Positions 1 through 64,000 of a stretch of 64,000 nt of DNA are shown piece after piece. Position 1 is the stretch's first letter. Each line of letters starts with the position of its first letter. The translations under genes and the position numbers were made by a program. The notes under the pieces are model-generated. The model was not told where the DNA came from, did no database searches, and saw only the letters and a program-made list of their open reading frames with translations. The stretch is from Aquimarina sp. BL5 (GTDB lineage: Bacteria; Bacteroidota; Bacteroidia; Flavobacteriales; Flavobacteriaceae), in the NCBI RefSeq assembly GCF_003443675.1, contig NZ_CP031963.1, forward strand, positions 2,441,501 through 2,505,500, written 5' to 3'.

Positions 1-276
1 TATAATGGAGATGAATTACTTAAGATCATAAATAAAAAAACTTTTCGAAAAACATTTGGCCAATTATACGATGATGGAGATTCTTTAAAAAAAGCTCCCA
101 AAGGATATACAATGGATCACCAGCACATAGACTTATTACGCCGTAAAACTATTGCTGTTATTCATCCTTTGACAAAAGAAGAAATTCTACAAGGTAATTT
201 TAATGAAAGAGTAATTGAAGTATATAAAGAAATGCTTCCTTTTAGAAGATACTTAAATGAGGCAGTAACGGTTTAG
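1..276 (+). CDS. DUF2461 family protein, C-terminal part
   Basis: This is the last 91 codons of a gene that begins before the window; frame 1 is open from the first base to a TAG at 274-276. The segment YNGDELLKII, then APKGYTMDHQHIDLLRRK and a C-terminal PFRRYLNEAV, is what I know from the DUF2461/TIGR02453 family of small soluble bacterial proteins of unknown function. The start and N-terminal half are not visible. Its stop overlaps the stop of the convergent waaA gene by four bases. Family assignment is by recall of the motif pattern. Confidence 0.75.
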   Translation, partial: YNGDELLKIINKKTFRKTFGQLYDDGDSLKKAPKGYTMDHQHIDLLRRKTIAVIHPLTKEEILQGNFNERVIEVYKEMLPFRRYLNEAVTV

Positions 277-1520
277 AATTTATCTATTTTCTCAATTAAA
301 TATTTAACGATCCTATTTGTTGCTCCTGTATTGCTATTGATAAAATGACCGGAAATCATACCTGTCTGTTGTCTGAATTTTTTATTATCGATTAATTTGT
401 TCAGGATATTAGTAAACTCGGTTGCATTAGCTACCGAAAATAACCCTGCTAACTTCTGGAGTTGTTTCGCTTCTCTGAATTTTTCAAAATTCTTACCAAT
501 TATAATAGGGATTCCGAAAGTTGCAGGTTCTAGAATATTATGCAATCCAGATGTTCCCATCGCTCCACCAACATAAGCAATGTCTCCATAACTATAGACT
601 CGTGATAAATACCCAATTGTATTCATAATAAACACCTTATATTCACTCATTTTTTTTCCTTCTTTTTCAGAAAAAAGAACCGTTTTGTGTTTCAGCTTCT
701 TTTTTAGCGCTTGTACCCCATTCTCTTTTATTTCATGTGGCGCAATGATAAAACACAAATCATCCGAAGCCTGGTTTACAAAATCTATAAATACTTCTTC
801 ATCTTCTGACCAGGAACTTCCTATAACTATACATAGTCTATCTCCAATAAATTCTGAAATAAAATCTACTTGATTATCCATTTCTATTTGATGTGATACT
901 CTATCAAAACGTGTATCACCACTTATAGTAACATTATCAAACCCAACTTGATTTAATAATTGTTGTGAAGTAGTATCCTGTACGAAAAAATGATCCACCG
1001 TTTTTAAAGCTGATCGCATAAAACCACCATACCACTTAAAAAATGCTTGATCTTTTCGAAATGTGGCAGAAATTATGGCAATAGGAATATCGTTAGATTT
1101 TAGCTTCTTCAAATAATTAGGCCAAAACTCATACTTCACAAAAATAGCAAGTTGTGGGTTTACCAATTTCACAAATCTACTAGCATTCGCTTTAGTATCT
1201 ATTGGCAAGTAAACAATAACATCCGCAAGGGTACTATTTTTTTTCACTTCATACCCTGATGGGGAAAAAAAAGTAACTAATAAGATATGAGTAGGGTACT
1301 TTTTCTTAACCTCTTCCATTACAGGAACCCCTTGCTCGTATTCTCCTAATGACGCACAGTGAAACCAAATCACTTTATCCTCTTTATTTATACTTTTTGC
1401 TAATACCTCGAACACTGTTCTCCTTCCTTTTGCAAACAGTGTAAGTTTTGGACTTATTAATCCTATAATCGGAAGCAACGCATTGAATGCTGAGATAAGA
1501 AGATTATATAAAAAATTCAA
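273..1520 (-). CDS. waaA: 3-deoxy-D-manno-octulosonic acid (Kdo) transferase
   Basis: Transfers Kdo from CMP-Kdo to the lipid A precursor on the cytoplasmic face of the inner membrane, the first step of LPS core assembly. The 415-residue length is normal for the family. An N-terminal hydrophobic stretch (about residues 3-25) would anchor it. WFHCASLGE ends at Glu60, which matches the catalytic Glu of characterised WaaA enzymes. The C-terminal half has the GT-B donor-site signature GGAMGTSGLHNILEPATFG followed by a GKNF segment. The gene stands alone, convergent with the DUF2461 gene, and the ATG at 1518-1520 gives the expected N-terminus. Confidence 0.93.
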   Translation of the reverse strand: MNFLYNLLISAFNALLPIIGLISPKLTLFAKGRRTVFEVLAKSINKEDKVIWFHCASLGEYEQGVPVMEEVKKKYPTHILLVTFFSPSGYEVKKNSTLADVIVYLPIDTKANASRFVKLVNPQLAIFVKYEFWPNYLKKLKSNDIPIAIISATFRKDQAFFKWYGGFMRSALKTVDHFFVQDTTSQQLLNQVGFDNVTISGDTRFDRVSHQIEMDNQVDFISEFIGDRLCIVIGSSWSEDEEVFIDFVNQASDDLCFIIAPHEIKENGVQALKKKLKHKTVLFSEKEGKKMSEYKVFIMNTIGYLSRVYSYGDIAYVGGAMGTSGLHNILEPATFGIPIIIGKNFEKFREAKQLQKLAGLFSVANATEFTNILNKLIDNKKFRQQTGMISGHFINSNTGATNRIVKYLIEKIDKF

Positions 1521-1728
1521 GAGTTCTGATTTTATGCGTCGCTAAAATACGGCTCTTTCTTATAAAAACTGATAAACATTCTATTCAAAAAGTATATTTG
1601 CCAAATTGATTAAAATTCAATGAAATTTAAATTTTAATAAAAATAAACATGTTTTTTTATGTTTTTAACAAAATAAAATCAATAAAATTACTAAATTGAC
1701 ACTTATCATCACACAAACTCTAAGCTTT

Positions 1729-3540
1729 ATGAAATTAAAAACTACTTTAATTGCATTGTTTTCCTGTGCAATATTATGCTCCCAGAATTTTGTAGAAGTT
1801 CAACTCCCAAAACCAGATCAACTTAGTCCTTTTTTTATAGGACCTCTTTTTAAATCTACAATTCACCACGGTGTTACTCCACCTAATTATAATGGAAAAG
1901 TGATTCTATTTAATCATGGATATATCGATCTAAATCAAACACAATTTCTATTTGATAACAATTTTTATCAAAAAACATATGATGAAGGGTATCAAGCGGT
2001 TTTTGTAGCCACTACAAGAGGTGGCGGTATATGGGTTAATGGAGAATTATTAGCCGAATCAATAGACATTATCACAGAAAAATATAATGTAACAGATGTA
2101 TCCATTATAGCACATAGTAATGGTGGAAAAGCTGCAGAAGCAGCCATGATACAATATGGAAAAAAGGATAAAGTGCAACAAGTTTTTGCGTTGGGCACTC
2201 CTTATTGGGGAACTTATTTGGCCGATATTTCCCAAATGCCTTGGTTAAATTGGGCCTGGCGACTAACAGGGTTAAACGAAGGAGCAAGAACATCAACAAC
2301 ATATTACTGTAGAGATGTAGTGCGCCCTTATCTAGACAATAATCCTAATAACGAACCTGAAAAATTTGTAGTATTAGGGGCATCTGGATATTTTAATGGA
2401 TCCAACCTACTTGCCAGAGCAGCTTTTACGGCTACAGGCGGAATTTTACTTCCAGTGCAAGGAGCTAATGATGGTGTCGCTCCTTATCGAAGTACGCTTA
2501 GACCTGGTGCAGAATATGTATTCAGGAAAAATGATTTTCGAGCCTTTTTTGATCATATTGATGTAAGTTTGGGACAGTTTAGTTGGCCATATGTAAAATC
2601 ATATCTACAAAATCGCTCTCGCAATAGTAATCAAACTTTTGAAACGGAAACTCCTGCCAATTTTATCACAGAAAGCAATTATTATATCATTCATTCAGAA
2701 AACGAGTATGATAAAGTATTATTAGACAAAAACTCCTCATTTGCAGTGGCAGAAATTCTTCATGAAAAACCAACGGCCGAATTTCAGGGTTTTGATCAGG
2801 ATCAAAAAAAAATAAGCACACTAAAAAGTCATAATCAAGAGGATCATAAAACAGTGATTCCATTTTCTGAAAGTAATATTCAGCTGAAAAGTGATTCTCG
2901 TTTTGCCGCTTTTATCAGACAAAATAATGGAATTACCATGTCTTTAGAACATCAAATAAAAAACAACTATCCCACATTAAAAGTTGATATTTTTTCAAAG
3001 AAAAAAAATAGTGAATTACTTGTCAATACGGAAATACGTGGTGTAATTACCAAAACTTCTAAAATTGATGGAACTTCATTAAAAAATGATCCAGAAGTAA
3101 TTACTTTCCATAAAAAGGATGGTAGTTTCTATTTTGACACTAAAAATCTTGATGAAGGTGTATACAGCCTATTTCTAAACTCAGAAAGTAACGGCAATTT
3201 TAAAAGGAGTATCATCTCTGGTTTTGTAGTTGGTGATATTAATAAAGCTTTGAATATGGATGAAGGAGCAAGTGATATCTTTAACAAAACTGAAAAATCT
3301 ATGAAGATCACTCCAAATTCGGTTAAAAACTACGCTTTGTTATCACTTGAGGGATATAATATTTCTGATAAAATTTCAATAGACATTTACGATGTTACAG
3401 GTAAAAAGATTATGGATTTTGTTGTTCCTGTAAATCAAAATTCGCAGTATAACATATCGGAAAATCTACAACTATTATCTGGCGGTATATATCTTTTGCA
3501 GGTTAACAAAAAGGAGACTATAAAATTCGTAAAAAAATAA
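1729..3540 (+). CDS. Secreted alpha/beta-hydrolase (lipase-like) with T9SS sorting domain
   Basis: I place the start at the ATG at 1729 (603 aa) rather than the upstream TTG at 1696, because MKLKTTLIALFSCAILCSQ is a clean signal peptide. IIAHSNGG contains the nucleophile-elbow Ser130. Asp248 in NDGVAPY and His276 in DHIDV complete a plausible Ser-Asp-His triad. The segment HSNGGKAAEAAM followed by ALGTPYWGT resembles triacylglycerol lipases and PGAP1-like esterases. After about residue 310 comes a low-homology linker, and the last 80 residues (YDVTGKKIMDF, LLSGGIYLLQV, KFVKK) form a T9SS type-A sorting domain, so the protein should be exported to the cell surface or medium. The substrate is unknown. 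Confidence 0.8.
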   Translation: MKLKTTLIALFSCAILCSQNFVEVQLPKPDQLSPFFIGPLFKSTIHHGVTPPNYNGKVILFNHGYIDLNQTQFLFDNNFYQKTYDEGYQAVFVATTRGGGIWVNGELLAESIDIITEKYNVTDVSIIAHSNGGKAAEAAMIQYGKKDKVQQVFALGTPYWGTYLADISQMPWLNWAWRLTGLNEGARTSTTYYCRDVVRPYLDNNPNNEPEKFVVLGASGYFNGSNLLARAAFTATGGILLPVQGANDGVAPYRSTLRPGAEYVFRKNDFRAFFDHIDVSLGQFSWPYVKSYLQNRSRNSNQTFETETPANFITESNYYIIHSENEYDKVLLDKNSSFAVAEILHEKPTAEFQGFDQDQKKISTLKSHNQEDHKTVIPFSESNIQLKSDSRFAAFIRQNNGITMSLEHQIKNNYPTLKVDIFSKKKNSELLVNTEIRGVITKTSKIDGTSLKNDPEVITFHKKDGSFYFDTKNLDEGVYSLFLNSESNGNFKRSIISGFVVGDINKALNMDEGASDIFNKTEKSMKITPNSVKNYALLSLEGYNISDKISIDIYDVTGKKIMDFVVPVNQNSQYNISENLQLLSGGIYLLQVNKKETIKFVKK

Positions 3541-3633
3541 GATTATAAACATCTGAAAGAAAAGCGTTTGCTAATATGATACTATTTTGATGCTATTCGT
3601 TAATAAAAAACATATCAAAACTTAGTCATCACA

Positions 3634-3664
3634 TTGGCAATCGTGTCATTATTTCGTACTTTCG
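3634..3664 (+). promoter_or_regulatory. Bacteroidota-type promoter for the DegT gene
   Basis: TTGG at 3634-3637 and TACTTTCG at 3657-3664 are separated by 19 bp and lie 22 bp before the ATG. This fits the Bacteroidota sigma-70 layout of a -33 TTTG-like box and a -7 TAnnTTTG/TTCG box. Confidence 0.6.
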
Positions 3665-3685
3665 TCGGGTTACAAAACTCATCCT

Positions 3686-4855
3686 ATGAAGAAGATTCAA
3701 ATGGTTGACTTAAAGGGTCAATATGAACAAATAAAGGAGCGTGTGGATGCATCTATTCTCGATGTCATCTCCAATGCCGCATTTATAAATGGTCCGGAAG
3801 TACATAGTTTTCAAAAAGAATTGGAAGAATATCTGGATGTAAAACACGTAATTCCTTGCGCAAATGGGACAGATGCTTTGCAAATAGCGATGATGGGATT
3901 AGGCCTAAAACCGGGAGATGAAGTTATCACTGCGGATTTTACTTTTGCCGCTACTGTGGAAGTAATTGCATTGTTGCAGCTCACACCAGTTTTAGTAGAT
4001 GTAGAACCGGATTCATTTAATATTGATCCAAATGCTATCCGTAAAGCTATCACTCCAAACACAAAAGCAATTGTTCCTGTTCATTTATTTGGTCAAGCTG
4101 CCAATATGGATGAAATTATGGAAATCGCCAAAGAGCATAATTTGTATGTAATAGAAGATAATGCACAAGGTATTGGTTCTAGTTATAAATTTGCAGATGG
4201 AAAAGTTGCCAAAACAGGAACTATTGGTCATGTGTCTTCTACTTCTTTTTTCCCTTCGAAAAATTTAGGATGTTACGGAGATGGTGGATCTATTTTCACT
4301 AATGATGATGATTTAGCACATACTATTCGTGGAATTGTGAATCACGGAATGTATAAAAGATATCATCACGATGTAGTTGGCGTTAATTCTAGATTAGATT
4401 CCATACAAGCTACAGTACTTAGAGCCAAACTACCTAATCTTGATTCTTATAATAATGCCAGAAGAATGGCAGCAAGAAAATATAACAAAGCTTTTGAAAG
4501 TGTAGAGAATATAATAACACCAAAAGTAAAAGGAAATAGTTGTGGAACTAGTTCAGATATAATTTGCGATTCATGTAACTGTCATGTATTTCATCAGTAT
4601 ACACTTCGTATCATCAATGCAGATCGTGATGCATTAGCAAAACATCTTAATGACACTGGAATTCCGTGTGGTGTATATTATCCTATACCTTTACACAATC
4701 AAAAAGCGTATCGTGATGAGCGTTATAATGAGTCTGATTTCCCCGTTACCAATCAACTTGTGAAAGAAGTCATTTCGTTACCTATGCATACAGAATTAGA
4801 TGATGAACAAATTGATTTTATCACAAAAACTATTATCGATTTTATTACTAAATAA
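3686..4855 (+). CDS. DegT/DnrJ/EryC1/StrS-family sugar aminotransferase
   Basis: A PLP-dependent aminotransferase of the family that aminates keto-sugar nucleotides for LPS, O-antigen or glycan biosynthesis. It is 389 aa. Visible landmarks are the N-terminal ANGTDALQ phosphate-binding loop, Asp158 in VIEDNAQGIGS (pyridine nitrogen contact), and the Schiff-base Lys192 in FFPSKNLGCYGDGG. The C-terminal HNQKAY and SLPMHTEL motifs are also typical. It is odd in carrying an inserted Cys cluster, C286-x7-C294-x2-C297-x-C299, immediately before the conserved CHVFHQYTLR strand; four Cys in this spacing could bind Zn or an Fe-S cluster. It has its own promoter and no sugar-pathway genes beside it, so the sugar substrate is not known. 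Confidence 0.88.
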   Translation: MKKIQMVDLKGQYEQIKERVDASILDVISNAAFINGPEVHSFQKELEEYLDVKHVIPCANGTDALQIAMMGLGLKPGDEVITADFTFAATVEVIALLQLTPVLVDVEPDSFNIDPNAIRKAITPNTKAIVPVHLFGQAANMDEIMEIAKEHNLYVIEDNAQGIGSSYKFADGKVAKTGTIGHVSSTSFFPSKNLGCYGDGGSIFTNDDDLAHTIRGIVNHGMYKRYHHDVVGVNSRLDSIQATVLRAKLPNLDSYNNARRMAARKYNKAFESVENIITPKVKGNSCGTSSDIICDSCNCHVFHQYTLRIINADRDALAKHLNDTGIPCGVYYPIPLHNQKAYRDERYNESDFPVTNQLVKEVISLPMHTELDDEQIDFITKTIIDFITK

Positions 4856-4918
4856 GCTAAAAAAGTTAATTATTCATAGTTGTTTAATTAATTATTACAA
4901 AACTCATAAACGCCTATA

Positions 4919-6103
4919 ATGGATTCATTTTGTATTTGTTATAATCTTGTAGATCATAATAATTTTCCTGGAATTCCCCCTTTACCAGAAACCTATATTG
5001 TACCTGTAAATAATGACCGCCTTGGTTATGTAGAAAAGCAGGCTACTCCTCAGACTTTAGCTAGTTTCAAAATAGCATACTTAGAGACACCGCATGAACA
5101 GTTGTTAGAAATATGTGCTAGTCTAAAAATTCCTGTTTTAGAACAGCAATTCAGACCAGCTAAAAAAAGAAAAACATTTGGTTTAGCGGATATCCTAAAA
5201 GATCCAAAAATCAAAGATGTAGTTATCAATTACATAAATAATAAGCTTTCTGTTTTTTATGCCCTTTTAATTGAGAACCAATATGCTGTAGTGCATAATG
5301 CTCAAAGAAAAGACCCTTTTGAAGTCCATAGATTATCAATTGGTGCTAGTATTCTCAATCCAATTTTAGAATTCACAAAAACAGATGAAGGAATAGATTA
5401 TGCTTTTTCTTTAAAAGATGGAGAAAAAGTTATAATTCCTCAGAATCATAGCATTCAGATATTACTAAATGAACCTTCCTGGATTACAGTTAATAAATCT
5501 ATTTACCATATTAGCAACTTAAATGCTAACAAATTAAAACCATTTTTCAGCAAGGAAAAGATTACTATTGCTAAAAAACATATTAAAACCTATCTAGATA
5601 AAGTTATTATTCCTGTTATAAAAAATGTAGATGTAATTGCGAATGGTTTTGAGATCATAATTCACAAAAACATAGCATCTTATGGAATAGAAATTATTCA
5701 GGATTTCATAAAAGAAAATTATGTTGCCAAGGTAATTTTTAATTATGGTCAAGCCTCTTTTGACTATAACAGTGCCAAAAAAACTTCCTCTGACGTACAT
5801 TTTGGAGAAAATGAAGAAATTCAAATAACTCAGATCAAAAGAGATCCTAATGCCGAAAAAGAAATTATAGCTTTACTTGAATCTAAAGGACTATCGATCA
5901 ATAGTAATCTTTTGCTTGAGCTTGAAACTTCTGATGATCCATTAGCTATTTTTAATTGGGTTCAAACACATCATAAAGAACTAGAAAAAGAAGGGTTTGA
6001 GATAATACTTCCTGATCTGGAAAACAGATCGGTAAATCTTGATCCGCATCAGATCGAGATCCAAAACAAAAAAAAAATGACTGGTTCGATGTCAAAGGAG
6101 TAG
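4919..6103 (+). CDS. SNF2 helicase, N-terminal fragment as encoded
   Basis: The 394-residue product of the upstream frame. Residues 1-386 are the N-terminal accessory region of the SNF2 protein, with no helicase motif. The last residues, MTGSMSKE, are out-of-frame read-through after the A10 tract and look non-homologous. If no slippage occurs, only this helicase-free fragment is made from the normal start. Confidence 0.7.
   Translation: MDSFCICYNLVDHNNFPGIPPLPETYIVPVNNDRLGYVEKQATPQTLASFKIAYLETPHEQLLEICASLKIPVLEQQFRPAKKRKTFGLADILKDPKIKDVVINYINNKLSVFYALLIENQYAVVHNAQRKDPFEVHRLSIGASILNPILEFTKTDEGIDYAFSLKDGEKVIIPQNHSIQILLNEPSWITVNKSIYHISNLNANKLKPFFSKEKITIAKKHIKTYLDKVIIPVIKNVDVIANGFEIIIHKNIASYGIEIIQDFIKENYVAKVIFNYGQASFDYNSAKKTSSDVHFGENEEIQITQIKRDPNAEKEIIALLESKGLSINSNLLLELETSDDPLAIFNWVQTHHKELEKEGFEIILPDLENRSVNLDPHQIEIQNKKKMTGSMSKE
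6068..6077 (+). other. A10 homopolymer at the frameshift
   Basis: Ten consecutive A bases read in the upstream frame as AAA AAA AAA ATG. Eleven A bases would read AAA AAA AAA AAT GAC TGG and restore the full helicase. The tract is a classic substrate for RNA polymerase slippage (adding one A) or -1 ribosomal slippage. Confidence 0.85.
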
Positions 6104-6177
6104 TTCTTATTGGTTCTCAGGAAATTCCGTTTTCTAAATTTATTAAATATATAAAAGAGAATAATCGCTTTTTTCCA

Positions 6178-7821
6178 ATGAACGATGAATCTATTTTCAT
6201 TATTCCGTTGGAATGGATGACGCGTTATAAAAGCCTAGCAAATTTTGGAAAGGTAAAAGAAGATAGTATTCTAGTTAGCAAAGTTAATTATACGCTCTTA
6301 AAACAGATTGTTCCTCCAGAAGAACTAGATATCTCAGAAAATATTGATATTGATTACCAACCATCTTCTAAATTAAAAGCTACCTTAAGACCATATCAGG
6401 AAGAAGGTGTAAAATGGTTAGTAAAGCATTATCAAAATCAATTGGGAGCTTGCCTTGCTGATGATATGGGACTTGGAAAAACATTGCAAACCATCGCAAC
6501 ATTAGCTTTTGCAAAAGAACAGCTTGCTCCAGCTCCAGATGATATCAAAACTATTCGATTAGATCTGTTTAGCAATCCTTTAGAGGTCAGAACATATCTA
6601 AAAGCACTAGTTGTATTACCATCTTCATTAGTATTTAACTGGGCTCAGGAAATATTGAAATTTGCCCCACACTTAACCATAACAAAATATATAGGAAGCG
6701 ATCGTAAAAAAATAGCTCCATATCTAGAGACTTATGATATTATTCTAACTACCTATACTACATTATCAAAAGATATTGTTACGCTACAAAAAACAGAATT
6801 TACGTATCTAATCACTGATGAGAGTCAGCAAATCAAGAATAAAGAATCTAAGATATTCAAAGCGATTAATGATATCAACGTAAAACATAAAATTTCTTTA
6901 AGCGGTACACCTATCGAAAATTCATTATCTGATCTTTGGTCTCAGATGGAATTTATCAATCCTGGCATGTTAGGAAGCTATCCTTTTTTTAAAGATCACT
7001 TTAAAACTCCGATAGAAAAACATCAAAATGAAGAGCGTGTAAAAGAACTAAAAGCATTAATAGAACCTTTTATTCTAAGAAGAACAAAAGAACAAGTAGC
7101 TAAGGATTTACCTGAATTATCAGAACAAACAATCTACACAGAGATGCTTACAGAGCAAGAAAAAGAATACGAATCTCAAAAATCTGCCGCTAGAAATTTA
7201 TTACTAGGTATTGATACTGTATCTACTAACAAAATTCATATTATAAACACATTAACTAAACTTAGACAATTAGCCAACCATCCTAAATTACTAAATCATA
7301 ATACCGAAAGTTCTTCCGGAAAATTTAAAGATGTTACCTCCTATTTAGAAACCTTAGTAAAATCCAATAAAAAAGTACTGATATTCAGCTCTTTTGTATC
7401 TCACTTAAACTTATATCAGGAATGGTCTACAAATCAAAGCATTTCTTTTGTCAGTCTTACAGGACAAACTAAAGGTTCGGACAGAGAAAAGATTGTTAAT
7501 GAATTTCAGGAAAACGATGCAATCTCTTTGTTCTTTATTTCATTAAAAGCTGGAGGAGTAGGTCTTAATCTGACTAAGGCTTCCTACGTTATTTTGTTAG
7601 ATCCCTGGTGGAATCCTTTTATTGAGAAACAAGCTATTGCACGTGCTCATCGTATCGGTCAAAAAAACAATGTTATGGTCACTCGTTTTATAACTAAAAA
7701 CACAATAGAAGAAAAGATCATTAAATTACAAGAACATAAAAAGAACCTTTCTGATGAGATTATTGCTATTGACGCGATTCCTGATTATATTGAAAGTGAT
7801 TTAGAGGAATTATTGAGGTAA
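6178..7821 (+). CDS. SNF2 helicase, C-terminal ATPase fragment as encoded
   Basis: The downstream frame has an internal ATG at 6178 giving 547 residues, with both RecA-like lobes intact: DDMGLGKTLQ (Walker A), DESQQIKN (motif II), SGTPIENSLSDLW (motif III), SFVSLTGQTKG, and ARAHRIGQ (motif VI). The coding frame itself extends back to 6079, so the ATG is probably an internal methionine of the full protein. Independent translation of this part is possible but I see no clear initiation signal. Confidence 0.7.
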   Translation: MNDESIFIIPLEWMTRYKSLANFGKVKEDSILVSKVNYTLLKQIVPPEELDISENIDIDYQPSSKLKATLRPYQEEGVKWLVKHYQNQLGACLADDMGLGKTLQTIATLAFAKEQLAPAPDDIKTIRLDLFSNPLEVRTYLKALVVLPSSLVFNWAQEILKFAPHLTITKYIGSDRKKIAPYLETYDIILTTYTTLSKDIVTLQKTEFTYLITDESQQIKNKESKIFKAINDINVKHKISLSGTPIENSLSDLWSQMEFINPGMLGSYPFFKDHFKTPIEKHQNEERVKELKALIEPFILRRTKEQVAKDLPELSEQTIYTEMLTEQEKEYESQKSAARNLLLGIDTVSTNKIHIINTLTKLRQLANHPKLLNHNTESSSGKFKDVTSYLETLVKSNKKVLIFSSFVSHLNLYQEWSTNQSISFVSLTGQTKGSDREKIVNEFQENDAISLFFISLKAGGVGLNLTKASYVILLDPWWNPFIEKQAIARAHRIGQKNNVMVTRFITKNTIEEKIIKLQEHKKNLSDEIIAIDAIPDYIESDLEELLR

Positions 7822-7947
7822 TTAATATGAAATTATCTTAAAGAGGTATTCATTTTTAAGTATGAGCATACATACTTTCTAATCCAATGTCTCCTAATAA
7901 AGAAATCTTGATGTTAATCTAAATTCACCTAAATACAATTACCAATT

Positions 7948-9387
7948 ATGTTTTGGAGAAAAAAAATAAAATTACCAGTAACGATTGAAGATCAATTATG
8001 GATAGAAGAGAAACTTACTTTTCTAAAAGATAGCATTGGATTAGAAAAGGTTTTAAAAATGACTACGATTTCTCCGGAAACCTTTTTATCTAATTATGAG
8101 TTTAAAAAAAATGAATCTGATGCATATTATATTTTAGATTATATCAAAACCACCATGAACTTAGGTGATATTCCGATTGAATTAAAATTCTTTTCGGATC
8201 AACCAATATATCAAAAAGACGGAAGTATTCTAACAACACCAGCTGATAATTTCGGTAGGTGGAAAAGCGCCGCCGGAACTTATCAAAAAGTCAACAATAA
8301 AATCATCATTAGTATAGAGAAATCACAGCTAAAAAAAACAGAGTCCCTAATTGCTACAATAAGTCATGAACTAGCACATCAAAAATTATTGGGTGAAAAA
8401 AGAATCACTACAAACGATGAACATCTTACAGATCTTGTTGCAATCGTATATGGTTTTGGAATTTTTATTGGCAATTCCAAATTTGTTTTTCAATCTGGAA
8501 TAGACAATGGCTTTGGATGGAAAATGACCAATCAAGGATATTTACCAGAGCAATTAATTGCTTATACTATGGCTACCTTATCATTAAAGAAAAAAGAAAA
8601 AGACACAAGGTATGTAGAACAATTAAACTCTTCATTACGTTCATATTTCAAAGAAAGCATAGCTTATTTATCACAAAAAGAACGTCAGAAAAAATCATTA
8701 CTATTTTGGGAAATTACAGGTGTAGATTTTGAAGAATCTCATCAAGAAAAAGTCACCGAGACAACAGAAGCACAAATACACTCTACTGTAGATGAAAAAA
8801 TAATTCCAATATTAAGTGAAACAGATGAACTTATATTTGCCTGTAATAAAGGGGAATATGACACAGTATCTAAACTGCTATCCACGGGTATTTCTCCTAA
8901 TGTAACAGGTACATTAGGAAACACTCCTCTAAAAGCAGCATTATTTAACAAACATATACAGATTGCCGACTTGTTAATTACACATGGAGCCAATATTGAT
9001 TACATTCAAGACCCAAACTCATTCCTTTATACGACTGCGTTAAGTATGGCATCTACTAATGACGATTTAGAAATAATATATTATTTACTAAAAAAAGGCG
9101 CTGATGTTAATTTCATTTCTCTGCGAACTGGTACACCTCTATGTCATGCTATAAAAAATAAAAAAATAGAACAGGTGGAAATTCTTATTGATGCAAGAGC
9201 TTCTTTGGAACTTAAAAGCGGTATCTATATAGAACCTCCTATATGTTATGCCGCAAGAGAAAACCAAAAAGACATTGTAAATCTACTAGTCAAAAATGGA
9301 GCAAAAACAAAGCCTTTGCGGAAAATTCCCAGAAAAGAAATACCGATGGGAATGGTTAAATTTTTAAAACAAAAAAAATACTTATAG
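7948..9387 (+). CDS. HExxH putative metallopeptidase with C-terminal ankyrin repeats
   Basis: A 479-residue protein, apparently cytoplasmic (no signal peptide or transmembrane segment). The N-terminal half holds ISHELAHQK: His140, Glu141 and His144 form an HExxH zinc site, with Glu158 or Asp162 in NDEHLTDL as the likely third ligand, the arrangement seen in gluzincin-type domains. From about residue 290 there are four ankyrin-type repeats (for example GNTPLKAALFNKH then IADLLITHGANID). I do not recognise a named family for this architecture. Substrate cleavage, with ankyrins choosing the target, is inference. It follows the split helicase gene by 126 bp but shares no obvious function with it. 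Confidence 0.65.
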   Translation: MFWRKKIKLPVTIEDQLWIEEKLTFLKDSIGLEKVLKMTTISPETFLSNYEFKKNESDAYYILDYIKTTMNLGDIPIELKFFSDQPIYQKDGSILTTPADNFGRWKSAAGTYQKVNNKIIISIEKSQLKKTESLIATISHELAHQKLLGEKRITTNDEHLTDLVAIVYGFGIFIGNSKFVFQSGIDNGFGWKMTNQGYLPEQLIAYTMATLSLKKKEKDTRYVEQLNSSLRSYFKESIAYLSQKERQKKSLLFWEITGVDFEESHQEKVTETTEAQIHSTVDEKIIPILSETDELIFACNKGEYDTVSKLLSTGISPNVTGTLGNTPLKAALFNKHIQIADLLITHGANIDYIQDPNSFLYTTALSMASTNDDLEIIYYLLKKGADVNFISLRTGTPLCHAIKNKKIEQVEILIDARASLELKSGIYIEPPICYAARENQKDIVNLLVKNGAKTKPLRKIPRKEIPMGMVKFLKQKKYL

Positions 9388-9580
9388 CATCTCGACAAAA
9401 TCTATCTTAAAACAAAGCCCTAAACAGAAAACTGGTTTTATACCTAAAAGGAAGTATCACGGCAAATTCTTCTAAAAGAAATCATAATTTTTCATCAATT
9501 ACAGTATTTTATTTTAAATTGTTAATCTTATAATTTAGCACAAATTCATTCACAAACAACTACACACAATTTATAAGCTT

Positions 9581-10855
9581 ATGAAATTCTTTTATACCTT
9601 CATTTTTGTTTTAATAAGTACTACTCTTTTTGCTCAGGACACTTATCTTCATTGCGGAAAATTAATCGACACCAAAACTGGTAAAATTCTAACCGAAAGA
9701 ACAGTTGTTGTTTCTGGCAATAAAATCACAAAAGTAGAGATCGGTTATACCGAGGGAGAGAGTAATGATATCATTATTGATCTTAAAAACAAAACCGTTA
9801 TGCCAGGGCTAATCGATATGCATGTACATATGGAGAGTGAATCCAACCCAAAAGCCTATTTAGAGCGTTACACCCATAATGATGCAGATGTTGCCTACAA
9901 CTCTGTTGGGTTTGCTAAAGCAACATTAATGGCAGGTTTTACTACGGTAAGAGATCTTGGAGGAAGTGGAGTTAATATTTCTTTAAAAAAAGCAATCGCT
10001 CAGGAAAAAATTATAGGACCACGAATTTTTACAGCCGGAAAGATCATATCCAGCACAGGAGGCCACGGAGATCCAACTAATGGAAGCAAAAAAACTATTA
10101 TTGGAGATCCAGGACCAAAAGATGGTGTGGTAAATGGCTTAGAAGATGCAAAAAAAGCGGTGAGACAACGGTATAAAAATGGAACAGATCTCATTAAAAT
10201 TACTGCGACAGGAGGAGTGCTAAGTGTTGCCAAAAGTGGTTCTAATCCACAATTTACTTTAGACGAAATAAAGGCAATTTGTAAAACTGCCAAAGATTAT
10301 GGATTTCACGTGGCTGCTCATGCACATGGAGATGAAGGAATGCAGCGTGCTATTAATGGCGGTGTCAAAACAATCGAACACGGAACATTAATGAGTATTA
10401 AGACTATGGATTTAATGAAAAAAAAGAAAGCCTATTTAGTACCTACCATTACAGCTGGAAAAGAAGTAACCGAAAAAGCAAACATTGAAGGATATTATCC
10501 AGACGTTATTGTTCCTAAAGCGCTAGAAATAGGACCTCAGATCCAAGACACTTTTAAGAAAGCATATAAACGAGGTGTTCGTATAGCGTTTGGTACTGAT
10601 GCCGGAGTTTTTAAGCATGGACAAAACGCTAAAGAATTTGGGTATATGGTAGAAGCTGGTATGCGACCTATAACAGCTATACAATGTGCTACAATCGTAA
10701 ATGCTAAAGTATTGGATATGAGCAAAAAATTAGGGCAAATAGCTCCAGATTTTATAGCGGATATAGTAGCAGTAAATGGAGATCCTACCGAAGAAATAAA
10801 GACTATGGAAAATGTAGTATTTGTAATGAAAGAGGGTAAAGTTTACAAACAGTAA
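9581..10855 (+). CDS. Secreted amidohydrolase (imidazolonepropionase/Xaa-Pro dipeptidase-like)
   Basis: A 424-residue metal-dependent hydrolase of the amidohydrolase superfamily, exported by the signal peptide MKFFYTFIFVLISTTLFAQ. Metal ligands in order: HVH (His81, His83) after PGLIDM, probable carboxylated Lys206 in DLIKITATGG, His247/His249 in AAHAHGDE, and Asp340 in FGTDAG. TIEHGT and a C-terminal ADIVAVNGDP complete the family pattern. Close family members act on cyclic imides or prolyl dipeptides in the periplasm; the substrate here is not determined. It is followed 43 bp later by a thioredoxin-like gene on the same strand. Confidence 0.85.
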   Translation: MKFFYTFIFVLISTTLFAQDTYLHCGKLIDTKTGKILTERTVVVSGNKITKVEIGYTEGESNDIIIDLKNKTVMPGLIDMHVHMESESNPKAYLERYTHNDADVAYNSVGFAKATLMAGFTTVRDLGGSGVNISLKKAIAQEKIIGPRIFTAGKIISSTGGHGDPTNGSKKTIIGDPGPKDGVVNGLEDAKKAVRQRYKNGTDLIKITATGGVLSVAKSGSNPQFTLDEIKAICKTAKDYGFHVAAHAHGDEGMQRAINGGVKTIEHGTLMSIKTMDLMKKKKAYLVPTITAGKEVTEKANIEGYYPDVIVPKALEIGPQIQDTFKKAYKRGVRIAFGTDAGVFKHGQNAKEFGYMVEAGMRPITAIQCATIVNAKVLDMSKKLGQIAPDFIADIVAVNGDPTEEIKTMENVVFVMKEGKVYKQ

Positions 10856-10898
10856 TTTATAACCAGCCTGTAGATTAGTTCCCAAAAGATTCGTAATT

Positions 10899-11405
10899 GT
10901 GAAAAAGATATTGAATTATAGTATTCTTGGAGTAATCATATTATTTGGGATCTTCTATTTGTTTACAAAATTTTCAGCAGCCGAAAAAGGAGATTTAGCT
11001 CCAGATTTTGAAACGACTCTTATTGATGGTACCCCGTTTAAGTTATCAAATCTACAAGGGAAATATGTACTGTTGGATTTTTGGGGTTCATGGTGTGCTC
11101 CCTGTCTTAAAGAAAGCCCTGAATTGGTAGCACTTTATAAAAAACATAACAACCAACTTACTATAGTTACTGTTGCGCTTGAGAAGAATCTAAAATCTTG
11201 GAAAAAAGTGGCTGACAAATACGGGTATACGTGGAAGAATCAAATTGTAAATCAAAACCGATTTGTTCTGTTATCGGATATTGCAAGAAAATATGGGGTT
11301 TCAGAAATTCCAGCTAAATTTTTGATTTCACCCGAAGGTGACTTAATAGGAAAATATTCCTTTACACAAATTGATAATTTATTATCAAAAACCTATTCTA
11401 ATTAA
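10899..11405 (+). CDS. TlpA-like membrane-anchored thioredoxin
   Basis: A 168-residue protein starting at a GTG (10899); the following residues form an N-terminal membrane anchor (about 5-25). The periplasmic domain has a redox-active WCAPC (Cys66, Cys69) after LLDFWGS and the cis-Pro region SEIPAKFLISPEG. This is the AhpC/TSA-Redoxin fold used in Bacteroidota envelopes for thiol reduction. It is 7 bp upstream of the esterase lipoprotein gene, so the two are probably cotranscribed. Confidence 0.85.
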   Translation: MKKILNYSILGVIILFGIFYLFTKFSAAEKGDLAPDFETTLIDGTPFKLSNLQGKYVLLDFWGSWCAPCLKESPELVALYKKHNNQLTIVTVALEKNLKSWKKVADKYGYTWKNQIVNQNRFVLLSDIARKYGVSEIPAKFLISPEGDLIGKYSFTQIDNLLSKTYSN

Positions 11406-11412
11406 TAAAAAA

Positions 11413-12312
11413 ATGAATACCAAATATCTTTATCTTATACTCATTTCAATATTTATTATAGGATGTAAGAATCAAGCATCAAAAATTTCTGGAACTATAC
11501 AAAAAGAAGAGGCAAGGCAACTCATAACAGATACGGTTACGTTAAAAACTACTGCACAGTCTAATGTAAAAGTAGTAGAAAAACAATTCAAGATAGCTGG
11601 CTTAGATCGTAACCGACAGATTCGAGTTTATCTCCCTCCTAGCTACCATACATCTGATAAAAAACACCCTGTGCTTTATATGCATGACGCACAAAATTTA
11701 TTTGACAAGTACACCTCATATTCCGGAGAATGGGAAGTAGACGAAAGCCTTAACCAACTAGCAAAAACATCTGATATCGAGCTCATTGTTGTTGGGATTG
11801 ATAATGGAGCAGAAAGACGTATGAATGAACTTAGTCCGTGGAAAAACTCACAGTTTGGAGAAGCGGAAGGCAAAGCATATATGAAGTTTATCGTAAATCA
11901 AATTAAACCCTATATAGACAATAACTACAGGACATTAGCCGATAAAAACAATACTGCAATTATAGGAAGTTCTATGGGTGGATTGATTTCTCACTATGCA
12001 ATCTATGAATACCCTGAAATTTTCAACAAAGTAGGGATCTTTTCTCCTTCTTATTGGTATTCTGACGATGTTTTTACATTTACTAAAAATAACCCTATCC
12101 CTAAAGAAGCTCGACTATTCTTATTGGTTGGCAAAAAAGAAGGACAAGGAATGACAGAAAACACTGAAAAGATGCATACTCAAATCCTTTCGTCAAATCA
12201 TCCTAAAGAAAACATCCACATGATTATCGATCCTGAAGGTGAACACAACGAAGCCTTTTGGAAAAAACATTTTACCTCGGCAATTGAGTGGTTATTTACT
12301 AATAAATTATAA
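11413..12312 (+). CDS. Esterase-D-like alpha/beta-hydrolase lipoprotein
   Basis: The chosen start at 11413 gives MNTKYLYLILISIFIIGC, a lipoprotein signal with lipobox Cys18; the earlier in-frame ATG at 11371 lies inside the thioredoxin gene. The mature 280 residues are a PF00756-type esterase: RVYLPPSYH, HDAQNLFD, the nucleophile elbow GSSMGG with Ser187, and a C-terminal His278 in EGEHNEAFWKKHF. Relatives include enterochelin esterases and feruloyl or acyl esterases. As a lipoprotein it should sit in the outer or inner membrane facing the periplasm. The substrate is unknown. Confidence 0.82.
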   Translation: MNTKYLYLILISIFIIGCKNQASKISGTIQKEEARQLITDTVTLKTTAQSNVKVVEKQFKIAGLDRNRQIRVYLPPSYHTSDKKHPVLYMHDAQNLFDKYTSYSGEWEVDESLNQLAKTSDIELIVVGIDNGAERRMNELSPWKNSQFGEAEGKAYMKFIVNQIKPYIDNNYRTLADKNNTAIIGSSMGGLISHYAIYEYPEIFNKVGIFSPSYWYSDDVFTFTKNNPIPKEARLFLLVGKKEGQGMTENTEKMHTQILSSNHPKENIHMIIDPEGEHNEAFWKKHFTSAIEWLFTNKL

Positions 12313-12322
12313 AATTTAGAAG

Positions 12323-12844
12323 ATGACCATAAAGACCTTTAAGATCTTTCTTTTGATAGTTATTATTTCTATATCTACCCAGAGCCAAGAAACCGATCTT
12401 TCTATATTTAAAAACTTGATCGGGAAAAAATGGAAGGCTGAAGGTAAATGGGGAGATGGTACCGTATTTAAGCAAGAAACCATCTTTAAGTTTGACCTAG
12501 ACAACACATTAGTTATTACAAGATCCAAAGGGTTTGTTGATCCAAAACAAACAAAATACGGATGGCGTAACCACGGTATTAGAAAATTTGATAAAGAAAC
12601 GAAAACCATTAAATTCTGGGAGTTTGATATTTTTGGAGGCGTAACAGAAGGAGCTATTACAGTGGATGGAAAAAACCTCATCTACCAATATCAATATGGA
12701 AAATCAATCGTGACTGATATGTGGGAATATGTAAATGATCACACTTACAATTTTAAGGTTGGAGAATATGTAGATAGCAAATGGAAACAAGTCTATTTAG
12801 AAACTAAATTTAAAGCCAAAAAAAGTGATAATAGCGCCCACTAA
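12323..12844 (+). CDS. Secreted protein of unknown function (lipocalin-like)
   Basis: A 173-residue protein with signal peptide MTIKTFKIFLLIVIISISTQSQ, only 10 bp after the esterase gene and so likely in the same operon. The mature part is rich in alternating beta-strand segments (GKKWKAEGKWGDG, KTIKFWEFDIFGG, NLIYQYQYGKS, MWEYVNDHTYNF), which resembles DUF1579/calycin-type small beta-barrels. No catalytic motif is visible. The beta-barrel reading is inference from strand pattern. Confidence 0.7.
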   Translation: MTIKTFKIFLLIVIISISTQSQETDLSIFKNLIGKKWKAEGKWGDGTVFKQETIFKFDLDNTLVITRSKGFVDPKQTKYGWRNHGIRKFDKETKTIKFWEFDIFGGVTEGAITVDGKNLIYQYQYGKSIVTDMWEYVNDHTYNFKVGEYVDSKWKQVYLETKFKAKKSDNSAH

Positions 12845-12979
12845 TCTTTTTTAAATATTGATCTTTCTTATAAAAAACAACAAGTAATTAATAATTTTTT
12901 TAATATATAAATTCAGGAAATAAGATCTTGCACGACGAATATGTTATAATCACGAGAAACGGCTAATAAAATTTATAAC

Positions 12980-13867
12980 ATGCAAATTCTAAAAACAGAT
13001 CTCACTCGTTTCGAAGCTATTAAAGATTTTCCATATCAGGAAAATTTCATTGATTTTGACGACTTCAAAATGCATTACATAGATGAGGGAAAAGGCGAGA
13101 CAATCTTAGCGCTTCATGGAGAACCCACTTGGTCATATCTATACAGAAAATTTATCCCCACATTAAAAGACTATCGATTTATAGCTCCAGACCTTATTGG
13201 GTTTGGTAAATCAGATAAAATTGTGGGATGGAAAAATTATACTTTCGATCTTCATTTTAGATCTTTAGAACATTTTATTCATAAACTAGACCTCAACGAT
13301 ATTACGCTAGTTGTGCAAGATTGGGGCGGTATGTTAGGGTTAAGTTTATTAGCAAAATATCCAGAGAGATTTAAACGAGTTGTTGTATTAAATACTTTCT
13401 TACCAGTAGGTAAAAAAATGTCACTCTTCTTTAAGATCTGGCGGATGTACGCAAAGTATCATCCATCATTATCTATTAGCACAATCCTAAAGCGTGGTTC
13501 TTTCCAAAAACTATCAAAAGAAGTTCTCGAAGCTTATGATGCACCTTTTCCAAATAGAAAGCATAAAGGAGGAGCCGTTGCTTTTCCTTTATTAGTTCCA
13601 GCTAATAGAAATGATCCTGCAGTTAAACCAATTCAGAAAGCAAGAGATGTTCTTTCTAAATGGAACAAACCTGCTTTGGTATTATTTTCGGATAAGGATA
13701 AGATTCTTGGAGGATTGGATAAATTCTTTTATAAACTAATTCCTACCGCAAAAGAGCAGCAAAAAATCAAGATTAAAGATGCAGGACACTTTCTACAAGA
13801 AGAGAAAGGTGAAGAAATAGCACAGTATATTCATAAATTCATGAAAGATGAATTAAGAGTTAAATAA
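12980..13867 (+). CDS. Haloalkane dehalogenase (subfamily I, DhlA-like)
   Basis: A 295-residue cytoplasmic alpha/beta-hydrolase. HGEPTWSYLYRKFIP is nearly identical to the oxyanion segment of DhlA. LVVQDWGG supplies nucleophile Asp114 and the adjacent halide-binding Trp115. Asp238 or Asp240 in FSDKDKIL and His270 in AGHFLQEE complete the triad. These enzymes hydrolyse carbon-halogen bonds to an alcohol plus halide. Epoxide hydrolases share the Asp nucleophile, but the HGEPTW and DWGG combination favours dehalogenase. The gene has its own upstream gap and ends at a hairpin shared with fabD. Confidence 0.82.
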   Translation: MQILKTDLTRFEAIKDFPYQENFIDFDDFKMHYIDEGKGETILALHGEPTWSYLYRKFIPTLKDYRFIAPDLIGFGKSDKIVGWKNYTFDLHFRSLEHFIHKLDLNDITLVVQDWGGMLGLSLLAKYPERFKRVVVLNTFLPVGKKMSLFFKIWRMYAKYHPSLSISTILKRGSFQKLSKEVLEAYDAPFPNRKHKGGAVAFPLLVPANRNDPAVKPIQKARDVLSKWNKPALVLFSDKDKILGGLDKFFYKLIPTAKEQQKIKIKDAGHFLQEEKGEEIAQYIHKFMKDELRVK

Positions 13868-13895
13868 CAAAACGCTTTTATATATGATATAAAAA

Positions 13896-13924
13896 AACCT
13901 CAAAGCTTAATCAACTTCGAGGTT
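13896..13924. terminator. Hairpin between convergent dehalogenase gene and fabD
   Basis: AACCTC and GAGGTT arms, extended by AAG/CTT across one mismatch, sit between the two convergent stop codons with an A-run on the left. It can act as a terminator, best for the minus-strand fabD transcript. Confidence 0.65.
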
Positions 13925-13949
13925 CTACTATCTTTAGTCTTTTCCTATT

Positions 13950-14831
13950 TTAGATCGAAGCAGAAATAGTTTCCATTGATCTATCAACTTTTTTCACCAA
14001 TCCTGATAAAACTTTTCCAGGACCAACTTCTGTAAAAGACGTTGCTCCGTCCTTTATCATATTTTGTACACTTTGCGTCCATTTTACAGGAGCAGTTAAT
14101 TGTGCAATCAGATTCTTTTTAATTTCTTCTGGATCAGTAACAGCTGTTGTAGTCACATTTTGATATATTGGACACTTAGGCGTATTAAACGTTGTTGCTT
14201 CTATTGCCGCCGCTAACTCTTCTCTTGCAGGTTCCATTAATGGTGAATGAAAAGCACCACCAACCGGCAGTACCAATGCTCTACGAGCTCCTTTCTCCTT
14301 CATCAATTCACAAGCTTTTTCTATAGCTTCTACTTCTCCAGAGATTACTAATTGACCAGGGCAATTATAATTTGCTGCCACTACTACTCCGTCAATTTCT
14401 TCACATCCTTTTTCTACTACCTCATCCTCTAATCCTAACACTGCCGCCATTGTAGAAGGTTTTAATTCACAAGCGCTTTGCATCGCTAATGCTCTCTTAG
14501 AAACTAATCTAAGTGCATCTTCAAAATTTAATGTTCCGTTAGCCACTAAAGCAGAAAACTCACCAAGAGAATGACCTGCTACCATATCTGGTTGAAAACT
14601 ATCTCCTAATACTTTGCTAAGAATAACAGAGTGCAAAAATATCGCCGGCTGAGTAACTTTTGTTTCCTTTAACTCATCAGCAGTTCCTTCAAACATGATT
14701 TTAGTAATTTCGAAACCTAAAATATTATTGGCTTTGTCAAAAAGTTCTTTTGCGATTTCCGAATTTTCATATAAATCCAGACCCATTCCTGAAAATTGAG
14801 CCCCTTGACCTGGAAAAACATATGCGTTCAT
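13950..14831 (-). CDS. fabD: Malonyl-CoA:ACP transacylase
   Basis: Loads malonyl groups onto acyl carrier protein for fatty acid synthesis. The start at 14831 gives MNAYVFPGQGAQFSGMG, the canonical N-terminus; an in-frame ATG 45 bp earlier adds non-homologous residues. Ser88 in the GHSLGEFSALVA elbow is the acyl carrier, and FHSPLM carries the catalytic His. EVGPGKVLSGLVKK is the usual C-terminal motif. Length is 293 aa, normal. It is isolated from other fab genes here. Confidence 0.95.
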   Translation of the reverse strand: MNAYVFPGQGAQFSGMGLDLYENSEIAKELFDKANNILGFEITKIMFEGTADELKETKVTQPAIFLHSVILSKVLGDSFQPDMVAGHSLGEFSALVANGTLNFEDALRLVSKRALAMQSACELKPSTMAAVLGLEDEVVEKGCEEIDGVVVAANYNCPGQLVISGEVEAIEKACELMKEKGARRALVLPVGGAFHSPLMEPAREELAAAIEATTFNTPKCPIYQNVTTTAVTDPEEIKKNLIAQLTAPVKWTQSVQNMIKDGATSFTEVGPGKVLSGLVKKVDRSMETISASI

Positions 14832-14909
14832 GTATTGTGTATTTAAAATTTTAACAAAAGTAAGTATAAATGTCAAAAGTAATTCATCTAAAAAATGTTT
14901 TTAAACAGC

Positions 14910-15665
14910 CTATTTAATTTTAAAACTTTTAAAAAAATCCACTTTTCTTGTTTTAGAAATTGATAGTTTTTTACCATTATCCATTACAACAAAACCTCCA
15001 TCAGACTTACTAATACGAGTTATATGATCTTTATTGATTAAGCTAGAATTATGAATCCTCAAAAAACCAAAACTCTCTAGCAAGTATTCATAATATTTTA
15101 AATTCTGTGAAGCAACAATATTTTTATTATCCTTAAGTGTCAACTGCGTATAACTACCATCTGCCAAACAATATAAAATTGAACTTATAGAAACAATTTC
15201 ATAACCATCAAAAGTGGGAATAGAAATCTTATTAAACTTGTCTTTTTCTAGCTTAAGTTGTTCTATCAATTCTTTTGCATTATTAGCAAAGTATCTTCTC
15301 TCCAAACCTTCAAGAAGTCTATTTATAGATTTTTTAAAATCATCAATATCAATAGGTTTTAGAAGATAATCTAATGCCATAAATTTAAAAGCCTCCAAAG
15401 CGTGATTATGAGCAGACATAAAAATTATTTCAAAATCTATTTTGTCGAATTTTTCTAAAAACTCGAAAATACTTCTAGTACCTATTTGGATATCCAAAAA
15501 AGCTACGTCAACATCATATGATTCTAACAGTATTTGAGCTTCTGTAAAAGTTTGGGCTGTACCCAATATTTGAATTTTCGGATAGAATGTTACAATCAAA
15601 GATTGCAAGTTTTCAATTCCGTTTAATTCATCATCTACAATAATTGCGTTAATTATTTTTGTCAT
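14910..15665 (-). CDS. LytTR-family response regulator
   Basis: 251 residues. The receiver domain (about 1-120) has acidic pocket DDE at 11-13, phosphoacceptor Asp58 in VAFLDIQIG and Lys in DYLLKPIDI. The LytTR DNA-binding domain (about 150-250) contains ILYCLADGSYTQL and LRIHNSSLINKDHI. Its start overlaps the end of the upstream kinase gene by 17 bp, so translation is coupled and the two form a cognate pair. Targets are unknown; the adjacent GH5 and beta-helix genes on the same strand are candidates by proximity only. Confidence 0.9.
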   Translation of the reverse strand: MTKIINAIIVDDELNGIENLQSLIVTFYPKIQILGTAQTFTEAQILLESYDVDVAFLDIQIGTRSIFEFLEKFDKIDFEIIFMSAHNHALEAFKFMALDYLLKPIDIDDFKKSINRLLEGLERRYFANNAKELIEQLKLEKDKFNKISIPTFDGYEIVSISSILYCLADGSYTQLTLKDNKNIVASQNLKYYEYLLESFGFLRIHNSSLINKDHITRISKSDGGFVVMDNGKKLSISKTRKVDFFKSFKIK

Positions 15666-17628
15666 ACATATTCTTTAATGGCAGAATTAATATACTCCTA
15701 GTTCCTTTTGCCTCATCATTTTCATCAAAAAGATCTTCAAAATAATATCTAGCATCTTTATATCCCAATTTTGCCAAAATTTCTATTCGTTGTTTTGTGT
15801 TTATTGAAGTAATTCCGATAAAGCCCTTTGGCTTCGACATTTTGATCTTTTGAGCCTCTTTTCTTCCAATACCATTATCTTCAATTATAACTTTTAAATT
15901 ATCATTAGAAGCCATTATAATTAAAGAAACATGACCACCTTCAGGTTTATTACTAATGCCATGGATTATAGAGTTTTCTACAATTGGTTGTAAAATCATT
16001 GCAGGAACATAAGGGTTTTGTTCCTCGATAATAGGGTCTACTTTTAATGTAAAATCCAACTTATTTCTGAATCGTATTTTTTCTAAATCCACATATACCT
16101 TAATTAGGTCTAATTCTTTTTGTAATCTGATAAACGAATCATTAGAATTGTCCAAAATCAACCTAATAGATTGAGAAAATTTACTCAGGTAGTTATAAGC
16201 ATTAAACTTATCTGATTTCAATATGGAGTTTTGTACTCCATTTATTGTATTAAAGATAAAATGAGGATTCATCTGTGATCGTAATGCAAATAATTTCATT
16301 ATCGAAATTTGTTTTTGTTTTTCTGCTAAATACAATCTATTTCTATATATATAGAACACAACGGTAATTAAGATAATAATTAAAATGATACTCATTATCC
16401 AAATAATCCTTCCAATATCAGACTCGAATTCTTTTTTATCTTCTGCTTTCTCTTTTGATAGAGAGGCATAAGCTACATCTTTTTGCTCAATTACTTTGGA
16501 AGATTCAATTTTCGATATTTGTTCAGAAAAACTATTGTCCAGCAACTTAGATTCTAATGAAGTGAATTTTTCATAGTAAGCAAGGGCATCTTTATAGTTT
16601 TCTGTTTTTTTATGATACCTGTATAAATCTTTGTAGGCATCAATGATGGCTGTTTTAATATTATATTCTTCTGCTATGGATAATGCTCGATTAAGATTAG
16701 ATGCTGCTTTTTTATAATCACCTATATCCAAATATACATTCCCCAAAGTACGATATGTCTGAGCTACCCGGCTATCAAATAATTTATCAGGTTTAATATT
16801 CAAGGATTTTTTAGCATAAATAAGGCTAGAATCATACTGCTTTATTTTATAATAATTAAATGCTAGATTGTTATAACAGGTTCTCTTTTGATTCTGATAT
16901 GTGAGATTATCATCTAGATTCTTATCTAATATTTTTTTATACAAAATAATAGCGCTTTCGAAATTTTTAGACTGGGTTTGTATTACTGCTAGGTTTATAT
17001 AACTGGTAATTTCTCTATCTTTTTCACCTAGACATATTGCTACGTCTAATGCTTCAGTGAATATATCAACAGATCTATTATTTTTATCTAGTTTAGAATA
17101 TAAAATCCCAAGTCTATTTAGCGATTTATGTTTTTCTACAGAAGGTTCTTTATCCTTAAAAAAATAATAAGCTTCCATCAAATTACTAAGTGATTCTTTA
17201 TAATCACTTCCTCTCTGGTATAATAACCCTATATCCGATTGAATATCTGCAATCAGAAAATAATCTTTCTCGTCATTTGCGATACGTTTCGCTCTTTTAA
17301 AATAATTATGAGCTAAGTCCGCATCCTCAGAATACATATAAATGACACCTAGTCGTTTTAAGCTACGCGCATACAAACCATAATCTCTATGTAATAATGA
17401 TAGTTTCTTAGCCGTTTCTGCATATTGTAAAGAAGTATCCATATCTACATCTTTGTAATACAAGCTGAGACCATAAGACGCCTTGGCTTGTTCAATATCC
17501 TCACAAATAGTATAAATAGTTAATAAACTATCTCTTTTAGCAACGCTCTTCTTAGTTTGAGCCTGTGATATCGCTACTATAGCAGAAAGTAAAAAAAACC
17601 AATATAAATGTTTATTATACAATTTCAA
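15649..17628 (-). CDS. TPR-containing LytS-type sensor histidine kinase
   Basis: 659 residues: signal peptide MKLYNKHLYWFFLLSAIVAISQAQ, a periplasmic array of tetratricopeptide repeats (about 50-370, for example YRTLGNVYLDIGDYKKAASN), one transmembrane helix (about 405-427), then the His_kinase domain with phosphoacceptor His456 in RSQMNPHFIFNTINGVQ. A C-terminal GHKL ATPase domain contains VENSIIHG and EDNGIGRKEA. This architecture is common in Bacteroidota. The periplasmic TPR domain probably senses protein or peptide partners. Coupled by overlap to the LytTR regulator. Confidence 0.9.
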   Translation of the reverse strand: MKLYNKHLYWFFLLSAIVAISQAQTKKSVAKRDSLLTIYTICEDIEQAKASYGLSLYYKDVDMDTSLQYAETAKKLSLLHRDYGLYARSLKRLGVIYMYSEDADLAHNYFKRAKRIANDEKDYFLIADIQSDIGLLYQRGSDYKESLSNLMEAYYFFKDKEPSVEKHKSLNRLGILYSKLDKNNRSVDIFTEALDVAICLGEKDREITSYINLAVIQTQSKNFESAIILYKKILDKNLDDNLTYQNQKRTCYNNLAFNYYKIKQYDSSLIYAKKSLNIKPDKLFDSRVAQTYRTLGNVYLDIGDYKKAASNLNRALSIAEEYNIKTAIIDAYKDLYRYHKKTENYKDALAYYEKFTSLESKLLDNSFSEQISKIESSKVIEQKDVAYASLSKEKAEDKKEFESDIGRIIWIMSIILIIILITVVFYIYRNRLYLAEKQKQISIMKLFALRSQMNPHFIFNTINGVQNSILKSDKFNAYNYLSKFSQSIRLILDNSNDSFIRLQKELDLIKVYVDLEKIRFRNKLDFTLKVDPIIEEQNPYVPAMILQPIVENSIIHGISNKPEGGHVSLIIMASNDNLKVIIEDNGIGRKEAQKIKMSKPKGFIGITSINTKQRIEILAKLGYKDARYYFEDLFDENDEAKGTRSILILPLKNMYDKNN

Positions 17629-17751
17629 CTTGATATTATAAGTGTTTCTTTATGAACCGAAGTAATTTTCTCAAAATCAAATTACAATAGATAAAGCAAA
17701 TGATCTAGTTCGACATCTGCTTTATCTAAATTAAATATATGGCTACAAGTT

Positions 17752-20106
17752 TTATTCTTTGTAAATTTTAATTGTTTTTTGTTCTCTATTTTTTATTGAA
17801 AAGATATTCACTAAGTACACTCCACTAGGGAGATCATCTATATCAATGCTCGTTGCAATATCATTTGTTTCTAATCTAAACGATTTAAGTACTCTTCCTT
17901 CAACATTTATAACTTTTATTAAAAGCGATTGACCTTCTGTATTCTCTACAAAAAGAGCATGCTGAGCTGGATTTGGGTATACTACTATTGATTCTATTTT
18001 AGTTTCTCCTCTTCTGTTTTGACCACAAGACAAATCACCAAAATCAAAATTCCCATTACAATATAACCATTCTGAAGAACCGCATCCTGTTCTACTAGAA
18101 TAATCTTCAGTTTGATATAAAGTATTGCAAATTTTAATCCAATCGATATAAGCATTAAAATCACAAACACTATTATCATCATTTACAAAAGCTATTTTAA
18201 TATTTTGACCTTCTTTATAATCCGTGTAGCGATAAACTTCGATATTATTAGTTAACGTAAACTGAGCCACCGATTGGTCATCTAGAAGAATTTCTATTTG
18301 TTCACCAGAACAATTTCCTTTTGCTCCTACTTCTAAAACTCCGGTGGTTCCTGAATCACCCGAAACACAATCAATATTAGGTTTGTTAAGGTTGTCTAAT
18401 CGATTATTCCAATTTCCTCCAATGGGAGCAATATATACTTGAAACTGATATCTATCGTTCCCAATAGGAGTGTTTTCTGGTATAGAAATCGGTATATTTA
18501 TTGTTCCTCTCCCTACTGAAACTCTAGTTTTGTTAGATTTGTATACGGTAAAAGGATTTGAGTCTAATTGAAAAACTATCGATATATCTCTATCCTCTTT
18601 TGCTTCATACGATATTGTTATAAGAACTTCTTGTCCAGGTTGAACCTGATCAGGTACTGATGAAGCAATAATCTTGTCCTCTATTGAATTTATTGTTCCA
18701 TCAAATTCTTTTGCCCCTATATCTATTGATGATCCAATAATAGCTCCAAATCCCACATTAACACCAGTATCGATTGCTGGACTACTAGATTGTAAACTCA
18801 TATCATGAATTGGAAAATTATTATTCTTTGTGGGAGTAAATAATTTTGCTGAAGCCCCATTTATATTAAATGGATTAGATGTAGTAGCTAATAAATTAGT
18901 TTGTGATTCATTTAATGCCTGAATACTTTTCAATTTTGGGTCCGCTATAAGATCATTGGAACTTAAAGGTTCTGGATTTCCAGTTAGGTTCCAATGTATA
19001 TTTTGATCATAGCTTATATTTTCGTCCTGATATCGTGATATCGTAGTTTTTGACGCATTGGAATTATACAAAATATTATTCTTAACGCGAGCGTTTTTTA
19101 CTCTTCCAATTGATAATTGAGAATCACCCACAGCAATTGGATACGCAGGATTAGAAATACGTGTACTCTGTGCATTGTCAAATAACGTATTATTATAAAC
19201 ATCCACATTATCACTAGAAAACACATTAATTCCCTGACCTCCATTACCGTAACAGACATTTCCGATCAAAAGGGTTCTGCTGTTATAAGGAATCCCGTTT
19301 TCTTTTTGATCTTGGATATGATCATCAACGATAATTCCATTACCATCTGTAATTCTATTACCTCCTCCAAGAAATCCTCTTAGATTTACATTGTATCTTG
19401 AAACATTATCTTTATAAATGATTCTGTGATTCGGATACTCCGGAAAGCTATTTACGTTCAAATTTGCAGGTTGATAAGATGAAATACCACTATTTCCATT
19501 ACGACTTTGAAACGCGCAGTGTTCCACCAAATTTCCTTCTATCAAAACTACTTCGGATCCTCCAATGGCAATTCCATTTCCTGGAAAATCGTGTACATAA
19601 TTATTCCGGATAATAATATGATGAGAACCATTATCAATACCAATAGCTCTTCTTGCTCTCCAGAGCTCTAATCCAAATGACGGATCATCAATCATTCCTT
19701 TTACATCTTCATTATCCGGAATAAACTCTAAATTTTCTATAATCACATATGAGGATCCTAGTAAATCAATCCCCTTCACCGAAGCTGAAATTATTATGGG
19801 TAATTTTCCTTGTGCATCAGGCACCCCAGAAAAGGTAATATACTTTCCTTCTGATCCAGATATAGACATAAATATTTCACTCCAAGGACTATCACTTCCT
19901 CCTGTATAGGTTCCTGGTAAAATCTTTACAGTATCTCCTTCATTTACAGAATTAACTGCTTTCTGAATTGATTCAAAAGCTATATTTTGTTCAAGTCCTG
20001 AGTTATTATCATTCCCATTTTGAGAGCTTACGTAATATGTTTTCTGTGCATTTGCGAAAATCACGCATAGCAGACAGAACATTATCGCTAATTTTATTTT
20101 TTTCAT
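17752..20106 (-). CDS. T9SS-secreted right-handed beta-helix protein with CBM60-like module
   Basis: 784 residues. Signal peptide (1-20, ending FANAQ), then a DUF1565/pectate-lyase-like parallel beta-helix (about 22-430) with repeated turns such as HHIIIRNNYVHDFPGNGIAI. Next comes an Ig-like module (about 475-575, starting PDQVQPGQEVLITISYEA), a CBM60-like xylan-binding module (about 590-690, CNGNFDFG), and a T9SS sorting domain (from VYPNPAQHALFVENTEG). The helix fold suggests polysaccharide lyase or hydrolase activity, but I cannot name a CAZy family. The last three modules are homologous to those of the adjacent GH5 enzyme, and the two genes lie 93 bp apart on the same strand. Confidence 0.78.
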   Translation of the reverse strand: MKKIKLAIMFCLLCVIFANAQKTYYVSSQNGNDNNSGLEQNIAFESIQKAVNSVNEGDTVKILPGTYTGGSDSPWSEIFMSISGSEGKYITFSGVPDAQGKLPIIISASVKGIDLLGSSYVIIENLEFIPDNEDVKGMIDDPSFGLELWRARRAIGIDNGSHHIIIRNNYVHDFPGNGIAIGGSEVVLIEGNLVEHCAFQSRNGNSGISSYQPANLNVNSFPEYPNHRIIYKDNVSRYNVNLRGFLGGGNRITDGNGIIVDDHIQDQKENGIPYNSRTLLIGNVCYGNGGQGINVFSSDNVDVYNNTLFDNAQSTRISNPAYPIAVGDSQLSIGRVKNARVKNNILYNSNASKTTISRYQDENISYDQNIHWNLTGNPEPLSSNDLIADPKLKSIQALNESQTNLLATTSNPFNINGASAKLFTPTKNNNFPIHDMSLQSSSPAIDTGVNVGFGAIIGSSIDIGAKEFDGTINSIEDKIIASSVPDQVQPGQEVLITISYEAKEDRDISIVFQLDSNPFTVYKSNKTRVSVGRGTINIPISIPENTPIGNDRYQFQVYIAPIGGNWNNRLDNLNKPNIDCVSGDSGTTGVLEVGAKGNCSGEQIEILLDDQSVAQFTLTNNIEVYRYTDYKEGQNIKIAFVNDDNSVCDFNAYIDWIKICNTLYQTEDYSSRTGCGSSEWLYCNGNFDFGDLSCGQNRRGETKIESIVVYPNPAQHALFVENTEGQSLLIKVINVEGRVLKSFRLETNDIATSIDIDDLPSGVYLVNIFSIKNREQKTIKIYKE

Positions 20107-20199
20107 AATCTGACATTTTGTAAACCTTGTATATGCTGGTAATAAAAAGAAATACAGAGCAGGTATTTATGCTCAGTATTTCTTTTGTAGCATAATTAA

Positions 20200-22515
20200 T
20201 TAACGATTATCTATAATTATTTTTTTAGTTTCAATGGTCTTCGTAGTATGATCATACATCTTTAGCAGATACAAACCGTTGGTTAGATGTGCTGTAATAA
20301 TGGTACTAGTATTAGAAATATTATTTTCTTCTTTAACCTTTTTTCCTTCCATATTGTAAATTGCTATGGTATAAAGTTCAGAGCCTTTTATGGTAATTTT
20401 ATTACTAGTAACCGGATTTGGATACATATCAAAAACTTTCTGAATACCCTCATTTGGTTTTTTATTATCACAGCTAGGACTTCCGAAATCAAAATTACCA
20501 TTACAGAATAACCATTCTGAATTTCCGCAACCATTCCTAGAAGCTACATTTTCTGTCTGATATCTTGTTTCACATACTTTAACCCAATCTACATATACAT
20601 TTTTATCACAATTATTTATGTTACCATCATTTACAAATGACACTTTTATATTCTGATTACTTTTGTATCCTTCATATGTATACACCGAAATATTATTTCC
20701 TAATGACCATTCCGATACTTTTTTGTTGTCAATTAACAGTTGCATTTTTTCTCCTCCGCAATTTCCTTTTGCTCCTATTTCAATAGTTCCATTTTGATTT
20801 AAATTATTACCATTTCCAAAATTGATATATCCATTACAATGAATTGCTTGTGTAAAACTTCCTCCTCCACAAGTTCCATCCCAAGCTCCCGTATTTTCTT
20901 CTCTGGATTCTGCTTGAATTCTTTCTCCACCAATTTCTAACCAATCAATTTCTACATCTCTCCCAGTATCATCATTAATGAAAGCTACTTTAAAATTTCC
21001 TGAAGTCTCAGAAACTGAAAAGCTATAATTAGCAAAGCTATTAGTAAGCGTTACAGCATTATCAATTGATGTATCATTATAACGCACTTCAATTTTTGAA
21101 TTGTTGGTTCCTTTTGCTCTAACTACCACGTTTAATGGATTGTTAGTGTTTTCGACACAATCGATATTTATTTTAGAAATTGTATGCAACCTTTGGTTCC
21201 AATCACCTCCTTGTGGTGTGATAAAAATTTGAAATTTATAATCTTCATTAACAATCGGAGTATTCGCATTAATTGGAATATCTAGTTCAATATTATCAGA
21301 ACCTTCAGTAACATTTACTCTTTTTGACCCATACACGGTATAAGGGCTTTTATTTAATTGAAATACAGCTACTAGATCTCTATTCGTACTTGAGGAATAG
21401 GCTATTTCCACAGAAGCTTTACCTCCTTGTATTACCTGATCTGGAGCAATTAGTGATTTGATTATATCCTCATCCGTTCCTCCTGTATCGTCACAAGCAG
21501 ATGGAGTAATATTCACTAACCTAAAATGATCTCTATTCCATTTTCCTTCTGCAGTAAGATCATTATTATAATTCCAATTACCGTTTGGACTTGCTGACCT
21601 ATTTAAAGAGGAGCTGATTTCATTTTTATTACTCAAAGACCATTTGCAGTAGCTAATATCATTATTGTCCATCCATTGTTCCCAACGATTCCATTCTGCA
21701 GCATCTAGATTGTTGTTAGGACCATAATTAGTGCCAACTCTTCCACACTCAGTCATAAATAATGCTAACCCTTTATTGATCGCATAATTTGCTTTATCTC
21801 TCAATGATTGCTTGTGTGCTCCTGCATACGCATGAATTGTATATGCGATATTACTTACTGGATTATTATTACTATCTGTGGTTAAAGGATTATCCGCGGC
21901 AGTGTCAACTCTTTGGGAATAAAATGGAGTTCCCACCACAATAATATTATTAGAATCATTTGCTCTGATCTCTGCAATGACTTCTCTAGAATAACTTTTT
22001 ATTTCGTTCCAAGTTCCTACGTGATTATTATATTCACCAATAGGTTCATTCCATATTTCATAGATAATATTCGGATACGCTCCATACTCTTTAGACATTT
22101 GTCTAAAAAAAGTTTTAGCTTCTTGTTTATAATTAGGGTGGGCATGAAAATCAATGATTACATATACCCCATGCTCAATGGCTGCATTCACTACTGCTCT
22201 AACCTGATTCACCGAACCTACAGGATCATCAATATAATCTCCACCACCTCCTCTAACACCCATTGCTGCTCTCACTATTTCTACTTTCCAATCATCTCTC
22301 AGCCATTTTAGTGTATTGCTATTCCAATATTCTCCACCTTCCCATTGATGCCAGAAATAACTCATTCCTTTTAATTGAGTATTCCTATTACATTTATCTT
22401 TTATTTTAGTTCCTTCTACTCTTAATTGCCCATGCCTTTCTACAATTGTTTGTGATACTAGTTGGGCTACCATGAATAACATCATTAAAGTAGTTAGTAT
22501 GTCTAATTTTCTCAT
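20200..22515 (-). CDS. T9SS-secreted GH5 endoglucanase-like enzyme with two CBM60-like modules
   Basis: 771 residues. Signal peptide MRKLDILTTLMMLFMVAQLVSQ, GH5 catalytic domain (about 30-330) with acid/base Glu157 in YEIWNEP and nucleophile Glu256 in FMTECGR; HAHPNYKQ and IHAYAGAHKQ are typical of GH5_2 endo-beta-1,4-glucanases. Then an Ig-like module (about 355-450, PDQVIQGGKASVEIAY), two CBM60-like Ca-dependent binding modules (about 455-565 and 575-685; HCNGYINFG and CNGNFDFG), and a T9SS sorting domain (from MYPNPVTSNKITI). It probably cuts cellulose, mixed-linkage glucan or xylan-associated glucan outside the cell. Exact substrate is inference. Confidence 0.88.
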   Translation of the reverse strand: MRKLDILTTLMMLFMVAQLVSQTIVERHGQLRVEGTKIKDKCNRNTQLKGMSYFWHQWEGGEYWNSNTLKWLRDDWKVEIVRAAMGVRGGGGDYIDDPVGSVNQVRAVVNAAIEHGVYVIIDFHAHPNYKQEAKTFFRQMSKEYGAYPNIIYEIWNEPIGEYNNHVGTWNEIKSYSREVIAEIRANDSNNIIVVGTPFYSQRVDTAADNPLTTDSNNNPVSNIAYTIHAYAGAHKQSLRDKANYAINKGLALFMTECGRVGTNYGPNNNLDAAEWNRWEQWMDNNDISYCKWSLSNKNEISSSLNRSASPNGNWNYNNDLTAEGKWNRDHFRLVNITPSACDDTGGTDEDIIKSLIAPDQVIQGGKASVEIAYSSSTNRDLVAVFQLNKSPYTVYGSKRVNVTEGSDNIELDIPINANTPIVNEDYKFQIFITPQGGDWNQRLHTISKINIDCVENTNNPLNVVVRAKGTNNSKIEVRYNDTSIDNAVTLTNSFANYSFSVSETSGNFKVAFINDDTGRDVEIDWLEIGGERIQAESREENTGAWDGTCGGGSFTQAIHCNGYINFGNGNNLNQNGTIEIGAKGNCGGEKMQLLIDNKKVSEWSLGNNISVYTYEGYKSNQNIKVSFVNDGNINNCDKNVYVDWVKVCETRYQTENVASRNGCGNSEWLFCNGNFDFGSPSCDNKKPNEGIQKVFDMYPNPVTSNKITIKGSELYTIAIYNMEGKKVKEENNISNTSTIITAHLTNGLYLLKMYDHTTKTIETKKIIIDNR

Positions 22516-22684
22516 AATTAAGATTAATTTGTGTTAGACAACTAATATAGAGTGTAATATAATGTCCTGAAATACCCAATTTTATGAATGACCAATCTGA
22601 ATCAATAGCTGATCACTCTTAATTCACAATACGATTTAGGAAAGATATAAAGAACAGTGCTTTATAGATTGCACATAAAACATT

Positions 22685-23536
22685 CTAAGAATATCTTTTT
22701 ATGATTGAATGTACTTGTTTTAAATATGAACTGCCAAACAGATTAAGATGCACTAACAAATAATACAATTGCCAAATAGCAATTCTTTCCTCCCAATTTT
22801 CGACGAGAGGGAAAATATCTTGATACACCTCAAACAATTCCTGATTAAAACCTCCAAAGAGGTGCATCATAGTAATATCCATTTCTCTAGGAGCAAAAGC
22901 TATAGCAGGATCTATTAAACAAGGAAATCCATTATGATCAATCATAAAATTACCGTTCCATAAATCTCCGTGAATTAAACTTGAAGCTTCATTTGGAATT
23001 TCGGATTCAATACTTTTATAAAAGCTATCAAGGTTATGAAAAGAGAAACCTTTTTTCTCAGCTAATATAAATTGTGGAGACAACCGCTGAGCGATATAAA
23101 AATCCACTGCAGAATGCGACTCCGTATTATACTGAGGCAAACTACCAATGTAATTATCACTTTCAAAACCAAAATATGGTCTACTATTCTGATGTAAGAT
23201 CGCCAGTTGTTCTCCAAATAAAGACCAAAAATCTTCTACTTGATTTCCGGATCGAATATATTCTAATAGTAAAAAAGCATCATCACTGTATTTCCCATAA
23301 TGCAGTACTTTCGGGATAGTAAAAATGTTTGCTTTCCTTAATTCTTCTAGTCCCTTTGCCTCTGCTTCAAACATTCCCAGAAACATAGATACACGATTAA
23401 GCTTGACAACTAATTTCCTAACTTGAGTAATTAATAAATAAACCTCATTAATATCACCTCCAGACAGCGTTCTTATTTTTATTACTTTTTCACAAAGTAG
23501 ATCCTCAAAGTGTTCTATTGTTTGTTTCGATAGCAA
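22685..23536 (-). CDS. Fructosamine/ketosamine-3-kinase family protein
   Basis: 283 residues of the aminoglycoside-phosphotransferase-like kinase fold. The catalytic loop LIHGDLWNGNFMID carries Asp191, followed by the metal site LIDPAIAFAPREMD and MHLFGGF, the signature of the fructosamine kinase family. These enzymes phosphorylate Amadori products on proteins or free ribulosamines so that the adduct falls off. The stop lies 8 bp after the start region of no other gene but just downstream of the 2TM-DHFR gene, with which it is probably cotranscribed. Confidence 0.87.
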   Translation of the reverse strand: MLSKQTIEHFEDLLCEKVIKIRTLSGGDINEVYLLITQVRKLVVKLNRVSMFLGMFEAEAKGLEELRKANIFTIPKVLHYGKYSDDAFLLLEYIRSGNQVEDFWSLFGEQLAILHQNSRPYFGFESDNYIGSLPQYNTESHSAVDFYIAQRLSPQFILAEKKGFSFHNLDSFYKSIESEIPNEASSLIHGDLWNGNFMIDHNGFPCLIDPAIAFAPREMDITMMHLFGGFNQELFEVYQDIFPLVENWEERIAIWQLYYLLVHLNLFGSSYLKQVHSIIKRYS

Positions 23537-23544
23537 TGTGAAGT

Positions 23545-24489
23545 TTACTTCTTCTTATACGTTAAATAGGTAAAGGCAAACTCATGTCGTTCATCTGCTC
23601 CATGAAGTTCTTTATTTTCAATTGTCCAAATTTCGGGATTTATTTCAGGAAAAAAAGTATCCGCTTCGAATGTTCCGTGTACTCTAGTAAGCTCTATACA
23701 ATCAGAATATTCCATTCCAATTTTATAAATTTCTCCACCGCCGATAATAAATGGTTGTGGATCATCTTTTGCTATTTCTAAGGCTGCATCCATAGAATGT
23801 ACAATAACCGCACCGTCAGGTTTATAATCCTGATTTCTTGTAATTACAACGTGTACTCGATTTGGCAATGGCTTCGGAAAGGATTCAAAAGTTTTACGCC
23901 CCATAATGATATGATGCCCTGTAGTTAACTGTTTAAAACGTTTAAAATCATCAGGTAAATGCCAAACCAGATCATTGTCTTTACCTAAAGCATTATTTTC
24001 TCCAGCTGCAGCAATCATTGTAATCATTTGTTCGGATTTAGTCACCAAAGGCTTCTCTATAATTTTTGGCTGTTTTTGTTTTATGAACTCTTCTTTCTTT
24101 TTGATCAATTCATTTTTTGGATACATTTGATCTACATCTTTCTGAATTAATTCAATTTCTGCTTTTTGTTTAGCTATTAATCGTTCCATCTGATTACTTG
24201 TCCATTCGGCTCCCATAAACTTGTGAAATAACCATACGTTACAAAAATGCAGTACAAAAAGAAATGCCCAACAAACGATTGCTACAATATACCAGTTTAA
24301 GCCAAAAAAAGTAATCTCTTTACCAACTCCGATTAATAAATTAAGAATAACAAAAAAAACAGAACCAACTAAAAAAACGATAAAATGCTGAAATAATCTT
24401 TTCTTTTGAACGATCCTTTTACGAGCATGTTCATACAATTCTCGCTGTACAGGATCAATTTGTGGAGTTTCTTTTCTTTTTGAAAACAT
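23545..24489 (-). CDS. folA: 2TM domain fused to dihydrofolate reductase
   Basis: 314 residues. The first 154 are a 2TM domain (PF13239 type): ARKRIVQKKRLFQHFIVFLV, a second helix ending VLHFCNVWLF, KFMGAEWTSNQM, then a charged coiled linker. A complete DHFR follows from Met155 (genomic 24027): MITMIAAAGENNALGKDNDL, WHLPDDFKRFK, IMGRKTFESF, FIIGGGEIYK, TRVHGTFEADTFFPE. DHFR reduces dihydrofolate for thymidylate and purine synthesis; thyA lies 8 kb away. The frame is continuous, so this is either a membrane-tethered DHFR or a fused gene with an internal start at 24027; I see no clear internal start signal. Confidence 0.88.
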   Translation of the reverse strand: MFSKRKETPQIDPVQRELYEHARKRIVQKKRLFQHFIVFLVGSVFFVILNLLIGVGKEITFFGLNWYIVAIVCWAFLFVLHFCNVWLFHKFMGAEWTSNQMERLIAKQKAEIELIQKDVDQMYPKNELIKKKEEFIKQKQPKIIEKPLVTKSEQMITMIAAAGENNALGKDNDLVWHLPDDFKRFKQLTTGHHIIMGRKTFESFPKPLPNRVHVVITRNQDYKPDGAVIVHSMDAALEIAKDDPQPFIIGGGEIYKIGMEYSDCIELTRVHGTFEADTFFPEINPEIWTIENKELHGADERHEFAFTYLTYKKK

Positions 24490-24568
24490 TTTAATAGTAC
24501 CTTAGTAATGCTTGATTAATATGCGCTAGTAAATATAAAGGTTTTGCCAAAAAGCCCTAAACTAACTT

Positions 24569-25639
24569 ATGAAGAATTTAAGAAAAGAATTTCCCGTACT
24601 TTCACAAAACACTTATCTAAATACAGCATCCTCTGGATTATTGTATGATTCTTTATTAGAGTATAGACAAGAGCATGATCTTGATTTTCTTATTGGTGGA
24701 AGTATCTTCAGAGATAAACAACAAGATTTTTTAAATAGTGTAAGAAAATCAGTTGGGGACTTTTTTGGATACGAATCACGGAACACAATATTAACTCCTA
24801 ACTTTTCTTTGGGCTTCAATACCATTCTAAACGGATTAGAAAAAAACAAAAAAGTGTTGCTATTGGATGAGGATTATCCTTCTGTAAACTTTTCGGTAAT
24901 CAATAAAGGTTTTAAGATTTGCTATGCTGAAGTAAATGCATCTTTAGAACAAAACATTGAGGAAGCGATAGCAAAACACGCACCCGATGTTTTTGCTTTT
25001 AGCTTAGTACAGTACATTAACGGAATTGCTGTTGATCTTAATTTTCTGAAACAATTAAAACTTAAAAATCCTGATTTGTTACTCATTGCAGATGGCACTC
25101 AATTTTGCGGGACTAAGGTTTTTAATTTTAATACATCAGGAATCGACATTTTGGGATGTAGTGGTTATAAATGGTTATTAGGCGGTTATGGAAATGGTTT
25201 TATTTTATTTAAAGAAGGTGTTTTGGATCAAATTACTCCTGAAAATTATAAAAAAGCAGCTGATGATGTCGACTATGATTCTTCATACACAAGCTCACAA
25301 GCCAGATATGAATGCGGGCACTTAGACACATTCAGCTTCGGAAGTTTACTATATTCTCTAGAGTTTTTATCCAAAATAGGACTTTCTGTAATCGAAGAAC
25401 ATGTAAACGAGTTAAGCAATTACGCTAAAACCGAATTAGCAAATTTAAACCTGTTGGAAAAAGACGTTTTAGAAAGAAACAATCATAGTTCTATTTTCAA
25501 TATAAAGGGAGATCAAAAGCTATTCACTTCACTAAAAGAAAAAAATATTATTACCTCTCTTAGAGGAGGTGGTATTAGAATAAGTCTTCATTTTTACAAT
25601 ACAATCCAGGATATCGATAAATTATTAGCCAATATTTAA
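24569..25639 (+). CDS. Class V aminotransferase
   Basis: 356 residues, PLP-dependent fold type I, cysteine-desulfurase-like family. The Schiff-base Lys201 is in DILGCSGYKWLLGG, preceded by LLIADGTQFCG with the pyridine-contact Asp and Gln. FPVLSQNTYLNTASSGLL matches the usual N-terminus. A desulfurase active Cys is not evident, so transamination or C-S lysis is equally possible. It diverges from the 2TM-DHFR gene. EgtE-type lyases belong to this family and egtB/egtD are 5 kb away, but nothing in the sequence ties them together. Confidence 0.8.
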   Translation: MKNLRKEFPVLSQNTYLNTASSGLLYDSLLEYRQEHDLDFLIGGSIFRDKQQDFLNSVRKSVGDFFGYESRNTILTPNFSLGFNTILNGLEKNKKVLLLDEDYPSVNFSVINKGFKICYAEVNASLEQNIEEAIAKHAPDVFAFSLVQYINGIAVDLNFLKQLKLKNPDLLLIADGTQFCGTKVFNFNTSGIDILGCSGYKWLLGGYGNGFILFKEGVLDQITPENYKKAADDVDYDSSYTSSQARYECGHLDTFSFGSLLYSLEFLSKIGLSVIEEHVNELSNYAKTELANLNLLEKDVLERNNHSSIFNIKGDQKLFTSLKEKNIITSLRGGGIRISLHFYNTIQDIDKLLANI

Positions 25640-25953
25640 AAAGATTTTCTTTACAAAAAGAGTACGCTTTTTCTACAGTACTTGTAGAAAGGCAACACAA
25701 ATAGATATCGTGTTAAAATACGTAATTAATGATTCCTACTAGAATCTCTAAAATGGCATAATTTTTTAAAGTGTTTAAGCAGTCGTTATAAACTGATTCC
25801 CAACCACAAAATTATAACAGACAACGACAAATTGGTATTCACCAGATATTGTTTTGGTATCCAAACATATACAGACAAAGAAGTATCTTTCTTGTTATAA
25901 CAATATAACCAAATAGATTAACCAATTTCTTAAAACGTAAACACAAAAATGTT
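25640..25953 (+). other. Intergenic region, 314 bp
   Basis: AT-rich with no convincing ORF. It contains a perfect 8-bp hairpin, TTTCTACA-GTACT-TGTAGAAA, at 25670-25690, 30 bp after the aminotransferase stop but without a following T-run. The remainder must hold the promoter of the large secreted protein that follows. Confidence 0.5.
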
Positions 25954-28512
25954 ATGAAAAAACTTAACTTATTTCTCACATCCTTATTTTTATTTATCGC
26001 TCTTTTAACCACTTCACAAGAAACACAGATACCCAATAGGAGCTCAAATGATATACTTGCAAAAGTTATTGGCAAAGAAGATAAAGTATTACATATCTCT
26101 GCTAATCTAGTCGTAGATACTCCAGAAGATTTATTTGTATATATAGATCGGGCTAAAGCTGCAGGAGCAAATACCGTACTATATTCGGATACCAAATTAA
26201 ACTCTTATGGTCTAAATGGAACAGCAGGATCCAGATGGGATGAACGAATCCAGATATTAGTGGACGGAATTAAGGAAAGAGGAATGAAATTACATTTTAT
26301 TACTATTTCTATGGGGTTTGCAAGTTCGCTAATCGCATCCAATCCTAATTTAACTACAGCATACCCAATCACAGATCAAGAACTCATTGCTTCTAATGGA
26401 GAACTAATACCCGTTTCTTCTTCTAATCTAGTAAATGGAGGATTCGAGAATTCATCAGAAAATCGTCCAGATGGTTGGCAATTTCAGGATGCACCAGGAG
26501 AACGAACATTTATTGACACTAATACAAAAAGAAGCGGTAATGCGTCTTTTAGAGCAGATGCAAGAGACAATCAAATGTCGAGAATTATTACAACTTTCGA
26601 TGTCAAGCCATTCCACCAATATGTTTTAAGGTGTTGGATTAAAACAGAAAATTTAAGTGCATCGAACTTATTGCCAATTATTAGAGATGATAACAATAAA
26701 GATCGAAACCTTACGAATCTTAGATTTTCATTACTAAAATCAGATGGTGGAAGATCATATTTCAATCGTCCAAATAACTTAACGATAGATTGGACAGAAA
26801 TGAGGATTGCTTTTAACAGTCTAAATGCTACAAAGGTTAATTTAGGCTTATCTCTGTTTGGAGGAACTAATGGAAGTATTTGGTGGGATGATATTGAAGT
26901 TATTGATACTCCTTCTTTAAATTGGATTAATAGAGATGATCTTCCCGTTAGTATCTCAAAAAGCAATGGTCAAAATCTTCAATTTGGGAATGATGTTGAA
27001 CTTCCTACGGACCCTAAACTAGGATTATCAGGATTTGCTGGTTCTTTTGACACACATCATACACCTCCAAAAATTATAATTAATAGCGGTGTAAACATAA
27101 AAGAAGGTGACATCGTAAAAATAACTGGATATCACGGGCTCCCAACTGCAAGTGGTCAAATATCTGCTTCTTGGAATCATCCTGAAATCTATAATAGAAT
27201 GCGTACCATACATCAAAAACTTTATAATGATTTTCAACCGGATGGATTTTTACTTAACTATTCAGAAATAAGAACAGGTGGATGGGAACCATTAGATACA
27301 CAAATTGGAAATTCAGGTACTGCTCTAGCTACTAGTATAGAACACGCTTTTGAAGATCTTTTTGAAGTCGCACCAGATGCATCATATTATTTTTGGAGCG
27401 ATATGATCGATCCGGAACATAATGCCATTGCTAATTATTATCAAATTAACAACACATTAGATCAATCATGGGTTACTGTCAATCCTGAAAAGGTTATACT
27501 TGCTACCTGGTGGGAAGGTCAAAAGATTGTAGATCGAGGTACAAAATCACTTCAGTTTTTCTCTGATTTAGGTTTTAAACAGATTGTAGGTGCATTTTAT
27601 GATGCTGATGTCGATACAAACTTTAATCAATGGCAAACCGCTTCTGAAGGTGTAGAAAATATTATTGGATCTATTTATGCAACTTGGGTTAAACCACGTA
27701 ATTTTTCTCAAATAGAAAATTTTGGAGCCTTATGGTGGCAAGGAGAGGATAATGAAATCGATATTACTGGTAAACTTTGGAGGTTAGAAAATAAAGTAAA
27801 CAAACAATGGGTAAGAACAGAAGGATGTTCTAATGATTATAGCGAAACCATTCCATTAGTTGTTACTTCTACTAACAATACAGGAAATTGTACAATGTTT
27901 GAATTTATCCCAACAGATGATGGATATTACTTTCTACAAAACAAGGCTACAAATGGCAGATACCGACCAAAAGATTGTAGTAATACTTCGAATGATTCCA
28001 TTGAAATAGTTCAAGTAGGTCCAGGCTCTTTCGGATGGTGTGAACAGTGGAAATTAGTAGCCACAGATGAAGAAGGATATTTTAGAATCCAAAATAGACA
28101 AACAAGCAGCTGGATAAGATCGCAAGGGTGCTCTGCAATTAATGATGAATCCATTCCTATTACACAAGTATCTCAAGGATATACAGGTAATTGTACCAAA
28201 TGGAAATTAATTGATGTAGATAATCAAGTGAATAGAGACTTTGTTATTACTAATGAAGAGGATATAAAACTATTTCCTAACCCTGTTAGCAAAGAAATTT
28301 TTATACAAAAATCTGTTAATGACACTAACAAAATTGTAGCAATTAATATTTACGATTTGCAAGGAAGAAAACAAATGGTAATTGATTCTAAAAAGCTTAT
28401 GAGTAATGGGAATACTATTGAAGTTTCACATTTAGTCGACGGTTTGTATATATTATCTGTCGATTACCATAAAAAAGAAACTCAAAACTTACGATTTATG
28501 GTCAAGCATTAG
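25954..28512 (+). CDS. T9SS-secreted putative glycoside hydrolase with beta-trefoil lectin domain
   Basis: 852 residues. Signal peptide MKKLNLFLTSLFLFIALLTTSQ. Residues 35-120 (YIDRAKAAGANTVLYSD, GIKERGMKLHFITIS) look like the first strands of a TIM barrel. A CBM4/9-like jelly roll is inserted at about 155-310 (LVNGGFENSSENRPDGWQF to WWDDIEVID). The barrel resumes at about 345-600 (GFLLNYSEIRTGGWEP, ILATWWEGQK). A three-repeat ricin-like beta-trefoil follows at about 610-765 (repeats around WVRTEGCS, RYRPKDCS, WIRSQGCS), then a T9SS domain. I cannot assign a GH family; acidic residues in NYSEIRT and YFWSDMID are possible catalytic carboxylates. Confidence 0.7.
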   Translation: MKKLNLFLTSLFLFIALLTTSQETQIPNRSSNDILAKVIGKEDKVLHISANLVVDTPEDLFVYIDRAKAAGANTVLYSDTKLNSYGLNGTAGSRWDERIQILVDGIKERGMKLHFITISMGFASSLIASNPNLTTAYPITDQELIASNGELIPVSSSNLVNGGFENSSENRPDGWQFQDAPGERTFIDTNTKRSGNASFRADARDNQMSRIITTFDVKPFHQYVLRCWIKTENLSASNLLPIIRDDNNKDRNLTNLRFSLLKSDGGRSYFNRPNNLTIDWTEMRIAFNSLNATKVNLGLSLFGGTNGSIWWDDIEVIDTPSLNWINRDDLPVSISKSNGQNLQFGNDVELPTDPKLGLSGFAGSFDTHHTPPKIIINSGVNIKEGDIVKITGYHGLPTASGQISASWNHPEIYNRMRTIHQKLYNDFQPDGFLLNYSEIRTGGWEPLDTQIGNSGTALATSIEHAFEDLFEVAPDASYYFWSDMIDPEHNAIANYYQINNTLDQSWVTVNPEKVILATWWEGQKIVDRGTKSLQFFSDLGFKQIVGAFYDADVDTNFNQWQTASEGVENIIGSIYATWVKPRNFSQIENFGALWWQGEDNEIDITGKLWRLENKVNKQWVRTEGCSNDYSETIPLVVTSTNNTGNCTMFEFIPTDDGYYFLQNKATNGRYRPKDCSNTSNDSIEIVQVGPGSFGWCEQWKLVATDEEGYFRIQNRQTSSWIRSQGCSAINDESIPITQVSQGYTGNCTKWKLIDVDNQVNRDFVITNEEDIKLFPNPVSKEIFIQKSVNDTNKIVAINIYDLQGRKQMVIDSKKLMSNGNTIEVSHLVDGLYILSVDYHKKETQNLRFMVKH

Positions 28513-28723
28513 TAGTTTTTTGATACCGCTATACTATTTTAAAATCATTAGAGTATTCTAACACTATGCTTAGGTTATTAAAACTACATCGTTATCGTTA
28601 ATATTTAATTGTTAAATGTTGATTAAATTATTGAAAATCTGACGGTTTACTCTTTTCTTTTTTGATCTTTTACACTAATTTAACCTGAATTTATTAACAG
28701 AAAACTAATTACAAACTAAAATT

Positions 28724-29020
28724 ATGGCAATAACCAAGCAATACTTAAAATCAAAGCCAATCTGTAAAGTTACTTTTTCAGTTCCAGCAAAAGAAGCAAT
28801 TAATGTTTGTGTAGCAGGAGAATTTAATGAATGGAATACTGAAGCTACGGTATTAAAGAAATTAAAAAATGGCACATTTAAAGGAACTTTGAACCTACCG
28901 AAGGATCAAAAATTCGAATTTAAATATGTTGTAGATGGACAATGGACTAATGAATCTGAAGCTGATGGATATCAGTGGAACGATTTTGCTGCTGCAGAGA
29001 ATAGTTTACTTGTACTTTAA
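28724..29020 (+). CDS. Stand-alone CBM48 (isoamylase N-terminal/AMPK glycogen-binding) protein
   Basis: 98 residues that are essentially one early-set beta-sandwich: VTFSVPAKEAINVCVAGEFNEW, then KFEFKYVVDGQWTNE, the CBM48 pattern with aromatic residues for alpha-glucan contact. No catalytic domain or signal peptide is present, so it is cytoplasmic. Such small proteins are known in Bacteroidota; binding to glycogen or acting as a regulatory subunit is inference. It ends at a strong shared terminator. Confidence 0.8.
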   Translation: MAITKQYLKSKPICKVTFSVPAKEAINVCVAGEFNEWNTEATVLKKLKNGTFKGTLNLPKDQKFEFKYVVDGQWTNESEADGYQWNDFAAAENSLLVL

Positions 29021-29030
29021 TAAAAAGATA

Positions 29031-29062
29031 TTGAGGTTGTAGCCACTATTCTACAACCTCAA
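29031..29062. terminator. Bidirectional terminator between CBM48 and DUF427 genes
   Basis: A perfect 12-bp stem, TTGAGGTTGTAG and CTACAACCTCAA, with an 8-nt loop. Its right arm lies inside the last codons of the minus-strand DUF427 gene, so the terminator and coding end overlap. Confidence 0.75.
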
Positions 29063-29327
29063 TTCCTTTCCAAAATGCTACGTATCCCTTTATTTGCTTA
29101 GCCAGATCACTAGTTTCTGGATAATACCAAGCTGCATCCATATTTTCTTTCCCGTTTACTGTAACAGTATAGTACGATGCAACTCCTTTCCAAGGGCAAT
29201 TAGTATGAGTTTCACTTGATGTGAAAAATTCCTTTTTAATCGCTTCAGGTGGAAAATAATGATTATTTTCAATCACCTTTGTATCATTACTTTCTGCAAT
29301 GATCTCATTATTCCAAATTGCTTTCAT
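29046..29327 (-). CDS. DUF427 domain protein (small form)
   Basis: 93 residues matching DUF427: KAIWNNEIIAES, NHYFPPEAI, THTNCPWKGVASYYTV, AAWYYPETSDLAKQIKGYVAFW. The family is widespread and of unknown biochemical function. It lies 26 bp downstream of egtD on the same strand and may be in the egtB-egtD operon. A second, two-part DUF427 protein is encoded at 53168. Confidence 0.85.
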   Translation of the reverse strand: MKAIWNNEIIAESNDTKVIENNHYFPPEAIKKEFFTSSETHTNCPWKGVASYYTVTVNGKENMDAAWYYPETSDLAKQIKGYVAFWKGIEVVE

Positions 29328-29353
29328 ATTTTTAATTTTTTAATTTAAAAAAT

Positions 29354-30328
29354 CTATTCCGACTTTTTAAACACATAATTTTTATAATACTCATTTTCAT
29401 CAGTAAAAGAACTCGTAATTTTAAATCCTGATTCCTCTGCCAACCACTTAACCGTATCATCATCATACTTCTGAGAAATCTCGGTATGAATGCTTTCCCA
29501 AGCTTCAAAATGCACTTGCAAAGACAAACAATCGATATCTACAGTTTGCTTTTTTGTACTTACAAGATAGCTTTTGGCTGTTCCTGTTTCTGGATCATAT
29601 ACCTCCCAATGGATAAAAGAATCTAAATCAAAATTACCATCAAGTTCTTTATTGATTCTTGCTAAAACATTTTTATTAAATGCTGCAGTCACACCAGATT
29701 TGTCGTTATAGGCATCTAAAACTTTCTGTGGATGTTTCTTTTGATCAAAACCTATAAATATAAGATCATCGGGATGCATTACGGCATTCAACTTTTTCAA
29801 AAACTGAATAGCTCTTGGGTGTAATAGGTTACCTATATTAGATCCCAAAACCATAATCACTTTTTTACGATCACTAATATGTTTTAGTTTATCTAAAACT
29901 TCAAAATATTCTCCTATCTGGCCCTGTACTTTAAGAGTAGGTAATTCTTCAAAAAGATTTTTGACTAATCCATCAATCGCATTTTCACTAATATCTATCG
30001 GATGATAAGTAACAGGGTATTTTTGATCAAGTAATTCGTTTAGTAATACCTTGGTTTTTTTACCATCACCAGCACCTAATTCTACAAGATCAAAACCTTC
30101 TTTATGAGTATCGAAACTTTGTAAAATATCGGTTTTATGTAATTGAAAAATATCATATTCTGCATTAGTAAGATAATACTCTGGTAAATCCATTATCTTT
30201 TGAAAAAGCTTATCCCCTACTTCATCATAAAAGAACTTAGAGGATAAATATTTAGGGAAAGTTGTTAGTCCTTCATGCACTTCTTTACCGAAAGTACAAG
30301 TTAATACGCTTTGATCTTTTGAATTCAT
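29354..30328 (-). CDS. egtD: L-histidine N-alpha-methyltransferase
   Basis: Trimethylates histidine to hercynine with three SAM molecules, the first step of ergothioneine synthesis. 324 residues. FPKYLSSKFFYDEVGDKLF and ITDLPEYY-like N-terminal motif (here MDLPEYYLTNAEYDIF) are family hallmarks. VELGAGDGKKTKVLL is the SAM-binding loop, and MVLGSNIGNLL and HPDDLIFIGFDQKK follow as expected. It sits 10 bp downstream of egtB, with which it is evidently cotranscribed. Confidence 0.93.
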   Translation of the reverse strand: MNSKDQSVLTCTFGKEVHEGLTTFPKYLSSKFFYDEVGDKLFQKIMDLPEYYLTNAEYDIFQLHKTDILQSFDTHKEGFDLVELGAGDGKKTKVLLNELLDQKYPVTYHPIDISENAIDGLVKNLFEELPTLKVQGQIGEYFEVLDKLKHISDRKKVIMVLGSNIGNLLHPRAIQFLKKLNAVMHPDDLIFIGFDQKKHPQKVLDAYNDKSGVTAAFNKNVLARINKELDGNFDLDSFIHWEVYDPETGTAKSYLVSTKKQTVDIDCLSLQVHFEAWESIHTEISQKYDDDTVKWLAEESGFKITSSFTDENEYYKNYVFKKSE

Positions 30329-30338
30329 GTATTGGGAA

Positions 30339-31505
30339 TTATTTATTTTTTATTAATCGCAATCCATTAAATTGCCATCTTAGCTGCGGGTGAAAAAAGT
30401 TACGATACGTTGGTCTTGTATGATTTTTAGGAGTAGCTACAGAACCTCCTCTAAGTACTTTTTGATTAACCATAAACTTGCCGTTGTACTCTCCCAGAGC
30501 TCCAGGAGCTTTGGAATAATTAGGGTAAGGTAGATAAGCACTTTCTGTCCACTCCCATCTTGACCCCCAATCAAAAAATTGTTGCGCCGCTTCCCATTCA
30601 AATTCTGTTGGGATGCGTTCTCCCTTCCATTGAGAAAAGGCAAATGCTTCATAATAAGATATATGCGTTACTGGAGCATTAAGATCTAGAGTCTTTAATC
30701 CTCTTAGCGTATATTGATGATATTTTGAATCAATTTCATGCCAGTACAAAGGTGTTTTTATATGATTATTCTTTATCCAATCCCAGGCTTCTGCATGCCA
30801 TAAAAGGCTATTTCCATAACCATTATCATCAATAAATTCTAAATACTCTTTATTCGTTACAAGGCTTTTGGCTATGCTATATTCTTCTAAAAACACCTTA
30901 TGAACTCCTAACTCATTATCATAGCAAAAATCGTCGCCTCTATAACCAATCTCATATATATCCTCACTCATAGTATGATACCCTGAAGAAGATTGGATAT
31001 TAGGATTTTCGTTAAAAGTATCATTATACTTAGGCAATAATGGATTATTTCCTAATATATATTTAATATCCGTAAGTAATAATTCTTGATGTTGTTTTTC
31101 ATGATGGATACCTATCTCTACAAGAGATCTAATTTCTTTATTATCCACCTCTTCCAATAAAGAATGTAAATTATTAGTTACATAATCTCTATACTCGTAT
31201 ACTTCACTAACGGTAGGCCTGGAAAGATTTCCCCTATTAGTTCTTATCACACGTTTACCGATACTTTCGTAATAACTATTAAAAACATATGCGAAATTAT
31301 CGTGAAACCGAGCGTAACCTGCTTTATATTTAGAAAGAATAAACTCTTCAAAAAACCAAGTAGTATGACCTAAGTGCCATTTTGGAGGAGAAACATCTAC
31401 TATAGGTTGAACTACGTAATCTTCGGTCTGAAGTGAAGCACAAATTTCTTCTGAATGAGCTCTAGTCTCTAACAAAGAAGAAAGTAAATTATCAGTTATT
31501 ACCAT
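30339..31505 (-). CDS. egtB: Ergothioneine biosynthesis sulfoxide synthase
   Basis: Non-haem iron enzyme that joins a thiol (gamma-Glu-Cys or Cys) to hercynine using O2. I choose the start at 31505 (MVITDNLLSSLLE, 388 aa) over an in-frame ATG 36 bp upstream, because that ATG lies inside a hairpin. The DinB-like domain carries the iron ligands, including H135-x3-H139-x-E141 in IHHEKQHQELLL. The C-terminal FGE-sulfatase-like domain includes FEWEAAQQFFDWGSRWEWTE and LRGGSVATP. EgtA, EgtC and EgtE are absent nearby, so the thiol donor and C-S lyase must come from elsewhere. Confidence 0.92.
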   Translation of the reverse strand: MVITDNLLSSLLETRAHSEEICASLQTEDYVVQPIVDVSPPKWHLGHTTWFFEEFILSKYKAGYARFHDNFAYVFNSYYESIGKRVIRTNRGNLSRPTVSEVYEYRDYVTNNLHSLLEEVDNKEIRSLVEIGIHHEKQHQELLLTDIKYILGNNPLLPKYNDTFNENPNIQSSSGYHTMSEDIYEIGYRGDDFCYDNELGVHKVFLEEYSIAKSLVTNKEYLEFIDDNGYGNSLLWHAEAWDWIKNNHIKTPLYWHEIDSKYHQYTLRGLKTLDLNAPVTHISYYEAFAFSQWKGERIPTEFEWEAAQQFFDWGSRWEWTESAYLPYPNYSKAPGALGEYNGKFMVNQKVLRGGSVATPKNHTRPTYRNFFHPQLRWQFNGLRLIKNK

Positions 31506-31539
31506 AAAAAAAGAGTGTATTCGATTTACGAATACACTC
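31506..31539 (-). terminator. Terminator hairpin abutting the egtB start codon
   Basis: On the minus strand GAGTGTATTCG-TAAAT-CGAATACACTC (perfect 11-bp stem) is followed by seven T bases that touch the egtB start region. It would stop transcripts from the upstream TonB-domain gene. Confidence 0.75.
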
Positions 31540-31546
31540 AAATTTA
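31539..31546 (-). promoter_or_regulatory. Candidate egtB promoter -7 box inside the terminator edge
   Basis: TAAATTTG on the minus strand, an exact TAnnTTTG match. Initiation about 6 bp downstream would fall within the first hairpin arm, so egtB mRNA would lack the full hairpin. No clear -33 TTTG is visible. Confidence 0.45.
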
Positions 31547-31609
31547 ATCATTTTTATCTTGACACTACTTTATAGCAGAGTTAATCCAATGTTAAAAATC
31601 TTCAAGTAT

Positions 31610-32038
31610 TTATTTTGGTTTAATAAAAGTAATTGGCACTTCATAAGCAACGGCAATGGGCTTTTTACCCCATTTACCTGGTTTCATCTTAGGAATTGCT
31701 CTTATAATCCTAACAGCTTCTCTCTGAAGATATCTATGAGCGCCTTTTACATCTATTACCTCCGGCTTCCCTTTGTTATTAATTATAAATTCCACAGTAA
31801 CGGTACCCTCTAATCCGTCTTTTTCGGCAATTTCGGGGTATCTAAAATTTCTAATAATGTGATTTCTCAAACTATTATCAAAACACTTAAGTGGACCCTG
31901 TCTGGAATCTTCACATTTAGGCCACATAGGTGTTATTCCTTTTTCATTTGCATTTTCCTTAGACAGAATAATATTATCCTGAGCAAACAAAAAAGTTGAG
32001 CATAAAATTGTTAAAATAAGTAGTAGTTTTTTCATCAT
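31610..32038 (-). CDS. Small periplasmic TonB C-terminal domain protein
   Basis: 142 residues: signal peptide MMKKLLLILTILCSTFLFAQ followed by a TonB C-terminal fold (about 60-142): IRNFRYPEIAEKDGLEGTVTVEFIINNKGKPE, AVRIIRAIPKMKPGKWGKKPI. It lacks the transmembrane anchor and Pro-rich spacer of true TonB, so it is a free periplasmic or processed form. Its role in energy transduction is doubtful; relatives are common in Flavobacteria. It is 34 bp downstream of thyA on the same strand. Confidence 0.82.
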   Translation of the reverse strand: MMKKLLLILTILCSTFLFAQDNIILSKENANEKGITPMWPKCEDSRQGPLKCFDNSLRNHIIRNFRYPEIAEKDGLEGTVTVEFIINNKGKPEVIDVKGAHRYLQREAVRIIRAIPKMKPGKWGKKPIAVAYEVPITFIKPK

Positions 32039-32072
32039 AAATTCAGTTTAAATTTAGGGATTTAGGGGGGAG

Positions 32073-32897
32073 TTAAACTGCAACTGCACCCTTTATATGA
32101 GGATGCGGATTATAGTCTTCCAGTATGAAGTCATCAAAAACGAAGCCAAAAATATTTTTCACCTCAGGATTGATCCTTATGGTTGGTAATTTTCTTGGGG
32201 TTCTGGATAACTGTAATTCTAATTGTTCTATATGATTATTATATATATGAGCATCTCCAAACGTATGTATAAACTCTCCTGGGTCATATCCGCATACTTG
32301 CGCCATCATCATAGTAAATAAAGCGTAAGATGCTATATTGAAAGGTACTCCTAGAAATATATCGGCACTTCTTTGATATAATTGACAAGATAGTTTTCCA
32401 TCTGCAACATAAAACTGAAAAAAAGCATGACACGGAGGCAATGCTGCTTTACCATTTGCCACGTTCTCAGAAAAAGATTTTGAGGTATCTGGCAAAACAC
32501 TAGGATTCCAAGCTGATACCAACATTCTTCTGCTGTTTGGATTATTTTTTAACGCGTCTATGATTTCTTTAATCTGATCAATTTCATCACCATTCCAATT
32601 ACGCCATTGGTGTCCATAAACAGGCCCTAGATCTCCATTTTCATCTGCCCATTCATTCCAAATACGAACTCCATTCTCTTGTAAATACTTAACATTGGTA
32701 TCTCCATTCAGAAACCATAGCAACTCATAAATAATTGATTTAAGATGTAGTTTCTTTGTAGTAACCATTGGAAAGCCTTCACTCAGATCAAAACGCATTT
32801 GATAACCAAAAACACTTTTAGTTCCAGTTCCTGTTCGATCTCCTTTTTCATTGCCATTTTCCAGCACGTGTCGCACTAGATCAAGATATTGCTTCAT
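32073..32897 (-). CDS. thyA: Thymidylate synthase
   Basis: Methylates dUMP to dTMP using methylenetetrahydrofolate, producing dihydrofolate that DHFR recycles. 274 residues. The N-terminus [15 protein letters not shown] is standard; catalytic Cys156 is in [12 protein letters not shown]; dUMP contacts are in [19 protein letters not shown] and [13 protein letters not shown]. The sequence is complete and conserved. Confidence 0.96.
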
Positions 32898-33055
32898 ATT
32901 CCCTTAATAACTTTCTTTTGGGTTTGTTAAATAAATACTAATTCTAGTCAAATATACAAAAAATAGGTTTCTAGATATCTATTAATATGTAGATTATGAA
33001 ATAGTTGTAAAACCTATTTCATAAATGTGTTTCCTACAAAAAAAACCTATATTTT

Positions 33056-34759
33056 TTATCCAATAATCATTCCGGCAATCGTAGCTGACAATAATGAAGC
33101 GATAGTTCCTCCGATCAGTGCTTTCATTCCAAACTCTGATAATGTTTTTCGTTGTCCCGGAGCAAGCGATCCAATCCCACCGATTTGAATTCCTATAGAT
33201 GCAAAATTCGCAAATCCGCACAACATATAAGTAGCCATTATAACAGATTTGTTATAGGTTAAATGCGTGGCATTTGTTATATTTTTTAAATCTGCTAATT
33301 GTATATAACCAACGAACTCACTAGCTGCTAGTTTTATCCCGAGAAGCTGGCCCATTAAAGCAATATCTTCTTTAGCAACTCCGATCAACCACATTAATGG
33401 TGAAAAAAGATATCCTAAAATAAGCTCAAGAGATAAGTTTTCGTAAACTGTGTTTGATGCTATCCAAGCGTTTATAGAGGTGATGTCTCCAACCCAACTT
33501 AACATACCATTCAGCATAGCAATAAAAGCTACAAATACTAATAACATAGCACCAACATTTACAGCTAGCCTTAAGCCTTCAGTTGTTCCATTAGCAATAG
33601 CGTCTAAAATATTAGATCCTATTTTTTCGGAAGAAACATGTACGTCTGTATTAATTTCTTCTGTTTGCGGAAATAGTATTTTAGAAATAACAATTGCTCC
33701 TGGCGCTGCCATTACTGATGCCGCTAACAGGTGTTTTGCAAATTGCAACCTTAAAACTGGGTCATCTCCGCCTAAAAATCCAATATAAGCTGCTAGTACA
33801 GCTCCTGCAACTGTAGCCATGCCGCCAATCATAACCAATAGCATTTCAGACTTATTCATCTTTTCTAAATATGCCTTAATTAAGAGAGGTGCTTCAGTTT
33901 GGCCCAAAAATATATTACCCGCAACACTTAAACTTTCTGCTCCTGATATCTTTAAAGCCTTAGTTAATAACCAAGCTAAGCCTTTTACTACTCTCTGAAT
34001 AATACCCAAATAAAATAACAAGGAGGTTAAAGCCGAAAAGAATATAATAGTAGGCAATACTTGAAATGCGAATATAAAACCAAAGGTATCCATATCTACA
34101 ACTAAACCTTCGAACAGGAATTTACTTCCCGCTCTAGTAAAGTCTAAAACACTAACAAAAAGGCCTCCAACCCATTCAAATATAGTTTGAACAAAAGGCA
34201 CTCTTAAAACTCCAATAGCAATAATTAATTGAAACCCGACACCTAATCCAACTGTTTTCCAATTAATAGCCTTTCTATTGCTACTAAATAAAAACGCAAT
34301 TAACAAGAGCGTTAACATACCTAAAACTCCTCTCCAAAAACTTGTAAAAGAAAACCCTTGATTCGGGATCAGTTCATTCTTTGCTACTACTGGAACTACT
34401 TCAGCTATTTTCTTTTTAACAACAAGGGAATACATAAGATCCTTTTTTGATAAAACCAAGGTAGAATCAGTAATGCTTTGAATTTTGTATTTTATGATAG
34501 AATCTTCAACTCTTTCTGGAAAAAAAAGCAGCACCTTATTTTGTGTTACATAATCACCATTAAGTATTTCTAATTGGTCATTAAACGAGTAAGAAAACAA
34601 ACCTTTATCCAAAAGTAAATAATCTTTCTCTCCGACTTGAAAAGTATTTTCAGACTCTCCTTTTACACTTTTTAAAACCCACTTTTTCTCAATAGATTGA
34701 GCCGAGATTACAGTAAAAGCAAATAATGATAACAGGAAAGATAATAGTCCTTTTTTCAT
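33056..34759 (-). CDS. Concentrative nucleoside transporter (NupC/CNT family) with periplasmic N-terminal domain
   Basis: 567 residues. The CNT core (about 145-567) has the membrane topology and motifs of the family: FLGQTEAPLLIKAYL, TVAGAVLAAYIGFLGG, EFVGYIQLADL, and a C-terminal GFANFASIGIQIGGIGSLAP. It imports nucleosides with Na+ or H+. In addition there is a signal-peptide-like N-terminus (ending VISAQS) and about 100 residues of beta-rich lipocalin-like sequence before the first core helix, absent from E. coli NupC. The gene lies upstream of thyA on the same strand. Confidence 0.88.
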   Translation of the reverse strand: MKKGLLSFLLSLFAFTVISAQSIEKKWVLKSVKGESENTFQVGEKDYLLLDKGLFSYSFNDQLEILNGDYVTQNKVLLFFPERVEDSIIKYKIQSITDSTLVLSKKDLMYSLVVKKKIAEVVPVVAKNELIPNQGFSFTSFWRGVLGMLTLLLIAFLFSSNRKAINWKTVGLGVGFQLIIAIGVLRVPFVQTIFEWVGGLFVSVLDFTRAGSKFLFEGLVVDMDTFGFIFAFQVLPTIIFFSALTSLLFYLGIIQRVVKGLAWLLTKALKISGAESLSVAGNIFLGQTEAPLLIKAYLEKMNKSEMLLVMIGGMATVAGAVLAAYIGFLGGDDPVLRLQFAKHLLAASVMAAPGAIVISKILFPQTEEINTDVHVSSEKIGSNILDAIANGTTEGLRLAVNVGAMLLVFVAFIAMLNGMLSWVGDITSINAWIASNTVYENLSLELILGYLFSPLMWLIGVAKEDIALMGQLLGIKLAASEFVGYIQLADLKNITNATHLTYNKSVIMATYMLCGFANFASIGIQIGGIGSLAPGQRKTLSEFGMKALIGGTIASLLSATIAGMIIG

Positions 34760-34813
34760 AAAATAGAAGTAATATTATAATATTTCGGAATATGCGGTAA
34801 AAGTGATCAAAAT

Positions 34814-35431
34814 TTAACCACGTTTTGAAATTTCATCTCTGATTCTTGCTGCTAATTCATAGTCCTCATTAGCGACTGCTTGTTCAAGCATTCGATTCAA
34901 TTCTTCGAGAGATAAATCCTGATAACTGGTTTCCTTGCCCACCATTTCCACATCATCAGAAACCAATTCATCTACCAACAGGCTTTCGGGATCGTCTTCA
35001 TCGGCTTTTTTAGGATTTACTTTTAAATAAATTCCAGCTTGATCCAAAATATTCTTGTACGTAAATATAGGTGCTTGAAAACGCAATGCTAAAGCGATAG
35101 CATCACTAGTTCTAGCATCAATAATCTCTTCGATTTTATCACGTTCACAAATGATACTAGAATAAAAAACGCCATCCACCAGTTTATGTATAATTACTTG
35201 CTTAACAACTACATCAAATCGATCAGCGAAGTTTTTAAATAAGTCATGAGTTAATGGACGGGGAGGTTTAATCTCCTTCTCTAACGCTATTGCTATGGAT
35301 TGTGCTTCGAATGCACCAATAACAATTGGCAATTTTTTTTCCCCATCTACCTCGCTTAAAATCAATGCATAAGCACCATTTTGGGTTTGACTGTACGATA
35401 TTCCTTTTATGTTCAGACGAACTAAACTCAT
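34814..35431 (-). CDS. Bifunctional nuclease (DUF151) with C-terminal UVR motif
   Basis: I start at 35431 (MSLVRLNIKGISYSQ, 205 aa) because the longer form adds only four residues. The BFN domain occupies about residues 1-135: PIVIGAFEAQSIAIALE, PRPLTHDLF, RTSDAIALALRFQAPIF. Plant homologues have RNase/DNase activity. A UVR-type helical hairpin (LNRMLEQAVANEDYELAARI) ends the protein and may mediate protein contacts. It follows etfA after a terminator. Confidence 0.87.
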   Translation of the reverse strand: MSLVRLNIKGISYSQTQNGAYALILSEVDGEKKLPIVIGAFEAQSIAIALEKEIKPPRPLTHDLFKNFADRFDVVVKQVIIHKLVDGVFYSSIICERDKIEEIIDARTSDAIALALRFQAPIFTYKNILDQAGIYLKVNPKKADEDDPESLLVDELVSDDVEMVGKETSYQDLSLEELNRMLEQAVANEDYELAARIRDEISKRG

Positions 35432-35444
35432 AGTAATTTTCAAT

Positions 35445-35493
35445 AAAAAAAAGGCTGTTTGAACAAATGGACTTTACCTAAGTTCAAACAGCC
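35445..35493 (-). terminator. Terminator of the etfBA operon
   Basis: On the minus strand, a perfect 12-bp stem (GGCTGTTTGAAC with GTTCAAACAGCC) with a 17-nt loop, followed by eight T bases, 25 bp after the etfA stop. Confidence 0.85.
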
Positions 35494-35518
35494 CTTGATT
35501 GGGCACAATTTATGAAAA

Positions 35519-36487
35519 TTATGCGTTATTCGCCTTAAATTCCTTTAATTTTTCGATTAACTGAGGTACTACCTCAAAGGCATCACCAACAATCCCATAA
35601 TCTGCAGCCTTAAAGAATGGTGCTTCCGGATCATTATTGATTACTACTTTCACCTTACTAGAATTGATACCTGCAAGATGCTGAATAGCTCCTGAAATTC
35701 CTACAGCGATATACAAGTTAGTTGCCACAGGTTTTCCTGTTTGACCAACATGTTCTCCGTGAGGTCTCCATCCCATATCACTAACTGGCTTAGAACAAGC
35801 TGTAGCTGCTCCAAGAACATCTGCAAGTTCCTCTATCATTCCCCAGTTTTCTGGCCCTTTAAGACCTCTTCCTCCAGAAACTACAACTTCTGCATCTGCT
35901 ATAGAAACTTTATCAGTAGCTCTGTCCACTGAAGTTACATTAACTGTAAAATCTTCATCAGATAATGAAGGATCAAACCCTTCAACCGCGGCTGCACCTG
36001 AAGCTTCTTTAAGTCCAAAAGCATTATTTGACAATCCTATAACCTTAACATCTGTTGAGATTTCAGTAATGTTAAATGCTTTATTCGTAAAAGCTGTTCG
36101 CTTTACTGTAAAAGGAGAAGCACTTTCTGGCAAAGCAACAACATTAGAAGCATATCCTGCATTAAGATTTACAGCTAACATAGATGCCAAAAACTTACTA
36201 TCTGCACTAGAACTTACTACTACTACTTTAGCACCTTCTTTATCTGCTGCTTGTTTTAATGAATCCGCATACGCTTTTGCATTAAAAGTAGTTAGTTTCT
36301 CATTTTTAATTTCTAATACTTTATCTACACCATAGTTCCCAAGCTCACTACTATCATCGGCATTAACACTAACGGCGGTAACTGTAGTACCGAGCATATT
36401 AGCAACCTCTTTTGCATAGGATGCTACTTCGAAGGCTGCTTTTTTAAACTTTCCTCCTTCACTTTCTGTGTATACTAAAACTGACAT
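35519..36487 (-). CDS. etfA: Electron transfer flavoprotein alpha subunit
   Basis: 322 residues. The C-terminal FAD-binding domain is clear: VVSGGRGLKGPENWGMIEEL, KPVSDMGWRPHGEHVGQTGK, YIAVGISGAIQHLAGI, VINNDPEAPFFKAADYGIVGD. With EtfB it carries electrons from acyl-CoA dehydrogenases to the quinone pool. It is downstream of etfB by 54 bp in one operon. Confidence 0.95.
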   Translation of the reverse strand: MSVLVYTESEGGKFKKAAFEVASYAKEVANMLGTTVTAVSVNADDSSELGNYGVDKVLEIKNEKLTTFNAKAYADSLKQAADKEGAKVVVVSSSADSKFLASMLAVNLNAGYASNVVALPESASPFTVKRTAFTNKAFNITEISTDVKVIGLSNNAFGLKEASGAAAVEGFDPSLSDEDFTVNVTSVDRATDKVSIADAEVVVSGGRGLKGPENWGMIEELADVLGAATACSKPVSDMGWRPHGEHVGQTGKPVATNLYIAVGISGAIQHLAGINSSKVKVVINNDPEAPFFKAADYGIVGDAFEVVPQLIEKLKEFKANNA

Positions 36488-36541
36488 ATGTACTATTTTT
36501 TTATGTTGAACCTATACTAAAATAGGTGTCCTTTTATATTA

Positions 36542-37288
36542 TTATATTGCTTTAGCTTCGTTATGTAATAACTCTACTAACTGACCTACATTATCCGGAG
36601 AAACTAAAGTCACCTCTCCTTTTGGAGCTGGTTTTTCGAATTTAACCGCTTTTGTCTCCTGAGAAGTTTCAACCGCATCCACAACGGTAAGTGGCTTTTT
36701 ACGTGCCATCATAATTCCTCTCATATTAGGAATACGAAGATCACTTTCCTCTACCAAACCTTTTTGACCACCAACAACAAGTGGTAGTTTTGTGGTAGAA
36801 GTTTCTTTTCCTCCATCAATCTCTCGAATAGCAGTAGCTGTATCTCCTTCTACTTCTAATCCAATGCAAGTATTTACAAAATTAGCTTCTGTAAGGGCAG
36901 CCAACATTCCAGGCACCATCCCTCCATTATAATCAATTGACTCTCTTCCTGCAATTACAAGATCATAACCTCCATCTTGCACTACTTTTGCTAATTGCTT
37001 AGCTACATAAAAACCGTCAGTAGCCTCTGTATTTACTCTAATCGCATTATCTGCTCCGATTGCTAACGCTTTTCTTAGAGTAGGCTCTGTTTCTGCTCCA
37101 CCAACATTTACTACATCAACAGATGCACCTTGCTTTTCCTTAAACCACATAGCACGGGTCAATCCGAACTCATCATTAGGATTAATTACAAACTGTACTC
37201 CATTTGTGTCAAATTTAGTATCCCCTTCTGTAAAATTAATTTTAGAAGTAGTGTCTGGCACATGGCTAATACAAACTAATATCTTCAT
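36542..37288 (-). CDS. etfB: Electron transfer flavoprotein beta subunit
   Basis: 248 residues, AMP-binding subunit of ETF. MKILVCISHVPDTTSKI and FVINPNDEFGLTRA are the standard N-terminal motifs; VIAGRESIDYNGGMVPGMLA and LRIPNMRGIMMARKKP follow. First gene of the etfBA operon, divergent from pdhB. Its -7 box is at 37326-37333 and a 26-bp palindrome covers the -33 region, so it is probably repressor-controlled. Confidence 0.95.
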   Translation of the reverse strand: MKILVCISHVPDTTSKINFTEGDTKFDTNGVQFVINPNDEFGLTRAMWFKEKQGASVDVVNVGGAETEPTLRKALAIGADNAIRVNTEATDGFYVAKQLAKVVQDGGYDLVIAGRESIDYNGGMVPGMLAALTEANFVNTCIGLEVEGDTATAIREIDGGKETSTTKLPLVVGGQKGLVEESDLRIPNMRGIMMARKKPLTVVDAVETSQETKAVKFEKPAPKGEVTLVSPDNVGQLVELLHNEAKAI

Positions 37289-37325
37289 TTTATATAGGTA
37301 TTTTTTGAGAATTTAATAATAAAAG

Positions 37326-37333
37326 CGAAAGTA
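37326..37333 (-). promoter_or_regulatory. etfB promoter -7 box
   Basis: TACTTTCG on the minus strand, the same TAnnTTCG variant seen before the DegT gene, 38 bp before the etfB ATG. Confidence 0.5.
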
Positions 37334-37347
37334 CAAATAAAATGTCG

Positions 37348-37373
37348 AATTTACTATGCATGCATAGTAAATT
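37348..37373. promoter_or_regulatory. 26-bp perfect palindrome between etfB and pdhB
   Basis: Each 13-bp half reads AATTTACTATGCA and its complement with no spacer (core ACTATGCATGCATAGT). It starts 14 bp upstream of the etfB -7 box, over the expected -33 position. Size and symmetry suit a dimeric MarR- or TetR-type regulator; the protein is not identified. Confidence 0.7.
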
Positions 37374-37410
37374 TTTCAATTTTCAGTGATCAGTAAAGGG
37401 TATTAATTGC

Positions 37411-37418
37411 TACTTTTG
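37411..37418 (+). promoter_or_regulatory. pdhB promoter -7 box
   Basis: TACTTTTG, an exact TAnnTTTG match 34 bp before the pdhB ATG. No clear -33 TTTG. Confidence 0.55.
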
Positions 37419-37452
37419 CGTTTCGAGTAGCACAAAAATAATTATTTTATAA

Positions 37453-38430
37453 ATGAAAACGATACAATTCAGAGAAGCAATTTGCGAAGCAATGAGCGAA
37501 GAAATGCGCAGAGATGAGTCTATTTACTTAATGGGTGAAGAAGTGGCTGAGTATAATGGAGCTTATAAAGCTAGTAAAGGAATGCTTGACGAGTTTGGAT
37601 CAGATAGGGTTATCGATACACCTATTTCTGAATTAGGCTTTTCTGGAATCGCAATAGGAAGCGCCATGAATGGTAATCGTCCTATTGTAGAATATATGAC
37701 TTTTAACTTTTCATTAGTTGGTATTGATCAAATTATCAATAATGCTGCAAAAATGCGTCAAATGAGTGGGGGTCAATTTAACATTCCTATTGTTTTCAGA
37801 GGTCCTACAGCTTCTGCAGGTCAATTAGGCGCTACACATTCCCAAGCGTTTGAAAACTGGTTCGCCAATACTCCTGGATTGAAAGTTGTTATTCCATCTA
37901 ATCCAAAAGATGCTAAAGGATTATTAAAATCTGCTATTCGTGATAACGATCCTGTAATCTTTATGGAAAGTGAGCAAATGTATGGTGATAAAGGTGAAGT
38001 TCCAGAAGGTGAATATACCATTCCTCTTGGTGTAGCAGAAACCAAAAGAGAAGGTAATGATGTAACTATCGTTTCTTTCGGAAAAATAATTAAAGAAGCT
38101 TATAAAGCAGCAGATGAGCTTGCTAAGGAAAATATATCTTGTGAAATCATTGATCTAAGAACAGTTCGTCCTCTTGATCTAGATGCGATTTTTTCTTCAG
38201 TTAAAAAAACAAATCGATTAGTAATACTTGAAGAAGCATGGCCTCTTGCTAATATCGCGTCAGAAATTACATATCAAGTTCAATCTAATATTTTTGATTA
38301 TTTAGATGCTCCTATTATAAAAATAAACACAGCAGATACTCCTACTCCATATTCTCCTGTTTTACTTGAACAATGGTTACCAAATAGCCAAGATGTTGTT
38401 AAAGCTGTCAAAAAAGTAATGTATAAATAA
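37453..38430 (+). CDS. pdhB: Pyruvate dehydrogenase E1 component, beta subunit
   Basis: 325 residues. MKTIQFREAICEAMSEEMRRDESIYLMGEEV is cut here to its key parts: the thiamine-activating Glu lies in MGEEVAEYNGAYK. FRGPTASAGQLGATHSQAFE and PGLKVVIPSNPKDAKGLLKS are typical of the beta subunit. It pairs with an alpha subunit encoded elsewhere to decarboxylate pyruvate within the PDH complex. The alpha-subunit and E2 genes are not in the window, so this is a solitary pdhB as often seen in Flavobacteriia. Confidence 0.94.
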   Translation: MKTIQFREAICEAMSEEMRRDESIYLMGEEVAEYNGAYKASKGMLDEFGSDRVIDTPISELGFSGIAIGSAMNGNRPIVEYMTFNFSLVGIDQIINNAAKMRQMSGGQFNIPIVFRGPTASAGQLGATHSQAFENWFANTPGLKVVIPSNPKDAKGLLKSAIRDNDPVIFMESEQMYGDKGEVPEGEYTIPLGVAETKREGNDVTIVSFGKIIKEAYKAADELAKENISCEIIDLRTVRPLDLDAIFSSVKKTNRLVILEEAWPLANIASEITYQVQSNIFDYLDAPIIKINTADTPTPYSPVLLEQWLPNSQDVVKAVKKVMYK

Positions 38431-38570
38431 AATGAACCCTTTTCTTTGTGTTTGATAGTTTTCAGATTTTAATTCATTTTTCACTAATATTGGCTCGGAA
38501 TTTGATAAAACTATTTTGATTTATAAACATCAATACTTATTAGGGTACTTTGAAATACTTGAATTATATA

Positions 38571-38625
38571 TTTAAAATGTTTTGTTTTAAACTTTAATAC
38601 TAAGCTTAAAACAAAACATTTTAAA
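38571..38625. repeat. Long hairpin-forming inverted repeat downstream of pdhB
   Basis: Perfect 20-bp arms TTTAAAATGTTTTGTTTTAA (38571-38590) and its complement (38606-38625), extended inward by CTT/AAG after one mismatch, leaving a 7-nt loop. It is 140 bp after the pdhB stop and is the strongest feature of the 414-bp gene-free stretch 38431-38844. Confidence 0.8.
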
Positions 38626-38737
38626 ATTTGCGTCATTGAAGGTAGGGTATTTATGTATTGATGTGTTTAAGTTAAAAAAACAACAACATTTAAATTGATT
38701 AAACAGAGTTAAATTTTAATACCGGTAATTAATATCA

Positions 38738-38767
38738 AAAAAAAGAGGACTTAGATGTTCCTTTTTT
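38738..38767 (+). terminator. Terminator-like hairpin in the pdhB/DUF5686 gap
   Basis: AAAAAAG-A-GGAC and GTTCCTTTTTT can pair with one bulge and one G-T wobble around the loop TTAGAT, leaving a T-run. It would end a transcript reading from pdhB or from a small RNA in the gap. Confidence 0.45.
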
Positions 38768-38844
38768 GATTTAAAACAGGTTGAATTATTTCAATTAAAA
38801 AACCGGTCCAATGATGTTCAATCATAATTATTTAAAAATATTAG

Positions 38845-41343
38845 ATGAGATATTGGGTTTTAGGGTTTTTATTTTTTGTTTTTAGCAACTCTTTCATTTT
38901 CGGACAGACTAAAGTTAGTGGTCATGTATATGACAGCAACAAACAAGCTGTTCCTTTCGCAAATATTGTTTTTGTAAATTCTACAATAGGAACCATTACA
39001 GATGAAAATGGTAAGTTCTATATGGAATCTGACCAAAACCACAATAGTATTAAAGTTTCTTTTGTTGGTTTTGAAACAAAAACAATAAAACTTTCTAAAC
39101 GAACTACTTACAACATGGAGGTTGTTCTTGAAGAAGAAGCAGCTTCTCTGGATGAAGTTGTTATATACAAAGGTAAAACCTCTAAAAAAAATAACCCAGC
39201 TATAGATATCCTTCGTAAAATTTGGGACAACAGAAGAGTAAATGGCGTTAAAAAATTCAAGCAATACAACTACGATAAGTATGAAAAGTTAGAATTTGAC
39301 CTTAATACTATCGATAGTGCATTGGTAAATAGTAGGATCTTTAATGGTATGGAATTTATCTTTGAAGATATCGATACTTCCAGAATAACTGGAAAAACAT
39401 ACTTACCCATTTTTCTGAATGAGGCTATATCCAAAGTATATGGTGATAATGAACTTAACGAACTTAAAGAAGTTCTTCAAGGAAACAAAAATGCAGGTTT
39501 TAGTGATAACCAAACACTTATTGCTTTCGTGAAAGATCTATACTCTGATTACGATATCTATGATAATTATCTAAAGTTCTTTGATAAAAGTTTTACAAGT
39601 CCATTATCCAGAACCGGAATCAGCGTGTATAACTATGTCCTTTCTGATAGTGCTTACATTGGTGATAAATGGTGCTATAACATTATATATTATCCAAGAA
39701 GAAAAAACGAACTAACTTTTAAAGGAGATTTTTGGGTAAATGATACAACCTGGGCAATCAAAGAAATTAATCTAGAAGTTACTAAGAGTGCTAATATTAA
39801 CTGGGTAAAAGACCTATATATTGAACAAGAATTTGACGTTCTTAACGATTCTATATTTTTAATAACAAAAGATTATTTTCAATCAGATTTTGCCTTCAAT
39901 AAAAAAGAAAAATCTCGAGGAGTATATGGCAAAAGAACAACTCTTTATGATAACTATAAATTTGATCAGAAGAAAGGCAGAAAATTCTATCAGAGCCAAG
40001 TAGATCCTTATAATCAAGAAATTTATAATCGTGATGATTCATTTTGGACAAATTCCAGAATGGAAGACCTAAACAAAGATGAACAAAAAGTATACAAACT
40101 TTTAGACACATTAAAAACTGTTAAAGCATTTAAAAGATTATATAATATTGGAACCATATTAGCTACAGGGTATGTAGAATTTAATGGTTGGGATTTTGGT
40201 CCTTTATTTTCTACCGTTGGTTATAACACTATAGAAGGTTTTAGATTAAGAGCTGGAGGTAGAACTTATTTCACAGCAAACGACCGATGGAGAATAGAAG
40301 GATATGGTGCATATGGTTTTAGAGACAACAAATTTAAATATGGATTATCCGGAAAATATCTTGTTGACCGAAAATCCAGACTGATTGTTTCTGCTGGGAA
40401 TCGAAGAGATGTAGAACAACTTGGAGCCAGCCTTACCAACACTAATGATGTAGAAGGTAGAAGTTTAGCATCTTCCTCTATTGTAGCAACTGGAGATAAC
40501 AGTAGACTGACTTCTATTAACTTATCCGCCTTTTCCATGCAAGTAGAACCCAGAAAGAACTTTACTCTTGGGGTTACAGGGTCTTTCAGAACATTAAAAC
40601 CCGCAGATGATGATTTATTTAGTTTAGATTTTATTGATCCCGATACTGGTGAGATAAAATCTGAAATAAAGCAGGCCGAAATAGGAACCTCTTTAGCATA
40701 TTACCCTGGAAGAAAAACTACTGGATATGGTGTAGATAGAGTTATTGTTAATGATGGTGACTTTGCTCAATTATTCCTTAATTATTCTGTAGGTTTAGAC
40801 CATATATTAGAAAGCGATTTTGAGTATCAAAAGCTTCAATTTTTTTATAGACAACCTTGGAATATTGGTGGATTTGGAGTCTTAAATAGCTCTTTAGAAG
40901 TAGGAAAGACTTTTGGAGAAGTTCCGCTTGGTTTATTAAGCGTAATACCTGGTAACCAAACTTATTTATCGATTCAGAACACATTTCCTTTATTAAACTT
41001 TTATGAATTTGTGACCGACACTTATGCTGCAGTTCATATGGAACATAACTTTAATGGTAGAATTTTTTCTAGAATACCGTTATTGAGGAAATTAAACTTA
41101 CGTGAACTTGTCGGTATTCGAGGAGTATGGGGAGAACTATCTGATGAAAATATAGCTCTGGACGCTTCTGGCTTTTTGCAAACTGTTGGAGCTCCTGATG
41201 ACGAAATATATTGGGAATATAGCGTTGGCGTAGGAAATATCTTTAAAATCTTTAGAATTGACTTCCACTTCAGAGGAAATTACTTTGATAATCCGGATGC
41301 GCGTAATTTTGGGGTAACAGGATCCTTTGGGTTCTATTTCTAA
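38845..41343 (+). CDS. DUF5686 outer-membrane protein with carboxypeptidase-regulatory-like domain
   Basis: 832 residues. Signal peptide (ending SFIFGQ), then a CarboxypepD_reg-like beta-sandwich at about 22-105 (KVSGHVYDSNKQAVPFANIVF, SVGFETKTIKL-like strand), then the DUF5686 region and many amphipathic beta strands ending in FGFYF, the aromatic C-terminus expected of an outer-membrane barrel. Function is unknown; the fold resembles TonB-receptor relatives but lacks a plug. A long upstream gap suggests its own promoter. Confidence 0.85.
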   Translation: MRYWVLGFLFFVFSNSFIFGQTKVSGHVYDSNKQAVPFANIVFVNSTIGTITDENGKFYMESDQNHNSIKVSFVGFETKTIKLSKRTTYNMEVVLEEEAASLDEVVIYKGKTSKKNNPAIDILRKIWDNRRVNGVKKFKQYNYDKYEKLEFDLNTIDSALVNSRIFNGMEFIFEDIDTSRITGKTYLPIFLNEAISKVYGDNELNELKEVLQGNKNAGFSDNQTLIAFVKDLYSDYDIYDNYLKFFDKSFTSPLSRTGISVYNYVLSDSAYIGDKWCYNIIYYPRRKNELTFKGDFWVNDTTWAIKEINLEVTKSANINWVKDLYIEQEFDVLNDSIFLITKDYFQSDFAFNKKEKSRGVYGKRTTLYDNYKFDQKKGRKFYQSQVDPYNQEIYNRDDSFWTNSRMEDLNKDEQKVYKLLDTLKTVKAFKRLYNIGTILATGYVEFNGWDFGPLFSTVGYNTIEGFRLRAGGRTYFTANDRWRIEGYGAYGFRDNKFKYGLSGKYLVDRKSRLIVSAGNRRDVEQLGASLTNTNDVEGRSLASSSIVATGDNSRLTSINLSAFSMQVEPRKNFTLGVTGSFRTLKPADDDLFSLDFIDPDTGEIKSEIKQAEIGTSLAYYPGRKTTGYGVDRVIVNDGDFAQLFLNYSVGLDHILESDFEYQKLQFFYRQPWNIGGFGVLNSSLEVGKTFGEVPLGLLSVIPGNQTYLSIQNTFPLLNFYEFVTDTYAAVHMEHNFNGRIFSRIPLLRKLNLRELVGIRGVWGELSDENIALDASGFLQTVGAPDDEIYWEYSVGVGNIFKIFRIDFHFRGNYFDNPDARNFGVTGSFGFYF

Positions 41344-41519
41344 AAACTGGAAATAAATTCGTTAACACTAATCTATTTGTACTAATTATTAGTGATTTCA
41401 ATCTAAAAAAATTACCAAATACATTTTTACGAAAAGCTTATAGGTTACCATAACATTAAAATTTAAGGTATAAACCTGTTATTTTTGGTTATAAATTTTA
41501 ACCAACCCCTTGTAATACT

Positions 41520-41527
41520 TATATTTG
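41520..41527 (+). promoter_or_regulatory. ppa promoter -7 box
   Basis: TATATTTG, an exact TAnnTTTG match 26 bp upstream of the chosen ppa ATG. Confidence 0.55.
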
Positions 41528-41553
41528 CCGCCCATAAAAATGAGAATAAGAAT

Positions 41554-42084
41554 ATGAGCGCAGCAACCCGCGAAAGTTTCGATGTACTAATCGAAATACC
41601 AAAAGGAAGTCGTAATAAGTATGAATACGATTTTGATATAAAAAAAATTCGTTACGATCGCATGATTTTTTCTTCTATGATGTATCCTGCAGATTACGGA
41701 TTCATACCAGAAACTTTAGCATTGGATGGAGACCCATTAGATGTTTTGGTATTAGTAACAGAACCTACTTTTCCTGGATGTGTAATGGAAGTAAAACCAA
41801 TAGGTGTTTTCCATATGGCAGATGAAAAAGGCCCTGACGAAAAAATTATTTGTGTTCCCGTAGCGGATCCTATAGCTAGTCGATTAGCAGATCTAAAAGA
41901 AATGAACCCACACTTAATAAAAGAAATAGAACATTTTTTCCAGGTTTATAAAGATCTCGAGAAAAAGAAAGTTGATGTTGGTGGATGGGGAAATATAGAT
42001 GAAGCTAGAGAAATCATTAAAGCGTGCGTAAAACGTTTTGAAGATATGCCAAACAAACCCGAAGGTCTATTTAGTATTCACTAA
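41554..42084 (+). CDS. ppa: Soluble inorganic pyrophosphatase (family I)
   Basis: Hydrolyses pyrophosphate to phosphate in the cytoplasm. Start at 41554 (MSAATRESFDVLIEIPKGS, 176 aa) is preferred because the promoter -7 box lies between it and the earlier in-frame ATG at 41485. Metal and substrate residues are in EIPKGSRNKYEYD, PADYGFIPETLALDGDPLDVLVL and VPVADP. It is followed by a strong terminator and then the membrane pyrophosphatase gene. Confidence 0.95.
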   Translation: MSAATRESFDVLIEIPKGSRNKYEYDFDIKKIRYDRMIFSSMMYPADYGFIPETLALDGDPLDVLVLVTEPTFPGCVMEVKPIGVFHMADEKGPDEKIICVPVADPIASRLADLKEMNPHLIKEIEHFFQVYKDLEKKKVDVGGWGNIDEAREIIKACVKRFEDMPNKPEGLFSIH

Positions 42085-42104
42085 AGTTCATACGAAAAAT
42101 AAAT

Positions 42105-42147
42105 AAAAGCGCAATATTTTTAATAAAATATTGCGCTTTTTCTTTTT
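42105..42147 (+). terminator. Terminator between ppa and hppA
   Basis: Perfect 16-bp stem AAAAGCGCAATATTTT with its complement, loop TAAT, followed by TTTTTCTTTTT. It separates the two pyrophosphatase genes into different transcripts. Confidence 0.9.
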
Positions 42148-42195
42148 AGCTTTATTTTACTACATTTAGTCACTAATTAACTAAAAACACATTTA

Positions 42196-44601
42196 ATGGA
42201 ATCAAATATGATTTATATGCCAATTGTTTTGGCAATATTAGGGCTTATTTATATGCTGGTTAAAAAATCTTGGGTAATGAAACAAGATGCCGGTGATGGT
42301 AAAATGAAAGAAATTTCAGATCATATCTACGAAGGAGCCTTAGCTTTTTTAAATGCAGAGTACAAATTACTTGCGATATTTGTGGTAATAGTTAGTGTAT
42401 TACTAACCATTGTTTCTTTTGTAGTACCTACTACTCACTGGTTAATTGTAATTGCTTTTATATTCGGAGCCGTTTTCTCTGCTTTTGCAGGTAACATAGG
42501 AATGAAAATAGCTACAAAAACTAATGTAAGAACAACGCAAGCCGCGCGTACTAGTTTACCAAATGCACTTAAAATTTCTTTTGGAGGTGGTACTGTAATG
42601 GGACTTGGTGTTGCAGGTCTAGCTGTATTAGGCTTAACTGCTTTCTTCATATTCTTCTTTCACTTTTTTATGGGCGGAGAATGGACCAATACAATGGACA
42701 TGACCATCGTTCTAGAGACTTTAGCCGGATTCTCTCTTGGAGCTGAATCTATTGCGCTATTTGCTCGTGTAGGTGGAGGGATCTATACGAAAGCAGCTGA
42801 TGTAGGAGCAGATTTAGTAGGTAAAGTAGAAGCAGGTATTCCTGAAGACGACCCACGTAACCCTGCTACAATTGCAGATAATGTTGGAGATAATGTTGGA
42901 GATGTTGCAGGTATGGGTGCTGATTTATTTGGCTCTTATGTAGCTACTGTATTAGCGGCAATGGTACTTGGAAACTATGTAATCAAGGATATGGGAGGTG
43001 CAATCTCTGATCTTTTTGGAGGCATTGGCCCAATTTTATTACCAATGGCAATTGCCGGTGCAGGAATTATCATCTCTGTTATTGGTACCATGTTGGTGAA
43101 AATTAAAAGCAATGATGCTAAAGAAGCTCAAGTAATGGGAGCACTTAATGTTGGTAACTGGACATCAATTATATTGGTAGCAGCAGCTTGTTTCGGTTTG
43201 TGCAAGTGGATGCTTCCTGAAACAATGAAAATGGAGTTCTTCGGAGAAGGACTTATAGAAATTTCCGCAATGCGCGTATTTTATGCAACACTTGTTGGAC
43301 TAGTAGTTGGTGCTGTGATTTCATCGGTAACGGAATACTATACAGGATTAGGTAAATCTCCAATCCTAAAAATTGTACAGCAATCAAGCACAGGTGCAGG
43401 AACCAATATTATAGCAGGTTTGGCGACGGGTATGATTTCTACATTCCCTTCTGTATTATTATTTGCAGGAGCCATTTGGGCATCTTATGCATTTGCAGGA
43501 TTTTATGGCGTAGCATTAGCCGCTTCTGCAATGATGGCTACAACCGCTATGCAATTAGCAATTGATGCATTCGGACCTATATCCGATAACGCCGGAGGAA
43601 TTGCAGAAATGAGCGAACAAGAACCAATCGTAAGAGAACGCACTGATATATTAGATTCAGTTGGAAACACAACAGCTGCAACTGGCAAAGGTTTTGCTAT
43701 TGCTTCTGCTGCATTAACATCTTTAGCCTTATTTGCTGCTTATGTAACCTTTACAGGCATAGATGGAATCAATATTTTTAAAGCTCCAGTATTAGCAATG
43801 TTATTTGTTGGAGGTATGGTACCGGTAGTATTTTCTGCCTTAGCAATGAATGCCGTTGGAAAAGCAGCTATGGAAATGGTGCAGGAAGTACGTCGTCAGT
43901 TTAAAGACATTCCAGGAATTATGGAAGGTACAGGAAAACCTGAATATGATAAGTGCGTTGCAATTTCGACACAAGCTTCCTTAAGGGAAATGATGTTACC
44001 TGGACTACTAACTATTGGATTTCCTTTAGTAATAGCATTTGTTCCATTATTATTCGGAATGGATACCTTGGCAATTGCCGAAATGTTAGGAGGATATATG
44101 GCAGGAGTTACCGTATCTGGTGTTTTATGGGCAATATTTCAAAACAATGCAGGTGGTGCTTGGGATAACGCAAAAAAATCATTTGAAGCTGGTGTAGAAA
44201 TTAACGGAGAGATGACTTACAAAGGCTCTGATGCTCATAAAGCTGCCGTGACTGGTGATACCGTTGGAGATCCTTTCAAAGATACTTCAGGACCATCTAT
44301 GAACATATTAATCAAACTAACCTGTCTTATCGGACTTGTAATTGCACCTATACTTGGTGGTCATACTTCTGAAACTGCAGTAGCAACTAACGAAATCGAA
44401 GTTATTGAGACGAAATCATCTTCTAACCCAGTTGAAAAACAAATCGAAGTTAAGATGAATATGCACGGAGATATAGCCAATGCTGAAGTTACTATTACAA
44501 AAACCCAAGATGGCAAGACTGCTGTAGAAACCAAAAAATTGAAAGGTACAGAAGAAGAAGTAAAAATTAAGATTGAAGAAATTAGAGCTTCTATAAAATA
44601 A
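42196..44601 (+). CDS. hppA: Membrane ion-translocating pyrophosphatase, K+-dependent type
   Basis: 801 residues, about 16 transmembrane helices. Couples pyrophosphate hydrolysis to Na+ or H+ export. Substrate-binding motif [20 protein letters not shown] and [20 protein letters not shown] are intact, as is EVRRQF and [28 protein letters not shown] has Ala where K+-independent enzymes have Lys, so it should be K+-dependent; the ion (Na+ is likely in a marine flavobacterium) is inference. Unusual: after the last helix there is a hydrophilic, charged tail of about 70 residues (from [15 protein letters not shown]). Confidence 0.93.
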
Positions 44602-44624
44602 TTTTCAAAAGCTATCCAATAAAG

Positions 44625-44650
44625 AACCTCGCTAATTAGCGGGGTTTTTT
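44625..44650 (+). terminator. Terminator of hppA
   Basis: AACCTCGCT/AGCGGGGTT stem with an AATT loop and a T-run, 24 bp after the hppA stop. Confidence 0.85.
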
Positions 44651-44674
44651 ATCTTTATACTTTAAGAAAATTCT

Positions 44675-45670
44675 ATGTTCAAAAAAAAACCATTACGAAT
44701 TAACTCTTATCTAGGGTATGGAACAACAACCAGACTAAGAGCAACTGGTAGAGCTTTAGAAGATGAGAACATTAACTTTGATGGTAATACAGGAATTCTT
44801 AAAACACTATATAATATATTTAAACAGTTTGAAAGTGATGAAATAAAAAAAGCCCGTATCGAGCTAAAACTATCAAATGGTCAAAAATTCTCTACGTCTA
44901 CGGATTCGGAAGGATACTACCATTTTGATGAACTTCTATCTGATACTTTTCTATTAGCAGATAAAGAAGAGTGGATACCCTATATTGTTTCCTACAAAAG
45001 CGATAATAAAAGGATCATACAGAACAATGTATTTGAAGGAAGAATGCTAACACCTTCTAAAAATGCTTCATATGGTATCATTAGTGATATTGATGATACT
45101 ATTTTGCATACTGGAGTTGCTTCATTATTCAAATGGAGAGTGATTACAAATACTTTTTTAAAAAATTTTGACAGAAGATTGCCTTTAGAAGGAACTGTTC
45201 AATTCTATCAAAAGTTAAAACTAGGTAAAAACACTACACCAATTAACCCTATATTTTATGTTAGTAATAGTCCCTGGAATTTATATGATTACTTAACGGC
45301 CTTCCTAAAAAAACACTATTTTCCTGAAGGTCCTATTTTACTAAGAGATTTTAGAACACCTTTTGATAAAACACCTAAGCCTATAGTACCTCATAAACAA
45401 TCTGAAATTTTAAATCTCATAGAAATATATCCCAATTTGAAATTTATTCTTATTGGAGATAGTGGAGAAAAAGACGCAGACATCTATACCGAAATAGCAA
45501 TAAAACACCCTAATAGAATTTTAGCCATTTACCTGAGAAGTGTAAATCATAAAAGAAAAGAAAAAAGAATCACCAAAATCATCAATTCTTTTACCACCAC
45601 TCCCATCCTTCTTGTTCACTCATCACAAGAAGCTGAAGAACACGCAAGACAACACGGGTTTATTTCTTAA
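44675..45670 (+). CDS. App1-type phosphatase domain protein (DUF2183)
   Basis: 331 residues. The C-terminal two thirds are the PF09949 phosphatidate phosphatase APP1 catalytic domain of the HAD superfamily: nucleophile Asp138 in ISDIDDTILHTG (DxDxT), YVSNSPWNLYDYL, and LIGDSGEKDADIY. Yeast App1 dephosphorylates phosphatidic acid; bacterial members are uncharacterised. The N-terminal part includes a short beta-sandwich (IELKLSNGQKF, TDSEGYYHF). Stop overlaps the convergent regulator gene by 4 bp. Confidence 0.85.
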   Translation: MFKKKPLRINSYLGYGTTTRLRATGRALEDENINFDGNTGILKTLYNIFKQFESDEIKKARIELKLSNGQKFSTSTDSEGYYHFDELLSDTFLLADKEEWIPYIVSYKSDNKRIIQNNVFEGRMLTPSKNASYGIISDIDDTILHTGVASLFKWRVITNTFLKNFDRRLPLEGTVQFYQKLKLGKNTTPINPIFYVSNSPWNLYDYLTAFLKKHYFPEGPILLRDFRTPFDKTPKPIVPHKQSEILNLIEIYPNLKFILIGDSGEKDADIYTEIAIKHPNRILAIYLRSVNHKRKEKRITKIINSFTTTPILLVHSSQEAEEHARQHGFIS

Positions 45671-46434
45671 TTTTTCAAACTTCTAACTTCTGAAGTAAGC
45701 GTTAACATTGCATCTTGCAACTGCTTAATACCTGCAGCATCAGAATTAGCATCAATATTGAAACTAAGCTTACTATTCACTTCCCAAACCTCAACAACCT
45801 GATGTGTTTGAATGGTGTACGGTAAATAATCAACATTAAGAGAAATCAATGTCAACACAGAAGAATCCTCATTCTTCCTCACTTTTTTCACCACTACACT
45901 ATCCTGCAACACCACCACATAGAGTGCATTACTTCGTAATTCAGAAAGATTATTTACAGCTCTACCTATTACCCATTCTTTGGGCTCTAAAACAGGTAAC
46001 ATGCTATCACCTTCTACCTGAAAACCTCTATAAGTAGCATTTCTATATTCTGGAAGAGGAATATCAAAAGCAGGTAATTGCTGATACCAATCCACATCCT
46101 GAACATTATGCGGGTAACCAGCTGCTGCTTTTACATTAACAAGAACTATGTTCTCATTATTTTCTGAATCTACAGTCACTATTTTTGGTGCAACATCACC
46201 ATTATGCAACTGAATTCTCTTTTGCTCACTTTCGCCAAACAACCAAAGAGGATTTACTCCAAACTCCTGAAGTAATTTAGAAACGACTTTCCCTGAAATT
46301 TTCGTTTTCCCTCTTTCTATATCCGCAGTAGAATTTTTAATATTAAGAATTCTAGCAAAATCAGATTGTGTAAAATGATTTTCCTCACGGATCGATTTAA
46401 AGCGTTGAATGGTTTGGTTAGTTAAATTATCCAT
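45667..46434 (-). CDS. XRE-family repressor with S24 (LexA/CI-like) autoprotease domain
   Basis: 255 residues. Helix-turn-helix at about 8-60 (RFKSIREENHFTQSDFARIL, STADIERGKTKISG). The C-terminal S24 domain has an Ala105-Gly106 bond in VKAAAGYPH as the likely cleavage site, Ser144 in VEGDSMLPVL and Lys183 or Lys184 in SVVVKKVRK as the Ser-Lys dyad. Proteins of this type repress until RecA-stimulated self-cleavage after DNA damage. It diverges from the DUF559/radical-SAM repair operon and two matching inverted repeats lie in the shared promoter region, so autoregulation and control of that operon are likely (inference). Confidence 0.88.
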   Translation of the reverse strand: MDNLTNQTIQRFKSIREENHFTQSDFARILNIKNSTADIERGKTKISGKVVSKLLQEFGVNPLWLFGESEQKRIQLHNGDVAPKIVTVDSENNENIVLVNVKAAAGYPHNVQDVDWYQQLPAFDIPLPEYRNATYRGFQVEGDSMLPVLEPKEWVIGRAVNNLSELRSNALYVVVLQDSVVVKKVRKNEDSSVLTLISLNVDYLPYTIQTHQVVEVWEVNSKLSFNIDANSDAAGIKQLQDAMLTLTSEVRSLKN

Positions 46435-46495
46435 ACAACTTTGATTTATAAATTAGTATACATTTCTGTTACTCGGATTTGGGATAATTATGCAA

Positions 46496-46503
46496 CAAAT
46501 ATA
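46496..46503 (-). promoter_or_regulatory. -7 box of the XRE-S24 repressor gene
   Basis: TATATTTG on the minus strand, exact TAnnTTTG. A TTGG that overlaps operator 1 lies 18 bp upstream as a possible -33 box. Confidence 0.6.
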
Positions 46504-46510
46504 CTATTTT

Positions 46511-46525
46511 TTGGAATATTTCCAA
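46511..46525. promoter_or_regulatory. Operator 1 (TTGGAATATTTCCAA)
   Basis: Inverted repeat with 6-bp arms TTGGAA/TTCCAA around a 3-nt centre. It spans the -33 region of the leftward repressor promoter. A second copy starts exactly 42 bp away. Confidence 0.75.
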
Positions 46526-46552
46526 TTTTAACACCATTTCATTTTTATTTTG

Positions 46553-46566
46553 TTGGAATATTTCCA
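46553..46566. promoter_or_regulatory. Operator 2 (TTGGAATATTTCCA)
   Basis: Identical to operator 1 over 14 bases, and directly upstream of the rightward -7 box. A further half-site TTGGAA at 46572-46577 overlaps that -7 box. Confidence 0.75.
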
Positions 46567-46574
46567 TAAATTTG
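46567..46574 (+). promoter_or_regulatory. -7 box of the DUF559/radical-SAM operon
   Basis: TAAATTTG, an exact TAnnTTTG match 28 bp before the ATG at 46602. Operator 2 abuts its left edge, which fits repression by steric block. Confidence 0.6.
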
Positions 46575-46601
46575 GAAAAATTACTAGTTAACCAAATACA
46601 T

Positions 46602-46982
46602 ATGGCATCACAAATTGTTTTACACCGACCAGAATCAGAAAAAACTATTCGATATTCGTTAAATAATTCAATTCCTGCGACAGAGGAACTTTACAAACGG
46701 TTAATCGAAAAAGGTTTTCTCTTTAAAAGAAACCATAAGATTCATAACTACACTTTTGATTTTTACTCTCCTTCACTAAAAATTGCCATAGAGATTGATG
46801 GATACGCGCACGAATTCTCTGAAGTTTATAGTCAAGATACTCCGAAAAAACTACACATCCATTCCTTAGGCATAACAGTATTACGTTTTACTGATTATCA
46901 AATTCTAGTAGATATAGAAGAAATTTTTAGAGCTTTAAAACATCAAATTAAGCTATCCAATAGAAGCAGATATGTCGTTTGA
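46602..46982 (+). CDS. DUF559/VSR-like endonuclease domain protein
   Basis: I start at the ATG at 46602 (126 aa); the upstream TTG at 46572 overlaps the promoter. The fold is PD-(D/E)xK: RLIEKGFLFKRNHKIHNY, FDFYSPSLKIAIEIDGYAH (Asp then Glu-x-Asp), and ITVLRFTDYQILVDIEEIF. DUF559 is related to the very-short-patch repair nuclease. It overlaps the next gene by 11 bp, so translation is coupled to the radical-SAM protein. Role in nicking damaged or mismatched DNA is inference. Confidence 0.82.
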   Translation: MASQIVLHRPESEKTIRYSLNNSIPATEELYKRLIEKGFLFKRNHKIHNYTFDFYSPSLKIAIEIDGYAHEFSEVYSQDTPKKLHIHSLGITVLRFTDYQILVDIEEIFRALKHQIKLSNRSRYVV

Positions 46983-48231
46983 GAGAACTCGTGAAAAGCT
47001 CTCGATTCTTGCGGATGCCGCCAAGTATGATGTATCCTGTGCAAGTAGTGGAGGAAAAAGAGAAAATACTAGTAAAGGTATAGGTAATAACACGGGCATG
47101 GGTATATGCCATAGTTATACCGAAGATGGTCGTTGTGTATCGTTATTAAAAATTTTGCTCACCAATCATTGTATTTTTGACTGCGCGTATTGTGTTACCC
47201 GTAAAAGTAATGATATAAAAAGAGCAGCCTTTAAAATACAGGAAGTTGTAGACCTAACCATTAATTTTTATCGTAGAAATTACATAGAAGGATTATTTCT
47301 TAGTTCAGGAATTTTTAAAAACTCTGATTATACTATGGAACGATTGGTTGCAGTTGCCAAAAAACTTCGGTTAGAAGAGAATTTTAACGGATATATTCAT
47401 TTAAAGTCAATTCCAGGAACCAGTGATGAACTGATGAGAGAAGCTGGACTCTACGCTGATCGTCTAAGTGTTAATATAGAAATACCCACTATATCGGGAC
47501 TTAAACTTTTAGCACCCGATAAAAAACACGAGGATTTTATGAAACCTATGCAAAAGGTAAAAAATGAAATCCTTCAATACAAAGCAGAACGAAAAATTAT
47601 AAAAAGTACACCTAGATATGCTCCAGCAGGACAAAGCACTCAAATGATTATTGGCGCTACGGGAGAAAGCGATAAAGACATTATGTATTCTGCTACTTAT
47701 TATTACAAAAAGTTTAATATGCGAAGGGTATATTATTCTGGTTATGTTCCGGTTACGACAGATCATCGTTTACCTTCTTTACAGACCGAAGTACCCATTC
47801 TCAGGGAAAATCGATTGTATCAAACAGATTGGTTATTAAGATTTTATGGATTTTCGATTAGCGAATTATTAAATGACCAATATAAAAACTTAGCACTTGA
47901 TATTGATCCTAAATTAAGTTGGGCATTACGTAATTTGGATTTTTTCCCAGTTGACATTAACAAGGCAGACAAAAACATTTTGGCTAGAATACCTGGAATT
48001 GGGATGCAATCGGTTTCAAAAATACTTCAGGCAAGAAAATTTAGAAAATTAGATTGGACACATCTTAAAGCAATTGGTATCGCATTAAATAGAGCACAAT
48101 ACTTCATTACCTGCAACTCCAAAGACTTCTACCACAAAGATCTTACTCCACTAACGCTTAAGAATATCATTCTAAAAAATTCTAAAAGTAAATACACTAA
48201 GTATTTTACGAATCAATTGAGTCTTTTCTAG
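46972..48231 (+). CDS. Putative DNA modification/repair radical-SAM protein
   Basis: 419 residues. The 4Fe-4S motif C67-x3-C71-x2-C74 is in NHCIFDCAYCVTRKS. The protein begins MSFERTREKLSILADAAKYD, known from the TIGR03916 'radical SAM linked to UDG' family. A helix-hairpin-helix DNA-binding region lies at about 335-380 (ILARIPGIGMQSVSKILQARKF). It is related at distance to spore photoproduct lyase. The next gene encodes its usual partner. The chemistry and substrate are not established in the literature I know. Confidence 0.9.
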   Translation: MSFERTREKLSILADAAKYDVSCASSGGKRENTSKGIGNNTGMGICHSYTEDGRCVSLLKILLTNHCIFDCAYCVTRKSNDIKRAAFKIQEVVDLTINFYRRNYIEGLFLSSGIFKNSDYTMERLVAVAKKLRLEENFNGYIHLKSIPGTSDELMREAGLYADRLSVNIEIPTISGLKLLAPDKKHEDFMKPMQKVKNEILQYKAERKIIKSTPRYAPAGQSTQMIIGATGESDKDIMYSATYYYKKFNMRRVYYSGYVPVTTDHRLPSLQTEVPILRENRLYQTDWLLRFYGFSISELLNDQYKNLALDIDPKLSWALRNLDFFPVDINKADKNILARIPGIGMQSVSKILQARKFRKLDWTHLKAIGIALNRAQYFITCNSKDFYHKDLTPLTLKNIILKNSKSKYTKYFTNQLSLF

Positions 48232-48242
48232 TACATCCAGAT

Positions 48243-49016
48243 ATGAATCCACAAACCATTTTATTATATGACGGAAGTTTTGATGGATTTTTAACCTGCA
48301 TATTTACTGTATATGAGCAAAAAATAGATGCTCCTATTATTAGAAAAGAATCTGAACCAAATAATCAGCTATTTACAATTTCTGAAACAATTATTACTGA
48401 TGAAACAAAATCTAACCGAGTATGGAAAGGTATAAAAACTAAAATACCATCCTCTCAACAGAAAATTCTTTTTAAAGCTTTTCTAAGTGAGATTAAAGGA
48501 GTGGAAAACACGCTTCTATGTTATATTCAGAATATTTTCGACACACCCAATTCTACTATTATTGATTACAGCAATAAAGATATTCTTAAAATAAGTCAAG
48601 TAGCTAAAATGGTTGGAAGGGAAAAACATAGAATGGAGGCTTTTGTTCGATTCCAACGAACAAAAGATGATATTTTTGTTTCCACTGTTGAACCTGACTT
48701 TAATGTTTTGCCATTGTTGATACATCATTTCAAAGATCGATATGCTGACCAAAAATGGTTAATCTATGATATTAAGAGATCATACGGACTATATTATAAT
48801 CTTGATAAAGTAGATATTATAACCTTAGACTTTTTTTCAAAACTAAATACAAATATTCAAAAGGAAAATTATGCTGATAACGAGTTAGATTTTCAGAAGC
48901 TATGGCAAACTTATTTTAACAGTGTTAATATCAAATCCAGAAAAAACTCAAAACTACATATGCAGCATCTTCCCAAGCGTTATTGGAAATACTTGACAGA
49001 AAAAAACGAAATGTAA
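48243..49016 (+). CDS. DUF4130/TIGR03915 DNA metabolism protein, radical-SAM partner
   Basis: 257 residues, 11 bp after the radical-SAM gene. LLYDGSFDGFLTCIFTVYE and the C-terminal MQHLPKRYWKYLTEK are signatures of the family that is always found with, and sometimes fused to a uracil-DNA-glycosylase domain beside, the radical-SAM protein. No UDG domain is present here: the sequence stops after the DUF4130 part. RFQRTKDDIFVSTVEPDFNVLPLL forms the conserved core. Third gene of the probable damage-response operon. Confidence 0.87.
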   Translation: MNPQTILLYDGSFDGFLTCIFTVYEQKIDAPIIRKESEPNNQLFTISETIITDETKSNRVWKGIKTKIPSSQQKILFKAFLSEIKGVENTLLCYIQNIFDTPNSTIIDYSNKDILKISQVAKMVGREKHRMEAFVRFQRTKDDIFVSTVEPDFNVLPLLIHHFKDRYADQKWLIYDIKRSYGLYYNLDKVDIITLDFFSKLNTNIQKENYADNELDFQKLWQTYFNSVNIKSRKNSKLHMQHLPKRYWKYLTEKNEM

Positions 49017-49026
49017 AATAAAATGT

Positions 49027-49034
49027 TAAATTTG
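49027..49034 (+). promoter_or_regulatory. -7 box of the repeat lipoprotein gene
   Basis: TAAATTTG, exact TAnnTTTG, 36 bp before the ATG and just after the DUF4130 stop. It indicates the lipoprotein has its own promoter. Confidence 0.55.
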
Positions 49035-49069
49035 GCGTTCAATAACCCAATTAACTAAATCTATCAATT

Positions 49070-49432
49070 ATGAAAAGATTATTTTTAGGAGCAATTGCTC
49101 TAACGTTAGCAGTTTCAGTAACTTCTTGTAGAGATACAAAAAAAGCTGAAGATGTTGCTAATGATGCTGTGGAAGAAGTAAAAGAAGCAGCAGAAGAAGT
49201 AAAAGAAGAAGCGAAAGATGCTTTAGAAGACGCGAAAGATGCTGCAGGTGAAGCAGTTGAAGATGCAAAAGATGCTGTAGAAAACGTAAAAGACGCTGCA
49301 GGCGACGCTGTAGAAGATGCAAAAGACGCAGTAAAAGAAGGAGCTGATGCTGCAAAAGATGCAGTGAAAGAAGGAACTGATGCTGTAAAAGAAGGAGCTA
49401 ACAAAGCTACTGATGCATTAAAAAAGCAATAA
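49070..49432 (+). CDS. Small lipoprotein made of Ala/Lys/Glu/Asp amphipathic repeats
   Basis: 120 residues. Signal MKRLFLGAIALTLAVSVTSC with lipobox Cys20. The mature part consists almost only of A, K, E, D, V and G in 11-residue periods such as DAVEDAKDAVK, EGADAAKDAVK and EGTDAVKEGAN, with no aromatic residue. This pattern is like LEA-type or apolipoprotein-like amphipathic helices and predicts one long surface helix anchored by lipid. A role in desiccation or envelope stress protection is inference; composition alone cannot prove it. Confidence 0.8.
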   Translation: MKRLFLGAIALTLAVSVTSCRDTKKAEDVANDAVEEVKEAAEEVKEEAKDALEDAKDAAGEAVEDAKDAVENVKDAAGDAVEDAKDAVKEGADAAKDAVKEGTDAVKEGANKATDALKKQ

Positions 49433-49454
49433 TATACAAAAGAAGTATATATGT

Positions 49455-49484
49455 AAAAACCATCCGCCGCGGCGGATGGTTTTT
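49455..49484. terminator. 30-bp perfect GC-rich palindrome, bidirectional terminator
   Basis: AAAAA, then the self-complementary core CCATCCGCCGCGGCGGATGG, then TTTTT. It lies between the convergent lipoprotein and nitroreductase genes and provides a T-run on both strands. Confidence 0.85.
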
Positions 49485-49489
49485 TGCTT

Positions 49490-50065
49490 TTAATCATGCC
49501 ATTCTACCTTTTCCTCAATAGAATTTCGCTTAGAATTTAACGTTTTGTCTTTATTATAATTTCCTAAATACAAAAATCCTAGACAACGCTCCCCTTCTTC
49601 AAACTCGAAAAACTCATTCATATATTTTATCAATGCAGGACTGCTCCAATAGCAACCTACCTCATTTGCTGTACAAGTAAGCCACATATTTTGAACTGCC
49701 ATTGCAGTAGCAGCAATTTCTTCCCATTCTGGTACCCTCTCTTTAGGATCACGTTGCATACATATTACTATAATTGAACTCGCTGCTGTACACTTATCCT
49801 TAATTTTTTTATGCTTGAAAGGTGAAAAACTTTCCTCTGGAGTAATATCTGTATACGTATCAGACAAGAAGGTTCCTAAACGATCCTTTGCTTCTCCTTG
49901 TATAACTTTAAAACGCCATGGTTCTGTTAATCGATGCGTTGGTGCCCAATTCGCGTTTTCTAATAAAATCTTAATAAACTCTTTGGAAACTGGTTTATCA
50001 TTATACTGAGAAGGAAATATGGCTCGACGTTCTCTTATGATTTGATTCAAAAACTCTTTATTCAT
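49490..50065 (-). CDS. Nitroreductase family protein
   Basis: 191 residues starting at 50065 (MNKEFLNQIIRERRAIFPSQ); the longer ORF upstream overlaps the divergent methyltransferase gene and is not conserved-looking. FMN-binding RERRAIFPSQYNDKPV, ENANWAPTHRLTEPWRF and the C-terminal GFLYLGNYN are typical of the NfsA/YdjA-like flavoenzymes that reduce nitro groups or quinones with NAD(P)H. Confidence 0.9.
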   Translation of the reverse strand: MNKEFLNQIIRERRAIFPSQYNDKPVSKEFIKILLENANWAPTHRLTEPWRFKVIQGEAKDRLGTFLSDTYTDITPEESFSPFKHKKIKDKCTAASSIIVICMQRDPKERVPEWEEIAATAMAVQNMWLTCTANEVGCYWSSPALIKYMNEFFEFEEGERCLGFLYLGNYNKDKTLNSKRNSIEEKVEWHD

Positions 50066-50135
50066 AAAATTCTCTTTTAAGTGTAAAGTTATTATTAATA
50101 TTGAGACTAAGGAAAACAAATATTTACTCCCTATT

Positions 50136-50840
50136 TTGAATTTTAATAAACGTGCACATTCAAGTGAACAACTGGATAATCTATCTTTATCCGGTGAGGT
50201 ATTGTTACAAACACTTTCTAGTCTCAAGTTCATTAATAAAATCTTTGGAAATCACAAACACTTAGCTAATAGTATACTTGAGTATTGCCAGGCAAACCCA
50301 GAGAAAAAGACTTTTCATATTATAGATTTGGGTTGTGGCGGAGGCGATAGTATTCATTATATCTCGAAAAAACTTAACCAAAATAATATAAAAACTTCAT
50401 TTCTTGGAATCGATGGTAATCCGCAAAGCATTGCCTATGCGACTTCTAAATATAAAGATCATAATACTATAAAGTTTAAAACTGATAATATTTTAGATGA
50501 ACAGTTTTCTATACCAAAATGTGACATTGTTATAAGTAGTCATTTTGTGTATCACTTTAAGAGTAATGACTTACCAATCTTTTTAAAAAAAGCACAACAA
50601 AAAGGAATTAGCCATGTTATATTAAGTGAATTAAGAAGAAGTAAAGTAGCTTATATATTATTTAAATATTCGAGTTATATAATGCCGATTTCTAGTCTCG
50701 CAAAAAAAGATGGATTAATAGCTATCCAAAGAGCTTTTACGCGTAGTGAATTAGATTTCATTCTGAATGAAAGTAATACAAAAAAATATAGTATTAATAA
50801 AAAACCTTGGTTTAGAACCTTAACAAAAATTGACCTTTAA
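50136..50840 (+). CDS. Class I SAM-dependent methyltransferase
   Basis: 234 residues. SAM-binding motif I is HIIDLGCGGGDSI, followed by the acidic LGIDGNPQSI and the post-motif VISSHFVYHF. Related flavobacterial proteins accompany type III polyketide synthases; none is present here, so the substrate is unknown. The next gene begins 2 bp after the stop, so they are cotranscribed. Confidence 0.85.
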   Translation: MNFNKRAHSSEQLDNLSLSGEVLLQTLSSLKFINKIFGNHKHLANSILEYCQANPEKKTFHIIDLGCGGGDSIHYISKKLNQNNIKTSFLGIDGNPQSIAYATSKYKDHNTIKFKTDNILDEQFSIPKCDIVISSHFVYHFKSNDLPIFLKKAQQKGISHVILSELRRSKVAYILFKYSSYIMPISSLAKKDGLIAIQRAFTRSELDFILNESNTKKYSINKKPWFRTLTKIDL

Positions 50841-50842
50841 TT

Positions 50843-51307
50843 ATGAAAGAAATCCTATTTCGAAATCTAAAAAAATTAGAACAAACTCCTAAAACTTTGC
50901 TTTTCTCTTATATTACTATCTATTTTTTATGGGGATTAGGAATGAATCAATTTGGAGCCGAAATGGAAATAGCAAAATTTGCGAACTGGTGGCAAGTTAT
51001 CACCTGTTATATTTTATATATGGTTCCTATATCTATTATGCTAAAAGAATATAACTTCTTTAATCAATACGCATATGGTTTAGTAGCTATGGGAATTCTA
51101 GAATTTTTAGGCTATTGGTTACAAACCTCTTATGTCTATCCGAATAATATTCTTGATCAACTATTCAACCCTCAAAATTTTAGTTTAGGAATGGCTCTAT
51201 TCTTTGCTTTGTATTTTCCAGCCGGAAATTGGTTGGTTGGTAAAATTCACGGTCTCATTTTTAAAAAGCAGGAGATAGATTCATCTTCTACCTTGCAACA
51301 AGAATAA
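50843..51307 (+). CDS. Four-helix integral membrane protein of unknown function
   Basis: 154 residues with about four hydrophobic helices (around 22-38, 51-68, 77-95, 118-138), separated by WGLGMNQFGAE and NNILDQLFNPQNF loops. No known motif. Cotranscribed with the methyltransferase; a joint role in lipid or pigment modification is only a guess. Its last 20 bp overlap the convergent pentapeptide gene. Confidence 0.7.
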   Translation: MKEILFRNLKKLEQTPKTLLFSYITIYFLWGLGMNQFGAEMEIAKFANWWQVITCYILYMVPISIMLKEYNFFNQYAYGLVAMGILEFLGYWLQTSYVYPNNILDQLFNPQNFSLGMALFFALYFPAGNWLVGKIHGLIFKKQEIDSSSTLQQE

Positions 51308-52409
51308 ACTGTTGTTTTCCTTGTTTTTTAACCAGGTATTTATCTTGAATCGTTCTAGCTCCTTTTAGATCTAATGAATCTGTTATAAAGGTTATCCAAT
51401 CTTGTCGATGTACGATGGCATTATCTAGTACTACATCTGTGAGGTTAGCATCCTCCAGTTTTGTTCCCCATAAGGTAGCTTCCGTTAAATCTGCTTCCGT
51501 TAGATCCGCTCCATATAACTTGGCATTTGTTAGATCGGCACTTAATAACTCCGAATTACTAAGATTAGCATTTGTAAGGTTAGCTCTTTTAAGAATAGCA
51601 TCAGAAAGGTTTATTTTTTCCATATTAGCTTCTACCAATTCACTTCTTTCCAAATTAGCGGCAGGTAAATTTACTTCAGATAAATTTGAATGACTTAAAT
51701 TAACATATCTAAGATTAACTCCTCTACCTAAAAAAATATCTTTAAAATAGGTATAACTAAAATCCGAAGCATCCAAGATTTCTCTATAGGATTGATCAGC
51801 CAAATCACTTCTTATTAAACTGAATAATAATTGCCCTTTTTCTGGGCTTATTTTTTTATCAATTAACTCCCCGTCTTCTTTATACTTATAGGGTTTCATT
51901 GCTCTAGATAAACTTGCTATTCTAGCTTCCAAAACCGGGCTAACATTACGTTCGCTTGATCCTTTATATTTCAGTTCTTCACTAAGATCAGAAAGTAGGT
52001 TATCCATAATAAAAACTAAAGAAGACCTTCTTTCTGCTTCTATTAATTCATTTTGGTTATCTACTAATGTATTCTGATTGATAACAAGTTTTGTCTGGTA
52101 TATTAAGATAATAGAAGGAATAAGAGTTACCAGTAACCCAAAAAGACCAATTCTGGTAATACGCCAAATAATATTAGAGGACACATCAGAAACCGTATCC
52201 ACAGATACCGATTTATTTTCCTTATATTCTGTAATAGCATTATTAATACTACTCTTCAGTCTCACCCCGAGAAGAGGCACACTGGATTTTTTAAGTATCC
52301 AAAATCCAATACTCTTTTTCTTCTCTTTTCTTTTTTTTATTTGATCTAATTGATCTTGTAATTGCTTTTTTTCTTGCTCTAGCTGTTCAATTCGTTCTTG
52401 CTCAGTCAC
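51288..52409 (-). CDS. Membrane-anchored pentapeptide-repeat protein
   Basis: 373 residues. An N-terminal coiled coil (about 3-30, EQLEQEKKQLQDQLDQIKKR), a hydrophobic helix at about 90-112 (LFGLLVTLIPSIILIY), a helical region, then about 20 pentapeptide repeats from 225 to 335 (NLSHS-NLSEV-NLPAA-NLERS-type units, A(D/N)LxX) that should form a right-handed quadrilateral beta-helix. Function is unknown; signalling or scaffold roles are usual for such fusions. It overlaps the convergent membrane-protein gene by 20 bp. Confidence 0.8.
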   Translation of the reverse strand: MTEQERIEQLEQEKKQLQDQLDQIKKRKEKKKSIGFWILKKSSVPLLGVRLKSSINNAITEYKENKSVSVDTVSDVSSNIIWRITRIGLFGLLVTLIPSIILIYQTKLVINQNTLVDNQNELIEAERRSSLVFIMDNLLSDLSEELKYKGSSERNVSPVLEARIASLSRAMKPYKYKEDGELIDKKISPEKGQLLFSLIRSDLADQSYREILDASDFSYTYFKDIFLGRGVNLRYVNLSHSNLSEVNLPAANLERSELVEANMEKINLSDAILKRANLTNANLSNSELLSADLTNAKLYGADLTEADLTEATLWGTKLEDANLTDVVLDNAIVHRQDWITFITDSLDLKGARTIQDKYLVKKQGKQQFILVAR

Positions 52410-52478
52410 TTTATCTTAGATTTCGGGATTTACAAAGCTCAATATATTAAAGTTATATGATTCATGCCAAAATAAAAA

Positions 52479-52510
52479 GAAAGCCTTTTTTAATTAAAAA
52501 AAAGGCTTTC
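52479..52510 (-). terminator. Terminator downstream of the 73-aa gene
   Basis: A perfect 13-bp stem on the minus strand (GAAAGCCTTTTTT with AAAAAAGGCTTTC) with a 6-nt loop, followed by T bases, between the two minus-strand genes. Confidence 0.75.
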
Positions 52511-52549
52511 CAAATCTAACATAATAAAATATACTCCAAAAAGTATCCC

Positions 52550-52771
52550 TTACTTCATGTAATTAGATATATCTTCTGAAATATTTTCTATCAAAGAAGC
52601 TTGTTCTTCACTATCCAATTGATTTACAATTTTGACCAAAAGAAGTACATAACTTGACACATATTCACGTTTCTTATCATCATCCACATATTCCTTTCCA
52701 TCCACCACTATGAAAGTAATTAGATTACGTATGACCTGTCTTAAATCCGAAATATTTAACTCCTCTTTCAT
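52550..52771 (-). CDS. Small hypothetical protein (73 aa)
   Basis: 73 residues, predicted mostly helical and acidic: LNISDLRQVIRNLITFIVVDGKEY then YVSSYVLLLVKIVNQLDSEEQASLIENISEDI. No signal peptide and no recognised domain. The good codon pattern, ATG start and its own terminator support it as a real gene. It sits just upstream of the pentapeptide gene on the same strand. Confidence 0.6.
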   Translation of the reverse strand: MKEELNISDLRQVIRNLITFIVVDGKEYVDDDKKREYVSSYVLLLVKIVNQLDSEEQASLIENISEDISNYMK

Positions 52772-52909
52772 TGTATCAACTTTAGACTTGTTACTAAAAT
52801 CTATATTGAAATTAACACTCTAACTTCCTAAAAATGAATATAAAACTTTATAAAAATGTAGATTTCCGATAAAAGGCAATTTTTATCGTTTTAGAGAATA
52901 ATCAAAGTA

Positions 52910-53104
52910 TTAAACTAAAAATAGTGCAGATAATAACGGCTCATCCAAAGTAAACAACATCAAATTATCAGATACATCTTTAGGAGTTAATGAATGAATT
53001 ACATCCTCATAAAAGATGTTTTCTCCCTGAAGAATATTTACAATTTCATCAAACAATTATAATTATGCATAGAACGGAACGATTTTAAAATAAGTATCTT
53101 CACC
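52910..53104 (-). pseudogene. Possible gene remnant with two in-frame stops
   Basis: In the 396-bp gap 52772-53167, one minus-strand frame reads GEDTYFKIVPFYA, two TAA codons (with one Leu codon between), then LFDEIVNILQGENIFYEDV and, further on, IHSLTPKDVSDNLMLF to a terminal stop. The composition looks like real protein on both sides of the stops, so I read it as a decayed C-terminus. The family is not recognised. The downstream 48 codons could instead be a tiny TTG-started gene. Confidence 0.35.
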
Positions 53105-53167
53105 TATAATGTAAAAAACAGATAAAAAATAAAATTCAATAAACCAATGAATGTTTAGGGCAAATCC

Positions 53168-53737
53168 ATGAAACGAAAAGACGATAGAAAAGTAAGTATA
53201 AATTGGCTAGAGAAGGCTCGTGAACACTGGAACAATACAGGTAAAGAAAGACCTCCATTCGCAATAGAACCAAAAAAAGGTCAGCGATCTGTTTGGGATT
53301 TTCCCCGTCCACCAATTATCGAAAAAATCGACAAACAAATAACAGTGAATTGTCAAGGCAAAAAGATAGTAGATTCTCACAATTCTTTAGCTGTTTTAGA
53401 GACTGCTAGTCCACCAACATATTATATACCAAAATCTGATATTGAAATAAACAAATTGGTAAAAATACTTGGTAAGACCTCCTTGTGTGAATGGAAAGGA
53501 AATGCAATTTATTGGACTTTAAAAGCCTTGATCGACCAACCCATTGCTTGGTCCTATCCGAATCCTTTTTCAGAATTTTCAGCATTAAAAGATCATATAG
53601 CATTCTATCCTCAGCATCTTGAATGTTATATAGATGGAAAACAGGTCGAAGCACAAGCGAGTAAATTTTATGCAGGATGGATTACTCCAGACTTAGTAGG
53701 ACCTTTTAAAGGAGAAATGGGAACAGAACATTGGTAA
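53168..53737 (+). CDS. DUF427 domain protein (long form)
   Basis: 189 residues. The N-terminal 45 residues are charged (WLEKAREHWNNTGKERPPF), followed by the DUF427 pattern: SVWDFPRPPIIE, ALVLETASPPTYYIPKSDI-like strand, SLCEWKGNAIYWTL, AWSYPNPFSEFSALKDHIAFYP. Known long forms have this layout. The family function is unknown. It is unlike the 93-residue DUF427 protein at 29046 beyond the core, so the two are distant paralogues. It heads a run of three plus-strand genes. Confidence 0.85.
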   Translation: MKRKDDRKVSINWLEKAREHWNNTGKERPPFAIEPKKGQRSVWDFPRPPIIEKIDKQITVNCQGKKIVDSHNSLAVLETASPPTYYIPKSDIEINKLVKILGKTSLCEWKGNAIYWTLKALIDQPIAWSYPNPFSEFSALKDHIAFYPQHLECYIDGKQVEAQASKFYAGWITPDLVGPFKGEMGTEHW

Positions 53738-53778
53738 GACTAATAAAAATAAAAGTTTAATAAAGCGACAACCTGAAC

Positions 53779-54531
53779 ATGAAGAATTTTCTTTCAGTTT
53801 TTTTTAAATCAATTAACAATAAGCAAAAGGACAAACTAAGAGAAGAATTCGAGAACGAAAAGCAAAGGTATATTGCAGAGTTAGAGAAAAAAGATATTAG
53901 TTTTTTGCTTAACAATATAGATTCTTCAGCCTATTTCTCGAATCTAGTTGTAAAAAAACGAAGAGTTTTAAGAAGCTATGGATCAGAAGATAATATAAGT
54001 TATTACATTAGAGATCAGATAAGAAACTTAAAAAAGTTAGAATTTAAAAATGAGCTTATAAGTTTTTTAACTCAAAAAGAATATTCTGATAAAAAAGATG
54101 ATATTTATTGGTGTCTTTCGTCTTTATGTGGAAATACTAATAATAAAGAGATTTATTATTTTTTAATGAAAAAATTGGATGTAGAAGTAAATTATAAAAT
54201 ACAAATTCTTCAAGGGTTATGGAAATTTCATAAAACAATAGATTATGATATCAATCCCATTAAGAATATTGTAATAAATGGAAAATATTACGAAAGATTA
54301 GCTGCTATCGAAGCTTTAAACAATTCTGATCATCCAGAAATTCATAATTTTCTTTTAGAAGAATTTAAAAGCAGTGGTGATGATTTTATGCTTAAAATAC
54401 TAGGAGTAATTTGGAAAACATCAACAAAAGAAACGATTCCAATATTAGAAAAAGGCAAGCGAAAATCGAGAAATCGATATTTAAGAATGCAAATTGAAGA
54501 ATTAATTGATAACATCAAAAGTAGAAAATAA
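53779..54531 (+). CDS. HEAT-like helical-repeat protein
   Basis: 250 residues, cytoplasmic, rich in Lys and Asn. After a coiled N-terminus (KDKLREEFENEKQRYIAELE), helical repeats of about 35 residues resemble HEAT repeats (YERLAAIEALNNSDHPEIHNFLLEEF, FMLKILGVIWKTSTKETIPILEKG). No catalytic motif. The gene follows the DUF427 gene by 41 bp. It could be a scaffold or an immunity-like protein; neither is shown. Confidence 0.65.
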   Translation: MKNFLSVFFKSINNKQKDKLREEFENEKQRYIAELEKKDISFLLNNIDSSAYFSNLVVKKRRVLRSYGSEDNISYYIRDQIRNLKKLEFKNELISFLTQKEYSDKKDDIYWCLSSLCGNTNNKEIYYFLMKKLDVEVNYKIQILQGLWKFHKTIDYDINPIKNIVINGKYYERLAAIEALNNSDHPEIHNFLLEEFKSSGDDFMLKILGVIWKTSTKETIPILEKGKRKSRNRYLRMQIEELIDNIKSRK

Positions 54532-54550
54532 TTAAAAGTTTAATTAACTG

Positions 54551-54943
54551 ATGAATATTTATACGGAATGTAGCATTTGTCAATACGAGAATAAATATAA
54601 AACAAATTGCTCCACTAGAGTACAATTTGTAATGAAAGAAGGTGAATTCAAAATGATTGAATGTAAAAAATGTGGCAATTTAGATAATATATTTGTAGAT
54701 AAGTTTTATACGAAAAGGTCAAAACTTGCTAAAAAAATTGCAGTACTTCTTTTTTTAACAGGTATTTCTTTAACAATATACCTAACCTACAGAACATTAC
54801 AATTATCAGATAGTAGTGGCTTGGTTTTTATTTTTGGAGTATGCTTTTTTATTCCATCAATAGCGTTTATAATAATTAACAAGCAAGATAAAATACGTGT
54901 TAGATCTTTCAATAGTTTAAAGCTCAGAAGTGAGCATAGTTGA
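54551..54943 (+). CDS. Zinc-ribbon protein with two transmembrane helices
   Basis: 130 residues. Cys pairs CSIC (8-11) and CKKC (about 38-41) form a probable zinc ribbon. Two hydrophobic helices follow (about 62-80 and 90-107), then a basic tail. It starts 19 bp after the HEAT-like gene, so it is likely in the same transcript. No named family is recognised. Confidence 0.6.
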   Translation: MNIYTECSICQYENKYKTNCSTRVQFVMKEGEFKMIECKKCGNLDNIFVDKFYTKRSKLAKKIAVLLFLTGISLTIYLTYRTLQLSDSSGLVFIFGVCFFIPSIAFIIINKQDKIRVRSFNSLKLRSEHS

Positions 54944-54986
54944 ATAACTGATAAATAATTAATTGTCTAAATTTTAGACACTACAT

Positions 54987-57353
54987 TTACCTTCTTCTCC
55001 CACCCGAATAAGTCATTGCCTCTCCTTTGCCAAAAGCATAACTTAGTCCAAAAGTAAAAAAGCGTCCGCGCTGTCCAAAATTGTACGTTTCAAAAGTGGG
55101 TTGGTTCACAAAACGTTCTTGAATTCTGGAAGCAAAAACATCGCGGATTCCTAGATTCGCTACTATTTTTCCCTTTAGGATTTTTTTACGCATACCTATA
55201 TCGAGAAAGGCAAAACCACTTTGCTCCCCTTGTACTGTTTCAAATCCAGAGCGGTAGCTACCATTGAATTCTAAATCAATATCAGCTGGCAAACTAATTT
55301 TCGAACCTAAACGAGTGGACCATTGATTTCCTGTAAAGTCAAAAACCTGACCTTCGAAAGTTCCTTTTCGGTCAAAATAATTAAAATTAAAATCTCCAGT
55401 AAAAGTCAACCATTTTACAGGATTATACTTCCCATTTGTTTCAAAACCTATAGAAGAATTTGTACCAATATTTTCGGGGGTAGTAAAATTCACATTATCT
55501 ACAAAAGTCGATACTCGTTCTACTACATCTGTCGTATAGCGATGGTATAAACTGGAACTCATACTTGCCCTTCCTATTTTATAAATACTCGTTAATTCAT
55601 AGGAATTGGTAAACTCCGGTTGTAATTCGGGATTTCCAGTGCGGATATTGAAGTTATTTCGAATGTTAAAAAAAGGATTCAAATCCCAAAGTCTAGGTCT
55701 GAATATACGTTTTGAGTAGCCAGCTTGAAGCGAAAACTTCTCGCTAAACGTATAAGAAGTATGAAAACTAGGAAAAAAATTGGTGAAATTTCGGGAGTTA
55801 CCTTCGTTAGTATTTGCTAATAACGTTTCTAAATCAGTATTTTCTATACGCAGGCCTGCCTTGATTCCCCAAATTTTATTTTCATATGCTAAAGTTCCAT
55901 AAATCCCCAATACCTTTTGATTCCACTCAAAGTCATTGGTCAGATTTTCATTGATTACAAATTCTCCATCGATAAGATCCTCTACCTCAAAATCATTTCC
56001 TACATCGTTTATAACATATTGTGCTCCGGTCTCTATGGTATATTCTTTAGTTAATGGATTGGTGTAATCTGCTTTGAAGGTAAAATCTGCTTGCTGAAAA
56101 TTAGTAGCAGTCCGTTGATTATTATCTACATCTTCTCCTTCTAAAGTAGTGTCTGTAAATAAGGAAGACTGATCTTTTCCGAAGAAACTTCCTAAAGCAC
56201 TTAGTTGGAATGTATGGTCTTTATTATTTTTAAATTGTTTTTTCCAATTAAATTCGTACTGCCATTTGGGATTGGTAGCTTCGGTTATTTCGTCTCTCAA
56301 CCACCTAGACACCAAAGAGTTACTTACATCAAAAAAACGAAAGTTAGTTTCAGAAGGTTGGTCCTCGATTTCGTAGGCGAAGTTTCCTGAAAGCGTAAAA
56401 ACGTTGTATTTATTCAAATGGTAGTCTGTACCCAAGGTAAGGTTGAAAAAAGTCTCATTTCTAAAGTTTTCTCCGTCACTAAAAATTACTTCCCCATTTT
56501 CAAGGTTTCGGTTGATCGCCTCATTATCTCTAGGCAGCGAACGATAACCTGCACCCATTTGCGTAAACAGATTAAATTTTTCAGTTCTTCGATTAAGACT
56601 AGCTCCTATACTATGATTGTCAGGTATACCAGTATTAAGCGAAACAGAACCGTTCCAGCCTTTTTTCTCTTCTTTTTTTAAGATAATATTCAAAATCCCT
56701 GAAGTACCTGAGGCTTCATATTTGGCAGAAGGATTAGTGATTACCTCGATACTTTGAATCATATCTGCGGTGATAGTTCCCAAAGCATTACTTGATTCAT
56801 CGGCTAATACAGAGGGTTTTCCATTAATCAAGATTTGGACTCCTCCAGCTCCTCGCAAACTTATCTCACCTTCTATATTCACATTAACTGATGGTACATT
56901 GTTAAGCACCTCTAAGGCACTAGCTCCAGCAGTACTCAGGTCTTTTCCGACATTAAAAACACGTTTATCTAATTTAAACTCTGTTTTAGAAACTTCTCCT
57001 CTCACAACAACCTCATCCAGTGTTTGGCTGTCTTGATAAAGCTTAATCTTATCTAAATAAACTTCATTATCTTTTATTTTAAAATCTCTAAGCTGAATGG
57101 TTTTAAACCCTATAAAACTTATTTCTACATAAAAATATTTTTTTGTAGTTTTTATCTCGAATAAACCGTCATCATTGGTGATAGCCCCAGCAATTGTAGC
57201 TTTAGAACCTGTATCATTCAAAACAACTGTGGCATAAGGAATAGGTTGACCTGTTTCGGCTTCCACTAATGATCCAGAAACTAGTATTTCCTTATTTTGA
57301 GCACAGATGCCAACCGTAAAAAAGAATAGGATTAAAAGAAACCGTATGTTCAT
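54987..57353 (-). CDS. TonB-dependent outer-membrane receptor (OMP beta-barrel family)
   Basis: 788 residues. Signal peptide (ending GICAQ), CarboxypepD_reg-like domain (about 22-105, VSGSLVEAETGQPIPYATVVL), plug domain (about 120-215, TLDEVVVRGEVSKTE, VQILINGKPSVLAD, SIEVITNPSAKYEASGTSG), and a beta-barrel to a C-terminal GLSYAFGKG with a short basic tail. It imports an unknown ligand with TonB energy. No SusD partner is adjacent, so it is not a SusC-type glycan importer by context. It diverges from a LytS/LytTR pair that may regulate it. Confidence 0.9.
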   Translation of the reverse strand: MNIRFLLILFFFTVGICAQNKEILVSGSLVEAETGQPIPYATVVLNDTGSKATIAGAITNDDGLFEIKTTKKYFYVEISFIGFKTIQLRDFKIKDNEVYLDKIKLYQDSQTLDEVVVRGEVSKTEFKLDKRVFNVGKDLSTAGASALEVLNNVPSVNVNIEGEISLRGAGGVQILINGKPSVLADESSNALGTITADMIQSIEVITNPSAKYEASGTSGILNIILKKEEKKGWNGSVSLNTGIPDNHSIGASLNRRTEKFNLFTQMGAGYRSLPRDNEAINRNLENGEVIFSDGENFRNETFFNLTLGTDYHLNKYNVFTLSGNFAYEIEDQPSETNFRFFDVSNSLVSRWLRDEITEATNPKWQYEFNWKKQFKNNKDHTFQLSALGSFFGKDQSSLFTDTTLEGEDVDNNQRTATNFQQADFTFKADYTNPLTKEYTIETGAQYVINDVGNDFEVEDLIDGEFVINENLTNDFEWNQKVLGIYGTLAYENKIWGIKAGLRIENTDLETLLANTNEGNSRNFTNFFPSFHTSYTFSEKFSLQAGYSKRIFRPRLWDLNPFFNIRNNFNIRTGNPELQPEFTNSYELTSIYKIGRASMSSSLYHRYTTDVVERVSTFVDNVNFTTPENIGTNSSIGFETNGKYNPVKWLTFTGDFNFNYFDRKGTFEGQVFDFTGNQWSTRLGSKISLPADIDLEFNGSYRSGFETVQGEQSGFAFLDIGMRKKILKGKIVANLGIRDVFASRIQERFVNQPTFETYNFGQRGRFFTFGLSYAFGKGEAMTYSGGRRR

Positions 57354-57429
57354 TATATTTTAATTATAATTTGATTACTCAAAGAAAAGGAGAAGAAAAG
57401 ATTTATAAAAATTCATTTGGGTAAACTAC

Positions 57430-57461
57430 TATTGTAATCCCATAAACGACATTATTGTAAT
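57430..57461. promoter_or_regulatory. Direct repeats TATTGTAAT, candidate LytTR-binding site
   Basis: TATTGTAAT at 57430-57438 and 57453-57461 (14-bp gap), with a one-mismatch copy TATAGTAAT at 57484-57492. LytTR proteins bind 9-bp direct repeats on one face of the helix; the site lies between the receptor gene and the LytTR operon. Confidence 0.4.
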
Positions 57462-57539
57462 TGACCTCGATAGATCTGCCGTTTATAGTAATTATTAAGA
57501 GGATTACCTTTTAAATCTTATAGTTGAAGAAGCAAAAAC

Positions 57540-57547
57540 TATATTTG
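57540..57547 (+). promoter_or_regulatory. -7 box of the LytS/LytTR operon
   Basis: TATATTTG, exact TAnnTTTG, 19 bp before the GTG start at 57567. Confidence 0.55.
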
Positions 57548-57566
57548 TTATACAGCTTTCGATATT

Positions 57567-58580
57567 GTGAAAAAAATATTCTTAAATAAAGAGGTTTGGT
57601 TTCAGGTGATATTGCATATTGTGGTATTTACTTTTTATTCATTTGACCGTCGTAATCCTGAAATAAAACCTTATCAATATGTATTCTTTTTGAATTTTGT
57701 AATTGCCGGTCTTGTGGTCAATTATGTACTTCTGCCAAAATTTCTATATCCCGGAGTATATCTTAAGTTTGCATTCTATGTTGCATTGGTAGTAGTATGG
57801 GTAATTTTTGTGGAAGAAGTTATATTAGAAAAAATCTACTTCCCAGATACGCGTGGTGCTAGGTTTCTGGGCGTAGCATATAATCTTATGAGCACTTTGC
57901 CAACTTTATCGGTCCTAGCGGGATTCAAATTTGGTTGGGACGCACTTATCAAACAAAAAGAGGTCAAAGAATTAAAAGATTCTGTAAAGGAAAGCGAACT
58001 CCAATTCCTGAAGTCGCAAATTAATCCTCACTTCTTATTCAATAATATGAACAACCTGTATTCATATGCCATCGAAAAATCCCCACGCACGCCAGAGGTT
58101 ATCTTAGAGTTATCCGGAGTGCTACGATATATGCTCTATGAGTGCAAGGCAAAATACGTTTCGCTTTCCAAAGAGGTGGAACAATTAGAGAACTTTATCA
58201 ATCTTGGACGTTTGCAAATAGAAGGGCGTGGCACAGTTTCTTTCTCAAAAAGTATCATCCAATCAAATTTTCGGATCGCTCCACTTATTTTGATTGCTTT
58301 TCTTGAGAACGCATTGAAACACGGGAGTTCTAGTCAAACAGGGGGTATAATCATTGTTGTGGATATCAAGATTACCGAAGACGGATTGCTTTATTTTAAA
58401 TGTTCGAACACTTATAAAACACAAACCAATACAAACAATTTAGATAGCGGAATTGGCTTGGAAAATGTAAAAAAACGGCTTGCGATTATATATCCAAAGG
58501 CACATACATTACAAATTGAGGCTAATGAAGAAACCTATGAAGTGGAATTAACTATCGATCTAAAAAAGTCTCAGGAATAA
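57567..58580 (+). CDS. LytS-type sensor histidine kinase
   Basis: 337 residues, GTG start. Four N-terminal transmembrane helices (about 10-125) form the sensing part, with no large external domain. The His_kinase domain has phosphoacceptor His155 in SQINPHFLFNNMNNLY and a GHKL domain with FLENALKHG and SGIGLENVKKRL. It overlaps the regulator gene start by one base (TAATG), so the two are translationally coupled. Confidence 0.9.
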   Translation: MKKIFLNKEVWFQVILHIVVFTFYSFDRRNPEIKPYQYVFFLNFVIAGLVVNYVLLPKFLYPGVYLKFAFYVALVVVWVIFVEEVILEKIYFPDTRGARFLGVAYNLMSTLPTLSVLAGFKFGWDALIKQKEVKELKDSVKESELQFLKSQINPHFLFNNMNNLYSYAIEKSPRTPEVILELSGVLRYMLYECKAKYVSLSKEVEQLENFINLGRLQIEGRGTVSFSKSIIQSNFRIAPLILIAFLENALKHGSSSQTGGIIIVVDIKITEDGLLYFKCSNTYKTQTNTNNLDSGIGLENVKKRLAIIYPKAHTLQIEANEETYEVELTIDLKKSQE

Positions 58581-59269
58581 TGAAGTGTATCATCATAGAA
58601 GATCAACTACCAGCGCAACGTATTTTAAAAAAATACATTGAAGATACAGGTTCGCTAACACTCATAGGAACTTTTACTGATGCTCTGGAAGCTATGGAAA
58701 TGATGAAATTGACTAAAGTAGATGTGATTTTTTTGGATATTCATTTACCCAAGATATCAGGTATTGACTTTTTAAAAACACTATCCAATCCACCCCAAAT
58801 TATACTTACCACAGCTTTCTCTGAGTATGCTTTAGAAAGTTATGAATTTGATGTGGTAGACTATTTATTGAAGCCATTTTCATTTCAGCGGTTCATTAAA
58901 GCAATTTCGAAGGTCGAGACCAAACAACAAAATTTAATTCCGAGTGCAGAGACTACAGAAATGAATGAAGTATATATGAAAGTAGGCTATGACTTAGTTC
59001 GCATTCTTATTGATGATATCACCTATATCGTATCTGATGCAGATTATACAGAAATTCACTTACAAAACAAAAAACACGTATCATCTGAAAGACTTCGTTA
59101 TTGGGAGAAAATTTTGCCTTCGAAAAAATTTGTGAGAGTACACAAATCGTATATTATTAACACTTCAAAGATTGAGAGAGTGTCTGCTAATCAAATTTAT
59201 TTAATACATCAGAAAGCAATCCCTTTAGGCAGAGCTTATAAGAGTGATTTCATGAAAAAATTCTTGTAA
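58580..59269 (+). CDS. LytTR-family response regulator
   Basis: 229 residues. Receiver domain with acidic pair Glu7-Asp8, phosphoacceptor Asp53 in VIFLDIHLP, and DYLLKPFSF. LytTR domain from about 130 (ITYIVSDADYTEIHL, FVRVHKSYIINTSKI). Cognate to the kinase just upstream. It may bind the TATTGTAAT repeats upstream of its own operon and the divergent receptor gene (inference). Confidence 0.92.
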   Translation: MKCIIIEDQLPAQRILKKYIEDTGSLTLIGTFTDALEAMEMMKLTKVDVIFLDIHLPKISGIDFLKTLSNPPQIILTTAFSEYALESYEFDVVDYLLKPFSFQRFIKAISKVETKQQNLIPSAETTEMNEVYMKVGYDLVRILIDDITYIVSDADYTEIHLQNKKHVSSERLRYWEKILPSKKFVRVHKSYIINTSKIERVSANQIYLIHQKAIPLGRAYKSDFMKKFL

Positions 59270-59657
59270 GAAGAGATTGGTATATTGATAAAAGTAAAAA
59301 AACAATCAAAAATATTTACTCTCTAGACTATTTGTATAGTTTCACAGGTTTTTTTACAATAAATTACTCAGTAAAATCATAAAAGCAAGTATCAACAACA
59401 ATTTGAACGTTCGGATCTTTGAGGGCAGCGAAGGGTAGCATGTATGTAAAGATCACCACCTTTAATGTTATGCAAATTTTGACAATTTAAAGTTGCAATT
59501 TTAATTTTATCTAACTTAATCTTCGAAGTTAAACTATGTTTTTTCATATTTATAGAAATAAAATGATTAATAGGATAAATTACAAAAAAATAAATTTAAC
59601 ACCTATTTTACCAAAAATTACAACGATATACCTATTTCATCTCTAAAAATTAGTTTT
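59270..59657 (+). other. Intergenic region, 388 bp
   Basis: AT-rich with no credible ORF on either strand. The stretch around 59410-59455 is less AT-rich than its surroundings but I cannot assign it a function. Confidence 0.4.
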
Positions 59658-61697
59658 ATGCTACATACTTTTCTTAGTATACTTATTTTTTTTATTTCTA
59701 ATATTATAATTAGTCAGAGCCAGGATACTCGATGGCAACTAACAGAGAACAATGGTACTACCTGGACAATTAGCGGATCTAAACTCCCTCATACAGATAA
59801 TATAGAAATGTCTGGTCGAAAAGTATCCGGAATAGTTTCTTATACAGTAGATAAAAACCAACAACTTTATATAGAAAGAGAGATTATTTTTCCTCAGATT
59901 CATCCATATATTAAGGATAGTGATCCTGATTGGTTTATATATCGATCCTATTTGAAAAAAAAATATAGTGATGATATACTTCCAAAATTTTATGTAGAAA
60001 ACAAACAATTTTCTCCGGGAAAAATTAAAAAAATAAATATTAATGGCTTTATAAATTTTGAACATGAACCTAATCAACAGGGAATTGTACTTCATAGAAA
60101 GTTATTCCCTTCTCCGTCAACACCAGCTTTTTTAGAAGCTTTAGAATTTATTAATACTACTAACAAAACAATATCAATTACACCTTCCTCGCAGAGGTAT
60201 ATCCATAAGTCCAGAGGATCCGATGGGGAATATCAAATAATCATGGAAGGACCTGTAACATATGATGGCAAAAGTGTAATACTACCTGCGAAAAAATCTG
60301 TTGTTTTTTATGTACGCATTTCCTGTACTAAAGAGAACACCAATATTTCTGGAAGTGTAACTCCTAAACTTTTATCTGATCAAAGAAATACATTCTTACA
60401 GAAGATGAAGTCTAATCTTATTCTAGAAACTCCTAATCCTATCCTTAATCAGTTATTCGAATTTTCTAAAATTAGAGCCTCAGAAAGTATCTTTGATTCT
60501 AAATTGGGACCTATTCATTCTCCTGGTGGAGGACGCTACTATGTTGGAATATGGGCTAATGATCAGGCTGAATATGTTAGTCCTTTATTTCCATATTTGA
60601 ATTATGAATTAGGTAATGAAAGTGCCTATAATTGTTATAAAGCATTTAATAAAGTAAAATCTCCAGATTTTAAACCTATCCAATACGCTTTTGAGGTCGA
60701 AACCCTTTCTCCTCCTTCTCCATTAGATCGTGGAGATGCCGCGATGATAGCTTATGGAGCAAGTCAATATTTACTTGCCAGAGGAAACCTAAAAGAAGCT
60801 AAAGAGATTTGGCCTCTAGTTAAATGGTGCCTTGATTATAACCACCTTAAGCTTAACGATGAAGGTGTCGTTATATCAGAATCAGATGAAATGGAAGGCC
60901 GAATTGAAACCGGAAAAGCGAATCTATCAACTTCCTCTTTATATTATGGAGCCCTAACAAATGCTATATATCTTGGAAAAGAACTTAACATTTCAACTAA
61001 AGAAATCAACACTTATAAGACTCGTCAGGAAAAACTAAAAATGTCTATTGAAAGTTATTTTGGAGCCCGAACAGAAGGACTAGACACATATAAATATTAC
61101 AAAGAACATACATATTTGAGACATTGGATTGCTCTACCCTTAGTAGTAGATATCAATAAACGGAAAGATGCTACCATAGAAGCTTTACTTGAAAGATTAT
61201 GGACAGAAAACGGAGTGCACGTAGAAAAAAACAGTTCTAATTATGATATTTCTCAAATTTTCTGGGATAGAGGTACCTTATACGCTTTACGAGGTACTTT
61301 TAGAGCTGGTGCCACCGATAAATCCCTTAAACATTTAGTACAATTTTCGAAAAAACGTTTGCTAGGCGAACGTGTTCCTTATGTAGTAGAAGCATTTCCG
61401 GAAGGAGATATGGCGCATTTATCCGCTGAGAGTGGATTATACTGTCGCATATTTACTGAAGGTTTATTTGCGATCACCCCTACTAGTTTTAATAGCTTTA
61501 ATATTCAACCAAGGCTACCCCAAAATTGGAATGAAATGGCACTACGTCATGTACGTCTTTATGGGAAAGATATTGATATCGAGGTTAAACGTGTCGGTAT
61601 AAAAACACACATCCGAATTATAGATGCTAATTCGAAAAAAACATATTTTGACAAAAAAGTTACTTTAGATAAACCCATTTCTATACTACTAGATTAA
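59658..61697 (+). CDS. Secreted six-hairpin glycoside hydrolase-like protein
   Basis: 679 residues with signal peptide MLHTFLSILIFFISNIIISQ. The N-terminal third (about 20-235) is a beta-sandwich. An (alpha/alpha)6 catalytic barrel follows: GGGRYYVGIWANDQAEYVSP, SESDEMEGRIETGKANLSTS, FWDRGTLYAL, FPEGDMAHLSAESGLYCRI. The C-terminal NIQPRLPQNWNEMALRHV is the beta-sandwich found after the barrel in GH78-, GH95- and GH65-like enzymes. Asp and Glu in WANDQAEY and SDEMEGR are candidate catalytic residues. No T9SS domain, so it is probably periplasmic. CAZy family and substrate not assigned. Confidence 0.75.
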   Translation: MLHTFLSILIFFISNIIISQSQDTRWQLTENNGTTWTISGSKLPHTDNIEMSGRKVSGIVSYTVDKNQQLYIEREIIFPQIHPYIKDSDPDWFIYRSYLKKKYSDDILPKFYVENKQFSPGKIKKININGFINFEHEPNQQGIVLHRKLFPSPSTPAFLEALEFINTTNKTISITPSSQRYIHKSRGSDGEYQIIMEGPVTYDGKSVILPAKKSVVFYVRISCTKENTNISGSVTPKLLSDQRNTFLQKMKSNLILETPNPILNQLFEFSKIRASESIFDSKLGPIHSPGGGRYYVGIWANDQAEYVSPLFPYLNYELGNESAYNCYKAFNKVKSPDFKPIQYAFEVETLSPPSPLDRGDAAMIAYGASQYLLARGNLKEAKEIWPLVKWCLDYNHLKLNDEGVVISESDEMEGRIETGKANLSTSSLYYGALTNAIYLGKELNISTKEINTYKTRQEKLKMSIESYFGARTEGLDTYKYYKEHTYLRHWIALPLVVDINKRKDATIEALLERLWTENGVHVEKNSSNYDISQIFWDRGTLYALRGTFRAGATDKSLKHLVQFSKKRLLGERVPYVVEAFPEGDMAHLSAESGLYCRIFTEGLFAITPTSFNSFNIQPRLPQNWNEMALRHVRLYGKDIDIEVKRVGIKTHIRIIDANSKKTYFDKKVTLDKPISILLD

Positions 61698-62047
61698 CTT
61701 TAAGGAGATCGATCGTACTTAATTAATTTTGTATTAAATTATGATTGCCAGTCTATCTATAAAAGATTTTTTTAAGCACCTAGTTTAATAAATACAAATG
61801 GAATAAAAAAATTCGCAAATACATTACACTCACAATTAATTCTAAATGATATCCTACCTGAGTTATATATTGAGTATGGTTATGGTACATACTGAAACTA
61901 AAATTATAAAAACAATACTAAAATTGGGTGAAAAAGAAGAATTTATTGTTTTTTATTAAGCTGAGTTTATGCAAAACATAACCTATTCATAACTCCACTA
62001 GAGCAGATAAAACAGGATTGTATAAACATTTTAATCCTAAAAATTAT
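61698..62047 (+). other. Intergenic region, 350 bp
   Basis: AT-rich, between the convergent glycosidase and AraC genes. A short open frame from an ATG near 61849 (about 37 codons) has no supporting signal. No clear terminator was found. Confidence 0.4.
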
Positions 62048-62899
62048 TCAAATCCTTTGATAGATTTGCCTATAGGTATTAGGGGACATTTGTTTATACT
62101 TGTTAAATTTCCTGTGAAAAAATGATAAGTTATTAAATCCAGATTCATAACCTACTTCTGAAACTGACAAATCGGTTTCTATTAGCATTTTACTAGCTAT
62201 CGTAATTTTATATTCGTTTACGTAATTTGAATACGTTTTATCAAAGGTTTTCTTAAAAAATCTACAAAAGGCTTCTTTACTTAACGATAACATATTCGAC
62301 AATTCAGTTAGAGAAGGTTCATTTTGATAATTATCTTTAATATAATTGTTAATCACATTTACTCTATGACTCTCTTTTAAAGAAAGATCTTTACCGAAAC
62401 TAGGTCCTGCTAATAGTTTCATAGAAGCTTTAGTAGCCAAAATGTTTAATATATTTAATAAGTTTAAGAATCGATCAAATGGATTTTGGTTAAAAATAGA
62501 ACTAAATGATTTTTCTAAAGAAAGGGCTGTTTCTAAATCAAAAGAAATACCATAGCTAGATTTTAGAAGCATATTTTTGATACTAATAAACTCAGGTTTA
62601 TCAATCCAATATTTAAATAAGTCTTCATCCCATTGAATAACAACGCATTTAACTTGTTCGTTTTTCGCATCAATAGTTTTCCAAGAATGTGGTACATTTT
62701 TGCCTACTAAAACCAGATCTCCTCTCTCAAATGATTGCATGGAGTCTCCTACATATCGAATTCCTGTACTTTGTATTATATAGGTTAGTTCGTATTGTGG
62801 ATGAAAATGCCATTCTGCCTTAAATTCTTTTTCTTCAAATCTTTTAACTTTAAAAGAATTATTGGGAGATGTAGTAACCTGTTTTAGCTGAGCCTTCAT
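62048..62899 (-). CDS. AraC-family transcriptional regulator with cupin sensor domain
   Basis: I start at 62899 (MKAQLKQVTTSPNN, 283 aa); the longer ORF adds a hydrophobic, non-homologous N-terminus. A cupin_2-type domain at about 20-95 (EWHFHPQYELTYI, ERGDLVLVGKNVPHSW) would bind a sugar acid. The C-terminal AraC double HTH is at about 185-283 (LSLSKEAFCRFFKKTF, DLSVSEVGYESGFNNLSFFHRKF). It diverges from the enolase-superfamily gene and probably controls it and perhaps the glycosidase. Confidence 0.88.
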   Translation of the reverse strand: MKAQLKQVTTSPNNSFKVKRFEEKEFKAEWHFHPQYELTYIIQSTGIRYVGDSMQSFERGDLVLVGKNVPHSWKTIDAKNEQVKCVVIQWDEDLFKYWIDKPEFISIKNMLLKSSYGISFDLETALSLEKSFSSIFNQNPFDRFLNLLNILNILATKASMKLLAGPSFGKDLSLKESHRVNVINNYIKDNYQNEPSLTELSNMLSLSKEAFCRFFKKTFDKTYSNYVNEYKITIASKMLIETDLSVSEVGYESGFNNLSFFHRKFNKYKQMSPNTYRQIYQRI

Positions 62900-63049
62900 A
62901 GAATAAAAGTAGTTAAAAATGTAAAATATTGATGTAAAAGCAGTAATAAAACTTTTAAAAATCAATATAGTGTACAATAAGTGTAATATTATATAGTAAT
63001 GCAAAAATCAATTTAAAGATATTTGTGGTACTAAATAGGCAATATTAAA

Positions 63050-64000
63050 ATGAAGGAATTAGAAATAAAAGACTTAAAAATTTACAAAGCTTCTACTCCA
63101 TTAAAAAAACCAATTTCTGATGCTACCCATACACTCACAGAAATTTCTTTTATTGTTTTGAGAATTAAACTAGAAAATGGAATAGTTGGAGAGTCTTACT
63201 TACTATCGTTTCAATATTCACCAAATGCAATAATAGGGGCATTAAAAGATTTAATTCCAATAGTTAAAGGATATAAAGTTTATGAAACAGCTTTAGTATA
63301 CAAAAAGCTTGAAGGTTTGTTTGAATATTTTGGAAATCAAGGTTTATTGAGGTGGGCACAATCTGCAATAAACATTGCTATGTGGGATGCTTGGGGAAAA
63401 GTACAAAATCAGCCTGTTTATAAATTATTAGGTGTCACTAAAGAGAAGGTGAGTATTTATGGTAGTGGTGGATGGATCTCCTACACCATAGACGAACTCA
63501 TTGAAGAAGTTACCAATTATGCAGAAAGAGGATTTAAAGCAGTAAAAATAAAAGTTGGGTCGCCAAAAGTAAGCACAGATCTAGAGCGTTTAAGAAAAGT
63601 AAGAGAAGCCGTAGGAAATGAAATTGATATTATGATGGATGCTAATCAAGGCATGGATTTAACTTCTGCGGTTAAATTATCAAATGGTGCAAAAGACTTA
63701 AACATTAATTGGTTTGAAGAACCTGTGCATCATCAAGATTTTCAAGCGTACCAAAGTCTAAAGAATCAAACAGGTATTTCTTTGGCCATGGGAGAAAGAG
63801 AATTTGATACACTCCCCCTTCGCGAATTGGTAACTAGAAATGCATTAGATATTTGGCAACCAGATATTTTAAGAATTGGTGGTGTTGAAGCTTGGAGAGA
63901 AAGTGCTGCTTTGGCAAATAGTTTTCATTTACCTGTTTTACCACACTATTACAAAGATTATGATGTACCATTACTTTGTACCATACCCAATGGTGTTGGA
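63050..64000 (+). CDS. Mandelate racemase/enolase-superfamily acid-sugar dehydratase, partial
   Basis: 317 codons are open to the window edge, so the C-terminus is missing. The enolase fold is clear. KxK base motif Lys166-x-Lys168 in AVKIKVG; metal ligands Asp197 in MDANQ, Glu223 or Glu224 in FEEPV, and Glu249 in MGERE; Asp in WQPDILRIGGVEAW with His299 in LPHYYKDYD forms the His-Asp pair of the mandelate racemase subgroup. It likely dehydrates or epimerises a sugar acid from the polysaccharide breakdown. Substrate cannot be read from this part. It is divergent from the AraC regulator. Confidence 0.88.
   Translation, partial: MKELEIKDLKIYKASTPLKKPISDATHTLTEISFIVLRIKLENGIVGESYLLSFQYSPNAIIGALKDLIPIVKGYKVYETALVYKKLEGLFEYFGNQGLLRWAQSAINIAMWDAWGKVQNQPVYKLLGVTKEKVSIYGSGGWISYTIDELIEEVTNYAERGFKAVKIKVGSPKVSTDLERLRKVREAVGNEIDIMMDANQGMDLTSAVKLSNGAKDLNINWFEEPVHHQDFQAYQSLKNQTGISLAMGEREFDTLPLRELVTRNALDIWQPDILRIGGVEAWRESAALANSFHLPVLPHYYKDYDVPLLCTIPNGVG

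Follow-up and report, generated by a model that had tools for sequence, protein, structure and literature searches.

The locus described here is very probably the SOS master locus of Aquimarina sp. BL5, at which an S24 protein acts as a non-canonical LexA of the GGA-N5-TCC type, represses its own gene and a divergent repair operon, and is released by DNA damage. The features lie in a window, i.e. the whole stretch of 64,000 nucleotides analysed, and are collected in Table 1; this analysis established the sequence, the extent to which it is conserved, and which promoters bear operators. The system itself is already published and explains most of the locus. According to the main text of that report, the non-canonical LexA of Bacteroidetes recognizes GGA-N5-TCC operators in Flavobacteriaceae, and the same motif was shown in Salegentibacter agarivorans to be bound (EMSA) and to confer induction by mitomycin C (RT-qPCR) (Sanchez-Osuna et al. 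2021, PMC8565304). By analogy with this relative, the release by DNA damage proposed in a first-pass annotation of the window is supported.

Table 1. Positions of the regulator, operators, promoter boxes and repair genes in the window.
Feature	Position	Strand	Remarks	Basis
Regulator, predicted non-canonical LexA (HTH_3 + peptidase S24), 255 aa	45667..46434	-	Ala105-Gly106, Ser144, Lys183	Pfam and alignment
-7 box TATATTTG	46496..46503	-	regulator promoter	sequence
O1 operator TTGGAATATTTCCAA	46511..46525	.	over -33 region of regulator promoter	sequence
O2 operator TTGGAATATTTCCAT	46553..46567	.	abuts rightward -7 box; 42 bp from O1	sequence
-7 box TAAATTTG	46567..46574	+	repair operon promoter, between O2 and O3	sequence
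O3 degenerate operator TGGAAAAATTACT (GGA-N5-TAC)	46573..46585	.	19 bp from O2	one-base-off operator, conserved
DUF559 (Vsr/PD-(D/E)XK-like) protein	46602..46982	+	first operon gene	PF04480, E=5.2e-14
rSAM_link_UDG, putative DNA modification/repair radical SAM protein	46972..48231	+		TIGR03916, 663.9 bits vs cut-off 343.5
TIGR03915 putative DNA repair protein (DUF4130)	48243..49016	+		TIGR03915, 279.1 bits vs 112.25; PF13566

In the mechanism proposed, a regulator dimer on O1 would cover the -33 region and shut the regulator's own promoter, while a dimer on O2 (perhaps together with O3), flanking the -7 box, would shut the promoter of the repair operon. Upon DNA damage, RecA filaments would trigger self-cleavage of the regulator at Ala105-Gly106, and both promoters would then fire, together with those of dinB, a PA0069-family radical SAM gene, a DnaQ/GIY-YIG exonuclease gene and two small orphans. 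Cleavage, occlusion and cooperativity are what we infer for this organism.

The regulator and its divergent repair operon

The regulator had been read as an XRE-S24 repressor, and this is supported by its domains, an N-terminal HTH_3 (PF01381) and a C-terminal S24 (PF00717), both over the Pfam cut-off, and by the presence of the autocleavage residues: Ala105, Gly106, Ser144 and Lys183 are invariant in all 81 aligned proteins, the window protein among them. These domains, the Ala-Gly and Ser-Lys residues, the operator and the family Flavobacteriaceae are all shared with the non-canonical LexA as presented in the main text of PMC8565304. The protein compared that comes nearest to the one validated in S. 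agarivorans, that of the relative Salegentibacter tibetensis, is 63% identical. By analogy, function, autocleavage chemistry and target genes would also be those of canonical LexA, whereas the operator is different and the LexA model TIGR00498 finds no match in this genome. Likewise, a LexA-type HTH is absent from the Pfam matches, and across the genus sample some TIGR00498 match occurs in 16 of 52 genomes, 15 of them sub-cut-off and the single one over the cut-off (genome G006) with a stop inside.

A match to the regulator was obtained in 62 of 66 genus genomes, one of these (G046, 55% complete) being matched by an S24-XRE paralogue alone, and in 58/58 of the good genomes. The regulator loci named for comparison were the best 80 of 477, i.e. 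46 from the same genus and 34 from others such as Salinimicrobium, Gillisia, Salegentibacter, Maribacter and Allomuricauda, and within 400 bp, two or more operators are present in every one of these 80 regulator promoters. In one relative (locus L174, G038:C1:149283-151747) the leader from operator to regulator is about 120 bp longer, with a GC-rich, repeat-like insert.

The palindrome had been annotated as occurring twice, with starts 42 bp apart, next to two -7 boxes, and every coordinate was confirmed, as was the presence of an operator at each of the divergent promoters (O1 and O2). The rightward -7 box is abutted on one side by O2 and overlapped at its other end by O3; in the named loci the TAnnTTTG box usually starts about 20-22 bp past the start of the nearest operator, with exceptions (e.g. 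locus L148). O1 and O2 are the only exact copies of TGGAANNNTTCCA in the 64 kb, against a mean expectation of 0.12 sites in 400 first-order Markov simulations, none of which (0/400) produced a pair of exact sites less than 60 bp apart. When two mismatches are tolerated, the number of copies in the window is that expected by chance (36 observed vs 36.45 expected), so that the signal is the exact pair.

The divergent genes were also correctly annotated as a DNA-repair locus, the operon consisting of DUF559, rSAM_link_UDG and TIGR03915, and they are most likely controlled by the adjoining regulator. The DUF559 gene heads the operon in all 46 genus loci (tblastn match) and in none of the 34 others. 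A DUF559 protein of Caulobacter, VsrA, is reported as probably SOS-induced in the part of PMC12907096 covered; compared to that case, which likewise places a DUF559 nuclease-like gene within an SOS regulon, the Aquimarina gene differs in heading an operon divergent from the repressor gene. Directly 3' of the repair operon (window 49070-49432) lies a gene for a small putative lipoprotein of EAKDA-like repeats.

Operator spacing and the imperfect third site

Of the 46 genus loci, 43 have O1 and O2 at a distance of 42 bp and the other three at 40-41 bp, and all 66 of the loci fetched that have a divergent repair gene at most 450 bp away hold a pair at 39-43 bp. Among 14 loci that have no such gene, 12 lack both this pair and O3, the exceptions being L151 and L149, a locus that ends before the neighbour. 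The outer operator thus follows the second promoter, and the most fitting reading of the 42-bp gap is that it separates the operators of two back-to-back promoters. The first-pass annotation had instead inferred cooperative, possibly looped, repression of both promoters; in this reading O1 and O2 are a looping or bridging pair, and their four-turn spacing by itself makes the repression cooperative. The constancy within the genus would fit this, as would the 39-42 bp kept in seven deep-branch loci despite different operator sequences; however, a stretch of 42 bp is much shorter than the bending length of DNA, the distance is 59 bp in two deep-branch loci, and of the 14 loci without a divergent repair gene 12 lack the pair. 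Further, some relatives hold an operator inside the gap, which makes looping unnecessary: Gillisia loci with a divergent dinB are arranged as O2 -19- Omid -23- O1; in the Maribacter/Allomuricauda group the gap is divided into 18 + 22/23 bp. Looping is therefore considered unlikely, and the spacing is taken to fit two adjacent promoters. Given these mid-gap operators, the empty gap in Aquimarina probably represents an array minus a lost middle operator.

Operator spacings fall into classes of 18-23, 31 and 42 bp, although 29, 30, 39, 40 and 59 bp also occur. A same-face helical rule was considered, with a resultant length at a 10.5-bp period of 0.62 (14 distinct values) or 0.58 (33 intervals), and is not claimed, because of these off-class spacings and because the intervals are not independent.

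A third half-site had also been annotated. A site is indeed present, but calling it a half-site understated it, as it is a near-complete and conserved operator with one of six core bases off. Exactly 19 bp from O2, every one of the 46 loci from the genus has a 13-mer that reads xGTAnnnnnTCCA, i.e. one core base is off in one half. Of the 66 loci that have the divergent repair gene, 63 carry O3; in place of it, a fourth operator lies at 23 bp in L161, L165 and L166. These loci are related by descent and the counts are hence not independent. The mirror image, TGGAnnnnnTACA, stands at this place in seven genomes from deep branches of the genus, with regulators that share 52-54% identity with the window regulator, and a mirrored O3 also recurs in the Gillisia loci with divergent dinB. 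Fifteen of 17 extra promoters, several of which are loci already among the 46, have the pair, and O3 is present in 15/15; in the other two, L177 and L180, the operators are 59 bp apart and there is no pair, hence O3 was left unscored.

Changes in either dyad abolished binding in EMSA with S. agarivorans, according to the main text of PMC8565304. From this, O3 may not be bound at all; alternatively, its being kept while imperfect suggests that it depends on the neighbouring operator. Several operators thus stand at short fixed spacing, a conserved sub-consensus O3 among them, which is the arrangement of a CI-type array, and a conserved and mirrored O3 may be regarded as circumstantial evidence, at the level of sequence, for CI-like cooperative arrays. 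A more far-reaching proposal, which we put forward as tentative and somewhat doubtful, is that this LexA substitute still uses its operators in the manner of a phage CI repressor, with fixed arrays and a weak O3 filled only through cooperation with O2, that the repair operon opens before dinB, and that the Aquimarina regulon recruited the DUF559 nuclease and a 112-aa orphan. The order of opening would follow in this genome from the 19-bp operator pair of dinB being perfect and O3 weak. In Gillisia, however, the weak O3 stands before dinB and not before the repair operon; the order of induction may thus differ by genus, which argues against a general rule of the repair operon first.

Candidate members of the regulon in the genome and the family

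The exact 13-mer occurs 20 times in the genome, compared to nine copies of the reversed-pattern control. Eight of the 20 copies form four close pairs, and the 12 single ones look like background given the number obtained with the control; eight of these were examined, seven being inside predicted ORFs and one intergenic. It had been suggested to check whether the motif is confined to the neighbourhoods of S24 regulators, and it is not, as paired copies also precede SOS-type or orphan genes elsewhere; one pair belongs to a duplicated promoter that no ORF of at least 70 aa directly follows. Upstream of dinB (DNA polymerase IV) the TAAATTTG box lies between the two operators, the PA0069-family radical SAM gene is preceded by an operator pair at 21 bp, and the DnaQ/GIY-YIG exonuclease gene also has an operator pair upstream. 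The promoter of the PA0069 gene is duplicated with both operators about 32 kb away (L005 4924-4957, G000:C1:3065923-3065956); no ORF of at least 70 aa follows directly, and a transposase-like ORF is located about 1 kb further. The genes dinB and PA0069, the repair operon and the GIY-YIG exonuclease gene are hence all under the GGA-N5-TCC motif in this genome. Here we take COG4277 to be TIGR03916 and SplB (COG1533) to be PA0069. The targets common to both organisms, as far as the main text of PMC8565304 goes, are dinB, an SplB-type radical SAM gene, a COG4277-type repair operon and the GIY-YIG exonuclease gene named there, and at least two sites are likewise found in several promoters. A further likeness concerns recA. 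In the Aquimarina genome no exact GGA-N5-TCC was found over 1.5 kb of sequence upstream of this canonical SOS gene, which counts against the SOS reading, although recA was not induced in S. agarivorans either (main text of PMC8565304).

A relaxed search for operator pairs returned six distinct places in the own genome (five forward and five reverse matches) and none with the control; it passes over the promoter of the 112-aa orphan, where the first site starts with A one way and the second the other way. The strict pair occurs in 39 of 52 genus genomes and 0/39 others (control: three forward matches in two genomes), and the relaxed pair in 89 of 249 family genomes compared to 2/249 for the control, 160 of the 249 being without it. 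When pair loci were fetched, one of nine query proteins stood beside the pair in 30/30 genus loci, of which 22 are independent since eight belong to the two orphans chosen for such sites, and in 24 of 29 family loci, where three assignments (L230, L244 and L247) rest on 25-28% identity.

Two alternatives were considered. The regulator could be a purely local autoregulator of phage or toxin-antitoxin-like type that controls only its neighbour, since XRE-S24 repressors are common in prophages and its HTH weakly resembles PezA; the matching pairs before dinB, the PA0069 gene, the exonuclease gene and the orphans of the same genome, together with conservation of the regulator across the genus, make this hardly credible. 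The palindromes could also be bound by another regulator, such as the second S24-XRE paralogue at C1:4367746, which is 34% identical over residues 37-225. This is very unlikely, as GGA-N5-TCC is found in none of 15 paralogue promoters, eight of which carry CAGA-N5-TCTG, and the paralogue promoter L187 is without operator. In the paralogue locus of this genome (L013, G000:C1:4366246-4369830) the promoter holds the palindrome TACAGAAATATTCTGTA, while CTAA-N5-TTAG was seen in 0/15 paralogue promoters of the genus; our guess is that the paralogue is a member of the other regulator group with a diverged operator.

Both small orphans have an operator pair at 31 bp in this genome. For the 112-aa orphan, 43 of the 66 genomes of the genus gave a match; in the family sample of 249 genomes, only the two members of the genus did. 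Its 52 relatives among 5.8 billion proteins are, where an organism is named, Aquimarina hypothetical proteins, and none of the 52 has a precomputed Pfam domain. The promoters fetched numbered 31, one per genome from 31 of the 43 genomes with extra copies left out, and 29 of them (L217 included) show the 31-bp pair, one has 32 bp, and L213 has none. An orphan family with SOS operators in nearly every promoter examined is what would be expected of a lineage-specific SOS effector, and one such as a division inhibitor is our guess. The case of the 108-aa orphan (L223 1549-1875, G000:C1:2568597-2568920) is weaker. Its second operator lies directly 5' of the start codon. The gene occurs in only 10 of the 66 genomes of the genus, where several copies are short or contain a stop, and a pair at 29-31 bp is present at 8 of 14 loci.

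Relation to known repressors and implications

Phage lambda CI acts on several operators per control region, with a weaker one beside a strong one, at divergent promoters that include that of the repressor itself. The Aquimarina locus shares with CI this array with a weaker site and the divergent promoters, one being for the repressor, as well as the S24 domain and a CI-like HTH, the latter as stated in the main text of PMC8565304. In contrast to CI on OR/OL, nothing in the Aquimarina data points to an activating role for the repressor or to long-range looping, and cooperativity is putative.

The operator layout with O3, the DUF559 gene in the operon and the genus-restricted 112-aa gene with its 31-bp pair look new. 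Aquimarina, DUF559/COG2852 and cooperativity do not occur in the main text of PMC8565304, and spacing classes, O3 and small orphans were not met in the main-text parts covered. Titles and the starts of abstracts on flavobacterial or Bacteroidetes LexA, on DUF559 in SOS and on Aquimarina LexA likewise held none of the spacings, O3 or the orphan genes.

Aquimarina is hereby placed within the recently found SOS system of Bacteroidetes. The quality of the operators leads to a testable prediction of the order of induction, and O3 variants that are degenerate in either half may offer a natural test of CI-like cooperative binding.
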